DNA of 64,000 nucleotides from Polyangia bacterium (GTDB taxonomy: Bacteria > Myxococcota_A > Polyangia > Fen-1088). Below are positions 1 to 64,000 of this stretch, piece by piece (positions within the stretch are counted from its first letter, which is position 1; each line of letters opens with the position of its first letter). The notes under the pieces are model-generated. The model did not search any database, was not told the origin of the DNA, and saw only the letters and a program-made list of their open reading frames with translations. The stretch covers positions 1 to 64,000 of the forward strand of contig DATATI010000053.1 in NCBI GenBank assembly GCA_036268875.1, given 5' to 3'. The position numbers and the translations under genes are program-made.

Positions 1-837
1 GACGGTTCGTTTGGGACGATCATCTTCGGGCGCGCGTTATCGATCTTCGGCACGGCGCTGGCGGCCAGCGTGTACCTGTATTCGTACGGAAACGGCGTCG
101 GACACCCCTGCACCGTCGACGGGCAAGCCATCACCTGCGGCCCGGTGAACGCCGGCACCATCTTTCCCGGATTCAACGCCCAGGTTCAATATGTGACGCC
201 GACGCGCGCTGGGTTTGGCTTGCGGGTGGCGCTGTACGATCCATCGTTGCCGTCGCTTGAGACGGGACCAGGTCCCTACACGCTGCGCCCGCTCCCGCGC
301 GCCGAGGCCGAGGTATCGTACGAGCGGGCTTTCGGCGAGACCGGCAAGCTGGTCGTAATGGCTCAGGGGCTTTGGCAGTACCTCGGCCGCCCCGCGATGG
401 GAACCGCGCCGACCAGCGCCAATGTGCTGGGCGCGATCTTGGGCGGGCGCATCGAGGTGGCCAACTTCAGGCTGGGCGTTGGCATCTGGGGCGGCCAGGG
501 GTTGGGCACCGGCGTGCCGATGCAATCGGGACAAGCGGTGGATCCCACCGGCGAACTGCGAGGATTCAAGGGCTACCTGGCCCACGGCATGTACAAGCTC
601 GGCGATTGGGATCTCGGCACCGGCATCGGCGGATCGCTGGTCAGCGAGAGTGCCGATGACAAGAACACCCCCGCCCGCAGCATGATCTCCAGTAACACGG
701 AAATTCACGGGGTCATCTACCGTCACATCGGCAACCTGATCCTGGGGGCCGAGTTCATGCACTGGATCTCGCACTGGCATCGTGGCGAGAGCCAGGAGCT
801 GAACTTCACTGGTATCGACGCGAACTATCTCTGGTAA
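1..837 (+). CDS. Porin-like outer-membrane protein, C-terminal part (5' end cut by window)
   Basis: The reading frame is open from the first base and ends with TAA at 835-837, so the true start lies upstream. The visible N-terminal stretch (GTIIFGRALSIFG) resembles the channel-lining segment of Gram-negative general porins, and the rest alternates short polar and hydrophobic stretches, as in a beta-barrel. It would sit in the outer membrane and admit small solutes. The stop overlaps the start of the SMP-30 gene (TAATG), so the two are translationally coupled; together with the sugar-binding lipoprotein that follows, this suggests a carbohydrate-uptake operon. A non-porin barrel is possible. 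Confidence 0.6.
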   Translation, partial: DGSFGTIIFGRALSIFGTALAASVYLYSYGNGVGHPCTVDGQAITCGPVNAGTIFPGFNAQVQYVTPTRAGFGLRVALYDPSLPSLETGPGPYTLRPLPRAEAEVSYERAFGETGKLVVMAQGLWQYLGRPAMGTAPTSANVLGAILGGRIEVANFRLGVGIWGGQGLGTGVPMQSGQAVDPTGELRGFKGYLAHGMYKLGDWDLGTGIGGSLVSESADDKNTPARSMISSNTEIHGVIYRHIGNLILGAEFMHWISHWHRGESQELNFTGIDANYLW

Positions 838-1706
838 TGGCCATTCAGAAGCTCGACGTCCCAGCCGCGACTTTGGGTGAAGGAGCAATCTGGTCGGAGC
901 GCGACTCTTGTTTTTATTTCGTCGACATCGTCGGGCACCGGGTGTGTCGTTACCGGCCCGACGACGGAACGTATAGACACTGGCAGTTCAGCGGCTTCGT
1001 GGGTTCGTTGGCCGAATGTGAAAGCGGAGGGCTGGTCGTCGCCCTGGTCGATCGCGTCGTGCACTTCAAGCCCGAGACAGGGGTGGCCGAAGCGCGCGAT
1101 TTGGTGATGCTGGAGCGCGATCGGCCGCGCAACCGCCTGAACGACGGCAAGCCCGATCCCTGGGGACACTTCTGGGTCGGATCGATGCAGGTCGACGAAC
1201 TGGCGCCGAGCGGACGATTGTGGCGGGTCAGCGCCGCCGGCGAGGCGCGCTGCGTGCGCGACGGCATCACCATCAGCAACGGGATCGCGTTCGATGGGGA
1301 GCGGGGGCGAATCTATTTCGCCGACTCGAAGACGGGCGTCATCGAATGCGCCGAGCTGGACCAGCACCACCTGCCCAAGAGCTGGCGGCCGTTCGCGAAG
1401 GCCGAGGCCGGTGTTCCGGACGGCAGCGCCGTGGACGCGGACGGCTGCTTGTGGAACGCCGAATGGGACGGCCGCCGGCTGACTCGTTACACGCCCGACG
1501 GCCAGATCGATCGTGTCGTCGAGATCCCGACCCGTCGCCCGACGTGCCCTGCGTTCGGCGGTGCGGATCTGTGTTCGCTGTTCGTCACCAGCGCCAACCA
1601 CAACCTGACCGCCGCGGAGCGGCTCTCCGATCCGCACGCCGGCGCCGCTTTTCTCCTGGGGCTTGACGATGTGCAAGGCCTGCCCCCGAACCTGTTCGCC
1701 CTTTGA
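837..1706 (+). CDS. SMP-30/gluconolactonase family lactonase
   Basis: 289 aa, the usual size for the SMP-30/gluconolactonase/LRE six-bladed propeller family, which hydrolyses sugar lactones with one divalent metal. Visible family motifs are LGEGAIW near residue 15 (metal-binding Glu), NDGKPDPWGHFWVGSM near 105, ISNGIAFD near 145 and PDGSAVDADGCLW near 195 (metal-binding Asn/Asp). There is no signal peptide, so it should be cytoplasmic. It starts inside the stop of the porin-like gene and ends 12 bp before the sugar-binding lipoprotein gene, which fits oxidative sugar catabolism coupled to uptake. The exact lactone cannot be told from sequence. Confidence 0.9.
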   Translation: MAIQKLDVPAATLGEGAIWSERDSCFYFVDIVGHRVCRYRPDDGTYRHWQFSGFVGSLAECESGGLVVALVDRVVHFKPETGVAEARDLVMLERDRPRNRLNDGKPDPWGHFWVGSMQVDELAPSGRLWRVSAAGEARCVRDGITISNGIAFDGERGRIYFADSKTGVIECAELDQHHLPKSWRPFAKAEAGVPDGSAVDADGCLWNAEWDGRRLTRYTPDGQIDRVVEIPTRRPTCPAFGGADLCSLFVTSANHNLTAAERLSDPHAGAAFLLGLDDVQGLPPNLFAL

Positions 1707-1718
1707 AAGGACAATTCC

Positions 1719-2921
1719 ATGCGCAAGAGAAACTGGTCCGCCGTCGCCGTCGCGTTTTTGGTCAACAGTGCCGGATGCAACAAGCAGAGCGAGGCGCCGG
1801 CCCCGGCGCCCACGCCCGCCAAGACCGAAGAAGCCCCCAAACCCGCCGCTGCGTCCGACGACGGCAACTTGGGCCCGAAGGTGGTCCCCGGGCCCGGCTA
1901 CCTGCCGGAGTGCTTTGCGCCGTGGAGCAAGGACACCAAGTACCTCCAATGGCCGGCGAAGAAGCCGCCGTTCCGCATCGCGCTGGTCAACGGGTACGTG
2001 GGCAACGCCTGGCGCATCCAGATGGTCAAGACGGCCAAGGCCTTCGCCAAGGATCCGGCGGTGGCCCCGCTGCTCAAAGAGTTCAAGGTCGTCTCGACCG
2101 GCACTGACATCGCCGCGCAGCTGGGCGCCATCGAGGACTTCATCAACCAGGGCTACGACGGCATCGTCACGCTGGCGGTCAGCCCCGAGGGCTTCGACCG
2201 GGTGATTCGCCTGGCCGATAAAAAAGGCGTCATCATCGTCCCGTTCGACAATGTCCTCGACACCGACAAGGTCATGGAGGTCAACGAAGACCAGCTGTCG
2301 ATGGGCAAGCAGTGGGGCGAGTTCCTGGACAAGATCCTCAAGGGCAGAGGCAAGGTGCTGGAGGTGCGCGGTCTGCAGGGCAACTCGACCGAACGTGATC
2401 GCCACGCCGGGTTCCACCAGATCATGGACGGCAAGAAGTACGAAATCACCGAGGTGGTGGGAAGCTGGGACGACGGCAAGGCGCAAAAGGCGGTGGCCGA
2501 CGCGCTGGCGGTTCACCACAAGTTCGACGCGATGATGGTGCAAGGCGGATCGACCGGGGCCATCCGCGCGCTGCTGGACGCCGGCCACAAGCCGATCCCG
2601 GTGGCCACCGAGGCGGAGAACGGCGCCCGCAAGCTGATCGCCAAGTACCACACCAAGGGAATGAAGGGCCTGTCGCTGGGACAGTCACCCGGCCTGGCCG
2701 CCATCGCCATGAAGGCGGTCATCGAGGGACTGCAGGGCAAGGTGCTGCCGCAGAAGATCTCGGTGCCGATCCCGGCCGCCGACGACACCACACTGAAGGA
2801 CGGCGACAACTATTATTCGAAGCTGTCAGACAATTTCTTCACGCCGAACGAATTTCCTCCCTGCGGCGTGAATATCTCTGGCGTGAAGATCATGAACGAG
2901 TCGGAGACCGACGTGAAATAG
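1719..2921 (+). CDS. Periplasmic sugar-binding lipoprotein (ABC-type, LacI-like fold)
   Basis: 400 aa. The N-terminus is a short hydrophobic signal ending in a weak lipobox (SAGC), followed by an Ala/Pro/Lys-rich spacer of about 40 residues. The remainder matches the periplasmic-binding-protein type 1 fold used by ribose/rhizopine-type ABC importers: FRIALVNGYVGNAWRIQMVK at the first strand, AQLGAIEDFINQGYDGIV, then VQGGSTGAIRALLDAG. An AAAGGA ribosome-binding site precedes the ATG. No permease or ATPase gene follows, so these are probably upstream of the window. Ligand unknown; a monosaccharide is likely given the neighbouring SMP-30 lactonase. Confidence 0.85.
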   Translation: MRKRNWSAVAVAFLVNSAGCNKQSEAPAPAPTPAKTEEAPKPAAASDDGNLGPKVVPGPGYLPECFAPWSKDTKYLQWPAKKPPFRIALVNGYVGNAWRIQMVKTAKAFAKDPAVAPLLKEFKVVSTGTDIAAQLGAIEDFINQGYDGIVTLAVSPEGFDRVIRLADKKGVIIVPFDNVLDTDKVMEVNEDQLSMGKQWGEFLDKILKGRGKVLEVRGLQGNSTERDRHAGFHQIMDGKKYEITEVVGSWDDGKAQKAVADALAVHHKFDAMMVQGGSTGAIRALLDAGHKPIPVATEAENGARKLIAKYHTKGMKGLSLGQSPGLAAIAMKAVIEGLQGKVLPQKISVPIPAADDTTLKDGDNYYSKLSDNFFTPNEFPPCGVNISGVKIMNESETDVK

Positions 2922-2979
2922 CGTCGTTTCCGCGCTTGCGACGCCGGTGACGCCGACGTCGCAGGCGAGGCAGACCTGG

Positions 2980-4353
2980 TCAGCTCAGGCCGGTCAGAAC
3001 GCCCGCGTACCGCGGGTCCCCGAACGAGGGGGCGGGGATGCCGAACATGTTGACGAACGCCGCCAGAAGTTGATTGTGCGGTTGACCGTTATAAGTCACG
3101 AAACGGCCGGGGCGCATATTGCCGTTGCCTTTGCCCGCCAGAACGATGGGCAGGTTGTGTCGGTCGTGGGTCAGCCCGTCTTGTTGCTCGTTCACCCAGG
3201 CCACCACCGAACTGTCCAGCACGGAGGTTCCCCCGTCGTCGGTGGTGGCGCTCAACTTGTCCAACAGATAGCTGAGCTGTTGCGCAAACCAGTTGTTCAC
3301 CCGGGTGAGGTCCGCGGCCTTGGTCGAGTCGTGCGACATCAGGTGATGCTCGCCGCTGGCCATCACCTGGGTGTGAACCACCGGGCTCTCGGCGATCGAC
3401 CATTGCAGCGTCGCCACGCGGGTGAGATCGCACGCCATCGCCAAGGCCAGCAGATCCATCTGGGCCTTCCCGATCGCTGGGAAGTCGCCCACGCACGTCG
3501 CTGGGCGCCCGTCCTGCAGACAGGCCCGCGGCGTCAGGCTGACGGTCGGCGCCATCGGCACCGCCCCGTGACAGCTCTGGCCGGTGTTCAAGCTGCTGAT
3601 CTCTTTTTCTAGCTCCCGGATCGACGTGACGTGATGGTCCAGCTTGCTGCGGTCATCCGCGCCGACCTTGGTCATCAGCGACATATAGTTCGAAAGTACG
3701 GCGTCCAGCACCGTACCGCGCCGTTTTTGCAGCGCCTGCATATCGGCCTGCGTGGCCGTGGTGTCGCCAAACAGCGTCGTGAAGACTTTGCCTGGGTCGT
3801 CCATCGGCGTGATCGGATCGTACGAATCCCGGTACGTCAGTCGCGTCACCATCGGCTCGAGAATCGTGCTGGTCGAATTAACGCCCAAGGCCAGCGACGA
3901 CAGCTTGGTGCTGCCGCCGATGGCCTTGGCGATGACCTGATCGACCGAAGGGCCGCCGGACGATCCATCGATGATGTGCCCGGCGCGGCCGAGACCGCTG
4001 GGTCCGATCTTCATGCCGACCCCGGTCATCAGGGTTCCCATCCCCTGATCGTGCGGGTTGCCGCCCGGCGAGGTGTACGACATCTCGTTGTTCAACCCGG
4101 GCATGATCAACAGATCGGGAATGTGACTCTGCAGCGGGCTCAGAATATTGGAGAGAGTGAACGTGGTCTCATTGCCGGTGGGCTTCCACGCGTTCATGAT
4201 CGTGCCGTTGGCGCTGAAGAAGACGATGAACCGCTTGGCCACCGCGCCTGCCGCGCGCGCGCGCCGCGGGCCGATCATGGCGCTCAGCAAAGGAAGGCCG
4301 ATGGCGACGCCACCAGCGCCGCGAAGCACGGTACGACGGCTGAGCGTTTTCAT
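2980..4353 (-). CDS. DUF1552 family exported protein
   Basis: 457 aa. It begins with a twin-arginine signal (SRRTVLRG followed by a hydrophobic segment and RARA), so it is probably exported folded. The body matches the DUF1552 family, common in Myxococcota and Planctomycetes and of unknown biochemical role; PGLNNEMSY and the GEHHLMSHD stretch are typical. Its ATG overlaps the TAA of the upstream DUF1592 gene by one base (TAATG), so the two are co-translated. The family is thought to act with the DUF1592 c-heme protein, but no reaction is established. Confidence 0.85.
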   Translation of the reverse strand: MKTLSRRTVLRGAGGVAIGLPLLSAMIGPRRARAAGAVAKRFIVFFSANGTIMNAWKPTGNETTFTLSNILSPLQSHIPDLLIMPGLNNEMSYTSPGGNPHDQGMGTLMTGVGMKIGPSGLGRAGHIIDGSSGGPSVDQVIAKAIGGSTKLSSLALGVNSTSTILEPMVTRLTYRDSYDPITPMDDPGKVFTTLFGDTTATQADMQALQKRRGTVLDAVLSNYMSLMTKVGADDRSKLDHHVTSIRELEKEISSLNTGQSCHGAVPMAPTVSLTPRACLQDGRPATCVGDFPAIGKAQMDLLALAMACDLTRVATLQWSIAESPVVHTQVMASGEHHLMSHDSTKAADLTRVNNWFAQQLSYLLDKLSATTDDGGTSVLDSSVVAWVNEQQDGLTHDRHNLPIVLAGKGNGNMRPGRFVTYNGQPHNQLLAAFVNMFGIPAPSFGDPRYAGVLTGLS

Positions 4354-6068
4354 TAGTGCACCACCTGCAGCTGCAGGAACGCTGGCGTTTGGGTCATCGC
4401 AACCGCCAAATCAAGAATCTGACGTTTGTTGGATTGGAACTGGGAAGCCAGCTTTTGAATGGTCGGATCGTCGTCGGTTGTCTCGAAGCGCCCGAAGCCG
4501 AAGCGGAAGAATTGCTTGACCATGCAGGCGCTGACCTGATCGCTGCCGGCTAATTTCTTGGCCAGCGCGACCGCGCCCACGAACGGACCGTCCACGTCGG
4601 TGCCGCTCAACTCGCCCGAGACATCGATCGGCAAACCGCCCTCCTGGTCACGCCATTTCCCGACGCCGTCAAAGTTCTCCATGGTCAGCCCGATCGGATC
4701 CATCAGCGCGTGGCAGGTGGCGCAGACCGGATCGGAACGGTGCTGGGTGAAGCGCTGGCGCGCGGTGGTTCCCGGCGTCACCACCGGCGGGGTGATGTTC
4801 GCGTTCGGCGGCGGCGCCGGGACCACGCCGCAGAGCACGCTTTCACGGACGAACTTGCCTCGCTGCACTGGCTCGGTGGTGTCAGCCTTGGCGAACGTGG
4901 CCAGGAAAGCCGGCTGGGTGAGAAGTCCCGCGCGCTGGGACGGATCAAGATCGAACCGGCTGTCGCCGCCGCCGGTCGGGGGCGGCAGCCCATACAAATT
5001 GGCGACCGCCGCCGGTCCGTATGAATACGGAGCGGTGAGCAGAGTCCCCAGGTCCCCCGGTCCACCGAACAGGGTGTGCTTGACGAAGCTCTGGGTCTCT
5101 TCCTTGAACGCCGCCCCCAGATCCATTGTGAACTCCGGAAAGACGGTCACGTCTTTTTGCATTCGATCGACACTGGAGACCTGCATCCATTCGACAAAGA
5201 ACTGCGCCATTCGATCCTGGGCCATCGGGTTGTTGGCGGCGAGTAGACGCTGCGCCTGCGCGGCCACCTGGGCCGGCGTGCGCAGGGTGTCCTGCTGCGC
5301 CGCCGTGAAGAGGGCCGCGTCAGGCATGGACCCGATGAGGAAATAAGACAGGCGCGAGGCCATCTCCCACGAGGTTAGCGGAACGGTCGACGCGGTCGCG
5401 GGCGCCGCCGGGTCACCAAACTCGGCCCGATAAAGGAAGCCGGGGGACAGCAGGATGGTTTGCAAGACCATCTGCACGCTGGTGGGGACGTCGAAATCGG
5501 CGCGGCCCTTGGTGTAGACCGCCGCCAGGCTATCGATTTCGGGCGCGGTCAGCGGGCGGCGCCAGGCGCGCTGGCCGAACTGGGTGACGAAGCTGCGCAC
5601 GCAGACATCTTCGTTCCCCGTCGGATCACAGCCGAGAAGCGTGTTCAGATTTTTGATCGCCGTTGCCGACAGCGCCTCGGCGGCCCCCAGATACTCTTGC
5701 GCCAAGGTGGTGTCGACGTTCTGCGTGTCGGCGTTGTTGGTGAATCCATCCGCCAGGGTGTCCGGTTCGAATTGCAACGCAGGCTGGCTGGTGTCGCCGA
5801 GCAGCGCCAGCACGGTGTTGTTGTATTCGATCCGCGTGAGCCGCCGCAGCGGCGATCTTCCCGGTACCAGCGCCAGGCTGGTCGTCCCGCCCGCGCCGTT
5901 GTTGCCGCCGACGCCATTGTTGCCGCCGCCGTTGTTGCCGCCGGCTGGAACCGCCGAGGAGGTCCCCGGCCGCGGACCGATGGTTCCCGTGCAGGCCGTG
6001 CCGGCGACGCTCGCCAGAGCAATCGCCGCCAAGGCAACCAGATTTCGCAAAGGGAGCGTCCTTTTCAT
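4353..6068 (-). CDS. DUF1592-type multidomain lipoprotein with CxxCH motif
   Basis: 571 aa from the ATG at 6068, chosen because it gives a clean signal (MKRTLPLRNL...) with a lipobox (AGTAC); a longer reading to 6125 has no signal. Domain order fits the DUF1587/1595/1592/1588/1585 family: LTRIEYNNTVLALLGD near 80, QRAWRRPLTAPE near 170, SRLSYFLIGSMPD near 250, CATCHALMDPIG near 450 and FFRFGFGRFE near 530. CATCH is a c-type heme-binding motif, so a periplasmic or surface redox role is likely. A Gly/Asn-rich spacer follows the lipobox. Forms an overlapping pair with the DUF1552 gene. Confidence 0.87.
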   Translation of the reverse strand: MKRTLPLRNLVALAAIALASVAGTACTGTIGPRPGTSSAVPAGGNNGGGNNGVGGNNGAGGTTSLALVPGRSPLRRLTRIEYNNTVLALLGDTSQPALQFEPDTLADGFTNNADTQNVDTTLAQEYLGAAEALSATAIKNLNTLLGCDPTGNEDVCVRSFVTQFGQRAWRRPLTAPEIDSLAAVYTKGRADFDVPTSVQMVLQTILLSPGFLYRAEFGDPAAPATASTVPLTSWEMASRLSYFLIGSMPDAALFTAAQQDTLRTPAQVAAQAQRLLAANNPMAQDRMAQFFVEWMQVSSVDRMQKDVTVFPEFTMDLGAAFKEETQSFVKHTLFGGPGDLGTLLTAPYSYGPAAVANLYGLPPPTGGGDSRFDLDPSQRAGLLTQPAFLATFAKADTTEPVQRGKFVRESVLCGVVPAPPPNANITPPVVTPGTTARQRFTQHRSDPVCATCHALMDPIGLTMENFDGVGKWRDQEGGLPIDVSGELSGTDVDGPFVGAVALAKKLAGSDQVSACMVKQFFRFGFGRFETTDDDPTIQKLASQFQSNKRQILDLAVAMTQTPAFLQLQVVH

Positions 6069-6238
6069 GCTTCGCCAGTACAAAGGTTGTGCAGGCGGGA
6101 AAAGCGGCGCACTTTTTCGGACCACCGCCGATGGCGGTCCGATCGGAGGGCGCTCTGCGTCAGGCGGCCAGCCGCTGTGGCCGCCATTGCCGCCGTCCGG
6201 CGGCGGTCACGCAGACGTGGTAAAGCCGAGCTCCTGCG

Positions 6239-7243
6239 GTGCGAGCCTTTGTTCTCACAAGCTACGGGGGACCTGAGCACACGGTCCTGACCGACGTGCC
6301 GCAGCCGTCGCCCCGGGCCGGAGAGCTTTTGATCCGCGTCCGCGCCGCCGGTCTCAACCCCGTGGACTACAAGACGCGCGCCGGTAGGCTGAGGGTCATT
6401 CGTCGCTATCCGCTCCCGATCGTGATGGGCAACGAGCTCTCGGGCGTCGTCGAGGACCTGGGCCCGGGAGCGAGGCGCTTCGCCAAGGGCGACCGGGTGT
6501 TCGCGCGAGTGGACAGGGACACGATGGGCGCGCTTGCCGAGCTCGCGGTGGTCCACGAAGAGCACGTGGCGCGCATGCCGACTTCGGTGGACTTCCCGGC
6601 TGCGGCGGCCGTCCCGCTCGCGGCGCTCACCGCGCTGCAGGCGCTTCGCGACGAATTGCACGTGAGAGCCGGCCAGCGCGTGTTCATCCCCGGCGGCGCA
6701 GGCGGAGTCGGTACCTTCGCGATCCAGATCGCCAAGCTTCTGGGTGCCCACGTCGCGACGACGGCGTCCCCCCGGGGCCAGGCACTGGTCGCGCGACTTG
6801 GCGCCGATGTGGTGATCGACTACACGCGCCAGCGCTTCGAGGAGAAAGTGTCGGGCTACGACTCCGCGTTCGATCTTTTGGGCGGCGACACGCTGGCGCG
6901 TCTGTGGTCGACGCTCAAGCCAGGTGGACGTGTCGTCTCGATCGCCGGCAGACCGGAACCCGTCACGGCGCGCAAGGATCTGAAGCGTGGCAGCGGCCTC
7001 GCGGCGCTGTTCTGGATCGCCAGCCTGACGACGCGCTTTCGCGCCGCTCGCCGCGGCATCAGCTATCGCTATCTGTTCATGCACCCGAGCGGCGCCGACC
7101 TTGCCTACCTGGCCTCGCTCATCGACGACAAGAAGCTCGAAGTCATCATCGACCGCGTCTTCCCCTTCGCCGAGGTCAAAGAGGCGGTGGCCTATCTGGA
7201 AACCGGCCACGCCAAAGGCAAGGTCGTGGTGGCCATGAACTGA
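6239..7243 (+). CDS. NADP-dependent zinc-free alcohol dehydrogenase/quinone oxidoreductase (MDR family)
   Basis: 334 aa, normal for the medium-chain dehydrogenase/reductase quinone-oxidoreductase branch. GroES-like half: GELLIRVRAAGLNPVDYK and the ELSGVV segment. Nucleotide-binding half: VFIPGGAGGVGTFAIQIAK, where GGAGGVG is the dinucleotide loop. The structural and catalytic zinc cysteines of classical alcohol dehydrogenases are absent. GTG start; no convincing ribosome-binding site, so the start is a best guess. Stands alone between unrelated genes, and its choice of alternate codons seems to differ slightly from its neighbours, which may hint at acquisition. Substrate unknown (quinones or enones are usual). 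Confidence 0.85.
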   Translation: MRAFVLTSYGGPEHTVLTDVPQPSPRAGELLIRVRAAGLNPVDYKTRAGRLRVIRRYPLPIVMGNELSGVVEDLGPGARRFAKGDRVFARVDRDTMGALAELAVVHEEHVARMPTSVDFPAAAAVPLAALTALQALRDELHVRAGQRVFIPGGAGGVGTFAIQIAKLLGAHVATTASPRGQALVARLGADVVIDYTRQRFEEKVSGYDSAFDLLGGDTLARLWSTLKPGGRVVSIAGRPEPVTARKDLKRGSGLAALFWIASLTTRFRAARRGISYRYLFMHPSGADLAYLASLIDDKKLEVIIDRVFPFAEVKEAVAYLETGHAKGKVVVAMN

Positions 7244-7407
7244 TGGGCAGCGACGGCCGGCGAGAAAAGCCCGATAAGGGTCAACAGCTTTTCGGAAAAT
7301 GGCGATCGGGCGTCACGGCAGCCTAGAAGTTGAGAGAGAATCCCTTGGAAAAGGTGCGACTTGTTCGCACCTGGCTGGACGCCCGGCGATGATTATCGTC
7401 GGCCGTC

Positions 7408-7998
7408 GTGATGATCCTTGGTTCTTTAATAGTGGCCCTGGCGGCCCCCACTGCGATGCCAGACGCGACCCAGTCGGATCAGCAAGCCCGCGCGCTGTTC
7501 AATCGCGCCGAGATCAACTTCAATCTGGGACGTTTCCGCGCGGCGATGGCCGACTATCAACTGGCTTATCAAGCCGAACCTCTGCCGGGATTCGTCTTCA
7601 ACATCGCGCAGTGCTATCGCAACCTGGACGACTACGACCGGGCCGGCTTTTTCTTCCGCCGCTACTTGGCGCTGGATCGCTCGTCGCCTCGCCGGGCCCA
7701 GGTCGAAGCGCTGATCAGCGAGATGGAGTCGCGAAAAAAGACGGGCGGCGATCCGGCGCTCGCGTTGGCTGACGTTCGCCCCCCGCCGACCGCGGATCGG
7801 CTGCCAATCTCGCTGGACGAAGCGCCGAACGGCGGCGTCGCCGCCGGCCAGGACGATCGCCCTGGCGTTTTTCGTCGTAGGTGGTTTTGGGCCACCGTGG
7901 GCGGCGTGCTGGCCGCCTCGGCCTTGACTGCGGCGCTGCTGCTGGATCGCGATCGCGCCAGCGACGGGCTGATGCCCATCGATGCCCGCGGGAAATAG
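7408..7998 (+). CDS. TPR-containing single-pass membrane protein
   Basis: 196 aa from GTG at 7408 (an ATG follows at 7411). After a short hydrophobic start, residues about 25-110 carry tetratricopeptide-like helices (ALFNRAEINFNLGRFRAAM, then FNIAQCYRNLDDYDRAGFFF). A proline-rich linker is followed by a C-terminal membrane helix (ATVGGVLAASALTAALLL) and a short charged tail. This architecture is frequent in Myxococcota next to lipoproteins and PEGA/kinase genes, as here: the lipoprotein and kinase genes follow on the same strand. Role unknown; probably protein-protein interaction at the envelope. Confidence 0.7.
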   Translation: MMILGSLIVALAAPTAMPDATQSDQQARALFNRAEINFNLGRFRAAMADYQLAYQAEPLPGFVFNIAQCYRNLDDYDRAGFFFRRYLALDRSSPRRAQVEALISEMESRKKTGGDPALALADVRPPPTADRLPISLDEAPNGGVAAGQDDRPGVFRRRWFWATVGGVLAASALTAALLLDRDRASDGLMPIDARGK

Positions 7999-8045
7999 AC
8001 CATCCCTCACTTGGCGTTTCCGATGGCTGGTCTTACCTTTGCGGC

Positions 8046-9149
8046 ATGACCCGGGGCCTGATGGCGGTGCTGTCGCTGGGGATGGCTATGGGCTGGGTCG
8101 GATGCAGCGCTCAACCGACAGGCCTCATCGTCGATCTGAATGACATCCGATTCGATCTGGACGAATTGCAGTACGGCGTCAGCCTGGCCGCCGCGCCGGA
8201 CGGCAGCGCACCGAAGATCCTTCTGGACCCAGCCGGCAAGGGACGGGTTTCCGAACGGCTGGCCAGCGGCGCGCGCTTGCAGCAAGCGATCTACGTCGAC
8301 GATCGTTACGGCGGCCAGGATGTCATCTGCGAGGTGACGGGCCTGTCCAATGGCGTGGTGGTGGCGACAGGCAACACCGCGGGCAGCTTGCGGCCGCAGC
8401 ACCTGACGGAGGTGACGGTGATTCTCTCCGCACCGGACGACGAACCGGCCGGCGCTGACGGCGGCGGTGGATCGACAGCCTTCGACGCCGGCGCCGAGAG
8501 GCCCAGCGCGAGCGACATGAAGGACAGTGGCGAGGGCGGCGCGTCGCCTCCCATCACCGACGCTGCGGGGAGCGGCGGCATGACCGGCGCGGGCGGCGAG
8601 CATCGGGACGCCGCGCCGGACAGCGGCGGTGGCAGCGGCGGTGGCAACGTCGTCGAGCCGAGGTCCGGCGCGGGCGGCAGCGGCGGGACGGGGCCAGCCC
8701 CAGGCACCGGCGGCCGCTCACCACCGCCACCTCCTCCGCCGCAAAAAAATAAAGGCGCCACCTGTCAGCGCGTCACCGATTGCGCGCCCGGATTGTTCTG
8801 CGTCGACGGCGTGTGTTGTACCGCCCCCTGTATCGGCGGCTGCCGGCGCTGCAATGATCCGCAGGCGCTGGGCGACTGTCACCTGGCGGCGGGTGGCGGC
8901 AAGGATCCGCGCGGAAGCTGCGTGCCCCATTCGGCGTGCGAGGGTAACGGGACTTGCAACGGCAACGGCGGTTGCGCGGTCTCCCCCGTCGGCACCGCCT
9001 GTGGCCCGGCTTCGTGCCAAAGCAAGAGCCAGCTGATGCCGGCCGCCACCTGCGACGGCAATGGCATCTGCCGGCCCCCACCGCCGATGATGAAATGCGA
9101 CAAGGGCATGACCTGTGTCGACGGCAGTTGTCGTTCGATGGGCAGTTAG
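8046..9149 (+). CDS. Cys-rich lipoprotein with Gly/Ser and poly-Pro linker
   Basis: 367 aa from ATG 8046, chosen because it opens a clear lipoprotein signal (MTRGLMAVLSLGMAMGWVGC). Residues about 20-130 form a small globular region with no recognised family. Next comes a long Gly/Ser/Ala-rich, Pro-rich linker ending in a run of prolines. The last about 120 residues hold some 18 cysteines (CVDGVCCTAPCIGGCRRC, CEGNGTCNGNGGC), typical of myxobacterial secreted disulfide-rich tails. Eleven bases separate it from the kinase gene, so the TPR protein, this lipoprotein and the kinase may be one transcript. Function unknown. Confidence 0.75.
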   Translation: MTRGLMAVLSLGMAMGWVGCSAQPTGLIVDLNDIRFDLDELQYGVSLAAAPDGSAPKILLDPAGKGRVSERLASGARLQQAIYVDDRYGGQDVICEVTGLSNGVVVATGNTAGSLRPQHLTEVTVILSAPDDEPAGADGGGGSTAFDAGAERPSASDMKDSGEGGASPPITDAAGSGGMTGAGGEHRDAAPDSGGGSGGGNVVEPRSGAGGSGGTGPAPGTGGRSPPPPPPPQKNKGATCQRVTDCAPGLFCVDGVCCTAPCIGGCRRCNDPQALGDCHLAAGGGKDPRGSCVPHSACEGNGTCNGNGGCAVSPVGTACGPASCQSKSQLMPAATCDGNGICRPPPPMMKCDKGMTCVDGSCRSMGS

Positions 9150-9160
9150 ACAGGAAGACA

Positions 9161-10681
9161 ATGGACGCCAGCCAGCTGCGACGGCGCTGTGGAACCTGCG
9201 GGATGCGGTTCGACGGCCACATCTCGATCTGTCCCAAAGATCATTGCGCCCTCGGCCCGAGCGATCCAGCCGTGGCCGAGCTGGGCAGCTATCGGCTGCT
9301 TCAGTGCATTGGCGGCGGCGGAATGGGCGCGGTCTATCGGGCCGTCCATCGCCAGATCGGGCGCGCGGTGGCCATCAAGGTCATGCGCCACGAGCTGATC
9401 GCCGAACGGCGTCTCGTCGATCGCTTCTTTCGCGAGGCCCGAGCGGCCAACCTGGTCCGCCATCCCCACATCGTCGAGGTCTACGATCTGGTGGAGAGTG
9501 AGCGCGATATCTATTTCATCATGGAGCTGCTGCGCGGGCAGGACCTGCACGACGCCGTCTATCGGCCGGAAGGCGCGCCGATGACCGTCAAGCGCGCGGT
9601 GCCCATTCTCCAGCAGATCGCCGACGGCCTTCACGCCGCGCACGCCCGCGGAATCGTCCACCGCGACATCAAGCCCGAAAACATTTTCCTCACCGACAAG
9701 AACGGCGCGCGGGATTTTGCCACCGTCTTCGACTTTGGCGTCGCGAAGATTGACGACCACGACGCTCGCCTGACCTCCGACGGCTCCGTGCTCGGGACGC
9801 CCGAATACATGGCGCCCGAGCAGGCACGCGGCCAGGGAGTGGACGGGCGCGCCGACATCTATTCGCTCGGCTGCCTGGCGTACGAGATGTTCAGCCGACA
9901 GCAGGTCTTTCGGGCGGCCACCTCCGAGGAGGTGCTGGCGATGCACGTGACCAAAACGCCCACGCCACTTTGCCAGATCGCGCCGCTGGTGCCGCCTGCC
10001 TTGAGCGAAGTGGTGATGCACGCGCTGGCCAAATCACCGAAGGATCGACCGCCCACCGGGCACGCATTCGCCGAATCCCTGGTCCGCGCCGCCGGCGAGC
10101 GCCTGTCGAAGGGCGCCGCCTGGGACGGCGGACTGACCCCCGCCCCCCGATCAGCCAGCGGCGGGTTGGTGCTGCGCGCCGCCGACAACCGATCGCGCCG
10201 CTGGCGCGCACTTGCCGTCGGCGCCGGCGCCGCGGTGTTGCTTCTGGGCGCGGCGGTGGTGGCCAAGCAGGATCATGCTCGACGCGCCGCCCGCGCGTCG
10301 ATTGGGGGTGCCGCCTCCCATCCGGCGGTGCCTGGCGTGGCGGAAACTGCTTCCGCCACGGCGGCGGCCCTGATAACGGTCGTGCTCGAGTCAGAACCGA
10401 CTGGCGCCAGCGTGAGCGCGAGTTCGGGCGACTGGCTGGGAACGACGCCCTACCGCATGACCATGCGGCCCGGCGACAGTCGACGGGTGCGGGTACAGAA
10501 AGCGGGCTATCAGCCAGTCGAAAAGACGGTCGCCGCGAAGACGGAGGCCATCGTCGCCCTGCAGCTAGAACCGCTGTCCGGGCGATCGGCCAGCGTCCGG
10601 CGGCGCGGTCGCGACGGCGGACCCGAGCCAGAGCGTGCGACTGACTCGCTGGCGGACACCATGAATCCGTTTTCGAAGTAG
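9161..10681 (+). CDS. Ser/Thr protein kinase with N-terminal zinc ribbon, TM helix and PEGA domain
   Basis: 506 aa from ATG 9161, preceded by AGGAAG. Residues 10-29 hold four Cys (C10, C13, C24, C29) suggesting a small zinc ribbon. The kinase domain (about 44-305) has the Gly loop GGGGMGAVYR, K73, the HRD at 167-169 (HRDIKPEN), D191 in DFGVAK and APE at 218-220; all catalytic residues are present. A membrane helix lies near 347-367 and a PEGA-type domain near 406-472 (EPTGASVSASSGDWLGTTP). The kinase should face the cytoplasm with PEGA in the periplasm. Substrate unknown; the adjacent lipoprotein and TPR protein are candidate partners. Confidence 0.92.
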   Translation: MDASQLRRRCGTCGMRFDGHISICPKDHCALGPSDPAVAELGSYRLLQCIGGGGMGAVYRAVHRQIGRAVAIKVMRHELIAERRLVDRFFREARAANLVRHPHIVEVYDLVESERDIYFIMELLRGQDLHDAVYRPEGAPMTVKRAVPILQQIADGLHAAHARGIVHRDIKPENIFLTDKNGARDFATVFDFGVAKIDDHDARLTSDGSVLGTPEYMAPEQARGQGVDGRADIYSLGCLAYEMFSRQQVFRAATSEEVLAMHVTKTPTPLCQIAPLVPPALSEVVMHALAKSPKDRPPTGHAFAESLVRAAGERLSKGAAWDGGLTPAPRSASGGLVLRAADNRSRRWRALAVGAGAAVLLLGAAVVAKQDHARRAARASIGGAASHPAVPGVAETASATAAALITVVLESEPTGASVSASSGDWLGTTPYRMTMRPGDSRRVRVQKAGYQPVEKTVAAKTEAIVALQLEPLSGRSASVRRRGRDGGPEPERATDSLADTMNPFSK

Positions 10682-10914
10682 AAACGGAAACACCCGGGGC
10701 GGTGAACAGACTCTCAAAGCCCGTAAGCCCGCCCTTACAGCAAGACGAAGGCCCCCAGGAAACCGGCGATTTTCCCGGGGAGTATCAGGCGTAGCGAACA
10801 AAGTGATTCAGTTTGATCGATTTCGTGATGCCGTAATACGGCAGGCTCCATCGATTTACCTTTGACGAACAGCCGCTGGTTCGACCATTGTTGAATCTCA
10901 GAGCTCGAGCTCTT

Positions 10915-10919
10915 GGAGG
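10915..10919 (+). promoter_or_regulatory. Ribosome-binding site that fixes the start at 10925
   Basis: GGAGG at 10915-10919 lies 5 bp before ATG 10925. It overlaps a possible upstream TTG codon at 10913 and so excludes that longer reading. The 243 bp upstream (10682-10924) hold no gene I can support and are relatively AT-rich, as expected for a promoter region. Confidence 0.6.
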
Positions 10920-10924
10920 TTCTC

Positions 10925-12247
10925 ATGACTCGCTCGTTTGCGCGTGGCGCATTGTTCGCAGGCGCCTGTCTGCTGGGTTTGGGATGCAGTGCCAGCAGTG
11001 AACCCGGCGGCGTGATTGGGGGCGGCGGTGGAAGTGGTGGATCGACGACGCCCACCAGCAGCGGCGGAAGCGGGGTTGACGCCGGCTCCGGCAGCGGCGG
11101 CGACAGCAGCACGGGCGGCGCGCCCGGGACCGGGGGCGCGGTGGTCGACGCGGACACCGATTCGCCCGTCATCACCGGGATGGGCGGCGGCTTGCCAACC
11201 GTCACCAGCGACGGCGATGGCGATCGGATCATCGGACCGACGTTCACCTCCGATCCATTGACCACCCGCCAGGCGGGGGTGCCGGCGAGTCGTTCTTTCA
11301 ACTTCACCATGCCGCTGGCGCAAAGCAAGTACTACACCGGCGCGGGCCAACAGAACGCCGTCACCAATCGATCGATCTCTGTCAGCGTGCCGATGCAGTA
11401 CGACCCGACCAAACCGGCGGCGCTGCTGGTCACGCAGGATGCCCAGGAAAGCGGTTATTTGCCGGCGGTCATCGACAATCTGATCGCCATGAAGCAGGTG
11501 CCGGTGATCGTGTCGATGTACATCGCCAATGGCGGCGGCGATTCGGTGGGGAACGAGCGCGGCCTGGAGTACGACACCGTCTCTGGCTTGTACGCGGAGT
11601 TCGTGATCAAAGAGGTGGTGCCGGCGGCGATCGCGCAGGCGATGACCAAGCTGAACATCGATCTCAAGATCACCGACGATCCGAACGGCCACGCCACGCT
11701 GGGTGGCAGCTCGGGCGGGGCGGCGGCGTTCTCGATGATCTGGTGGCACCCGGATCTGTTCCGGCTGATGATCGGGTTTTCGCCGACGCTGGTGACTCAG
11801 GTGCCGGCCAGCTCGCCGTTCCCGCACGGGTGCTGGATCTATCACGACATCGATCCTTACGACGCCACCGCGCCGAACGGCCTGGTGGTCGCCGACTGCG
11901 AACCGACCACCGGCTTTGTCGGGGACAGCACCCCGGACAAGTGCGACACCCCGCTGTCGCAGGCCAAGTGCGAAGCCGTCGCCGGCTGCGCCTGGAACAC
12001 CAAGATCAACAAACCCATTCGCGTCTGGCACCAATCGTCGCAAAACGATCTGGGCGCGGGCGGCTCGCCCAGCAGCTACCGCAACTTTGATCTCGCCAAC
12101 CAGCGAGTGGCGGCGGCGCTGAAGCTGCGCGGGTATCACTATCACTACGACCACGCCAACGGCGCCAATCACAACGACGATCGCGTGCAGCGCCAGACCA
12201 TCGTCGAAGCGATGAAATGGTTGTGGCGCGGTTACCCGATCGATTGA
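10925..12247 (+). CDS. Lipoprotein esterase of the alpha/beta-hydrolase (enterochelin-esterase-like) fold
   Basis: 440 aa. A lipoprotein signal (GACLLGLGC) is followed by about 60 residues of Gly/Ser linker and then an esterase-D/enterochelin-esterase-like domain. The nucleophile elbow is GGSSGG near residue 262; a conserved His sits in the C-terminal HANGANHNDD stretch. The strand-loop PAALLVTQDAQESGYLP and the RGLEYDTVSGLYAEF region are typical of family members that attack esters of aromatic or glycan substrates. Expected on the outer membrane or cell surface. Faces a second hydrolase lipoprotein gene tail to tail, separated by about 50 bp. Substrate unknown. Confidence 0.8.
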   Translation: MTRSFARGALFAGACLLGLGCSASSEPGGVIGGGGGSGGSTTPTSSGGSGVDAGSGSGGDSSTGGAPGTGGAVVDADTDSPVITGMGGGLPTVTSDGDGDRIIGPTFTSDPLTTRQAGVPASRSFNFTMPLAQSKYYTGAGQQNAVTNRSISVSVPMQYDPTKPAALLVTQDAQESGYLPAVIDNLIAMKQVPVIVSMYIANGGGDSVGNERGLEYDTVSGLYAEFVIKEVVPAAIAQAMTKLNIDLKITDDPNGHATLGGSSGGAAAFSMIWWHPDLFRLMIGFSPTLVTQVPASSPFPHGCWIYHDIDPYDATAPNGLVVADCEPTTGFVGDSTPDKCDTPLSQAKCEAVAGCAWNTKINKPIRVWHQSSQNDLGAGGSPSSYRNFDLANQRVAAALKLRGYHYHYDHANGANHNDDRVQRQTIVEAMKWLWRGYPID

Positions 12248-12298
12248 CCGCCTGGTCCGGCGCCGTCGTTCGGGCCGGGGGGGACAACCGTCGCAGGA

Positions 12299-13582
12299 TC
12301 AGGGGGCCGGAGGCAGGCCCAACAGAAACGGCGCTACGGCGTTCAAGTAGTTGACGCCGTTGTAGTTCGGGTTGTCGTGAGAGCCGCCGGCAAACTCGCA
12401 CCAGATGACCGGATAGGTGGCGGGGCAGCCGGTGTACTTCAGGCAGGCCGGAAACTTGGGGTCGTAGGCTACGGTGTCTTTTCCGACGCAGCCGTTTCGT
12501 TTCAAGATCTCGTCGCGCGCCGGTGCCGAGCCGTAGGTGTCTTCGATGGTGAAGAGCTGGGGCAGCGGTCCGACGGGGTTGTTGGTGTCGACGTCCGACA
12601 CGATCATGAAGGTGGCGGTGGGGCCGGTGCACGCGTTTCGATGAAGGCGCAGACCGCCCGCCAGCGAGTAGATTCCTCGAAGGGTATTCGCCGACGCGCA
12701 GCCGGCCAGGAGCGCTTCCCAGGCGCCGCTGCTGCCCCCGCCGGCGAACTCGGTGCCGAGATCGACGCAGAAATTCGCTTCCACCCAGCTCTGCACGGCG
12801 GTGAAGTAGGGAATCTCCGGCCCGTTCACGCAAGTGGCCACGTTCTTGATGTCGGGCGAGCAGCGGATCCCACCGTCCGCGAAGCAGGAGCCGACGCTGG
12901 CCAAGCTGACCTGCTGCAGGCCGACCTGGATGGCGCCGCCTTCGCCTGGGATGCTGAAAGCAGCGCCCGTCAGGGGCGGCATCGGTCCGCATCCGTTGGC
13001 ACCGAAGAACACGGGATAGGGATGATTCGGGTCATAGCCGGCGGGCAGCTCGATGGTGTAGTCGCGGTCCAGAAAGGTCTCGCCGTTGGCGGTGGACTGA
13101 AAGTTGACGCCGCCCTTCGCGAATGGCGGCGCGATACAGTTCGAAGGGCAATCCGGCACGGTGCAGGCGGCGCAAGTGGGGATCGTAATCCTGTGATTGG
13201 TGAACGTGGTCGCCACGGCGCCCATCGGCATCTTGCCGCAGCCCGCGCTTCTCAGGCCCGTGCGGCCTTTGGCTGGCCAGCCCGCGCTGCCGTCGACGCT
13301 GGCCGCGTCGGGGACGCCGGCGTCAGAGACTGACCCGCCGCTGCCGGCGTCCGCACCGCCGACGCCGCCCGTGGCGCCCGCGCCTGCTGTGTCCGAAGCC
13401 GCCGAGTCAATGGAGCTGCCGCCGCCACCGCCGGCGACGCCGCCCGATCCAGCCCCTCCGCTCCCCTGGCCAATGCTCCCCCCCGACTGACCACCTCCGG
13501 CGTCGTCGACCGACTTGCTGCTGGTACAAGAGGCGGCGGCCAGGCCGATCAAAACCCCGGAACGCAAAATAATACGCTTCAC
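12299..13582 (-). CDS. Lipoprotein hydrolase, PHB-depolymerase/feruloyl-esterase-like
   Basis: 427 aa. Signal MKRIILRSGVLIGLAAASC with a lipobox, then about 90 residues of Gly/Ser/Asp spacer. The catalytic domain follows the LpqC/poly(3-hydroxybutyrate) depolymerase pattern: DYTIELPAGYDPNHPYPVFF, an Asn/Gly-rich oxyanion stretch GANGCG, and nucleophile elbow GGSSGAWEALLAG near residue 275. A conserved His is in the EFAGGSHDNPNYNG tail. Paired Cys (CAACTVPDC, CPSNC) suggest disulfides in the periplasm or outside the cell. Convergent with the other esterase lipoprotein gene; the two may act on related plant or polyester substrates, which is inference. Confidence 0.78.
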   Translation of the reverse strand: MKRIILRSGVLIGLAAASCTSSKSVDDAGGGQSGGSIGQGSGGAGSGGVAGGGGGSSIDSAASDTAGAGATGGVGGADAGSGGSVSDAGVPDAASVDGSAGWPAKGRTGLRSAGCGKMPMGAVATTFTNHRITIPTCAACTVPDCPSNCIAPPFAKGGVNFQSTANGETFLDRDYTIELPAGYDPNHPYPVFFGANGCGPMPPLTGAAFSIPGEGGAIQVGLQQVSLASVGSCFADGGIRCSPDIKNVATCVNGPEIPYFTAVQSWVEANFCVDLGTEFAGGGSSGAWEALLAGCASANTLRGIYSLAGGLRLHRNACTGPTATFMIVSDVDTNNPVGPLPQLFTIEDTYGSAPARDEILKRNGCVGKDTVAYDPKFPACLKYTGCPATYPVIWCEFAGGSHDNPNYNGVNYLNAVAPFLLGLPPAP

Positions 13583-13862
13583 AAATGAATTGGACGTTCG
13601 AGGGTCCTCAAACAGGCAATTTTCCCTTCATTGCGGGTACCAGGGCAGGTACCAGGCCGGCAACTTATCAATTACAAAACTCGCCAAACGCCGAGCTGTC
13701 CGCCTTCCCTGAGCGGAGCTTTATTGAGCCGGCCCACAGTATTTCCCCCTGTCACCCGGACGATTGGGCTACGATGTAAGTGCTTTCCCTGGTTAGGTGC
13801 CGGACTTTTGTTCCGTCACGGAGATCCGCACCGCCATGGATGGAATGTGGAGATTTCTCCAC

Positions 13863-13870
13863 AAGGAAGG
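13863..13870 (+). promoter_or_regulatory. Ribosome-binding site that favours GTG 13876
   Basis: AAGGAAGG lies 5 bp before GTG 13876, supporting that start for the desaturase over the upstream GTG at 13780 and the ATG at 13912. The 293 bp between the divergent lipoprotein gene and this start show no coding feature; a direct repeat of GGTACCAGG lies near 13636-13660. Confidence 0.5.
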
Positions 13871-13875
13871 GTGAC

Positions 13876-14898
13876 GTGCAACCGGCTTTCGCTCACGTGT
13901 CGAATCACCAAATGTCTCTCCAGGAGCTGCACGCTGAGCTCCAGGAGCAGGGGATCTTCAAGCCGTCTCGCTTCTGGATGGCGCAACTTCTGCTGTGGAT
14001 CCCGACCTTCCTTGCCTCGTATCTGGCGTTGGTGGTCCTGCCGTTTGGTCTGGCGTGGTTGCTGATCGTCCCGCTTTGTTCGGTGGGCATCCTGACGATG
14101 GGATTCGTCGGCCACGATGCCGGCCACTATGCCCTGTCAAAAAAGCGATGGGTGAACGACGTCTGGGGACAGTTCAGCATGACCTTCCTCTGCGGAATGA
14201 GTTTTGGTTATTGGCGCTCGCGCCACAACCAACACCACATTCATTGTCAGGAGGTCGACGGCGATCCGGATATGCACTTTGGCGTGCTGTTCTCCGTCTA
14301 TCCGAATTCGGACAATTGGCATTCGCAAGTGGGACGGGTTTTCCTTCGCATCCAGAAATGGGCTTTCTGGCCCTTGGCATCGTTTTACTGGGTTTCGCTT
14401 CGTTATGACGGAATTCGCGATCTCTTTCAGCAACCGGAGCAGACCAAAGTCGATCGGTTCCTGATTCCGCTGCATTGGATCGTTCTGCTGATTATTCCGG
14501 GGCTTGTTTTTGGATGGCTGCCGGCCATCGCGGCGTATGTCACCATGTCGTGCCTGTCATCGTTGATGACCGCTTCCGTGTTCATTCCCAACCACATCGG
14601 AATGCGACGCCTTCAGACCGGCGACAACATCAGCTATCTGGAGCAACAGATCACCACCAGCCGGAACATCACGAACCCTCGGCTTCTGGATTTCTATTAC
14701 GGCGGCCTCAACTCGCAGATCGAGCACCATCTTTTCCCGCGCGTGCCGCACCACCGGTACCGCGCCATGCGTCCCATCGTGCGGGCATTCTGCCAAAGGA
14801 ATCAGCTTCCTTACCAGGAGGCCAACCTGTACGCGGCGCTGGCTTCGGTCGGGGCCCACCTGGGAAAGATGACCGCGGCGTTCCAGGCGACCCGCTAG
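13876..14898 (+). CDS. Membrane fatty-acid desaturase
   Basis: 340 aa, integral-membrane fatty-acid desaturase/hydroxylase family. The three histidine boxes that bind the di-iron centre are all present: GHDAGH near residue 77, RHNQHH near 117 and QIEHH near 281. Hydrophobic segments between the boxes (WMAQLLLWIPTFLASYLALVVL and later ones) form the usual membrane hairpins. The QIEHHLFP variant of box three is typical of acyl-lipid front-end (delta-5/delta-6-like) desaturases and their bacterial relatives. No cytochrome b5 domain is fused. GTG start chosen on the AAGGAAGG site. Regiospecificity cannot be read from sequence. Confidence 0.9.
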   Translation: MQPAFAHVSNHQMSLQELHAELQEQGIFKPSRFWMAQLLLWIPTFLASYLALVVLPFGLAWLLIVPLCSVGILTMGFVGHDAGHYALSKKRWVNDVWGQFSMTFLCGMSFGYWRSRHNQHHIHCQEVDGDPDMHFGVLFSVYPNSDNWHSQVGRVFLRIQKWAFWPLASFYWVSLRYDGIRDLFQQPEQTKVDRFLIPLHWIVLLIIPGLVFGWLPAIAAYVTMSCLSSLMTASVFIPNHIGMRRLQTGDNISYLEQQITTSRNITNPRLLDFYYGGLNSQIEHHLFPRVPHHRYRAMRPIVRAFCQRNQLPYQEANLYAALASVGAHLGKMTAAFQATR

Positions 14899-14958
14899 CC
14901 CTTCGCCTCAACCCGGGCCAAGGTTGAGTTCCGCGCCCGACTCTGAAAGAAGGGTTCC

Positions 14959-15987
14959 ATGGCAAACGGCGGACAGGAGTTCGATCCAGAACAGCTACAG
15001 CGCCTGGTGGGCGACCTTTGGCGGCGGCTGTGGAGCTCGCGTCGGCTGGTCCTGGCGGTGCTCTCGACGGTGTTAGTTCTTTTTGTTCTGGTCGATTCGT
15101 ACTACCAGGTCGAACCGGACGAGGTGGGAATGGTGACCCGCTTCGGACGTTTCGTGCGCACGGCCACTCCCGGCCCGCACGGCAAGTTCCCGTTCGGGAT
15201 TGAAAAGGTGCAGAAGGTCCCGGTCGAAAGGCAGCTCAAGCAAGAGTTCGGCTTTCGCACCGTCCGCGCCGACATCGAGAGCACCTTCCGCAAGGACGAG
15301 AAGACCGCCGCCGAGTCGCTGATGCTGACCGGTGATCTGAACGTGGCGACGGTGGAGTGGATCGTCCAGTACAAGATCTCCGATCCGTACAAGTACCTTT
15401 TCAAGCTGCGCGACGTGGACCAGACCTTCCGTCTGATGTCCGAGGCGGCGATGCGCACAGTGGTCGGCGACCACAGCGTCACCGAGCTGCTGACGGTGGG
15501 CCGCGAGTCGATCGCGGCCAAGGCCAAGGAGCTGCTGTCGGACCTTTGCAAGCGCTACGACAACGGGATCTCCGTTCAACAACTGGTGCTGCAGGACGTG
15601 GATCCGCCGGAGTCAGTCAAGCCGTCGTTCAACGCCGTCAACCAGGCCATTCAGGAACGTGAACGGGCCATCAACGAAGCGTGGGCCGAATACAACCAGG
15701 AGATTCCGCGCGCCCGCGGTCTGGCCGAGCAGAAGATCGAAGCGTCTGAAGGCTACGCCGTCGATCGGGTCAATCGCGCCAAAGGCGACGCCCAGCGGTT
15801 CGTCGCGCTGCAGGAACAGTATCGGAAGGCGCCCGAGGTGACCCGCACCCGCCTTTACCTTGAGACGATGGCGGCGGTGCTGCCCACCGCGGGAAAAAAG
15901 CTGATTTTCGACGAGAAAGCCAAGGGTATCCTGCCGCTGTTTCCGCTGGGCAACACCCAGGACGCCGCCAAGGAGCCGACGCCATGA
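14959..15987 (+). CDS. hflK: HflK, SPFH-domain modulator of FtsH protease
   Basis: 342 aa. N-terminal cytoplasmic stretch, one membrane helix (LVLAVLSTVLVLFVLVDSYY) at about residues 34-53, then a periplasmic SPFH/band-7 domain starting VEPDEVGMVTRFGRFV. The coiled-coil segment IQERERAINEAWAEYNQEIP is the family hallmark. HflK and HflC form a cage that restrains the AAA+ protease FtsH in the inner membrane. An AGAAGGG site precedes the ATG and the end overlaps hflC by 4 bp (ATGA). No Gly-rich N-terminal extension like the E. coli protein; the first 30 residues are short. Confidence 0.95.
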   Translation: MANGGQEFDPEQLQRLVGDLWRRLWSSRRLVLAVLSTVLVLFVLVDSYYQVEPDEVGMVTRFGRFVRTATPGPHGKFPFGIEKVQKVPVERQLKQEFGFRTVRADIESTFRKDEKTAAESLMLTGDLNVATVEWIVQYKISDPYKYLFKLRDVDQTFRLMSEAAMRTVVGDHSVTELLTVGRESIAAKAKELLSDLCKRYDNGISVQQLVLQDVDPPESVKPSFNAVNQAIQERERAINEAWAEYNQEIPRARGLAEQKIEASEGYAVDRVNRAKGDAQRFVALQEQYRKAPEVTRTRLYLETMAAVLPTAGKKLIFDEKAKGILPLFPLGNTQDAAKEPTP

Positions 15988-16964
15988 ACGGCTGGTCTGG
16001 CTTTCGTGGCTGGCTGATCGGCGGCGCCATCCTGATCGTCGTGGTGGCCACGCTGGCCTCGACTTTTTATTCGGTGTCCGAAACCGAGCAGGTGGTGATC
16101 ACGCAATTTGGCGAGCCCATTGGCCAGGCCGTCACCGCTGCCGGTTTGCACGTCAAGGTCCCGTTCGCCCAGGACGTGAACGTCTTCGACAAGCGCTGGC
16201 TGGAGTGGACCGGCAATCCGAATCAGATTCCCACCCGGGACAAGAAGTACATCTGGGTCGAGACCTACGCGCGCTGGCGAATCGCCAACCCGCTGCTGTT
16301 CTTCCAGCGCCTGCGCGACGAGCGCGGCGCCCAGTCGCGCCTTGACGACATCATCGACGGCGACACCCGCAACGTCATCGCCAATCACAACCTCATCGAA
16401 GTGGTGCGGGTCAGCAACCGGGCCTTCGAGCGCGCCGAGGACGTCGAGGACGTGATGGAAGCGGAGGCCATGCGCCAGGTCGAGCTGGGGCGCGACAAGA
16501 TCACCCGCCTCATCCTTGAACGCGCGTCCAAGGTGATGCCCGACTACGGCATCGAGCTGGTGGACGTCCAGATCCAGCGCGTCAACTATATCGAGACCGT
16601 GCAGGCCAAGGTCTTCGAGCGAATGATCTCCGAGCGCAAGCGCATCGCCGACCGCCATCGGTCCGAGGGCCAGGGCAAAAGCGCCGAGATTCGCGGCAAG
16701 AAAGAGCGCGAGCTGAAGGTCATCGAATCGGAGGCCTACCGCAAGACCCAGGAGATCATGGGCCGCGGCGACGCCGAGGCCGCCGAGATCTATGCCAGCG
16801 CCTACAACCGCGATCGCGATCTTTATCGCTTCTTGCGCACGATGGACACCTACCGCACCACCATCGACAAGAACAGCTGGTTGGTGCTGTCCACCGACAC
16901 GGACGTCTTCCGATACTTGCAATCAACCAGTGGCGCGGCCGCGGCGCGCCCGACCAAGCATTGA
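15984..16964 (+). CDS. hflC: HflC, partner of HflK
   Basis: 326 aa. A membrane helix (WLIGGAILIVVVATLASTFY) is followed by the SPFH domain (VSETEQVVITQFGEPIG) and the helical region (MISERKRIADRHRSEGQGKS) with the conserved EAYRKTQEIMGRGDAEAAEIYA segment. Forms the HflKC complex with the upstream gene, which it overlaps by 4 bp. The TGA stop overlaps the ATG of the J-domain gene by one base, so all three genes are translationally coupled. Confidence 0.95.
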   Translation: MNGWSGFRGWLIGGAILIVVVATLASTFYSVSETEQVVITQFGEPIGQAVTAAGLHVKVPFAQDVNVFDKRWLEWTGNPNQIPTRDKKYIWVETYARWRIANPLLFFQRLRDERGAQSRLDDIIDGDTRNVIANHNLIEVVRVSNRAFERAEDVEDVMEAEAMRQVELGRDKITRLILERASKVMPDYGIELVDVQIQRVNYIETVQAKVFERMISERKRIADRHRSEGQGKSAEIRGKKERELKVIESEAYRKTQEIMGRGDAEAAEIYASAYNRDRDLYRFLRTMDTYRTTIDKNSWLVLSTDTDVFRYLQSTSGAAAARPTKH

Positions 16965-17440
16965 TGTCTGCGGGCGGTCCTGATCCGTACGAGGTGCTGA
17001 ACGTGTCGCGGTCAGCGACCCAAAGTGAAATCCGCGCCGCTTACCAGGTGCTGGTGATCAAGTACCACCCTGATCATCATCAAGGGAATCCGCTGGAAGA
17101 TCTGGCCAGCGCGCGCCTGGCGGAAATCAACCGCGCCTACGAGATCCTCTCCGACGAGAGCCGCCGGTCCGCCTATGACGCGGGCGCTGGTGCGCGGCCG
17201 GGGCCGGTGCCGGCGCCCAATCCTCGAACCGCCCAGCGCCTGGTCGGGGGAGTCGCCTTGCTGCTGATCATCCCGCTGGTTCTCCGGATCGGCGGGGTGG
17301 CGATCCGTGGGGTGGCGATCCTGGCCCGCGACCTTTTCGAAGCGACCGCCTCCATGCCCGGCGGGCGTCCGGCCGCGGTCACCGTCGTTGCCCTGACCAT
17401 CCTGGTCGTGACCTTGCTGCGACGACGGCGATTGCGCTAA
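16964..17440 (+). CDS. J-domain protein with C-terminal membrane helices
   Basis: 158 aa from ATG 16964. Residues 6-68 are a J domain (DPYEVLNVSRSATQSEIRAA) with the HPD tripeptide in KYHPDHH, which stimulates Hsp70/DnaK ATPase. The remainder lacks DnaJ Gly/Phe and zinc domains; instead it has a Pro-rich linker and two hydrophobic stretches (VGGVALLLIIPLVLRI and AAVTVVALTILVVTLL), so it is likely membrane anchored. Coupled to hflC by TGATG, which suggests it brings DnaK to the FtsH-HflKC complex; that link is inference. Confidence 0.85.
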   Translation: MSAGGPDPYEVLNVSRSATQSEIRAAYQVLVIKYHPDHHQGNPLEDLASARLAEINRAYEILSDESRRSAYDAGAGARPGPVPAPNPRTAQRLVGGVALLLIIPLVLRIGGVAIRGVAILARDLFEATASMPGGRPAAVTVVALTILVVTLLRRRRLR

Positions 17441-17462
17441 AATTGCGTCAAGGCGACGCGCG

Positions 17463-17732
17463 ATGGCCCCTTTCCAATCATCTGAAGAGTTTCTTCACGC
17501 GGTAAAGGAACTGATGACCCGTCTGCGGGCCAGCGGGCATGACGACGCCATCGCCGAGCTGAAGCAGGGTTTCAAATACATGAACGGGATGGCCGATGGG
17601 TGGGCGCTGCTGCTGTCGTCGATCGAGACGGTTCAGGCCAAATTCGGGCCGCGCTTCACGCCGGATGAGCGCGAGGCCCTGGCGGGGATCCACGCGGAGG
17701 TTTATTCGAACGTGACGCGCAACAAAGGCTGA
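17463..17732 (+). CDS. Small soluble protein of unknown function
   Basis: 89 aa, predicted all-alpha: helices SSEEFLHAVKELMTRLRAS, DDAIAELKQGFKYMN, ALLLSSIETVQAKF and TPDEREALAGIHAEVYSNV. No signal or membrane segment, and I do not recognise the family. It lies 22 bp after the J-domain gene on the same strand and could be the last gene of the hflKC operon. Coding character (codon use, acidic/basic balance) is good. Confidence 0.6.
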   Translation: MAPFQSSEEFLHAVKELMTRLRASGHDDAIAELKQGFKYMNGMADGWALLLSSIETVQAKFGPRFTPDEREALAGIHAEVYSNVTRNKG

Positions 17733-18481
17733 CCGGCGGTTCCGACGAAGCGCCCCCGCTTTGCTCGACGCTCCAGAAAGCGCTCAGCGGCGCGCGCGGG
17801 GCAGGAGTGACCGGGCACTCCTCTGACAATCCGCCGCGCACTCGGGAAAAAGCAGGACGAACGCCGCCTGGTTCATGCAGTGCTGGCGCAACGACTCGCG
17901 CGCCACCTCGGGCAAGCGGCAGTCTCCTGCAGATCACCGTCCGCCCGTTCGAAGATCGCCTTCTTCAGCGTCGGCCGTCGCCGCGAGACGATGGGGATGA
18001 TATCCGCCGACCGCATCAGCGCACCCGACCGCTGGCCCCTACTTCACCGCTGCGGGCGCGCTGCCCCGGGCAGGGCTGTGAGTGATTTTTCCGAACTTCT
18101 GCTAAAGCATCCCGCGCAACAGATCGACGTAAAAATTGCCCAATGTCTTGCTGCCGCTTGGCCCCGGCCGGCGGGTGAATCCGCGCGCCAGCACCAGGGC
18201 CACGCAGATCCCGGCGGCCGCCGAGGTGAAGTTGTGCCAGGCCAGGGCCGCCATCTGCGACAGATAGCGCATGGTGGATTGACCGGAATACCCTTGCCAG
18301 TTGGTGTTGGTGGAAAAGCTTGGCTCCTACGCCGAATATGAAAAGAATGCCCTGGACGGGGCTGCGAAGGATGCCGTCTCGGCGCTGTCGGGTTTGGTCG
18401 GTGCGGCCGGACAGCAGCGCCTGGCCGCTGCGACCGCGGCGCTGGAGCTCGGCCGCCCGATAGGCGCACAAGCGGGAGCTC
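17733..18481 (+). other. Gene-poor stretch with decayed coding sequence
   Basis: About 750 bp without an intact gene. The minus strand holds a recognisable kdpA fragment (annotated separately). Nearer 17850-18020, also on the minus strand, two pieces with protein-like composition lie in different frames (IFERADGDLQETA and then CMNQAAFVLLFPECAADCQ) and would join through one frameshift; I cannot name that family. The stretch looks like a graveyard of inactivated genes rather than a regulatory region. Confidence 0.5.
18102..18326 (-). pseudogene. kdpA: Remnant of kdpA (potassium-transporting ATPase subunit A)
   Basis: Between in-frame stops at 18327-18329 and 18102-18104 the minus strand encodes 74 residues that follow KdpA closely: [14 protein letters not shown] (the conserved TNTNWQ pore-loop signature), then [20 protein letters not shown], a hydrophobic helix, RGFTRR and [13 protein letters not shown]. 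Intact KdpA is about 560-600 aa, so this is roughly residues 110-185. Upstream, in another frame, [13 protein letters not shown] may be an earlier KdpA piece, implying a deletion plus frameshift. No kdpB, kdpC or kdpDE remains here. Almost certainly non-functional. Confidence 0.7.
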
Positions 18482-18820
18482 TCACTTCGCCTTGACGATC
18501 AGGTAGCGCAGCGGCCTTTCGGGCAAGAGGTTTTCCAGCGCCAGCGTCTGGCCAAGGGGAAGCTCGACGACCACGCCGGCCTGCAGGGTCACCGGCGATT
18601 CGCCGACCCGCGCCACCCCTTCACCTTCGACGACGATCAACACCTCGGCGCATTCTTGCTGCCGGTGAGCGCCGACGACGCCGCCGCCTTCAAGCTCACA
18701 AGCCAGGATGGCGCCGAATGGCGGCCGCGGTTCGGCGGCGCACAGGTTCCAGACCAACACGGCGCCGCGGCCGCCGAACAGACGCTCGCGACGATCGTGG
18801 GGACGCGTTCGATTCCACAC
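18482..18820 (-). CDS. Small cupin-domain protein
   Basis: 112 aa from GTG 18820, the first usable start after the stop of the peptide gene 10 bp upstream; a longer frame would run antiparallel through low-complexity sequence of the peptide gene and is rejected. The single cupin fold shows GAHRQQECAEVLIVVEG (metal-binding His and Glu of motif 1) and VELPLGQTLALENLLP (motif 2). No ribosome-binding site is seen, so translation may depend on coupling. As third gene of the radical SAM operon it may bind a metal, process the modified peptide, or sense it. Catalytic role unproven. Confidence 0.7.
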   Translation of the reverse strand: MWNRTRPHDRRERLFGGRGAVLVWNLCAAEPRPPFGAILACELEGGGVVGAHRQQECAEVLIVVEGEGVARVGESPVTLQAGVVVELPLGQTLALENLLPERPLRYLIVKAK

Positions 18821-18830
18821 GGCGTCGTCG

Positions 18831-19316
18831 CTAGCGATCGCTCGGCGGCGCTCCGTACATCGCCGCGATCCCGTACGCGGGTGCGATGCCATAGGGGGGT
18901 GCGATGCCGCCGGTGCCCGCTTGGCCGTCGCTGCCGCTGTCTTTGGCGTCGCCGCCGCCGTCTTGGCCGCCGCTGCCGCCGCTGCCGACTTGACCGCCGC
19001 TGCCGCCGCCGATACCGCCGCTACCGTTTTGACCGCCGCTGCCGCTGCCGCCGCTGCTCCCCCCCGTGCCGGTCGCGCTGTCGGCGGCGGTGTCTTTCCC
19101 GGCGTCGTTGCCGCTTGAACCGCTGCTGCAGGCCGCGGCGCCGAACAGCGTGGCACCGAAGGTGAACAGCGCGGCCCGTCCCAGACGGCGGCCCGGAAGC
19201 CGAGGGGGCGCGCTGGCCCTCTGTTCGGCCAGAAGCGCGACGCCGCAGAAGGGGCAGCGCTCGTCGCTGGCGCGCACGTGACGTTGGCAAGAGAGACAAG
19301 GAATGAGATGGCTCAT
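18831..19316 (-). CDS. Candidate radical-SAM substrate: zinc-ribbon, lipobox, Gly-rich protein with C-terminal YG repeats
   Basis: 161 aa. Order: a zinc ribbon (C7, C10, C21, C24: CLSCQ and CPFCG); a hydrophobic segment (AALFTFGATLFGAAAC) ending in lipobox-like AAAC near residue 62; about 75 residues of Gly/Ser/Asp low complexity; and a C-terminal tail with three Tyr-Gly units (PPYGIAP, AYGIAA, MYGAPP). It starts inside the stop of the radical SAM gene (ATGA). Leader-like front, flexible spacer and short aromatic repeats next to a SPASM enzyme suggest a ribosomally made, modified peptide or protein. No family assigned; the modification is inference. Confidence 0.7.
   Translation of the reverse strand: MSHLIPCLSCQRHVRASDERCPFCGVALLAEQRASAPPRLPGRRLGRAALFTFGATLFGAAACSSGSSGNDAGKDTAADSATGTGGSSGGSGSGGQNGSGGIGGGSGGQVGSGGSGGQDGGGDAKDSGSDGQAGTGGIAPPYGIAPAYGIAAMYGAPPSDR
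18834..18902 (-). repeat. C-terminal Tyr-Gly repeat, possible core peptide
   Basis: The last 23 codons encode three Tyr-Gly units, two followed by Ile and one by Ala, spaced 7 residues apart and separated by Ala/Pro/Met. The tail differs sharply from the preceding Gly/Ser spacer. Such evenly spaced aromatic motifs at the C-terminus next to a SPASM enzyme are typical of substrate core regions. Confidence 0.5.
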
Positions 19317-20548
19317 GTCGGGATCTCCTCAATCACAATATCGAAGCGGCCATTGTCGAACGGTTGTCCGGGCGCCGGCGCGACGGGAACCAATCGCTCG
19401 CGCTTGCCCTGCCGCTGAAACTCCAGCGCGCGGTGATGACAAAGCGGATTGTTGCCCGCCTTGCCAAACAGACTGAACGACGTCCAGGTGCACCCGGCCA
19501 GGCACGTGTCAGCGTAATAACAGGTGCGGCAATAGCCCCATAGATCGTCGACGGTCCGGTCGCGGGTGTAGCGCAGCGGCGCCGAACGCTCCCAGATGTC
19601 GCGCAACGAAGCGTCGCGCAGGTTGCCGCCGGTCCACGGATCGGTCTGCAGCGACGGACACCCTTTGATGGCGCCGTCCGCTTCGATCCCCAGGGTCGTG
19701 CGCCCGGCTCCGCAGGAAGCCATGTGACCACTCGGCATGGTCCCGCGCAGAACGGCTTCGTAAGGACCAAAATAACCAATGTTGTTTCCCGGCCACAACA
19801 TCACCCCGGCTTTGTCGCAACGGTGTTTCAACGCCGCCAGCATCGGGAACAGTTCCAGCAGATCGGACGGCTGCGGCAGCAGGTCGGGTTGGTCGGCGGC
19901 GCGGCCCATGGCGGCGGTCAGTTGCACTTGCCAGGCCTTGGCGCCGACCGCGATGACGGTGTCAAGGATCGCCGGCATCTCCGCCAGCGAGAGGCGATTC
20001 ACCTGCGTGTTGACGCAAATATTGAGTCCGGCAGCGCGCAGGTTGGAAAGCGCGCTCAGCGCCGATTGATACGAACCACGGACGCCGCGCAGCCGATCGT
20101 GCGTGGCTTCCAGGCCATCCAGCGAGACGCTGACACTTTGAAGACCCGCCTCGGCCGCGGCGGCGACCCGCTCGGCCGTCAGGCCGCGGCCACCGGTGGT
20201 CATGGTGGCCTGGATACCCCGACGACGAAGCGCGCGGACGATCTCCAGCCAGTCATCCCGCAGATAGGCCTCGCCGCCAATCAGCGTCACCTCGCGCACG
20301 CCCAGGTCCGCCATCTGGTCGACGAGATCCAGACATTCAGCCGTGGTCAGCTCGTCGGGCCGCGCTCGCCCGGCGCGCGATCCGCAGTGCACGCAAGCGA
20401 GATCGCAACGCAGGGTGATCTCCCAGACGGCATAGATCGGCCGCACCTCATCGACGCGCCGACTCTCCGGAGCCAACGGCAGATGCCGGCGCGCCGGTTG
20501 CGCCTCGGGGGCGACAGGCAGCGAGCGGCGAAGCGCGATGTCGGGCAT
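19313..20548 (-). CDS. Radical SAM/SPASM peptide-modifying enzyme
   Basis: 411 aa from ATG 20548; a TTG seven codons upstream is a weaker start. The radical SAM cluster motif is C48-x3-C52-x2-C55 (CDLACVHC), followed by GGEAYLRDDW (the GGE motif that contacts SAM). The C-terminal SPASM region carries the extra cysteines for auxiliary Fe-S clusters: CGAGRTTLGIEADGAIKGC, GYCRTCYYADTCLAGC and PLCHH. SPASM enzymes mature peptides and proteins. It overlaps the candidate substrate gene by 4 bp. The 200 bp upstream (20549-20765) should hold the operon promoter; no clear hexamers seen. Confidence 0.9.
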   Translation of the reverse strand: MPDIALRRSLPVAPEAQPARRHLPLAPESRRVDEVRPIYAVWEITLRCDLACVHCGSRAGRARPDELTTAECLDLVDQMADLGVREVTLIGGEAYLRDDWLEIVRALRRRGIQATMTTGGRGLTAERVAAAAEAGLQSVSVSLDGLEATHDRLRGVRGSYQSALSALSNLRAAGLNICVNTQVNRLSLAEMPAILDTVIAVGAKAWQVQLTAAMGRAADQPDLLPQPSDLLELFPMLAALKHRCDKAGVMLWPGNNIGYFGPYEAVLRGTMPSGHMASCGAGRTTLGIEADGAIKGCPSLQTDPWTGGNLRDASLRDIWERSAPLRYTRDRTVDDLWGYCRTCYYADTCLAGCTWTSFSLFGKAGNNPLCHHRALEFQRQGKRERLVPVAPAPGQPFDNGRFDIVIEEIPT

Positions 20549-20765
20549 GGGCGGTGTCACTGCCAGCAAACGCTACGCCAAACCTTCGCCGCGCGATATC
20601 CCTGAATCTGTGCGTTCGGAGCCACCTGGCCGGATGGACGCGCCTCAAATTTCTGTGACGGACCGATGTCCGTCCGCCTCTTCCCTCGACCTTTTCGGGA
20701 TCCGCGCCTTCTCCGCGACAGGCCCGCCCACGCGTAGCCGCACGCCGCAAGATCCCGTCCCGCCG

Positions 20766-21998
20766 CTAAGGCGAGTAGTCGATGCGGAACGTCTGGTTGG
20801 CGGCGCCGCTGTACGGATACTGATCGATCTTGGCGCCGTCGGCATAAGACGATCCGGCGACATCAAGAGACAGCGTTCCTTGTTTGACCATGATGCTGAA
20901 CCAACCATCGCCCACCGAGGAAATCGCCCAGCGCTGACTGTCGCTGCCGGTATATGCCCACTGGACGATGGTGCTGCCGTCGGCGCCGACAGGAGGATGA
21001 GCGTCCAGACACTTGCCGCTGTTCTTGGCGCAAAAGCTGTAAAAGCCGTCGCCCAGGCTGGTCACCTTGAACTTCTGATTGTCCGTGCTGGCAAATCCCC
21101 ATTGCACGACGTGGGCGCCGTCAGCGGTCGATGAACCGGAAATGTCCAGACAGCGGCCGCTGTGCTGGGCGCAGACCCGATACGTCTTCGCCGGATCAAA
21201 CACCGGCGCTGGCTCGCGCCACACCGTGACTGGAATGTTGTAACCCTTGCACGATTTATATCCGTCGGTCTGATGAGGCGAATCCGCAGCCACGCAATTG
21301 TTTGCGCACATGGCGTTTGTTCCAAAAGGATTGGTGTACGGGACGGTGCCTTGGTTGGCGCCCAGGCGGCCGGGCACCACCGACTGCGCAAAGCCCGGAC
21401 CGTTGCAATAAAAGGCGTCCAGCTTTCCGGTGGAAGGATTGGGGTTGAAGATGTTTCCGAAGAACGTTCCTTCTTGATTGGGAAAATAAGTGCTCTTCCC
21501 CCAACCCACAGACGGCGCCGGCGAAACCAGCCACAACGGAATGTGGACGCCGGCCGTGTTGATCCGCGCCATCATGCAGGCGGAGATCCCTTCCTGGCAG
21601 CTCTTGTCGCAGGCGCCGTTCTCCCAGCCTGGCCCGAAGCCCAGCTCGCCGGTGAACGTGTACCAGTTTCCCGATTGATCCTGTTTCTTGATGCTGTGCC
21701 CAGCAGGCAACGCGCACTTGACCAGATAGCTGGCGGTGGTGCGCCCCTGCGCCGTGCTCATCAGCCCGGTGGTCGACGCCAGGCCATTGCCGGTGGCCAA
21801 TCCATTGAACGCCGACAGGCCATTGAATGCCGACAGGCCGTTGAACGCCGACAATCCGTTGATTGAAGAGAGGCCGTTGGTTGATTGCAGCTCTTGATCC
21901 TCCAGATTGGTGGGAGCCGTTTGCTCGGCACAACTGGGCGCCGCGCAGAGAATGGCGAGCGGCAACCAAAGGCGACGGACGAGAGAGAAATGCAACAT
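20766..21998 (-). CDS. Lipoprotein with NGLSAF repeats and C-terminal ricin-type lectin domain
   Basis: 410 aa. Signal with lipobox (LAILCAAPSC). Residues about 38-90 hold a six-residue repeat (NGLSAF) that degenerates to NGLAT and TTGLMST. The middle (about 95-265) is a conserved-looking region with several Cys (WENGACDKSCQEGISACMMA) seen in myxobacterial secreted proteins; its function is unknown to me. The last about 135 residues are a ricin-B lectin/CBM13 domain with three similar blocks (GRCLDISGSSTADGAHVVQW, GKCLDAHPPVGADGSTIVQW, then a third). Likely surface carbohydrate binding. Encoded upstream of the radical SAM operon on the same strand. Confidence 0.82.
   Translation of the reverse strand: MLHFSLVRRLWLPLAILCAAPSCAEQTAPTNLEDQELQSTNGLSSINGLSAFNGLSAFNGLSAFNGLATGNGLASTTGLMSTAQGRTTASYLVKCALPAGHSIKKQDQSGNWYTFTGELGFGPGWENGACDKSCQEGISACMMARINTAGVHIPLWLVSPAPSVGWGKSTYFPNQEGTFFGNIFNPNPSTGKLDAFYCNGPGFAQSVVPGRLGANQGTVPYTNPFGTNAMCANNCVAADSPHQTDGYKSCKGYNIPVTVWREPAPVFDPAKTYRVCAQHSGRCLDISGSSTADGAHVVQWGFASTDNQKFKVTSLGDGFYSFCAKNSGKCLDAHPPVGADGSTIVQWAYTGSDSQRWAISSVGDGWFSIMVKQGTLSLDVAGSSYADGAKIDQYPYSGAANQTFRIDYSP
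21805..21876 (-). repeat. 18-bp tandem repeat encoding NGLSAF
   Basis: Three near-identical 18-bp units (21805-21822, 21823-21840, 21841-21858), differing by one to three bases, and a fourth degenerate one to 21876. Each encodes a six-residue unit in the lipoprotein. Unit number could change by slippage or unequal recombination. Confidence 0.85.
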
Positions 21999-22100
21999 CG
22001 GCGAATATAAGAGCAGTAATCAAGCCAACGGTTCCTTACGCGTTAGAACGACAGGCTATTGAAATTGTTCAGCATGAACAAACGCTGCGCGGCGAGCCTT

Positions 22101-22117
22101 GTTGCCCGACAGGCAAC
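22101..22117 (-). terminator. Possible hairpin downstream of the kinase-TPR gene
   Basis: GTTGCC (22101-22106), a 5-base loop and GGCAAC (22112-22117) form a perfect 6-bp stem about 15 bp beyond the TAA of the minus-strand kinase gene. No T-run follows, so it is a weak candidate. Confidence 0.3.
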
Positions 22118-22131
22118 GAAGCCGTTGTTCT

Positions 22132-24729
<2,598 letters not shown>

Positions 24730-24815
24730 GACGGTGTCATCGCGTCATCGGCACCTTGGACGACGGTCTTGAGCGCCGGCGCCGAGTCAACGCCCAGGAG
24801 CCCGCCGATCGGTTA

Positions 24816-24823
24816 AAAAGGAG
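24816..24823 (+). promoter_or_regulatory. Ribosome-binding site fixing start 24825
   Basis: The purine run AAAAAGGAG directly precedes ATG 24825, where homology to cysteine synthases also begins. It excludes the longer frame from 24720, which overlaps the divergent kinase start. The shared region 24730-24824 must hold the promoters of both genes. Confidence 0.6.
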
Positions 24824-24824
24824 C

Positions 24825-26816
24825 ATGGCCAAGTTCGAAAGCATCCTCGAAACCGTGGGCCGGACCCCGGTGGTGCGCATCCGAAAGCTGGCCCCGCCGC
24901 ACGTGAAGCTTTACGTCAAGGTGGAGGCGTTCAATCCGATGGGGTCGGTGAAAGATCGGCTGGCCCTGGGCCTGATCGATGCTGCCGAACGCAGCGGCCA
25001 GCTTCGCCCCGGCCAGACGGTCATCGAGGCGACCAGCGGCAACACCGGCATCGGTCTGGCCATGGTCTGCGCCGCCAAGGGCTATCCGCTGGTGATCGTC
25101 ATGGCCGAAAACTTCAGCGTCGAACGGCGCAAGATGATGCGTTTTCTGGGCGCGAAGGTGGTGCTGACGCCGGCATGGAAGATAGGCACCGGCATGCTGG
25201 CCAAGGCCGTCGAGCTGGCGGAAGCCAACGGTTGGTTCCTGTGTCAACAATTCGAGAACGAAGCGAACGCCGAGGGGCATTCGCGGACGACGGCGCGAGA
25301 AATTCTGGCGGACTTTGCCGGCGATCGGCTCGACTGCTGGGTGACCGGCGCGGGAACCGGCGGGACATTGAAAGGCGTCGGACAGGTCCTGCAGCAAGAA
25401 CCCCCCGAGACCCAGATCGTCCTCTGCGAGCCGGACAACGCGCCCATGCTTGGCAGCGGCATTCCGCAACCGCGCGAGCCTGACCGCTCGCTGACCACCA
25501 GCCATCCGCTGTTCCGACCGCACCTGGTGCAAGGGTGGAAGCCCGACTTCATTCCCAAGCTGACCGAGGACGCGCTGGCCGCCAAGCTGGTCGATCGCGT
25601 GCTGCCCATCGACAGCGGCGAGGCGATGCGCCTTTCGCGCGCGCTGGCCCAGCAGGAAGGCATCTTCACCGGGATCTCCGGCGACGGTGCAGTCGCGCCC
25701 GTGGACGTCGCCGCCGTGGTCGTCGGCGCCGGGCCGGCCGGACTGGCCAGCGCGGCGTGCCTGAAAAAGCGCGGCGTCGAAGCGGTGGTCCTGGAGGCGG
25801 GGCCGGATCTCGCGACGTCGTGGCGAAACCACTACACGCGGCTGCACCTGCACACCGTCAAGCAGCACTCGGCGCTGCCTGGGGTGGATTTTCCGGCCGA
25901 CGTGCCCCGCTATCCGTCGCGCGAGCAAGTGGTGGCCTATCTGGAACAATACGCGGCCCACTTCGGGATCGCCCCCCGCACCGGCGAGGCCGTCCGGCGC
26001 ATCAGCGTGGCCGACGGCGCCAGGCTGGCGGTCGACAGCACGCGCACCCGCTATCGCGCGCCGGTGGTGGTGATGGCGACCGGCACCAACCGCGTGCCGA
26101 ACCCCGATCGCCTGCCCGAGCAGGACCGTTTCCGCGGCCAGCTGTTGCACGCCGGACGCTATCGCGACGGCGCGCCGTTCGCCGGCCAGCGGGTGCTGGT
26201 GATCGGCGCGGGCAACACCGGCGCCGAGATCGCCCTCGATCTTTGCGAGCGTGGCGCCACCCCGACGCTTTCGGTGCGCACGCCGGTGAACGTCGTGCCG
26301 CGCGATTTTCTCGGCATTCCGATGCAAGTGACCAGCATTCGCCTGCGCAAGCTGCCGCTGGCCCTGGCTGACCGCATCGGGCGGATCGTCTCGCGGATGA
26401 CGTTCGGCGACCTCACCCGCCAGGGTTTGTTGCGGCCGGCACTGGGGCCGCTGTCGTCCATCAAGCTGCGCGGGCGCATCCCGCTCATCGACGTCGGCAC
26501 CATCGCCGCCATCAAGCGCGGCGCCATCACCGTCAAACCGGCGCTGGCGCGTTTCACCGAAGACGGCGCGCAGTTCTCCGACGGCAGCAGCGCCCCCTTC
26601 GACGCCGCGATCCTGGCCACCGGTTATCGACCCGGCCTGGGCGACCTCGTCGACGTGCCGGGCGCGCTGGACGACGCGGGCCGCCCGCGCCACTGGAAGG
26701 CCAGTGACGCGCACCCCGGCCTTTATTTCGTCGGCTACGCGGATGTGTCGACCGGATTGCTGCGCGAGATCGGCTTGCAAGCCGAAGCGGTAGCCGCGGC
26801 GATCGTGGGCTCTTGA
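24825..26816 (+). CDS. Fusion of cysteine-synthase-like PLP domain and flavin-containing monooxygenase
   Basis: 663 aa. Residues 1-285 follow O-acetylserine sulfhydrylase/CysK: K43 (NPMGSVKD) is the PLP lysine, SGNTG at 71-75 the substrate loop, GTGGT at 177-181 the phosphate-binding loop. The last about 35 residues of normal CysK are missing: the frame passes at GIFTGIS into a flavin monooxygenase. That half has the FAD loop GAGPAG (301-306), the FMO signature F436-x-G-x3-H442, the NADP loop GAGNTG (461-466) and ATGY. It resembles YUCCA/FMO-type oxygenases. First gene of a probable operon with fdhD. The combination is unusual; a fusion by deletion of two former neighbours is the likely origin. 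Confidence 0.85.
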   Translation: MAKFESILETVGRTPVVRIRKLAPPHVKLYVKVEAFNPMGSVKDRLALGLIDAAERSGQLRPGQTVIEATSGNTGIGLAMVCAAKGYPLVIVMAENFSVERRKMMRFLGAKVVLTPAWKIGTGMLAKAVELAEANGWFLCQQFENEANAEGHSRTTAREILADFAGDRLDCWVTGAGTGGTLKGVGQVLQQEPPETQIVLCEPDNAPMLGSGIPQPREPDRSLTTSHPLFRPHLVQGWKPDFIPKLTEDALAAKLVDRVLPIDSGEAMRLSRALAQQEGIFTGISGDGAVAPVDVAAVVVGAGPAGLASAACLKKRGVEAVVLEAGPDLATSWRNHYTRLHLHTVKQHSALPGVDFPADVPRYPSREQVVAYLEQYAAHFGIAPRTGEAVRRISVADGARLAVDSTRTRYRAPVVVMATGTNRVPNPDRLPEQDRFRGQLLHAGRYRDGAPFAGQRVLVIGAGNTGAEIALDLCERGATPTLSVRTPVNVVPRDFLGIPMQVTSIRLRKLPLALADRIGRIVSRMTFGDLTRQGLLRPALGPLSSIKLRGRIPLIDVGTIAAIKRGAITVKPALARFTEDGAQFSDGSSAPFDAAILATGYRPGLGDLVDVPGALDDAGRPRHWKASDAHPGLYFVGYADVSTGLLREIGLQAEAVAAAIVGS

Positions 26817-26859
26817 CAGCGGGGGCGGCCGTAGACACGTTCGTGGCGTCCGTGCTCCG

Positions 26860-27687
26860 ATGATGAAAGCGCTGGAAACCGACGTGGTCCGGGTGCGCGC
26901 CGCCGGGACAACGTCAGCGCCCGATTGGGTGGCCATCGAGCGCCCACTTGAGATCCGCGTGCGTGCCGGCAAGATCGAGCGCGTGCTGTCGACCACCATG
27001 CGCACGCCGGGCGACGACCGGGCCTTGGCGGCCGGTTTTCTTTACGCCGAGCGGGTGATTCGCCACCCCTGGCAGATCCGCGCCATCGACGCCGTCGACG
27101 ACGACGCGGTGATGGTCCAGCTGGACGCGGCCGCGGCGGCGGACCTCGAAGCGGCGCAGCGGCCCTTCGTCACCAGCGGCGCGTGCGGCGCCTGCGGGCG
27201 CAAAGATCTGCGCGCGTTGGTCGATCTGTCCGGCGCGGCGGGCGACGCCGGTGCCGGCGATCCACGGTGGCCGCGCCTGGCGCCGGCGGTGGTTCACACC
27301 CTACCCGGCGGGCTGCGCGCCGCGCAGGCGACGTTCGCGCGCACCGGCGGCCTGCACGCCGCCGGTCTGTTCACCGTCGACGGGATCTCGCGCGCCGTGC
27401 ACGAAGACGTGGGCCGCCACAACGCTGTCGACAAACTGGTGGGCACGTTCATTCTGGACCAAGGGCTGCCGGATGCGGATTGCGTGCTGGTGGTCAGCGG
27501 CCGCGCCAGCTTCGAGCTGGTGCAGAAGGCGGCGGTGGCGGCCATCCCGATCATGGTCGCCGTCGGCGCGCCTTCCAGCCTGGCGGTGGCGATGGCACGC
27601 GACGCCGGCATGACCTTGCTGGGCTTCGTGCGCGACGGCGGCTTCAACATCTATTGCGGTGCCGCGCGCATCGTCGGCGTGTCCTAG
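26860..27687 (+). CDS. fdhD: FdhD, formate dehydrogenase accessory sulfurtransferase
   Basis: 275 aa. The CxxC loop (C109 and C112, in GACGACGRKDL) is the catalytic motif that takes sulfur from a cysteine desulfurase and passes it to the molybdenum cofactor of formate dehydrogenases. Other family blocks: RTPGDDRALAAGFLYAERVI, HAAGLFTVDGISRAVHEDVG and RHNAVDKLVG. Lies 43 bp after the fusion gene and 9 bp before the molybdoenzyme gene that is its natural client. ATG 26860 or 26863. Confidence 0.95.
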   Translation: MMKALETDVVRVRAAGTTSAPDWVAIERPLEIRVRAGKIERVLSTTMRTPGDDRALAAGFLYAERVIRHPWQIRAIDAVDDDAVMVQLDAAAAADLEAAQRPFVTSGACGACGRKDLRALVDLSGAAGDAGAGDPRWPRLAPAVVHTLPGGLRAAQATFARTGGLHAAGLFTVDGISRAVHEDVGRHNAVDKLVGTFILDQGLPDADCVLVVSGRASFELVQKAAVAAIPIMVAVGAPSSLAVAMARDAGMTLLGFVRDGGFNIYCGAARIVGVS

Positions 27688-27696
27688 GAACGCGTC

Positions 27697-36774: not shown

Positions 36775-37676
36775 CACGTCTCCGTCGGTAACACGTTCAG
36801 GTGCACCACCCCCGAGGCGGGCGCCGCCGGCGGCGGGGTGGCGCGGAGCTCTTCGGCGGCGTCGAGGGTGGTCACCACGGCATGGGCCAAAATGTCCGCG
36901 CAGCCGAGCACCCGCTGCCGCAAGGCCAAAAGCGGCGCCAGCGCGCCCGGATTTCCCAGCAGCGCGCGCACCACCCGACCGCGGCGAACCGCGCCGCCTT
37001 GGTCGCGGCTGCCGTTGAGGAGCGCCGGCAAGGCTTCATCGGCGGTGTCGCTGACCGCGCGCAAGACCAGCCAGGGCAGGCCGGCGCGATCGGCGGCGGC
37101 GGCGAACACCGCCGATTCCAGATCCACCACCGCAGCCAGATCGGATCCAGGGACGCCGACGCTGGCAGCGGCATCGGCGCGCGCCGTCGCCAACATCAGC
37201 AGGCGGCGTTTCTCCTCGACGGTGTCGGCGATCCGGTTGGCAGTCACGGCGATGCCCCGCCGCGCGCCGGTTGCGTCCGCGGCGACGACCAGGGCCGCGT
37301 CGCCGTGATAAAGGCGCTGGCTGGCGACATCCAAGACCTCTGCGCACGACACCAGCGCGGCGCGCTCCAGATTTGCGTGCAGACCGCCCGCCACACCGAG
37401 GGCGATCACCCGCCGCACCGGCATCACCGCCGCCAGCAACGCGGCCAGTCCGCAGCGGGCGTTTTGTTCACCGTCGCCGGTCACCGCCACCGCCACCCTG
37501 GTCGCCCCCAGTTGCCCGACGGTGGCCTCGACGCCGGTCACCGTCAGGCGCCGTGCGGACGAAAGCCGCGGCAACAGCGCCGACACCTCTTCGCGCATCG
37601 CTGCGACGATCACCGTCAGGCCCCGTTCCCCACTTCCCGCGCCGCTGCTTGCGACGCCCGTTTGGCGCTCTGCCAC
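36774..37676 (-). CDS. hpnG: HpnG, hopanoid-associated nucleoside phosphorylase
   Basis: 300 aa from GTG 37676. It belongs to the nucleoside phosphorylase/MTA-SAH nucleosidase fold (LTVIVAAMREEVSALLPRL, VIALGVAGGL, DLESAVFAAAADRAGLPWLV, LRAVSDTADEALP). HpnG removes adenine from adenosylhopane to give ribosylhopane. It lies 6 bp after hpnH, which makes its substrate, and overlaps the squalene-synthase start, so the pathway order is preserved. The last 50 residues after the phosphorylase core are Ala/Pro-rich. Confidence 0.88.
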   Translation of the reverse strand: MAERQTGVASSGAGSGERGLTVIVAAMREEVSALLPRLSSARRLTVTGVEATVGQLGATRVAVAVTGDGEQNARCGLAALLAAVMPVRRVIALGVAGGLHANLERAALVSCAEVLDVASQRLYHGDAALVVAADATGARRGIAVTANRIADTVEEKRRLLMLATARADAAASVGVPGSDLAAVVDLESAVFAAAADRAGLPWLVLRAVSDTADEALPALLNGSRDQGGAVRRGRVVRALLGNPGALAPLLALRQRVLGCADILAHAVVTTLDAAEELRATPPPAAPASGVVHLNVLPTET

Positions 37677-37682
37677 GCGTGC

Positions 37683-38684
37683 CTAGCCCATGAAATTCCA
37701 GGCAGCCATGCGCAGCATGTCGCGCGGGCTTTTCGATAGCTGACGAACGGCCGAGGCCTCAAAGCCCGAGTGCATGGCGCAGTTCTGACACTTGTCATCC
37801 TTGCGCGATTCCCAGTACGCCCAGTTGGTCTTGGTCCAGAACTCGTTCCAGTCGGCGGTGAAGGTCTCGCCGATGAGGTAACAAGGTCCTTTCCAGCCGC
37901 GCGGCGTGAAGGTCACCGTGCTCCAGGGCGAGCAGTCGTATTCGCGCAGGCCGGCGGCGAACTCGAGGTACATCGGCGTCGAGTTGAGCGGAAACCGCCT
38001 GGACAGCTCCAGTACGCGCTGGAATTTTTTCTGGATCTCTTGCCGGGTGGGGAAGATGTCCGTCGACACCGATTCATAGTGATACCCGGGCGACAGCAGC
38101 AGGCCGTCCACGCCCAGCTGGGTCAAGAACGCGCACAGCTCTTCGATTTCCTCGATCGACGTGTGCTTGAAGACGGTGGTGTTGGTCATGACGTGATAGC
38201 CGAGGCGTTTGGCTTCCCGGATCATCTCCACCGCCTTGTCGAACACGCCGTCGCGCGCACAGACCTCGTCGTGGGTCTTACGCATGCCGTCCAGGTGAAC
38301 GTTGATGGTCAGGCGTTTGTGCGGAGCGATCTTGCCGAACACCTTGCTGTCCAGCACCAGTCCGTTCGTGCACAAATAGATGTGGCGCTTGCGGGCGATG
38401 ATGCCGCCCACCAGCTCGGCCAGCTCCGGATACAGCGTGGGCTCGCCGCCGCAGATCGAGACCGAGGGCGCGCCGCAGTCGTCGACCGCCTTCAGACACG
38501 TCTCGACCGGCAAACGATCCGCCAGCTTTCCGGTGTGCCGTTCAGTGGAGCAACCGATGCAAGCCAGATTGCAGGTGTAAAGCGGCTCCAGCATCAGCAC
38601 GAACGGATAACGGGTGTTGCCCCGCATCGCCTGCTTCAACTGGTACCCGACCATGTCTGTCGTGATATGCAACGGGAATCGCAT
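37683..38684 (-). CDS. hpnH: HpnH, adenosyl-hopene transferase (radical SAM)
   Basis: 333 aa from ATG 38684 (GAGG upstream), matching the conserved family start MRFPLHITTDMVGYQLKQAM. The radical SAM motif is C38-x3-C42-x2-C45 (CNLACIGC), followed by CGGEPTLYPEL. The C-terminal cysteines (CSPWSTVTFTPRGWKGPC, CQNCAMHSGFE) are typical. HpnH adds the 5'-deoxyadenosyl radical to diploptene to form adenosylhopane, the first step of side-chain building. Divergent from shc, which makes its substrate; the 116 bp between them should carry both promoters. Confidence 0.95.
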   Translation of the reverse strand: MRFPLHITTDMVGYQLKQAMRGNTRYPFVLMLEPLYTCNLACIGCSTERHTGKLADRLPVETCLKAVDDCGAPSVSICGGEPTLYPELAELVGGIIARKRHIYLCTNGLVLDSKVFGKIAPHKRLTINVHLDGMRKTHDEVCARDGVFDKAVEMIREAKRLGYHVMTNTTVFKHTSIEEIEELCAFLTQLGVDGLLLSPGYHYESVSTDIFPTRQEIQKKFQRVLELSRRFPLNSTPMYLEFAAGLREYDCSPWSTVTFTPRGWKGPCYLIGETFTADWNEFWTKTNWAYWESRKDDKCQNCAMHSGFEASAVRQLSKSPRDMLRMAAWNFMG

Positions 38685-38800
38685 TGTGGGTCCTCTCGAG
38701 GCCCAGACTCTAGCAACGAGTCCCGTCGAGAAGAGGTGAAATCGGTGAAAGATCAGAGAACCCGAGATGCGTCCGGTTTTCCCCGCGATCAGGCGCACAT

Positions 38801-40747
38801 ATGGGCGCGCCGGTGATCGCCCCCGCGCCGGCGCCGGATGCGCAGCCCATCGGGCAGGCGATCGAGGCGGCGCAACGGTGGCTGCTGGCCCGCCAGGATG
38901 CCGCCGGCTTCTGGTGCGCCGAGCTGGAAGGCGACACCACCCTGGAAAGCTACATCATCCTGCTAGAGGCCTTCTTCGGCCGGCGCGGCAGCGAGAAATC
39001 CCAAGCGGTCGCGCACGCAATCCGCGAAGAAGCCCTCCCCGACGGCGGCTGGCCGCAATATCCGGAAGGGCCCGCCGACATCTCGGTGTCCGTGCTCAGC
39101 TATTTCGCTTTGAAGCTGGTCGGCGACCCGGCCCTTGCGCCGCACATGCAGCAGGCGCGTGCCGCCATCTTGCGCCTGGGCGGCGCCGCGCGCGCCAACA
39201 GCTACACGAAATATCACCTGGCCTTCTTCGGCCAGTATCCATGGGCCGACGTGCCGGCCATCCCGCCCGAGATGGTGTTCTTGCCCGGCAAAGGGCCGTT
39301 CACCGTTTACGACATGTCCAGCTGGTCGCGCACCATTTTCGTGCCGCTGGCCATCCTGTACGCCGCAAAACCCACCATTGCCGTTCCCGCCGCCTGCGGC
39401 GTCGCCGAGCTGTTCGCCCCGGCGGAAAACGCGCCGTACACAAGAGGCGGCGAAACGCTGCTGAAAAAAGCCTTCTTCGGCGTCGATCGCCTGCTGAAAG
39501 GATTTGAACGCCTGCCGGGCGCGGGCGCCTTGCGACGGCTGGCGGTCAGTCGCGCCGCCGCCTGGATGATCGAGCGGCTGGAAGACTCCGATGGTCTGTC
39601 GGCGATCTTGCCGGCCATGGCGAACGCCACCATGGCGCTGAAGGTCCTGGGGTACGGCGACGATCATCCGTTGCTGAAGGAACAGCTCGGATATCTTGAC
39701 GGGCTTTTGCTGGGCGAGGCCGCGACCGGAACGCGGCGCATGCAGCCGTGCTTGTCGCCGGTCTGGGACACGGTGCTTTCCAGCCACGCCCTTGGTCAGG
39801 CAGGCCTGGGCCCGCGGCACCCGGCGCTGCAACGGGCGGCGACGTGGCTTTTGACCAAGCAAACCCGCCGGCCCGGCGACTGGTCAGGGCGCAACAGCGC
39901 ACCGCCCGGCGGCTGGTACTTCGAACACCGCAACGAATTTTATCCCGACGTCGACGACACCTGCATGGCCCTGATGGTGTTGCGCCACGCGCGCGCCGAA
40001 GGGCCGACGGCGGCGACGCAGAACGCGGCGGTCGAACGGGGCCTCACCTGGATGTTGGGCATGCAAAACAGCGACGGCGGGTGGGCCAGCTTCGATCGCG
40101 ACAACGACAAGCGCTGGCTGACCGAGGTCCCCTTCGCCGATCACAACGCCATGATCGATCCCAGCACCGCCGACATCACCGGCCGCGTCCTGGAATCGTT
40201 GAGCGCCTTCCCCGGCTACACCGCAGCGCACCCGGTGGTGGCGCGCGCGCTGGCCTTCCTTCGCCGCGATCAGAACAGCGACGGCGCCTGGTACGGCCGC
40301 TGGGGCGTCAACTATCTTTACGGCACCTGGCAGGTCCTGCGCGGCGTCGCCTGCATCGGCGAGGATCTTCAGGCGCCATACGTCGGCCGCGCCGTCCGTT
40401 GGTTGCTGGCGCATCAAAACTCTGACGGCGGCTGGGGAGAGACCATCGCCAGCTACGACGATCCGTCAAAGCGCGGCGTCGGCCCGTCCACGCCCAGCCA
40501 GACCGCCTGGGCGCTGATGGGTCTTCTGGCCGCCGAGTCCGCCGACGCGCCGGCGGTCGTGCGCGGCGTGCAGTGGCTGCTGGATGCGCAAACCAGCGAC
40601 GGGACCTGGCCGCAGGCGAACTGGACCGGGACCGGTTTTCCCAAGGTCTTCTATCTCAACTATCACTATTACCGGCACTACTTCCCGCTGATGGCGTTGG
40701 GTCAGTACGCCCGCGCCCGCCAGATCGCCTTGCCGTCGTCAACGTAG
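38801..40747 (+). CDS. shc: Squalene-hopene cyclase
   Basis: 648 aa, normal for the family. The catalytic acid motif DVDDT is at about 382-386. QW-type repeats recur through the alpha/alpha barrel (GGWPQYP near 85, NSDGGWASF near 425, NSDGAWYGRWGVNYLYGTW near 490, NSDGGWGE near 545, TSDGTWPQ near 600). The enzyme is monotopic in the inner membrane and cyclises squalene to hopene. It is transcribed away from hpnH. The stop overlaps the 3' end of the opposite TatT-like gene by 9 bp, leaving no room for a separate terminator. Confidence 0.97.
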   Translation: MGAPVIAPAPAPDAQPIGQAIEAAQRWLLARQDAAGFWCAELEGDTTLESYIILLEAFFGRRGSEKSQAVAHAIREEALPDGGWPQYPEGPADISVSVLSYFALKLVGDPALAPHMQQARAAILRLGGAARANSYTKYHLAFFGQYPWADVPAIPPEMVFLPGKGPFTVYDMSSWSRTIFVPLAILYAAKPTIAVPAACGVAELFAPAENAPYTRGGETLLKKAFFGVDRLLKGFERLPGAGALRRLAVSRAAAWMIERLEDSDGLSAILPAMANATMALKVLGYGDDHPLLKEQLGYLDGLLLGEAATGTRRMQPCLSPVWDTVLSSHALGQAGLGPRHPALQRAATWLLTKQTRRPGDWSGRNSAPPGGWYFEHRNEFYPDVDDTCMALMVLRHARAEGPTAATQNAAVERGLTWMLGMQNSDGGWASFDRDNDKRWLTEVPFADHNAMIDPSTADITGRVLESLSAFPGYTAAHPVVARALAFLRRDQNSDGAWYGRWGVNYLYGTWQVLRGVACIGEDLQAPYVGRAVRWLLAHQNSDGGWGETIASYDDPSKRGVGPSTPSQTAWALMGLLAAESADAPAVVRGVQWLLDAQTSDGTWPQANWTGTGFPKVFYLNYHYYRHYFPLMALGQYARARQIALPSST

Positions 40748-41503
40748 CTGTGTCGCGAACGCCGCCGCCTCTTTCTTCACCGCCCGTTCCTCGGGCGGAT
40801 CGTAACGGCCGACGGGCGCGGCGGCGATCTCTTGCAGGCGGGCGCGCGCCTCGGCCGGGTGATCTTCGGCGGCAGCGATGCGAGCCTGATAAAGTCGGGC
40901 GCGCAGGTTCGCCGAATTGATCGCCAGCGCGCGCTGCAATTGCGCGGCGGCCTTGGCGCGGTCGCGCTTGGGCCAGGGCAATTCCAGATAGTAAGCGGCC
41001 CACACCACCGGGATGCTGCCGTGGTCGTAACCGGGATCGAGGGCCGTGGCCCGCTCCAGCGGTCGCTTGAATTTGCCTTCGATGCCATTCGCCAGCGCGC
41101 GCACCGCGCCCATCCCTTCGGCGTAGCTGCCGATGCACAACGCCGCCCAGTAATAACCGTCGACGCCGTTCGGATTGGCGGCGATGGCCCGGTTGGCAAG
41201 GTCGTAGCCTTGCTTGCCCAAGCGCGAGCGATCGTCGGTCGCGCGCGCATGATCGTCGCTGTCGGTGAACGCCACGCGCGCCGCCCGCCACAGCACCCCG
41301 TAATCGTTCGGCGCTCGCGCCAGCGCAGTCTGGGCACCGAGCCGCGCCTCGGCCTGCGCGGCAGGCTCGTCGCGACGCAGGTGCAAAGCATCCAGGCGCG
41401 CCAGGAGCTCAGTCACTGGCGGCGCTCCTTCTGCCGCCGACGCGGCGGCCGCGCGCGCCCCCACCGTCAGCAGAAAAAAAAAGCCCGCCAGCACCGCGCG
41501 CAT
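40739..41503 (-). CDS. Secreted TPR protein, TatT-like
   Basis: 254 aa with an N-terminal signal (AGFFFLLTVGARAAAASA). Helical repeats run through the protein: LGAQTALARAPNDYGVLWRA, YDLANRAIAANPNGVDGYYW, LERATALDPGYDHGSIPVVW, LQRALAINSANLRARLYQAR. The pattern matches TRAP-transporter T-component (TatT) proteins, a periplasmic trimer thought to help ligand uptake; no TRAP transporter genes are nearby. Overlaps the end of shc and is divergent from the GNAT gene by 47 bp. Confidence 0.75.
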   Translation of the reverse strand: MRAVLAGFFFLLTVGARAAAASAAEGAPPVTELLARLDALHLRRDEPAAQAEARLGAQTALARAPNDYGVLWRAARVAFTDSDDHARATDDRSRLGKQGYDLANRAIAANPNGVDGYYWAALCIGSYAEGMGAVRALANGIEGKFKRPLERATALDPGYDHGSIPVVWAAYYLELPWPKRDRAKAAAQLQRALAINSANLRARLYQARIAAAEDHPAEARARLQEIAAAPVGRYDPPEERAVKKEAAAFATQLR

Positions 41504-41550
41504 CGCCTGGCACTATACGACCCAACGGGAAAACAGTTTACGCTGCGGCG

Positions 41551-42024
41551 ATGGCGGCGTTTTCGATCCGGCCAGCGGTGCCAGGCGACCAGCAGGCTTT
41601 GTTTGGTCTCATCCGCGCGTTGGCCCGGTTCGAACGTTTGGAAGAGGCGGTCACCGGCAGCGCTGAAGAACTGGGCCAGCACCTGTTCGGTGCCGCCGCC
41701 GCTGGCGGGCGACCGCTGGCAGAAGGGTTGCTGGCCGAGGTGGCCGGCGCGCCAGTCGGGTTCGCGCTATTTTTCACCAATTATTCGACCTTCCTGACCC
41801 GGCCAGGGATCTACCTGGAAGACCTGTTCGTGCTGGAGGACCACCGCCGACAAGGCGTGGGCCAGGCGCTGCTGGCCGAGGTCCGCCGCATCGCCGAGGC
41901 GCGCGGGGCCGGGCGCCTCGAGTGGACGGTGCTGGACTGGAACGCCGACGCCATCGCTTTTTATCGCCGCATCGGCGCTGACGTCCTTCCCGACTGGCGT
42001 CTTTGCCGCGTGCGCCTGCGCTGA
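41551..42024 (+). CDS. GNAT N-acetyltransferase
   Basis: 157 aa. Acetyl-CoA binding is seen in LEDLFVLEDHRRQGVGQALL (the R/Q-x-x-G-x-G/A motif A), and the C-terminal WTVLDWNADAIAFYRRIGA is motif B. The N-terminal ALARFERLEEAV and FFTNYSTFLTRPGIYLEDLF segments resemble diamine (spermidine/spermine-type) acetyltransferases, so a polyamine or similar amine is a likely substrate. Cytosolic, single gene. Confidence 0.9.
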   Translation: MAAFSIRPAVPGDQQALFGLIRALARFERLEEAVTGSAEELGQHLFGAAAAGGRPLAEGLLAEVAGAPVGFALFFTNYSTFLTRPGIYLEDLFVLEDHRRQGVGQALLAEVRRIAEARGAGRLEWTVLDWNADAIAFYRRIGADVLPDWRLCRVRLR

Positions 42025-42216
42025 TCGGCGGCTTTTCATTCCTGCGCCTGATTGCGCCCTGCTTCACGTCGCGGTGGCTGCGGGCGTCGCTGGAGCAAAC
42101 AGGCCGGCGAACGCTGGACCGGATTCGTGGTGGTCCATGCAAAGGGCGGACGGCGCGCCTTGAAGCGCGGTTGACTGTTCGAGCTTCAGCCCCACGTTTT
42201 GTCGTGGGAGGGACTC

Positions 42217-42372
42217 ATGTTCATCATTCTCGCGATCATTCTGGGAGTCGCCTGGCTGCTGGGCTTCACGGTCTTTCACGTGGCCTCGGCCGGCATCCAC
42301 TTGCTGATTTTCCTCGCCATCGCGAGCTTGGTCGTGCACTTCGTGCGCGCGGCCCGGCGCAGCACCAGCTGA
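42217..42372 (+). CDS. Tiny membrane protein, lmo0937 family-like
   Basis: 51 aa, with GGGAGGGA before the ATG. Two membrane helices (FIILAIILGVAWLLGFTVFH and IHLLIFLAIASLVVHFV) are joined by a short AS/G turn and end with a basic tail RAARRS. This matches the small lmo0937-type family, abundant in soil bacteria and of unknown function. Possibly stress-related. Confidence 0.8.
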   Translation: MFIILAIILGVAWLLGFTVFHVASAGIHLLIFLAIASLVVHFVRAARRSTS

Positions 42373-42376
42373 CGCG

Positions 42377-43459
42377 CTAGCGTTTCGGTTGCCAGCCAGA
42401 GCCGCGCTCGTCGGCCTGCGGCGAGGAACGTGGCGCGGCCTGTGGGGCCACCCGATCGGGCGGTACCGCCCTGGGGTGGCGCACATCGAAGGTGGGCTTT
42501 TGATTCGGATCGCAGGTGGGGCCGAAGCCATTGGCATCGAATCGATACTGCAAATGGCCGGTGGTGCCGCGGGCGTGCGCTTCGACGTCGACGTCGTGCA
42601 CCCCGGCGCGCGACGGCGAACAGTAAGACAGCAAGTAATATCGTTTCGACGACGCTTCGATTCGGGCTCCGACCTCGTCGAATCCCTTCTGGACATCGGC
42701 GCGGTTCTGCGAGGCAAACGTCCCCGATCGACCGATTTGCTGCAATTGTCCGCGATCCACTTCCTGCCCGACGCCGATGACGTAGGTCTCGAAGCCGGCG
42801 CCGTCCAGCGCGTGGGCCACGTCCTCGGGGCTGGCCCGGTGCGCGCGGTCAGTGCCGTCGGTGAACACCACCAAGGTTCCAAAGCGCAGCGGCACCGGCG
42901 CGCGTTCCATTTGCTGATCGAGGACTCGCACCGCTTCGATCACCGCGCCGTTGAGGTTGGTGGACGGATCGCGCGGGCGCCGCGTGGCCAGCGCGTTGAT
43001 CCCGGCCCTGATGTTCCCGCCGAACCCGACCAGCGCCGACAGGTGCGGGCTGCCGTCGAAGGTGTAGACGGCGACCTTTTGATAGGGCCCCACGCGATCA
43101 CCAAACGACGACGCGGCCTGAATCAGCGCTGGCATGTCGCCCGAATCAACGACGCTGCCGCTCATGTCCACCAGAAGCAGCGTGTAGTGGATGGCCGCCA
43201 CCTCGGGCTGCAGGATGGTTTGCTTGCTCTCCAGGATCGAGACCGGCTGGCCGTCTTCGTAGATGCGGAAATCCTGCGGCGTCAGTTCAGCGACCGGCTC
43301 GCCGCGATTGGTGTCGACAGTGAAGTACACCGCCACGTTGGACGGCCGCCGCACCGATGCGTCCACCAACTGCAACCGCAGACCGACGCAGCCAGCGCCG
43401 ACGATGGCCAGCGCGGTACCGAGACTCAGCAACACCAACGGCCGACGCGCATCGCTCAT
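42377..43459 (-). CDS. VWA-domain lipoprotein
   Basis: 360 aa from ATG 43459 (ATG 43471 also possible). Signal with lipobox (LAIVGAGC). Residues about 35-90 hold a beta-sandwich-like front (EPVAELTPQDFRIYEDGQPV) seen in the VWFA-related proteins of Acidobacteria and Myxococcota. The VWA domain follows with the MIDAS motif DMSGS near residue 105 and TLVVFTDGTDRAH near 205. The tail is Pro/Arg-rich. Binds divalent metal and probably protein ligands in the periplasm. Convergent with the tiny membrane protein; function unknown. Confidence 0.8.
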   Translation of the reverse strand: MSDARRPLVLLSLGTALAIVGAGCVGLRLQLVDASVRRPSNVAVYFTVDTNRGEPVAELTPQDFRIYEDGQPVSILESKQTILQPEVAAIHYTLLLVDMSGSVVDSGDMPALIQAASSFGDRVGPYQKVAVYTFDGSPHLSALVGFGGNIRAGINALATRRPRDPSTNLNGAVIEAVRVLDQQMERAPVPLRFGTLVVFTDGTDRAHRASPEDVAHALDGAGFETYVIGVGQEVDRGQLQQIGRSGTFASQNRADVQKGFDEVGARIEASSKRYYLLSYCSPSRAGVHDVDVEAHARGTTGHLQYRFDANGFGPTCDPNQKPTFDVRHPRAVPPDRVAPQAAPRSSPQADERGSGWQPKR

Positions 43460-43549
43460 CCGCGTCGGCATATCACGACTGGCCTGGGAACCGGACAAAA
43501 GGATCCGTTCTGTTCGGATGGGCTGGTCGCGTCGCGGTAAAACGCCGGC

Positions 43550-43759
43550 ATGGACAATCACCAGATCGTGCTGCTCGGGCGCAGCAGCTCGCACTTCACC
43601 CGTACGACGCGGGTCTTCGCGCACGAGCTGGGCGCACCGTACATTTTTCGACCGGTGCTGGACCTGACCACGCTCGACCGGACAGCATACGGGGGCAACC
43701 CGGCGCGGAAGGTGCGGCGCCAGCAAAAGCAGCGCTCAGATCAGTTGCGCAGGAAATGA
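43550..43759 (+). pseudogene. Truncated glutathione-S-transferase N-terminus
   Basis: 69 codons from ATG 43550. Residues 1-54 look like the thioredoxin-fold start of a GST (MDNHQIVLLGRSSSHFTRTT, FAHELGAPYIFRPV, YGGNPARKV, where GNP-x-x-KVP is expected). After that the frame reads into unrelated basic sequence and stops where the msrBA gene ends on the other strand. The whole C-terminal helical domain is missing, so it is likely a remnant. Confidence 0.5.
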
Positions 43760-44922
43760 CAGGTGTAACCGCCCGGGTTGTTCTGCAGATATTTTTGGTG
43801 ATAGTCCTCGGCGCGGGTGAACGTTCCTTCATCGACGATCTGCGTAACGATGGGGTGCTTCCACTTTCCGGACCTTTCGACGCGCGCCTTGACCTCTTCG
43901 GCGATCTTGCGTTGCTCGGGGGAGGTCACGAAGATCGCCGAGCGATACTGCGAACCCACGTCGTTGCCTTGCCGGTTCAGCGTGGTCGGGTCGTGCATGC
44001 GAAAGAACCACTTCTCCAGCAGGTCGGCGTAGGTGAGCTTCTTCGGATCAAAGACGATCCGCACCGATTCGGCGTGCCCGGTCGAGCCGGTGTGCACGTC
44101 GCTGTACGTCGGGGCCGCGGTCTTTCCGCCGGTGTAACCGACCTCGGTCTCGATGACGCCGGGAATCTGGCGGATGATCTCTTCCATGCCCCAAAAGCAG
44201 CCGCCCGCCAGCACGGCGGTTTCCAGCGTCGGCTGACAGCCCGGTTTGTCGCCCGCGCCCGGACGCGCGCAGGCGTTGTCGGTGGCGGCCGCCGATGCGC
44301 CACCGGTGCTGGCGGCTCCGGCAAAAAGCGCGGCGTATTCGCCATAGCCTTCCGCCTGCAGCCGGGCCACCGGCACGAACCGCAGCGCCGCCGAGTTGAT
44401 GCAATAGCGCAGGCCGCTGGGCGCCGGCCCGTCGTCGAAGACGTGGCCAAGGTGCGACCCGCCCCCTTTCGACGTCACTTCGGTCCGGGCCATGCCCAGA
44501 CTGCGATCGGTTTTTTCTTCCACCCGACCCGGTTCGACTGGCCTGGTGAAGCTGGGCCAGCCGGTGCCCGATTCAAACTTGTCCAGCGAGCTGAACATCG
44601 GCTCGCCGGTGACGACGTCGACGTAGAGGCCTTGGTCGTGGTTGTTCCAGAAGGTGTTGCGAAACGGCGGCTCGGTGGCCTCGTGCTGCGTGACTTCGTA
44701 CTGCAGCGGCGTCAGCCGGCGCCGAAGGTCCGCATCGGCGGGCTTGGAATACGTCTTCTTCGAAATGGTCATGGTCTTTGCCCTCTCCGGAGGTATCGCG
44801 GCGGAAGACCGACGCCAGGCCCCCACGGCGCCCACGGCCAGCACGGCGACCAGCGCGGCCATCCCGAAACGGCGCCTGGAAGCGCCCGGTGCTGCAGTGG
44901 TCGGTGGAATGTTCCGAAGCAT
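43741..44922 (-). CDS. msrBA: Exported MsrB-MsrA fusion, methionine sulfoxide reductase
   Basis: 393 aa. An N-terminal [21 protein letters not shown] segment looks like a twin-arginine or uncleaved signal, so the enzyme is likely periplasmic. MsrB (about 55-190) has [21 protein letters not shown] and the catalytic Cys in RYCINSAAL; the zinc CxxC pairs are absent, the Zn-free type. MsrA (about 230-393) has the catalytic GGCFWGMEE and GYTGG. The order B then A is the reverse of the commoner A-B fusion. It repairs oxidised Met of envelope proteins. Ends inside the GST remnant. Confidence 0.93.
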
Positions 44923-45293
44923 CGATTTCCCTCCTTAACGCTCCGGCAGGGTCTACGCCAGGCCGGCCTGGCGGTTACGGATCGCCCGGGGGGCGGCAAG
45001 ACCACGTCCGCGCCCGGCGAGTCGGTCAAAGTGCGCGAAGGAGGTTCGTGTGTGGCGGCCGAGCCGTCGCCGCACAGCAACCAACGCTGTCGGCGTGCGC
45101 GCGGACAGTCGGCCAAAATGCACTTCAGTGGGCGCACCAACCGTCGAACAAATTTGAACGGATTTTTCTGGTGAGCGGCACCAACGACGAACAACACATT
45201 TTTTAGCGGCGAGACGTATATGGACCGATAACACTTAAGAGGTCGTTGGCGGGTCGTTAGCTTTTCTCTATCGCTGCTGCGGGAGGTCGTTCT
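44923..45293. other. Intergenic region upstream of the giant repeat protein
   Basis: About 370 bp between divergent genes with no supported coding sequence. The part near 45150-45290 is AT-richer and carries short direct repeats of GGTCGTT (near 45240-45290), likely the promoter region of the giant gene. GGGAGGTCG before GTG 45294 supports that start. I saw no clear -35/-10 pair. Confidence 0.5.
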
Positions 45294-48200
45294 GTGGCTC
45301 TGAAAACCAGGATCGTTCGGGCATTTGGGTTGTCAGTGTTGGTGGCGGGTTTGGGGCTGGGGCCGATCGGCTGCTCGGATCGTCCGGATTACACCGGCGC
45401 CGGCGGAACAGTCGATGGCGGTTCGGACGCGCCCGCCACTGGCAGCGGAGGATCGACCGGTAGCGGCGGCTCGGGAAACACCGGCAGCGGTGGCTCGATC
45501 GCCACCGGCGGGACCGGCGGCGCCGACGCGGCCGATGACGGCGCATGCCCGGGCGCCAACTGCGCCGACGCGGGCGACGTCCCGCCGCCATTTCTCTGCG
45601 GCAACAGCATGCTCAATGCCGGCGAGACCTGCGACGACGGCAACACGGTTCCCGGCGACGGCTGCTCCGGCGTCTGCGCGCTGGAACCGAATTACGTTTG
45701 TCCCACGCCCGGCCAGCCGTGCACGTCCACCATTGTCTGTGGCAACAGCGTCGTCGAGGGCAACGAGACCTGCGACGACGGCAACACGGTGGGCGGCGAC
45801 GGCTGCTCGGCCAGCTGCCTGGTCGAAGCGGGCTGGAACTGCGCCACCGCAGGACAACCGTGCCAGCCGGCGCCCAAAGCGACCTGCGGCAACGGCGCGC
45901 TGGACTCCGGCGAAGGCTGCGACGACGGCAACGTCACCGACGGTGACGGCTGTTCGGACAAGTGTCAGCTCGAACCTGGATACACCTGTCCGACCGCCGG
46001 CAGCCCTTGCGCGGTCATTCAATACTGCGGTGACGGCAAGGTGAACGGCGGCGAAGAGTGCGACGACGGCAACACCACCAGCGGCGACGGCTGCTCGGGC
46101 GGCTGCCGCCTGGAACCATTCTTCACCTGCCCCACCCCGGGCCAGCCCTGCAAGACCACCATCGTCTGCGGCGATCTGAAGGTTACCGGCGACGAAGCCT
46201 GCGACGACGGCAACACCAGCGCCGGCGACGGCTGCTCCGCCGACTGCAAGCAGGTCGAACCGGGATTCACCTGCCCCACCGCCGGCGGCACCGGCGGCCC
46301 CTGCCAGCCGGTGCTGGTCCCGAAGTGCGGCGACGGCCGCCTCAGCACCGGCGAGTACTGCGATGACGGCAACGTCGTCGACGGCGACGGTTGCTCGTCG
46401 TCGTGCGTGATCGAACCCGGCTTCGATTGTCCGACGCCGGGCAAGCTGTGCACGGCCATCGCGGTGTGCGGCGACGGCAAGCTCAGCGTCTCAAGCGGCG
46501 AGCAGTGCGATGACGGCAACAAGACCGGCGGCGACGGCTGCTCCGCGACCTGCCAGGTAGAGACCAACTGGGTGTGCCCGACGCCGGGTCAACCGTGCGT
46601 CAGCACCATCAAGTGCGGCGACCACCGGGTCAACGGCAGCGAGCAGTGCGACGACGGCAACACCACCAGCGGCGACGGCTGCTCGTCGGCCTGTCAGGTG
46701 GAATGCGGCTGGGTCTGCCCGGCGGGCAGCGCCTGCCACGCGGTGAAGTGCGGCGACGGCATGGTCGCCGGCAACGAGCAGTGCGACGACGGCAACAACA
46801 CCGCCGGCGACGGGTGCAGCCCGACCTGCACGCTGGAAAGCAAACCGGTGTCCGGCCCCGAGGGATGGCAGTGCACCTCGCCGAAGCAAACCAGCGGCTG
46901 CGTCGGACCGACCACCTGCGCCGCCACCATGTGCGGCAACGGCCATCCCGACGGCTCCGAGCAATGCGATGACGGAAACTCGAACACCGGCGACGGATGT
47001 TCGCCGCTGTGCCGGCTGGAACCCGTGTGCCCGCCGGGCGGCGGCGCCTGCGCCACCGCGTGCGGCGACGGCTTGCTCTTGCCCATCGACAAGGCGAACG
47101 GCCAGGAGTGCGACGACGGCAACACCGTCAGCGGCGACGGCTGCTCCAGCAACTGCAAGGTCGAACCGGGCTTTTCCTGCACCGACACGGTGGTGCAGCC
47201 GAATCCGTTGATTCTGCCGATTGTCTACCGCGACTTCAAAGGCTGGAACGAGACCGGTGGCCACCCTGACTTCGAGCACTACACCGGCAACGGCCAGGCC
47301 GGCATCACCTTGAACAAGCTCAGCCTCACCAACGGCGGCGTGCCGGTGCACGCGCCGATGTGTGTGGCACTGACCACCAACCTGTGCCCGTCGATGGGCA
47401 ACCCACCCTGGAATCCCGCCGTCGACTGGTATGGCATGTGGTACCTGAACAACACGACGTACAACAAGACCATCGTCTCGACGCTGACGCTGCCACAACT
47501 GAACAACATGGTCGGCGTGTACCAGTTCGACAGCACCGCCTTCTTCCCCATCGATAATCAAGGATGGGGCAACGGACCCAACAACCACAACTTCGGCTTC
47601 ACCTCGGCGGTTCGTTACTGGTTCGAGTACAACGGCGCCGCCACCTTGGACTTTGTCGGCGACGACGACGTCTGGGTGTTCATCGACAAGCAGCTGGCCG
47701 TCGATCTGGGCGGGTTGCACTCGCGGCTGGAAGCCAGCGCCGTACTGGACGCCGCCAACGGGACGGCTTCGGTCTGCGACCTGGTCAACGGTTGCTCGAC
47801 CAACGGCGGGGCAAAACACACCGTCAACCTGGGCCTGCAGCTGGGCAGCGTGTACGAGATCGTCGTCTTCCAGGCCGAACGGCACACCACCGCCTCCAAC
47901 TACCGTCTGACGCTGAGCAACTTCACCGGTACGCGCAGCGTCTGCACCAGCGTCTGTGGCGACGGCATCGTCACCAGCGGAGAAGCCTGCGATCTGGGCG
48001 CCGCCAACAATACCGGCGCTTACGGCACCTGCAACGCCAACTGCACGCTGGCGCCTTACTGCGGCGATTCCATCGTGCAGACCAACGAACAGTGCGACAA
48101 CGGCCTCAACCTCACGACGTACGGCGGGACGGCCAAAGTGTGCGGCCCCGGCTGCAAGTGGGCCGGTTACTGCGGTGACGGCAACGTCGATGCCGCCAAC

Positions 48201-49214
48201 GGCGAGCAATGCGACGACGCCGCCAACAACGGCAAGGGCTATGGCTTCTGCACCGCCAATTGCCAGCTCGGCCCGCGCTGCGGTGACGGCGTGGTCACCA
48301 ACGGCGAGCAATGCGACAGTGGCGCCACCAACGGCGCGCCGACCGACAAGTGCCAGGGCAACTGCATGCTCAAGTGCGGCAACGGCATGCTGGAGGCGGG
48401 CGAACAGTGTGACAACGGCGCCGCCAACAACACCGGCGGCTACGGCAAGTGCAACCCCGATTGCTCGCTGGGAGCCCGCTGCGGCGACGGCATCAAGAAC
48501 GGTACCGAGCAGTGTGACGACGGCAAGAACGACGGCTCGTACGGCAACTGTGCGCCGGGCTGCGTGCTGGGTCCGCGCTGCGGCGACAGCCTGGTGCAGA
48601 CCGGAGCCGGCGAAACCTGCGACAGCGGCGCCAACAACCAACCGATGGCCACCGCCTATGGCAAGAACGTCTGCACCACGCGCTGCCTGGCCGCGCCTTA
48701 CTGCGGGAACAAGTCGGTCGACACCGCCTTCGGCGAAGGCTGCGACGACGGCGTCAACAGCGGCCTGCCCGGGTCGTGCACGGTGGATTGCAAGTCGTAC
48801 GTCCCGCTGGCCTCGTGCGGAAACGGAGTCAAGGACACCGGCGAGCAGTGCGACGACGGCGCCAACAACGGCACCACGGCCAGCACCTGCGACGTGCACT
48901 GCAAACTAAAGTGCGGCGACGGCGTCAAGGATCCGGGCGAGCAGTGCGACGACGGCACCAACAGCGGCGCGTACGGCACCTGCAACGCCAACTGTACGCT
49001 GGCTCCGTATTGCGGCGACGGCGCAAAGAACGGCCCCGAGCAATGCGACAATGGCGCCAGTAATTCAGACACCACCTATGGCCCGAACACATGCACCAAG
49101 CAATGCAAGCTTGGTCCCTACTGCGGCGACGGGCGCATCCAGACCGCCAACGGAGAGGAATGCGACTCGACTCCCGGTTGCGACAGCCTCTGTCACAACA
49201 AGGTCGTGCCCTAA
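45294..49214 (+). CDS. Giant Cys-rich repeat lipoprotein with fibro-slime domain
   Basis: 1306 aa. Lipobox LGPIGC near residue 27, then a Gly/Ser linker. Residues about 100-640 hold eleven DUF4215-type repeats (ECDDGNTxxGDGCSxxC), each with paired Cys. Residues about 640-885 are a fibro-slime domain (YRDFKGWNETGGHPDFEHYT, FGFTSAVRYWFEYNG, FVGDDDVWVFIDKQLAVDLG), a PA14-like fold from secreted adhesins. Residues about 885-1306 hold about twelve repeats of a related but different form (EQCDDGTNSGAYGTCNANC). All indicate a disulfide-rigid surface filament or adhesin. GTG start. Shares no operon with neighbours. Confidence 0.9.
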   Translation: MALKTRIVRAFGLSVLVAGLGLGPIGCSDRPDYTGAGGTVDGGSDAPATGSGGSTGSGGSGNTGSGGSIATGGTGGADAADDGACPGANCADAGDVPPPFLCGNSMLNAGETCDDGNTVPGDGCSGVCALEPNYVCPTPGQPCTSTIVCGNSVVEGNETCDDGNTVGGDGCSASCLVEAGWNCATAGQPCQPAPKATCGNGALDSGEGCDDGNVTDGDGCSDKCQLEPGYTCPTAGSPCAVIQYCGDGKVNGGEECDDGNTTSGDGCSGGCRLEPFFTCPTPGQPCKTTIVCGDLKVTGDEACDDGNTSAGDGCSADCKQVEPGFTCPTAGGTGGPCQPVLVPKCGDGRLSTGEYCDDGNVVDGDGCSSSCVIEPGFDCPTPGKLCTAIAVCGDGKLSVSSGEQCDDGNKTGGDGCSATCQVETNWVCPTPGQPCVSTIKCGDHRVNGSEQCDDGNTTSGDGCSSACQVECGWVCPAGSACHAVKCGDGMVAGNEQCDDGNNTAGDGCSPTCTLESKPVSGPEGWQCTSPKQTSGCVGPTTCAATMCGNGHPDGSEQCDDGNSNTGDGCSPLCRLEPVCPPGGGACATACGDGLLLPIDKANGQECDDGNTVSGDGCSSNCKVEPGFSCTDTVVQPNPLILPIVYRDFKGWNETGGHPDFEHYTGNGQAGITLNKLSLTNGGVPVHAPMCVALTTNLCPSMGNPPWNPAVDWYGMWYLNNTTYNKTIVSTLTLPQLNNMVGVYQFDSTAFFPIDNQGWGNGPNNHNFGFTSAVRYWFEYNGAATLDFVGDDDVWVFIDKQLAVDLGGLHSRLEASAVLDAANGTASVCDLVNGCSTNGGAKHTVNLGLQLGSVYEIVVFQAERHTTASNYRLTLSNFTGTRSVCTSVCGDGIVTSGEACDLGAANNTGAYGTCNANCTLAPYCGDSIVQTNEQCDNGLNLTTYGGTAKVCGPGCKWAGYCGDGNVDAANGEQCDDAANNGKGYGFCTANCQLGPRCGDGVVTNGEQCDSGATNGAPTDKCQGNCMLKCGNGMLEAGEQCDNGAANNTGGYGKCNPDCSLGARCGDGIKNGTEQCDDGKNDGSYGNCAPGCVLGPRCGDSLVQTGAGETCDSGANNQPMATAYGKNVCTTRCLAAPYCGNKSVDTAFGEGCDDGVNSGLPGSCTVDCKSYVPLASCGNGVKDTGEQCDDGANNGTTASTCDVHCKLKCGDGVKDPGEQCDDGTNSGAYGTCNANCTLAPYCGDGAKNGPEQCDNGASNSDTTYGPNTCTKQCKLGPYCGDGRIQTANGEECDSTPGCDSLCHNKVVP

Positions 49215-49239
49215 CCGATGGGTACACCCGGCGGCGCCG

Positions 49240-50976
49240 TCAATCGCAGAGGCGCAGTTCGCGCATGACGGCGGGCGGGCCGCCGTTGTCCGCCTGACAC
49301 ACCGGCGCGGCGACCGCCTTCGCTTCGTCGCCGCGCCCCTGGTTTTGCAGCAGTTCGCACAGCACCGAGCGGATACCGATCTCTAGTCTCTTGTTCGGGA
49401 AGGCGTGGTCCAGGATGGCCCGCTCGGCCAGCGCGGCCTTCAGCTCGGTCTCGGCCCTGTGTGCGTCACCCTGGTCGACGGCGTGCAACGCGCGGAAGAA
49501 GTGCACCCGCGGATCGCGCGGGTGATCTTTCCCCCACAGCTCGACGTCGCGGGCCGCGACCGTCGGATCTTGCGGCAGGTGCGCGTCGTCAACCAGGGGA
49601 TCCCCGGCGAACACCGCCGCGTCGGCTGCATACGCCGGATAGTGCTTCTTGGCGTCCAGCAGGCTGGCACCAAATCCCAGCACCGCCACCACCGCCAGAC
49701 CCAAGGCTAGCCGGGAATAGCGCGGCTCCGGCAGGGTTCGTGGCCAGATCCGCAGCAAGGCGAAACCAGCTAGCCCGCCGGCGATGGCCCCGCCAAAGTG
49801 CGCGGCGAAGTCGACGCGCCCGCCGTGGCTGCTGGCGACCAGCGGAATCAGCGACGGAACCAGGAACTGCAGCAGCCGAAGCTGCGTCTGCACCTTGGCC
49901 GGCCCCGGCGGCAAGCGGCGCGTCGCCACCAGCGCGGCCGCCAAGAGCCCCATCACCGCCCCTGACGCGCCGACGGAGATCAGATTGGCCGGATTGATCA
50001 AGAGGCCCATGAGCGAGCCGCCCAGCGCCCCCACCAAGAAAAGCGCGAGGAACCAGGCCGGCCCCAGCAACGCCTCCAGCATCCACCCGGCCAGCGCCAG
50101 CGCGATCCCGTTCATCACCAGATGAAACAGATCGGCGTGCAGCAGCGCCGCCGACAGCAGGCGGTACCACTCGCCCCGTTGCAGGACGGCGGCGCCGTTC
50201 ATCCCACCCAACGCCAGCAGCGACGGCGCGTCGATACCCAGCACGCCGCCGCCGTGGCCACCGACGTTGCCCATTTGCTCGCCGACGAACACGGCGGCTA
50301 GAAACGCCAGCAACCCGATCGTCGCTCGCGGCCACCGGTGGCGCACCTTCAGCGTCGGGGCGGGCACGAAGATGTCGCCGTCGGCCTTGCGGGGCTCGCG
50401 CAGGACGCGATCGATCCAGCGCCGCCCGCTCAGCAACCACTGCAACGGCGCCGGGGACCAGACTGTCCGACTGTCTACGTCCAGATAATACGGAACGATC
50501 GCCACCTTCTTCCAGCCGCCGCGGCGATGCAGCGCCTTCAATCGCGCGCGGTCAGCGTCGCTGGGCGGACCGCGGCCGATCTCATAGATCGCCATGACCA
50601 CCGGCATCTTGACCCCGTTGATCGTTCCCGAATAGCGCAAGCAGGCGCGCCCGGTCTCGATCAGCTCTTCTGCCGAACCGGCAAACGTCTTGGTCGGGTC
50701 GCTCTGCCGATCGACGATGAACGCAATGGTCAGGCTGAAGCTGGCCTGGGAGAGCACGATGTCGGCCTTCCCCACCAGATCTGCCGCTTCGGCCGGAACC
50801 TGCGGCGCGAACCGTTTTTCGCCCGCCAAACGTTTGGCCAGATAAACGGTGAACGGTTCATCCCCCGACGGTAGCGCGTGGTCGGCGCGCGCCAGCGGCT
50901 GGTCGGGGGCGTCGGCAAGATCGTCGGCAAGATCGTCAGCAAGATCGTCAGCAAGATCGTCGGGAAAATCGGCCAC
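49240..50976 (-). CDS. Rhomboid-family intramembrane serine protease with extended N- and C-terminal regions
   Basis: 578 aa from GTG 50976; the start is uncertain because no clear ribosome-binding site is seen. Residues 3-30 carry an acidic DDLA repeat. Residues about 40-215 are a soluble domain of unknown fold. The rhomboid core has the conserved HxxxN (HLVMNGIAL), the catalytic Ser in GASGAVMG and the catalytic His in AAHFGG, over about six to seven membrane segments. After the last helix a C-terminal region of about 140 residues follows. It should cut transmembrane proteins within the inner membrane. Convergent with the giant repeat gene. Confidence 0.88.
   Translation of the reverse strand: MADFPDDLADDLADDLADDLADAPDQPLARADHALPSGDEPFTVYLAKRLAGEKRFAPQVPAEAADLVGKADIVLSQASFSLTIAFIVDRQSDPTKTFAGSAEELIETGRACLRYSGTINGVKMPVVMAIYEIGRGPPSDADRARLKALHRRGGWKKVAIVPYYLDVDSRTVWSPAPLQWLLSGRRWIDRVLREPRKADGDIFVPAPTLKVRHRWPRATIGLLAFLAAVFVGEQMGNVGGHGGGVLGIDAPSLLALGGMNGAAVLQRGEWYRLLSAALLHADLFHLVMNGIALALAGWMLEALLGPAWFLALFLVGALGGSLMGLLINPANLISVGASGAVMGLLAAALVATRRLPPGPAKVQTQLRLLQFLVPSLIPLVASSHGGRVDFAAHFGGAIAGGLAGFALLRIWPRTLPEPRYSRLALGLAVVAVLGFGASLLDAKKHYPAYAADAAVFAGDPLVDDAHLPQDPTVAARDVELWGKDHPRDPRVHFFRALHAVDQGDAHRAETELKAALAERAILDHAFPNKRLEIGIRSVLCELLQNQGRGDEAKAVAAPVCQADNGGPPAVMRELRLCD
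50917..50964 (-). repeat. 12-bp tandem repeat encoding DDLA
   Basis: Four units of 12 bp (AAGATCGTCGGC and one- or two-base variants) from 50917 to 50964. In the rhomboid frame each unit encodes Asp-Asp-Leu-Ala, giving an acidic N-terminal repeat. Copy number could vary by slippage. Confidence 0.85.
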
Positions 50977-50989
50977 TTTGGTCAGATGC

Positions 50990-51329
50990 TCATTGCGCAG
51001 CGACCGGACACGCCCCGTCGCCGGTGGAGATCCAACTCTCCGTGGTCGCGCTGCCAGTCGCGCATGCCGCGTCCTGCGCCGTACACGGGGTGCCCGCGAT
51101 GTTCTTCGCGCACGCCCACCACGCCCGTGACGGGGTCGCGCACGGGGCAGCGCAGCGCCGCGCCGCCGTCGACGCCGTTGCCCGTGCTGCCGCCGGTTCC
51201 GTTGGCCGCGCCACTGCCCGGCGCCGCGCCGGAACGGCGGTCTTCCCTCGCGGGCGGGACCTCCCCACAGCCGACTCCGACGGCGATCGTCGACAGCAAG
51301 GCAAGGCTCGCGAATCCCTCTGAACGCAT
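50990..51329 (-). pseudogene. Probable frameshifted small lipoprotein
   Basis: From ATG 51329 one frame gives a clean lipoprotein start (ALLSTIAVGVGC) and a Gly/Ser spacer to about residue 62 (near 51145), then degenerates into Arg/Gly-rich sequence. A second frame takes over at the same place with typical disulfide-rich ending (CAKNIAGTPCTAQDAACATG, ending GDGACPVAAQ) and stops at 50990. One frameshift would join the two halves into a lipoprotein of about 110 aa. Either a real lesion or a sequencing error. It overlaps the rhomboid start region. Confidence 0.5.
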
Positions 51330-51422
51330 CGGCCCGATCGTATCGCGCTTGGGCCAAACCGAAAAGGCGGCGCCGATCGCCGGCGCTGCCCGTTCAATCG
51401 TTCAATGAGAATCGGCCAGCGT

Positions 51423-53783
51423 TTACTGGATGATCTGCGTGCAGCGGCTGTTGATGCACTGATTGGCGGGGTTGCAGCAGTCGGAGGCTGTCGTGCACAG
51501 CTCCAAGGTGTTCGAGCAGGTATTCACCGGCGGCGGCACACACTGCAGCACAGGAACGCCGTCCGCTCCGCGCGAGGTCTCGCGGCAGAAACCGCCGCAG
51601 CAATCGGCGCCGGTCTCGCACGACATCGTGTTGGCCTTGCACGGCGCCAGGGCGGCGAACGCCCGCATGTTGGCGGTGTGCAGCTCTTGCCCCGGCAGGT
51701 AAAACGCCGGGTGGCTGGGATCGGCCTTGCCCGGGTGGTCGATGTCGATGGCGGCGATCCAGATCTTCTTGCGCGGGCTGGGATTGGCCGGGTTGGCGAA
51801 TGGATCGTTGCCGGCCGGATCGCCGCTGGTGGGGCAGATGGTGTTGCCGTAGGCGCGGCGGCTGGTGAACAGCACCCAGTAATATCCGCCTACTGCCACC
51901 GGAAGAACGCTGGCCTCGTAGTTCATGCGGCCCTCGACCATCTCGCCGTACGGCAAATAAAGCTGGCCGGCGTCATCGCGGCCGTTGATGGCGTTCAAAG
52001 TCTTGATGGTCTTGTCCGCAGATTCAACCAGGTGCAGCTCGCCGAATTGCGGCGTCAACGGCGCCCCATCACTGACGAATTGACTCGAGTCGAGAGAGTC
52101 GCCTTGCTGATAAATGACGCCCTTACCGTCCGGCAAGAATGTCGGCCAGGCGACCGCCTTGCCAGGGCCAGCGTCGGTGACCAGGTCGCGAAGGTTCGAG
52201 AACGCCGGCGGCGAGGCCTTGCCGTCGAAGTCCATCTCGGACAACACGCGCTGGCAGGCCTGCAGGCAGGTTCCAGTGCAGGTGTCATCGGTGCAGGCCG
52301 CGGCCAGTTTGTCGCCGTTAATGAAAGCCACGTGCGCGCCGTCGGGCGAGAAAGCCGGCGTGGTCGCGTAGGTGACCAACGGGCTCAGCGACGGAGCGGC
52401 GATGTCCATCCCGGTGCTGGTGTCGATCATCTTCGAGGCCGTGCCGGGGGTCGAGAAGATTCCGTGCGGCAAGAAAGGCCAATTCCGTTTCGGCGGCAGT
52501 CCGCTGACCAGGCCCATGCTTCCGTCGGGCGTCAGGCCGATGAACGAGAACAGTTGTCCGTTGGTGGTCTGCGTGCGAATCGCCGCCGTGCCAGCCGTGT
52601 CCAGGTTGTACGTCTGGCTGGTGACCGGGTTCCAGTCGCCGTTCGGGTTCGCGGTGGTCATGCTTCCTGGTGTCGGATTGTTTTGGCTGCCCGCCGACAT
52701 CACGCTTCCGTTGGCGCTGACCGAATGGCAGGCGGTGCATTGCGCGCCGTTGTTCAAATTCGAAGGAAGATTGCCGCCCGCCGACACCACCACTGTGGCG
52801 GCTTGCCCGGCCGGAATGCGCATGATTCCGCCTTGACCCTGGGGCATGGTCAGCATCGAGTTCTTGTACGTGCTGTAATAAAAGACGCCGTTGATACTGG
52901 CCGGCGCAATCAACCAGGTTTGTTTCAGCGGTCCGCTGCCGGTGTTACCCGACAATTTGTTGACGCTCGCCGTGACGGTGTCTTTGGGACCCGCGGTCAA
53001 GGTCAGGCCCTTCCAGATCTCGGGCGGCATCGTGACCTGCAACGGATCGTTCAGATTGGAGAATTGCTGATAATTGAAGTGAGGCGCGGTGATGGTCAGG
53101 TACGCCGCGCGCGTGCCTGTGTTGCCACCGAACTGCAAGGACGGCGGCTCCAGTCCGCGTGGGAAGACCGTCTTGTCGTACGGGTAGAGCCATTTGAACT
53201 GAGCGTCTTGCCCGCCCCCCGTCAGGGTGGTGGTGTCTTGCGGATTCAGCATGTTCGAGCCGTCGGCACCACACTGCAACGGCATGGTGGGGGTCGGCGC
53301 GGTCGGACAATAGCGGGTGATGTTGACGTTCACCGTGATCGTTGTGGTGGCGGTTCCGTTGCCCACCGTGGCGCTGACCGTGGCGACACCACCGACGTAG
53401 CCGTTGGGTGTGAAGACGCCGTCGCTGCCAACTGACCCGATGGCGACGTTGTCGACTGTCCAGTTGATCCGGGTGGGCATTGTTCCGTCGTTCAATTGCA
53501 CGGTCAAATGAACCGGCATCGGTTTGCCGCTGACGGTGATGGTGTCAGGGCTGTCCGATTTGATCATGCCGGCCAGCGGAAAGACAACTCCCCCGTCCGA
53601 CCGCGATCCACCGGTGCCCGAACCGTTGCCGACGATTCCGGTGCCACCCGTTGCGCCACCGCCCGTGCCGGCGCTGCCATTGCCGCCATTCCCCCCGTTT
53701 TGGCCGCCTGGACTCTTCAGTCCAGCGCAACTGGAAACAATCAATGCCAGGGCTGCCGTAACAGTGACACCGAAGCATCGCAT
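51423..53783 (-). CDS. Large lipoprotein with one c-heme motif and propeller-like region
   Basis: 786 aa from ATG 53783, preceded by GGAGG. Lipobox LIVSSC then a Gly/Asn spacer. Residues about 85-165 resemble an Ig-like (BIG2) domain (ITVSGKPMPVHLTVQLNDGT, GVATVSATVGNGTA). CTACH near residue 380 is a c-type heme-binding motif, in the setting of secreted carrier proteins with WD40/TolB-like blades (PDGSMGLVSG, FSPDGAHVAFI, PTFLPDGKGVIY). The C-terminus has about 12 cysteines (CCGGFC, CTTASDCC). Possibly a surface electron-transfer or substrate-binding protein; no enzyme activity can be assigned. Confidence 0.78.
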   Translation of the reverse strand: MRCFGVTVTAALALIVSSCAGLKSPGGQNGGNGGNGSAGTGGGATGGTGIVGNGSGTGGSRSDGGVVFPLAGMIKSDSPDTITVSGKPMPVHLTVQLNDGTMPTRINWTVDNVAIGSVGSDGVFTPNGYVGGVATVSATVGNGTATTTITVNVNITRYCPTAPTPTMPLQCGADGSNMLNPQDTTTLTGGGQDAQFKWLYPYDKTVFPRGLEPPSLQFGGNTGTRAAYLTITAPHFNYQQFSNLNDPLQVTMPPEIWKGLTLTAGPKDTVTASVNKLSGNTGSGPLKQTWLIAPASINGVFYYSTYKNSMLTMPQGQGGIMRIPAGQAATVVVSAGGNLPSNLNNGAQCTACHSVSANGSVMSAGSQNNPTPGSMTTANPNGDWNPVTSQTYNLDTAGTAAIRTQTTNGQLFSFIGLTPDGSMGLVSGLPPKRNWPFLPHGIFSTPGTASKMIDTSTGMDIAAPSLSPLVTYATTPAFSPDGAHVAFINGDKLAAACTDDTCTGTCLQACQRVLSEMDFDGKASPPAFSNLRDLVTDAGPGKAVAWPTFLPDGKGVIYQQGDSLDSSQFVSDGAPLTPQFGELHLVESADKTIKTLNAINGRDDAGQLYLPYGEMVEGRMNYEASVLPVAVGGYYWVLFTSRRAYGNTICPTSGDPAGNDPFANPANPSPRKKIWIAAIDIDHPGKADPSHPAFYLPGQELHTANMRAFAALAPCKANTMSCETGADCCGGFCRETSRGADGVPVLQCVPPPVNTCSNTLELCTTASDCCNPANQCINSRCTQIIQ

Positions 53784-54238
53784 GACAAACCTCCGCGCGG
53801 GATCTGAGCAGTTGCGTTGGCTCACACTGAGCGTCTTCGCGCCGCTCTTGATGATCGCGAAATAAACGCTAGCAGGCGTCAATGGCGTAAATCCACAAAA
53901 AGCATAGTCAATTTTTGTTGTTTACTGCACTTAACAGCTGCTATCGGTGTGTGTGACCGACCACTTTAAAATCCGTCTCCCATTTTTTTGATCGCGGGCA
54001 AACGCTGCGTTCTGCCAGCGCGGCGCGCGCGCGACGGCGAGATCTGGTAGGCTGATTGCTTCTCGATGTTGCGCCTCAACCGCTGGACCCGTTTTGGCTC
54101 GGCCACCCTGGTTATCGCTACCAAGGGTGGTCCGGCTCGGGTCTATCGCGGCTGAACGCTCGACGAGACGACCCCGGCCAAAAGCCGCGGGTCGCTCTCG
54201 GTGGCTCGCGGTCTTCGGCTTTTACCCCGGAGACGACC
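53784..54238. other. Divergent intergenic region with AT-rich island
   Basis: 455 bp between divergent genes and no coding feature that I can support. An AT-rich island lies at about 53870-53990. On the minus strand AGTCAA at 53906-53911 reads as TTGACT, close to a -35 hexamer, and points toward the c-heme lipoprotein; no good -10 follows. The region should hold promoters for both flanking genes. Confidence 0.4.
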
Positions 54239-55549
54239 ATGTGCCACAACGAAGCGCGATCGACGATCAGTGCCCTGCCCACCGCGCCCGCCAGGACTGC
54301 CGCATCCCCGGGCGGCAGCGCACAGGTCCGCCTGGTTGACCGCCTGATCCCGGCTTTTCCGCGGGTTTTCTGGTTTTTGTGGGCCGGCATGCTGCTGAAC
54401 CGCGCCGGTGGCGGCGTCCTTTGCTGGCTGGCGGTCTATCTGACCCGCGAACGCGGCCTGCGCGCCGACCTGGCCGGGCTGGTGCTCAGCCTGCATGCCG
54501 CCGGCGGCATCATCGCCGGGCCGACCGGCGGCGCGCTGGCCGATCGGCTGGGGCGGCGGGCGACTTTGTTGCTGGGAACGGCGGGCGCCGGCGTGGCCAT
54601 GCTGGCGCTGGGGTTCGCGCGCGCGCTGGGCGCGATTTTTCTTCTGGCGCCGCTGCTGGGATTCTTCACCCAGATCTGTGGACCGCCGCTGCTGGCGGCG
54701 GTGGCCGACTTGATCCAACCGGCGCAACGGCGACGGGCCTATGGTTTCATTTACTGGGCCAACAACCTCGGCTTCGCGGCGGCCGCCGCGCTGGGCGGCT
54801 TTCTGGCCGAGCGGCACTTCACCTGGCTATTCGTCGTCGACGCCATGACCACGCTGGGCTACGGCGTGATTGTTCTTCTGCGTGTGCCCGAGACGCGACC
54901 ACCGGCGGCGGCAGCGACGTCCCCGGTCATCTCACCAGCAAACGGCTGGCTGGCGCCCTTTCGCGATCGCGCGTTGATGACGCTGGTGGGCATCCAGGTG
55001 CCGGTGCTGGTGGCGTTCACACAGGTCCTGGCGGCGCTGCCCCTGGACATGCGCGCGCACAGCTTGCCGGCGAATCGCATCGGCCTTTTGCTGGGCCTGA
55101 ACGGGGTGGTCATCGTGCTGTTGCAGCCGCTGGCCCTGCGCTTTTTGCAGCGGGTGCCGCACGTGTCGCTGCTGGCGGGCGGCGCGGCCCTGGCGGGCCT
55201 GGGCCTGGGCGCCGTCGGGCTGGCCCGCGGCTCGTGGGGATACGCGTTGGCCACGGTGATCTTCACGGCGGGCGAGATCGGGTTTTCGCTGGCGATGCCG
55301 CCGTTGGTGGCGCAGCTGGCGCCCAGCGATCAGCGTGGCGCGTACCAGGGCATGCATCAACTTTCGTGGAGCGTGGCCAGCATGCTGGCGCCAATGCTGG
55401 GGCTGACCGTGCTGGCTCACGCCGGGTCGGCAACCTTATGGACAGGGTGCTTGTGCGTCGGCGTCGGGGCTGGCGCACTGCACGCCACCGTCACCCGGCG
55501 CCAGATCAACCACAGTCTCGACAGGCGTGAAGATAGAGAGGCCGCCTAG
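54239..55549 (+). CDS. Major facilitator superfamily transporter
   Basis: 436 aa from ATG 54239 (GGAGA upstream). Twelve hydrophobic segments can be read. The signature loop between helices 2 and 3 is GGALADRLGRRATLLLG (motif A), and motif-like features recur after helix 8. The family exports or imports small solutes by proton exchange; drug efflux-type members are most similar in layout. The substrate cannot be told. It precedes the sigma-factor cassette on the same strand by about 110 bp but need not be part of it. Confidence 0.88.
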   Translation: MCHNEARSTISALPTAPARTAASPGGSAQVRLVDRLIPAFPRVFWFLWAGMLLNRAGGGVLCWLAVYLTRERGLRADLAGLVLSLHAAGGIIAGPTGGALADRLGRRATLLLGTAGAGVAMLALGFARALGAIFLLAPLLGFFTQICGPPLLAAVADLIQPAQRRRAYGFIYWANNLGFAAAAALGGFLAERHFTWLFVVDAMTTLGYGVIVLLRVPETRPPAAAATSPVISPANGWLAPFRDRALMTLVGIQVPVLVAFTQVLAALPLDMRAHSLPANRIGLLLGLNGVVIVLLQPLALRFLQRVPHVSLLAGGAALAGLGLGAVGLARGSWGYALATVIFTAGEIGFSLAMPPLVAQLAPSDQRGAYQGMHQLSWSVASMLAPMLGLTVLAHAGSATLWTGCLCVGVGAGALHATVTRRQINHSLDRREDREAA

Positions 55550-55661
55550 CTTGGTTAGACGGGCGAGGCCGTGCGAAAGCGCGATTACGGGAGGGCTTTC
55601 ACTTTTATCGGACTGCCGCCGATTGGTCGAACAACCTATTAAAGGGAGACCTTGTCTGGTC

Positions 55662-56300
55662 GTGTCGTTACCACGCCCTGTTGATTCAGCACCTGATGGG
55701 CGAACGCCAGCCGTCGACCCGGTCGAGGGCGACGCACGCCTGGTCATCCGCGCCGCGGCGGGCGACGGCCAGGCCATCACTGTCATCTGGTCGCGCTATC
55801 ACCTGCTGGTCCGATCGGTGCTGCTGTCCACGCTGGGCGCCGACCAGGAGATCGACGACCTGGTGCAAGAGGTGTTCATGGAGCTGCTCCGCGCGGTCAA
55901 GCTGGTGCGCGACGGCACGGCGCTGCCGGCCATTCTGTCGCGCATCGCCGTGCGCCGAGCAGGCATGGCCTTGCGGCGGCGGCGGGTGCGGTCGGTGATT
56001 CTGTCGTTGCCGTGGATCGACATGCCGGACGTCCCGGTGGCGCCGGCCGACATGGACAGCCGGCTGGCGCTGGTGGCGTTGTATCGCCTGCTGAACAAGA
56101 TCAAGCCGCGGCATCGGCTGGCGTTCCTGCTTTTCTCCGTGCAGGGATTGGATGTGGCGGAGGTGGCCGGCGCCCTGGAGATCTCGCTGTCGGCGGCCAA
56201 GCGGGCGGTCAGCGCCGGACGCAAAAAGGTGCTGCGAATGGCCGAACGGGAGCCGTTGCTGAAGCAATTCCTGTCGGCGGAGCGGGAGGGGAAATCGTGA
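55662..56300 (+). CDS. ECF-type RNA polymerase sigma factor
   Basis: 212 aa from GTG 55662 (AAAGGGAGA lies 12 bp upstream, so the start is approximate). Region 2: WSRYHLLVRSVLL and EIDDLVQEVFMELLRAV, the DDLVQE core that contacts the -10 element and core enzyme. Region 4: RHRLAFLLFSVQGLDVAEVA and SLSAAKRAVSAGRKKVLR, the helix-turn-helix for the -35. Its stop overlaps the FecR gene start, so it is produced together with its likely regulator. Confidence 0.9.
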   Translation: MSLPRPVDSAPDGRTPAVDPVEGDARLVIRAAAGDGQAITVIWSRYHLLVRSVLLSTLGADQEIDDLVQEVFMELLRAVKLVRDGTALPAILSRIAVRRAGMALRRRRVRSVILSLPWIDMPDVPVAPADMDSRLALVALYRLLNKIKPRHRLAFLLFSVQGLDVAEVAGALEISLSAAKRAVSAGRKKVLRMAEREPLLKQFLSAEREGKS

Positions 56301-57529
56301 CCAGCGAAAGGGATCCGCAGCAACAAGAACGGTTGAATTGGCTGGTCGCGCTGGCCCGCGGGGCCGTCGACGAACGGCTGCGCAACGCCGGCGGCGAGGG
56401 CGGCCTGGCGAATTTGATCCTCGGTGTCGGGCAGCGGGTCGTAAACCCCGCCCCGAGACGGCGACTATTCGTTCCGCTGGGCGCTGGGTTCGCGGTCGCC
56501 GGCTTGGTGCTGGTGATCGTCGGCGCCACCCGGCTGCGCGCGCCGTCCCCGGCCCTCCTTTCATATGCGGTGGAAAATGAGCCGGCGGCGCCGACCACGC
56601 TGATGCCGGCGGCGCCGGCGACCACGGCGAGGGACGGCCACGGCGCAACGACCGGAGCGCGCGTCGCCGAGGCCGCGACGAGCAGCCAGTATCATTTCTC
56701 CGACGGCACCACCATCGCGGCGCCCAGTGGAACCGCAGTGGACGTCGAGGCGGTGGACAACAAACGGCCGCGCGTGCGCATCAACGGCCGGCCGGCGCGG
56801 GTGCGGGTGGTGCATCGTCCGGACACGCGCTGGATCTTCGAGGCTGGGCCGTTCGAGGTGCTGGTCACCGGCACCGCTTTCGATCTCGGCTGGAACGCGG
56901 CGCCGCAGGTGCTGTCGCTGGATTTGATCGAAGGGGCGGTGACCTTGCGCGGACCGCGTCTGCCCGAGGGTGGCGTTCCTGTGCTGGCCGGCCAGCACGT
57001 CGAGGTGTCGCTGGCCACCGGCAGCCTGACCGTGCGCGCCGCCGGCGCCGCGCCCGCCCAACCGCAGACGCCACCGCCGCCGCTCGACGAAGCGCCGATC
57101 TCCGGCGCCACACCGGCGCCCGCCCCCAGCGTCCCAGCGCCCGCCGCCAGCCGCCGCGCCGGCGCGGTCAGCTGGCGCGGGTTGGTCGGCCGCGGTGACT
57201 TCGACGGCGTGGTGAAGGCGGCGCGCCGGCGCTCGATCGACGATTGCGAGTTGCGCTGCTCGGCAGAGGATCTGCGTGCGCTGGGAGATGCCGCCCGCTA
57301 TTCAAACCGATCGGCGCTGGCCGAACGGGCCTTCGTCGCCTTGCGGGCGCGTTTCGCCGGAACAACCGACGGCACCGCCGCTGCTTACCTTCTGGGACGA
57401 ACCTACGAATCCAAACACAACTGGTCCGGTGCCGAGCGGCTGTACCAGCAATACCTGAGCGAAGCGCCCAGCGGACAGTTCGCCGTCGAGGCCGCGTCCG
57501 GCCGGGCCCGAGTGGCTGCCCGTCGATAA
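56297..57529 (+). CDS. FecR-domain anti-sigma-like protein with TPR tail
   Basis: 410 aa from GTG 56297, overlapping the sigma stop by 4 bp. A short cytoplasmic front (ERLNWLVALARGAVDERLRN) leads to a membrane helix (LFVPLGAGFAVAGLVLVIVGA) near residue 56. The periplasmic FecR domain lies at about 135-255 (DGTTIAAPSGTAVDVEAVDN, GPFEVLVTGTAFDL, LIEGAVTLRGPRL). A Pro-rich linker and TPR-like helices (ALAERAFVALRARFAGTTDG, LYQQYLSEAPSGQFAVEA) follow. Such proteins sequester and signal to their partner ECF sigma factor. Unlike classic FecR, the TPR tail replaces a TonB-dependent receptor link. Confidence 0.87.
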   Translation: MTSERDPQQQERLNWLVALARGAVDERLRNAGGEGGLANLILGVGQRVVNPAPRRRLFVPLGAGFAVAGLVLVIVGATRLRAPSPALLSYAVENEPAAPTTLMPAAPATTARDGHGATTGARVAEAATSSQYHFSDGTTIAAPSGTAVDVEAVDNKRPRVRINGRPARVRVVHRPDTRWIFEAGPFEVLVTGTAFDLGWNAAPQVLSLDLIEGAVTLRGPRLPEGGVPVLAGQHVEVSLATGSLTVRAAGAAPAQPQTPPPPLDEAPISGATPAPAPSVPAPAASRRAGAVSWRGLVGRGDFDGVVKAARRRSIDDCELRCSAEDLRALGDAARYSNRSALAERAFVALRARFAGTTDGTAAAYLLGRTYESKHNWSGAERLYQQYLSEAPSGQFAVEAASGRARVAARR

Positions 57530-57537
57530 ACAAGTTA

Positions 57538-58602
57538 ATGATGCCGGTGATGACACGCCGGTCTGGTGGGGTGCGACGCACGCTGGGCCTGCTGGCGGCG
57601 GTGTGGCTGCTCTCGCGGGCCGCCGCCGCTGACGCCGCCGACGTGCTGGTGGTGCGCCCGACGCTGGACGATCGTTTCATCGAAGAGATCTTCCATCGCG
57701 TGGGCGGCGAGCTGCGCGTTCACGCCTTCGTCGTGCGCGAGCAACAGCCCAGCGGCGACGACGTGTCGATGGCGGAGGCGCGCGCGCTGCTCGCTGGCAG
57801 CGGCGCGGCGGCCTGCATCTCGTTCATTTGGCAAGGCGACACGTCGGTGGTGCGGGTCTGGGTCGCCGGCCCCAGCGGCACGCCGGCCTTGTTCGAAGCC
57901 GTGTCGCTGCAACGCACGCCCGACGTGCCGACGGTGCTGGCGGCGCGCGCGGTGGATTTGTTGACGGTGGCGCTGGATAGAAACCGCCCCCTGGCAGCGC
58001 TGCCGCCGGGCGGGTCACCCGTCGCTGACTCGACTGCGCCGACGCTGACCGTCGCCCCGCCGGCGGCGATCACGGCGGCGCCGCGCGACTGGTCGCTGGC
58101 GGTGGGCGCGGCGCTGATCATCGGCGGCGGTCGCTTCGGCAACGCCGCCGGTCCCGAGCTGGCGCTGGCGCGGGCGTTGGCCCGGCGCTGGGCGATCGGC
58201 GTCCGCCTCGCCGCGCCCCTGTGGGGCCAGCGGCTCGGCAACGACGACGCCAGCGCCAAGCAGACCCAAGCGCTGGGATTGATCGAAGGGCAAACGCTTC
58301 TCGCTTCGTGGCGCGCGCTGGCCGTGCGCGCGCGCGTCGGGCTGGGCGCCGATTACCTGCGCATCAACGGCGACGTGGTGCCGGCGGTGGCGTCGGCGAT
58401 GCCGGCGCAGGCGACCGCCTGGGTGGCGACGGCCGCCGCCGGCGTGGCGCTGTCGCTGGCGGTTTCGCCGCGCGTGGCGGTCGACGTCGGCGGCGGCGTC
58501 TGCGCCGCGTGGCCGCGCCCGCACATTCACCTTGGCCACGAGACGGTGGCGCTGACGCAACCGCAGCCGTCGCTGACCGTTGGCGTGCGCTTCGACCTTT
58601 GA
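57538..58602 (+). CDS. Exported protein with probable beta-barrel half
   Basis: 354 aa from ATG 57538 (or 57541), directly after the FecR gene. Signal peptide (TLGLLAAVWLLSRAAAADA). Residues about 30-150 form a soluble region (LDDRFIEEIFHRVGGELRVH). Residues about 190-354 alternate short strands with hydrophobic and polar faces, ending in an aromatic-terminated VGVRFDL, suggesting an outer-membrane barrel. Third gene of the sigma/FecR cassette; in related cassettes such proteins are placed at the outer membrane. I do not recognise a named family. Confidence 0.7.
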   Translation: MMPVMTRRSGGVRRTLGLLAAVWLLSRAAAADAADVLVVRPTLDDRFIEEIFHRVGGELRVHAFVVREQQPSGDDVSMAEARALLAGSGAAACISFIWQGDTSVVRVWVAGPSGTPALFEAVSLQRTPDVPTVLAARAVDLLTVALDRNRPLAALPPGGSPVADSTAPTLTVAPPAAITAAPRDWSLAVGAALIIGGGRFGNAAGPELALARALARRWAIGVRLAAPLWGQRLGNDDASAKQTQALGLIEGQTLLASWRALAVRARVGLGADYLRINGDVVPAVASAMPAQATAWVATAAAGVALSLAVSPRVAVDVGGGVCAAWPRPHIHLGHETVALTQPQPSLTVGVRFDL

Positions 58603-58607
58603 CGACG

Positions 58608-59381
58608 ATGACGATGACGACCACGGCGAAGCCTCGATCGACATTCGTTCGCGCCGTGCTGGCCGCGGCGACCCTGGCCAGTTGCACAGGCACGACGTTG
58701 GACGCCACGGTCGATCGCGGCCCGACCGAGCTGGACCGCCCGACGGCCTGGTATCCCTTGAACGATGCCGCCCGCATCGGCCACGACCGCGCCGCCGGCC
58801 GCGGCGAGGCGCTGGTCGCCGGCGTGCAGATCGTCAGCGATCCACAAAAGGGCCCGGTGGCCGAGTTCGACCCCGTCACCGGCGGCTCGTTGACGCTGCT
58901 GCCGCCCGTGAGTCGCGATTTCACCGTGGCCTTCTGGATGAAGTCCACCCAGCAAGGCCCGAAGCAAGCCGGCTGGGTGATGGGCCCGCGCCTCATCGAC
59001 GGCGACTATCCCAACCTGGCGCTGGACTTCGGCGTCAGTCTGTCTTTGGACAAGCTGGCCTTCGGCGTGGGGAATCCCAGCGACGTCACGCTTGATCAAA
59101 CCGCCATGATCAGCCTGCACAGCGTGGTCGACGGCACCTGGCACCACGTGGCGGTGACCCGCGATGGCACCACCGGCCAGCGCCAGATCTTCGTCGACGG
59201 CGCGCTGGATTCAGAAATGCCGGCGCTGCCTGGCGATCTGAAATTGCCACCTACCATGCTCGTGGGCCAACGCATCTCCACCGCGCCTCCGTCGCCCGTC
59301 CTGAAAGCCACCCTCCTGGATCTGCGTTTCTACGATCGGGTCCTGTCGGCGCCGGCGATCGCGTTTCTGGCGACGCCGTGA
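58608..59381 (+). CDS. LamG/concanavalin-like lipoprotein
   Basis: 257 aa from ATG 58608. Lipobox LATLASC near residue 26. The rest is a LamG/concanavalin A-like jelly roll: AWYPLNDAARIGHD, SRDFTVAFWMKSTQQGP, DGTWHHVAVTRDGTTGQRQI and FVDGALDS (the HHVAVTRDG strand is diagnostic). Such domains bind glycans or proteins at the surface. Fourth gene of the sigma/FecR/barrel cassette, 5 bp after it. Tail to tail with the methyltransferase gene. Confidence 0.85.
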   Translation: MTMTTTAKPRSTFVRAVLAAATLASCTGTTLDATVDRGPTELDRPTAWYPLNDAARIGHDRAAGRGEALVAGVQIVSDPQKGPVAEFDPVTGGSLTLLPPVSRDFTVAFWMKSTQQGPKQAGWVMGPRLIDGDYPNLALDFGVSLSLDKLAFGVGNPSDVTLDQTAMISLHSVVDGTWHHVAVTRDGTTGQRQIFVDGALDSEMPALPGDLKLPPTMLVGQRISTAPPSPVLKATLLDLRFYDRVLSAPAIAFLATP

Positions 59382-59391
59382 TCGCCGCCGG

Positions 59392-60276
59392 TCAGCGCGG
59401 CGTCGGCACCAGCAAGACAATGCCGGCAAAACGGCCGAAGCGTTCGCGCTTGTCGGCCGGGGCGAACGGACGCAGCAATTTCATGACCGCGCGCATCGCC
59501 CACGGCAGCGGCGGACGCCGGCCAAGCCGCGCGCCCTCCGCCGGCAAGTACCGGACCTCGCGGCTCTGCCAGCCATGCTGGGCGAAGAACGCGAACCAGT
59601 CGGGTGGATTGAACTTGAACGGCGCCGCGGCCATGGCGCGATCGGCGCCGGTCTTCTTGCGATAGGCGGTCGAGTCTGGCGAAAAGTAGTCGACGATCCA
59701 GCTCGCCGCGTGCGGCAGCGCGCGAAGATCCTTGGCCAGCGCGCCCACCGCGGCGTTGTCCAGGTACGGCACCACGCCTTCGGTGATGATCAGCAGGCGT
59801 GAGGATTCGCCGTCGATCTGCCGCAGCAGCGTCTGTCGCTGCGGCTGCTCGGCGAGATCCATCCCGACGCGCACAAGCTGGCAGCGCGGCGTCTCTGCGG
59901 CCAGGCGCTGATCTTTGAAGGTGATCAGAGCTGGATAATCGACCTCGATCCAGCGCAGCGACGGCGGCAGCGATAGACGGTAAGGGCGCGTGTCCAGGCC
60001 GGCGCCCAGATTCACCACCGTGTCGCAGCCGGCCGCAATGGCGCCGGCGATGTACTGGTCGATGATGCGCGTGCGAATCGCCACCGACCAGCCGACCATC
60101 GGCTGCATGGGCAGGCCGCGGGTGATGGCGGCGCCGCGCTCGCCGGCCAGCAGTGCCGCCAGCGGATCGACGAACAAAGCATCGGGGCGCGCCGACTCCA
60201 CCGCCCGGTGATGCGCCACCATGAAGGCGGTGTCAGAGACGTGCTGGATGGGGGACGACGACGGTTCGGGGATCAT
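59392..60276 (-). CDS. SAM-dependent methyltransferase, leucine carboxyl methyltransferase-like
   Basis: 294 aa. The family start (HVSDTAFMVAHHRAVES) and motif I VVNLGAGLDTRPYRL, with WIEVDYPALITFK and LLIITEGVVPYLD, are typical of the LCM/PPM1-like (TIGR00027) family. These methylate carboxyl or hydroxyl groups on metabolites and polyketides in bacteria; the exact target is unknown. Its ATG overlaps the stop of the upstream hypothetical gene by 4 bp. Confidence 0.9.
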   Translation of the reverse strand: MIPEPSSSPIQHVSDTAFMVAHHRAVESARPDALFVDPLAALLAGERGAAITRGLPMQPMVGWSVAIRTRIIDQYIAGAIAAGCDTVVNLGAGLDTRPYRLSLPPSLRWIEVDYPALITFKDQRLAAETPRCQLVRVGMDLAEQPQRQTLLRQIDGESSRLLIITEGVVPYLDNAAVGALAKDLRALPHAASWIVDYFSPDSTAYRKKTGADRAMAAAPFKFNPPDWFAFFAQHGWQSREVRYLPAEGARLGRRPPLPWAMRAVMKLLRPFAPADKRERFGRFAGIVLLVPTPR

Positions 60277-61184
60277 TTCCGAGTACCGGTGGCGTTGCCG
60301 CCAGAGAGTCTGTCGGGCGGACAGCGCGCCGGCGGATCCCGGTCGACGCCGCCATCGGGGGTGGCCAAGCGATCCAGCGCGGCGACGATGGCCGCGGCGG
60401 AATTCTGGGCCTCGGACGACGAATCCAATTCGGCGCGCAAGGCCTGGATGATCCCCCGGCGGTCGCGCACGCTGAGGCGGCGGTCGCAGACGATCTGATC
60501 CAGGCGCAGCGGCAGCTCGACGGTGCTGCGCTGAACATCATCGGCATGGGCGCGACCGGCCATGCGAATGCGCAACTCGCGCGTGGCGGTGAGGAAACGC
60601 GCCTTGGCGTAACGATACGGATCCTTGCCCGACATCCGCATCACCTCGTCGGTCACGTCGGCGACGCCACTGGCCCCAACCACCACGGCGGCGGCGTCGA
60701 AGAAACAGGGGCGCGGATACTGACAAGCCTCACGTGTGTCCGGCCGGAAACGCGACACGGAGGTGGCGGGGTATCGCGTCTCGTCGACGATCGGATCGGG
60801 CGGCGGCGCCTTCGGATCTTTTCTCCCGCGGCCAAGAATCACCCCTTGCAGTGTCGGCACATTGCCGGGCGCGCTTTGCGGCACGATCGGAACAAAGTGC
60901 AGCGCGCTGACGTGCTTGTCGTGAAAAGAAACCGTGCCGTCGCGGGCGATGCGCGCCTTGAAGCCCGAGGCGTCGTAAAGCAGATCGCCGCTGCTGTCCT
61001 TGGCCCGCTCCAGCCGGTATTGATCGGCGGTGGGCTCGCGGGTGGTGGGCGTGCTGGTGGGTGGCCGCAACAGCGACGGTGGCCGGGGCGGCGGCGCGGC
61101 GGCCGATTTCTCCGGCGACGCCGGCTGGTCGGCGACGTCCAGCGCCAGCAGCGCCAGCGTCAGGAACGTGAATGCGCAAGCCAT
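60273..61184 (-). CDS. Secreted protein of unknown function
   Basis: 303 aa. Signal-like N-terminus (FTFLTLALLALDVADQPA), then a Pro/Thr-rich linker. The middle has DASGFKARIARDGTVSFHDK, then VIDE-like TRYPATSVSRF, and CQYPRPCFF with two Cys. A mostly helical C-terminus carries LDQIVCDRRLSVRDRRGIIQ. No family recognised. It forms an operon with the methyltransferase, which it overlaps by 4 bp, and is divergent from the small Cys lipoprotein. Confidence 0.65.
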   Translation of the reverse strand: MACAFTFLTLALLALDVADQPASPEKSAAAPPPRPPSLLRPPTSTPTTREPTADQYRLERAKDSSGDLLYDASGFKARIARDGTVSFHDKHVSALHFVPIVPQSAPGNVPTLQGVILGRGRKDPKAPPPDPIVDETRYPATSVSRFRPDTREACQYPRPCFFDAAAVVVGASGVADVTDEVMRMSGKDPYRYAKARFLTATRELRIRMAGRAHADDVQRSTVELPLRLDQIVCDRRLSVRDRRGIIQALRAELDSSSEAQNSAAAIVAALDRLATPDGGVDRDPPARCPPDRLSGGNATGTRK

Positions 61185-61323
61185 AGTGTCTCTATCGACA
61201 TAGGGATAGTCGCGTCGGGATGCCAGGGCCAGTGTCCTGGAAATGAAATTTTTCTCTGCGCATGGGCGTCAAAAACTTCGGCTGACCTAACCAAAAAAAA
61301 CCAACTCTGATAAGGGAAAGCTT

Positions 61324-61920
61324 ATGACCAAGACACTGGGAGCGTGCACTCTGGCAATTTTCTTGGCCTCGGCGTGCGGCGGGGGCAGCGACACCCTGTC
61401 CACGGGAATCCCGCCCAACACCAGCCTGGGCAACCTGACCCCCGAACAGAACCAGAAGCTGTGCGTGGCCAGCGAGACGTTCCTCCGGACCAAGGTGGAA
61501 ACGCTGTCCTGCCTGATCCAGGCGCTGGTGCCGGCCTCGCTGGCCGCCAGCACGGACGTGGCGCGCATGCAGTGCAAGACCGCGTACAACGCCTGCGTGT
61601 CGCAGCTGGCCACCAGCAGCGGCGGATCGGCGGACGGCGGCACGTCCTCCACCACCACTTGCAAGATGCCGACCGCATCGTGCACGGCCACCGTCGGAGA
61701 ATTCGAGACCTGCTTGAACGACAGCTCGGCCGCTTACGACAATCTGCAAGGCACCCTGCCCAGCTGCGACGAGCTGCACCTTCCGTTGATGATCGACTCC
61801 AGCGTCGGCAGCACTGTTACCGAGCCCGCCTCCTGCACCAAGCTGAGCAGCGAGTGCCCCGACATCACCAGCAGCAGCAGCGGCGGCAGCTCCAGCGGCG
61901 ACGGCGGCACGAAGAAGTAA
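61324..61920 (+). CDS. Small Cys-containing lipoprotein
   Basis: 198 aa. Signal MTKTLGACTLAIFLASAC with lipobox, then a helical body with about nine cysteines (KLCVASETFL, TLSCLIQAL, MQCKTAYNACVSQLA, SCTATVGEFETCLND, PASCTKLSSECPD) in a spacing seen in Myxococcota lipoproteins of unknown function. The tail is Ser/Gly-rich. Stands alone before the aldo/keto reductase gene. Confidence 0.75.
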   Translation: MTKTLGACTLAIFLASACGGGSDTLSTGIPPNTSLGNLTPEQNQKLCVASETFLRTKVETLSCLIQALVPASLAASTDVARMQCKTAYNACVSQLATSSGGSADGGTSSTTTCKMPTASCTATVGEFETCLNDSSAAYDNLQGTLPSCDELHLPLMIDSSVGSTVTEPASCTKLSSECPDITSSSSGGSSSGDGGTKK

Positions 61921-61994
61921 GCGGCGGCGCCCGCCACAAACCGACGGCGTGCCGCCGGCGGCGGAGTATCATTCGCCGCACCAAGGAGAAGACG

Positions 61995-62996
61995 ATGACG
62001 GAACAGCTGTCCGAAACCCGCCCGGTGAAGCTGGGCGCGACGGGACCGACGGTTTTTCCGCTGGGTCTCGGCTGCATGGGCATGTCCGGGACGTATGGCG
62101 CCACCGACGACGCCGAGAGCGTCCGCACCATCCAGGCAGCCATCGATCGCGGCGTCACGTTGATCGACACCGGTGACTTTTACGGCATGGGCCACAACGA
62201 GCTCATCATCGGCCGTGCCATCGCCGGCCGCCGCGACAAGATTTTTCTTTCGGTGAAGTTCGGCGCCCTGCGCGGGCCAGACGGAAGCTGGCAGGGCCTG
62301 GACACGCGCCCGGCCGCGGTGAAGAACTTTCTCGCCTACACCCTCAAGCGCCTCGGTGTCGAGGCCATCGACATCTACCGGCCGTCGCGGCTGGATCCGA
62401 ACGTTCCGATCGAGGACACCGTCGGGGCCATCGCCGAAATGGTCAAGGCCGGCTATGTCCGCCACATCGGATTGTCGGAGGTCGGCGTCGAGACCCTGCG
62501 CCGCGCCCGCCAGCTGCATCCCATCGTCGATCTGCAGATCGAATACTCGCTGGCCAGCCGGCGGCCGGAGGCGACGATCTTTCCCGCCCTGAAAGAGCTG
62601 GGCGTCGGCGCCACGCTGTACGGGGTTTTCTCGCGCGGCTTGCTCACCGGCAGCGGGCCCAAAGGGCCGCGCGACCTGCGCAATCACCTGCCCCGCTTTC
62701 AAAGCGACAACCGCGCCCAAAACAGCGACCTCGCCCTGCGCCTGCAGGCCTTCGCCGCCGAGCGCGGCATGACCGCGGGCCAGGCGGCGATCGCCTGGGT
62801 GCGGGCGCGGCAGCCGACGCTCCTGCCCTTGATCGGACCCAAGACCGTCGCGCAGCTTGACGATGCGTTGGGCGCCCTGGCGTGCCCGCTGTCCCCGGAC
62901 GACGTGGTGGCGCTGGAGCGGGCGTTGCCCGAGGATGCCGTGGCCGGCTCTCGCTATGGCGCCGAACAGATGCGCGGCCTGGACAGCGAGCGATAG
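61995..62996 (+). CDS. Aldo/keto reductase
   Basis: 333 aa from ATG 61995, with AAGGAGAAG upstream. TIM-barrel NADPH-dependent reductase of the tas/YakC-type group. Catalytic Asp and Tyr are in LIDTGDFYGMGHNE, Lys in LSVKFGALRG, and the cofactor end in PLIGPKTVAQLDDALGAL. At the usual catalytic His the sequence reads YRPSRLDP, so His is replaced by Ser or Pro; this RPxRLDP variant is known in the group and may still be active. Carbonyl substrate unknown. Confidence 0.92.
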   Translation: MTEQLSETRPVKLGATGPTVFPLGLGCMGMSGTYGATDDAESVRTIQAAIDRGVTLIDTGDFYGMGHNELIIGRAIAGRRDKIFLSVKFGALRGPDGSWQGLDTRPAAVKNFLAYTLKRLGVEAIDIYRPSRLDPNVPIEDTVGAIAEMVKAGYVRHIGLSEVGVETLRRARQLHPIVDLQIEYSLASRRPEATIFPALKELGVGATLYGVFSRGLLTGSGPKGPRDLRNHLPRFQSDNRAQNSDLALRLQAFAAERGMTAGQAAIAWVRARQPTLLPLIGPKTVAQLDDALGALACPLSPDDVVALERALPEDAVAGSRYGAEQMRGLDSER

Positions 62997-63013
62997 CGAC
63001 CCATAGTCAGCCG

Positions 63014-63808
63014 TCAACCGGCGACGCCGCTGGCGGCCAGCGACGGCGCCGCTGGCTCTTCTGTTTCCAGCGGAATCAGGCGGACGAAACGCGGCGCCGG
63101 CGGAACGCCGTCGGCGGGCGCCGCGCGCGCCAGTGCCAGCCAGTGCGTGGACGACGGCCGCCAGAGCTGAAACTGCCAGCGTGCGGGCCGATTCGGCGCC
63201 GCCGCATGTGGCGCAACCGCGGGATCCAGCCGCGCGGCGATCGCCTGGCCGGCCAGCGTGAACGCCGCGCAGTCAAGCGGCAGCGACAGCCCTCGTCCCA
63301 GCGCCTTGAGGTACGACTCCTTCAACGTCCACAGGGCCAAAAATAAATCCCGCCGCTGTTCGCCGTCGCAGGCGCGCAACGCGTGCGTCTCTGCGACGGC
63401 GAAGTTACGCCCGGCGATGGCCAGCGCGTCGTCGACCATCCGGACCTGCTCGACGTCGACGGCCGCCCGGGCTTCGCCGCTGACCAGACAGGCGATCAGC
63501 CCCGCCGTGTGCGACACGCTGAAAGCGGGCGCCGCGATCCCCTCCGGCCCGCACACCGTCGGCCGCCCGTGCCGGTCGGCGACGAACCGCCAGTCGACCG
63601 GCGCGACCGGCGCAAACCGGGACAGCGCCGCCCGCACCAGCGCGCGCGTCACCGCGAAGGCCTGGCGATCGCGGGCGAACACAAACCGCGCCTGGCGGGC
63701 GCGTTCGTCCACGGTCAGCAGTGCTTCATAGCGGGCCAGCCGTTGCGCATCGTCGCCCACCGCCGGATCGACCAGAAAGACCTGGTCCGGGATCGTCGCT
63801 GTCGCCAC
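63014..63808 (-). CDS. 4'-phosphopantetheinyl transferase, Sfp type
   Basis: 264 aa. The three signature motifs are present: FSVSHTAGL near residue 95, AVDVEQV near 115 (Mg-binding Asp and Glu), and WTLKESYLKALG near 160. Sfp-type enzymes load the phosphopantetheine arm onto carrier domains of polyketide and non-ribosomal peptide synthases. No such synthase lies in the window, so it may serve loci elsewhere. Convergent with the aldo/keto reductase gene. Confidence 0.93.
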   Translation of the reverse strand: MATATIPDQVFLVDPAVGDDAQRLARYEALLTVDERARQARFVFARDRQAFAVTRALVRAALSRFAPVAPVDWRFVADRHGRPTVCGPEGIAAPAFSVSHTAGLIACLVSGEARAAVDVEQVRMVDDALAIAGRNFAVAETHALRACDGEQRRDLFLALWTLKESYLKALGRGLSLPLDCAAFTLAGQAIAARLDPAVAPHAAAPNRPARWQFQLWRPSSTHWLALARAAPADGVPPAPRFVRLIPLETEEPAAPSLAASGVAG

Positions 63809-63821
63809 GAACGTGCGCCGG

Positions 63822-64000
63822 CTAGGGTTTGTCCCACGCCGCGCGGGCGCGATAACCCTGGGCGGCAGCGCGAATGACCTCCAGCGCGTGCTCGCGACCG
63901 TACGGTTCCTCGACCTCGCTGAGCTTGCCTTCCAGAACCTTGTACTCCTCGAAAAAGTGGCGCAGCTCGACCATGAAGTGAGGCGGCAGATCCTTGCCGT
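63822..64000 (-). CDS. ppa: Inorganic pyrophosphatase, C-terminal end (cut by window)
   Basis: About 59 codons ending with TAG at 63822-63824. [14 protein letters not shown] and [12 protein letters not shown] are the C-terminal blocks of family I soluble inorganic pyrophosphatase, which hydrolyses pyrophosphate. The metal-binding Asp cluster lies upstream outside the window. Transcribed toward the phosphopantetheinyl transferase, 13 bp before its start. Confidence 0.8.

Follow-up and report, generated by a model that had tools for sequence, protein, structure and literature searches.

Our analyses point to an unusual kind of peptide-splicing system in which two adjoining genes of a Polyangia bacterium probably encode a splicease and its protein substrate, the latter docked on the enzyme through a zinc ribbon, exported, and displayed as an anchored tail carrying ketoamides. 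Splicing is proposed here by analogy with characterized enzymes, and docking, export and function from the anatomy of the substrate. In the mechanism that we favour, substrate and enzyme would meet in the cytoplasm through the N-terminal zinc ribbon, which would serve in cis for docking as the ribbon of the DUF1843/GDL systems would from its place on the enzyme or on a separate protein. The enzyme would excise the tyramine part of Tyr at XYG sites of the tail backbone, leaving reactive ketone groups. After modification, the lipoprotein signal would export the protein, and lipidation at Cys63 with cleavage by signal peptidase II would remove ribbon and signal together, so that an anchored tail with reactive ketoamides would remain. 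The sequence evidence covers the conserved pairing of the two genes, the conserved Tyr-Gly (YG) sites, the family placement of the enzyme, the changing position of the ribbon and a lipobox-like Cys; the docking role, the export and the function are read from protein anatomy, with lipidation, docking and protease inhibition leaning also on the spliceotide literature.

The pair belongs to a trio of minus-strand genes in the window, the whole 64,000-nt stretch of DNA analysed here (contig DATATI010000053.1), and all three genes were confirmed as open reading frames (ORFs) at the positions first reported. The radical SAM/SPASM enzyme, PlpX-like and of the splicease group (19313..20548, minus strand), runs from an ATG at 20548 to a stop codon at 19313-19315, its frame being open up to a TTG at 20569. 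The 161-aa precursor gene (18831..19316, minus strand) overlaps it by 4 bp (ATGA), and a cupin gene (18482..18820, minus strand; PF07883, Cupin_2, 2e-8) begins with a GTG at 18820, 10 bp past the precursor stop, and ends at 18482. The tight coupling described in the original prediction, including the 4-bp overlap and the 10-bp gap, is thus borne out by ORFs and Pfam, and the arrangement is more than chance because most homologous loci have, next to the enzyme, a protein that combines ribbon, hydrophobic segment and YG tail. The cupin, which had been taken for a third component, was searched for with BLAST up to 5 kb from the enzyme in 80 related loci and had no match; it was rejected as a component on these grounds and is probably an incidental neighbour outside the conserved unit. 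Just upstream of the operon (20766-21998, minus strand), a gene encodes a Ricin-B lectin protein whose N-terminus carries an NGL/SAFNGL repeat array; this protein has 12 more matches within its own genome.

The precursor matches no Pfam or NCBIfam family above cut-off. It consists of a ribbon with Cys7/10/21/24, a hydrophobic segment reaching to Cys63, a Gly/Ser-rich spacer and a YG tail, so that the four-Cys ribbon, hydrophobic lipobox segment, Gly/Ser spacer and three evenly spaced Tyr-Gly units originally described are all present. The ribbon occupies residues 7-24 (CLSCQRHVRASDERCPFC; 19245..19298, minus strand), and its residues C7, C10, R12, C21, F23 and C24 are invariant in 40 precursors, as is the lipobox-like Cys63 that closes the hydrophobic segment (19128..19178, minus strand). 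Over a larger set of precursors, a Cys ends the hydrophobic stretch in 81/81, Ala or Gly precedes this Cys at -1 in 75/81, and K or R stands just before the hydrophobic stretch in 80/81. The charged N-region before the signal is unusually long, about 45 aa, because the ribbon lies within it. With a positive segment, a hydrophobic stretch and a lipobox-like Cys, the protein has the anatomy of a lipoprotein, from which we infer lipidation. The Cys at the end of the hydrophobic segment agrees with the initial proposal of a product that is anchored rather than released.

The precursor tail GGIAPPYGIAPAYGIAAMYGAPPSDR bears Tyr142, Tyr148 and Tyr154, each before Gly and evenly spaced by 6 residues, and the protein ends in SDR, its last residue being Arg. 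Within the stretch IAPPYGIAPAYGIAAMYGAPP (18843..18905, minus strand), by comparison with the PlpXY splice tags, we predict three splice sites, PYG, AYG and MYG, each with an expected mass change of -135.07 Da, not -2 Da. Of the 213 Tyr in the tails of 81 same-strand precursors, 197 (92%) stand directly before Gly, against a Gly content of 18% in the tails; Pro stands at +3 of the tail Tyr in 81% and at +4 in 63%, and Pro or Ala at -2 in 76%. Tails carry one to five sites with a varied X (L, A, R, M, P, V and others), and the consensus of the 197 sites, [P/A]-X-Y-G-[A/G/L/I]-P-P, is matched by the window tail. In 21 orthologue pairs, with sites taken from one member per pair and about 7% of them opposite gaps, the aligned YG residues are 100% identical and the rest of the tail 61%; 27% of the YG codons differ synonymously. 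The spacer drifts between orthologues and the YG pairs are unchanged, in agreement with the original view of Tyr as the modified residue; the Tyr-Gly units are conserved and are probably where modification takes place. Y-S or Y-A replaces YG at a few of the 64 loci with a precursor (see below), and ribbon lipoprotein tails of this kind occur in L015/L048, L017, L021, L054 and L094; IYSAA in L048 and IYAAA in L054 fit XYG loosely.

The least certain step concerns what such a tail would do. Spliceotides have been reported as protease inhibitors (PMC11117315; PMC10373908), and an anchored ketoamide tail could plausibly be a reversible-covalent inhibitor of serine or cysteine proteases, a role that we put forward tentatively. 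Not far short of an even chance goes to another outcome, in which the enzyme is a splicease and its product a released peptide or a structural or adhesive surface polymer instead of an anchored inhibitor; the alpha-ketoamides could then serve as ligands for amines or metals, or as a tag by which a partner recognizes the protein. The variable number of sites, the varied X and the long low-complexity spacers would suit such a product, as would a subtype of loci in which the C-terminus looks as if it were bound or processed. In ten loci (L073, L078, L080, L083, L086, L093, L098, L103, L107 and L116) a gene combining PDZ and alpha/beta-hydrolase lies nearby, and each has a ribbon precursor with a hydrophobic last residue (Val in nine, Met in one). 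Val ends 12 of 15 precursors at PDZ-hydrolase loci versus 10 of 86 elsewhere, an association spotted after seeing the data and among related loci, so that its p-value is only a guide. The subtype suggests a dedicated partner for the tail C-terminus. However, the PDZ-hydrolase had no match in the other loci examined, and the window precursor, with its terminal Arg, falls outside the subtype; the invariant Cys after the hydrophobic segment argues for anchoring, and the inhibitory activity reported for spliceotides also speaks for the anchored inhibitor. The precursor of L089 also ends in Val, with no PDZ-hydrolase found in the stretch examined.

The family placement of the enzyme underlies the proposed splicing. 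It matches PF04055 (6.7e-24) and the SPASM family PF13186 (4.1e-8) over cut-off, and 26 aligned homologues all share its CxxxCxxC motif (C55/C59/C62, numbered on the 418-aa frame), its GGE and a further seven Cys, which upholds the radical SAM/SPASM assignment made from the sequence at the outset. Its top two NCBIfam families are TIGR04103 (nif11-class maturase 3, PlpX type), which we take to be the same as IPR026482, and TIGR03913 (GDL motif/DUF1843 type). The scores, 498 and 494 bits, stand far from the 173 bits of the next family and below the curated cut-offs of 725 bits for TIGR04103 (profile positions 3-379 of 412) and 591.75 bits for TIGR03913. By sequence, the enzyme belongs to the splicease group and not to the cyclophane type; because it misses the cut-offs of both families, a subfamily boundary has to be crossed to infer its splicing chemistry. 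The PlpXY splice tag PIRPLYGLPI, searched for as a DNA pattern, had no match in the genome contigs covered, and a TIGR04103 enzyme of Nostoc sp. C057 was therefore used as reference instead of PlpX. This plasmid-encoded enzyme, which scores 853 bits and exceeds the TIGR04103 cut-off, is 53% identical to the window enzyme over 381 aa. It adjoins a Nif11 precursor ending GSIALYGLPPELF (ALYGLPPELF, with an ALYGLPP core) and overlaps by 4 bp the next ORF, of 71 aa, which stands where PlpY would be expected. PlpX itself, the founding splicease, is a member of IPR026482 and works together with PlpY to remove tyramine at Xaa-Tyr-Gly (PMC11002830; PMC10533398). XYG-like sequences are thus what the enzymes of both nearest families act on, or are positioned to act on. 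Among solved structures matching the enzyme there was no splicease, the best match being PqqE (2.3e-23).

SPASM enzymes catalyse cyclophane, crosslink, thioether and epimer formation. The enzyme might accordingly make another radical change at the YG Tyr (a three-residue cyclophane, a Tyr crosslink, a thioether or an epimer), given that small conserved aromatic motifs are typical substrates of this superfamily and that Tyr is the conserved residue of the tail sites. We regard this as unlikely, since the splicease-type families are closest by more than 300 bits, the 25 top-scoring NCBIfam families, out of 85, include no cyclophane-synthase family, and the [P/A]XYG[A/G/L]PP context fits both the PIRPLYGLPI tag and the ALYGLPP of Nostoc. 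The cyclophane-type, -2 Da chemistry first envisaged is thus not supported; for the splicease-type families TIGR04103 and TIGR03913 the precedent is tyramine excision at XYG. In one locus (L018:1579-2808, plus strand) the enzyme frame itself continues into a C-terminal EKYGAPP tail. Eight others (L053, L057, L058, L060, L061, L064, L065 and L072) are enzyme-precursors-enzyme cassettes, with a second enzyme gene past the precursors.

The association of splicease-group enzyme and precursor was followed in 80 loci from a scan of named genomes, mostly Myxococcota, and in 84 once four plasmid loci were added. In a first pass with regular expressions, 58 of the 80 had a ribbon protein with YG no more than 4 kb from the enzyme. 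ORFs with ribbon and hydrophobic segment had YG tails in 77/80 cases within 1 kb of the enzyme versus 0/5 at 4-8 kb (80 loci). With a ribbon HMM, 64/84 loci had a zinc-ribbon precursor no further than 3 kb from the enzyme and in most cases right next to it, 60 of these loci being identified by script and four (L085, L089, L094 and L107) by hand, the hydrophobicity threshold having narrowly missed them. Across 97 genomes, scored with close-clade enzyme hits (E up to about 1e-115) and a precursor profile (E < 1e-5), 22 have both, six the enzyme only, one the precursor only and 68 neither, counts whose Fisher value ignores the relatedness of the genomes. Four of the six enzyme-only genomes belong to one family, where a divergent ribbon protein missed by the profile exists in at least L037 and L038. 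In family f1 five genomes have both genes and 13 neither, and in genus g2 one genome (G001) has enzyme and precursor and two (G007, G011) have neither. The co-occurrence in related genomes that had been set beforehand as a test of the prediction is therefore found, and at the sequence level enzyme and YG-tail protein form a conserved pair. Zinc ribbons are common and short, and Gly/Ser-rich proteins matching the spacer exist elsewhere in the same genome, but the notion of an ordinary regulator or stress lipoprotein lying by coincidence beside the enzyme is extremely improbable and was rejected on the 1-kb versus 4-8-kb counts, the adjacency in most of the 84 loci, the joint presence and absence over 97 genomes, including within genus g2, and the YG-specific motif with its conservation.

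The ribbon behaves as a movable module. Over the 84 loci it is placed on the substrate in 64, on the enzyme in seven, on a separate gene in four and nowhere in nine, some of which lie on short contigs. The precursor-ribbon profile matches the C-termini of six DUF1843-type enzymes (L108, L115, L118, L121, L131 and L133), the N-terminus of a Tropicibacter enzyme (L132) and small ORFs directly after the enzyme in L096, L101, L110 and L119; the window enzyme ends IVIEEIPT, with no C-terminal ribbon. After hand curation, no locus of the 84 had a ribbon both on the substrate and on the enzyme or a separate gene; in L109 the separate ribbon ORF called by the script runs to the contig end and was read as a second, truncated precursor. 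In the tree, enzyme-ribbon and separate-ribbon loci form a clade (100/99) apart from the one that holds most substrate-ribbon loci (100/98); L132 branches inside the substrate-ribbon group, and the exclusivity rests on few independent switches. Because the ribbon sits on the substrate, the enzyme or a separate gene and never in two places, it suggests an enzyme-docking module, one whose role in recognition is directly testable. PlpXY does not need the RiPP leader of its substrate (PMC10533398), so ribbon docking may help without being essential.

Among known systems, PlpXY of Pleurocapsa sp. PCC 7319 (TIGR04103, IPR026482) is close in several respects. The window pair shares its enzyme-family neighbourhood, as seen in the identity to the Nostoc enzyme, the CxxxCxxC and SPASM Cys, and an adjacent substrate with XYG sites (PYG, AYG, MYG) followed by Pro at +3, several sites per substrate being possible; the recurring tail context also matches the PlpXY tag and the Nostoc core. 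By contrast, the PlpXY substrate is a Nif11/NHLP-leader peptide and not a zinc-ribbon lipoprotein-like protein, and neither the window precursor nor three related ones gave a Pfam or NCBIfam match to a Nif11 or nitrile-hydratase-like leader. Unlike PlpXY-type members, the window enzyme scores under the TIGR04103 cut-off. PlpXY further includes PlpY, a truncated RRE, whereas no conserved PlpY-like gene was seen here among ORFs of at least 70 aa; when such ORFs from the 80 loci and the window were clustered, only precursors emerged as small neighbours conserved beside the enzyme.

The GDL/DUF1843 system (TIGR03913, PF08898) shares a related enzyme, XYG in many substrates and the same zinc-ribbon module, but has the ribbon at the enzyme C-terminus or on a separate small gene and short DUF1843 peptides, whereas here the ribbon is on the substrate. 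TIGR03913-type enzymes of Azospirillum and Aureibacter adjoin DUF1843 peptides, of which several contain PYG or LYG whereas others have Y-A or Y-M instead; in Acidobacteriota, DUF1843 matches that contain YG are encoded next to the enzyme. PF08898 has no match in the window precursor; nor has it one in the same genome, a result to be read with the control genomes, which likewise gave none and leave absence unproven. DUF1843 (PF08898) proteins, many with XYG, lie beside splicease-group enzymes at L131:2142-2842, L133:2171-2884, L108:7405-7647, L115:6626-6886, L118:7662-7955 and L121:7388-7732. Passages of a structural paper treat the DUF1843 family as possible self-assembling proteins, and the words 'radical SAM' were not found in it (PMC10994174). 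Three-residue cyclophane (triceptide) systems also have a radical SAM/SPASM enzyme adjoining a substrate with repeated aromatic motifs; they make crosslinks, whereas here the splicease-type best families, the YG-PP context and the PlpX-type homologues point to excision.

The enzyme type is known, and the idea of a wholly new kind of modification system is not supported. As far as the papers compared show, the zinc-ribbon lipoprotein-like substrate, which dozens of related bacteria encode next to the enzyme, is undescribed; outside that comparison stands Scott et al. 2022 (Chem 8:2659), reportedly on the spread of spliceases and the likeliest place for myxobacterial precursors. Within the same literature, it also appears to be new that the precursor's ribbon recurs in DUF1843-type systems, either as part of the enzyme or on a small neighbouring gene, and that no locus has it both there and on the substrate. 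If our reading is correct, backbone splicing by tyramine excision would no longer be confined to small RiPP-like peptides but would, across myxobacteria, include anchored lipoprotein-like proteins, and naturally multi-site splicease pairs would be on offer; the labelling field asks for more processive natural splicease homologues (PMC10533398). More speculatively, and with more doubt than confidence, Myxococcota and some relatives may possess a large class of zinc-ribbon lipoproteins with tails spliced at one to five sites, whose recognition module moved from enzyme to substrate and is discarded with the signal peptide; the cell surface would then bear arrays of reversible-covalent warheads against proteases that differ from one another in the P1 residue of the warhead.

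Related ribbon proteins also occur apart from these loci. The same genome codes for a second ribbon lipoprotein (L002; G000 C79:56249-56575, minus strand) with the tail PIPIYGHPPLSDDAG, on a contig where a splicease-group enzyme was not found. Orphan ribbon proteins are present in three genomes of family f6 (G054, G071 and G089), namely L164, L166, L168, L170, L173 and L174; most have FYAG (SFYAG, a loose fit to the XYG pattern) rather than XYG, and L170 and L174 have SFYAC.
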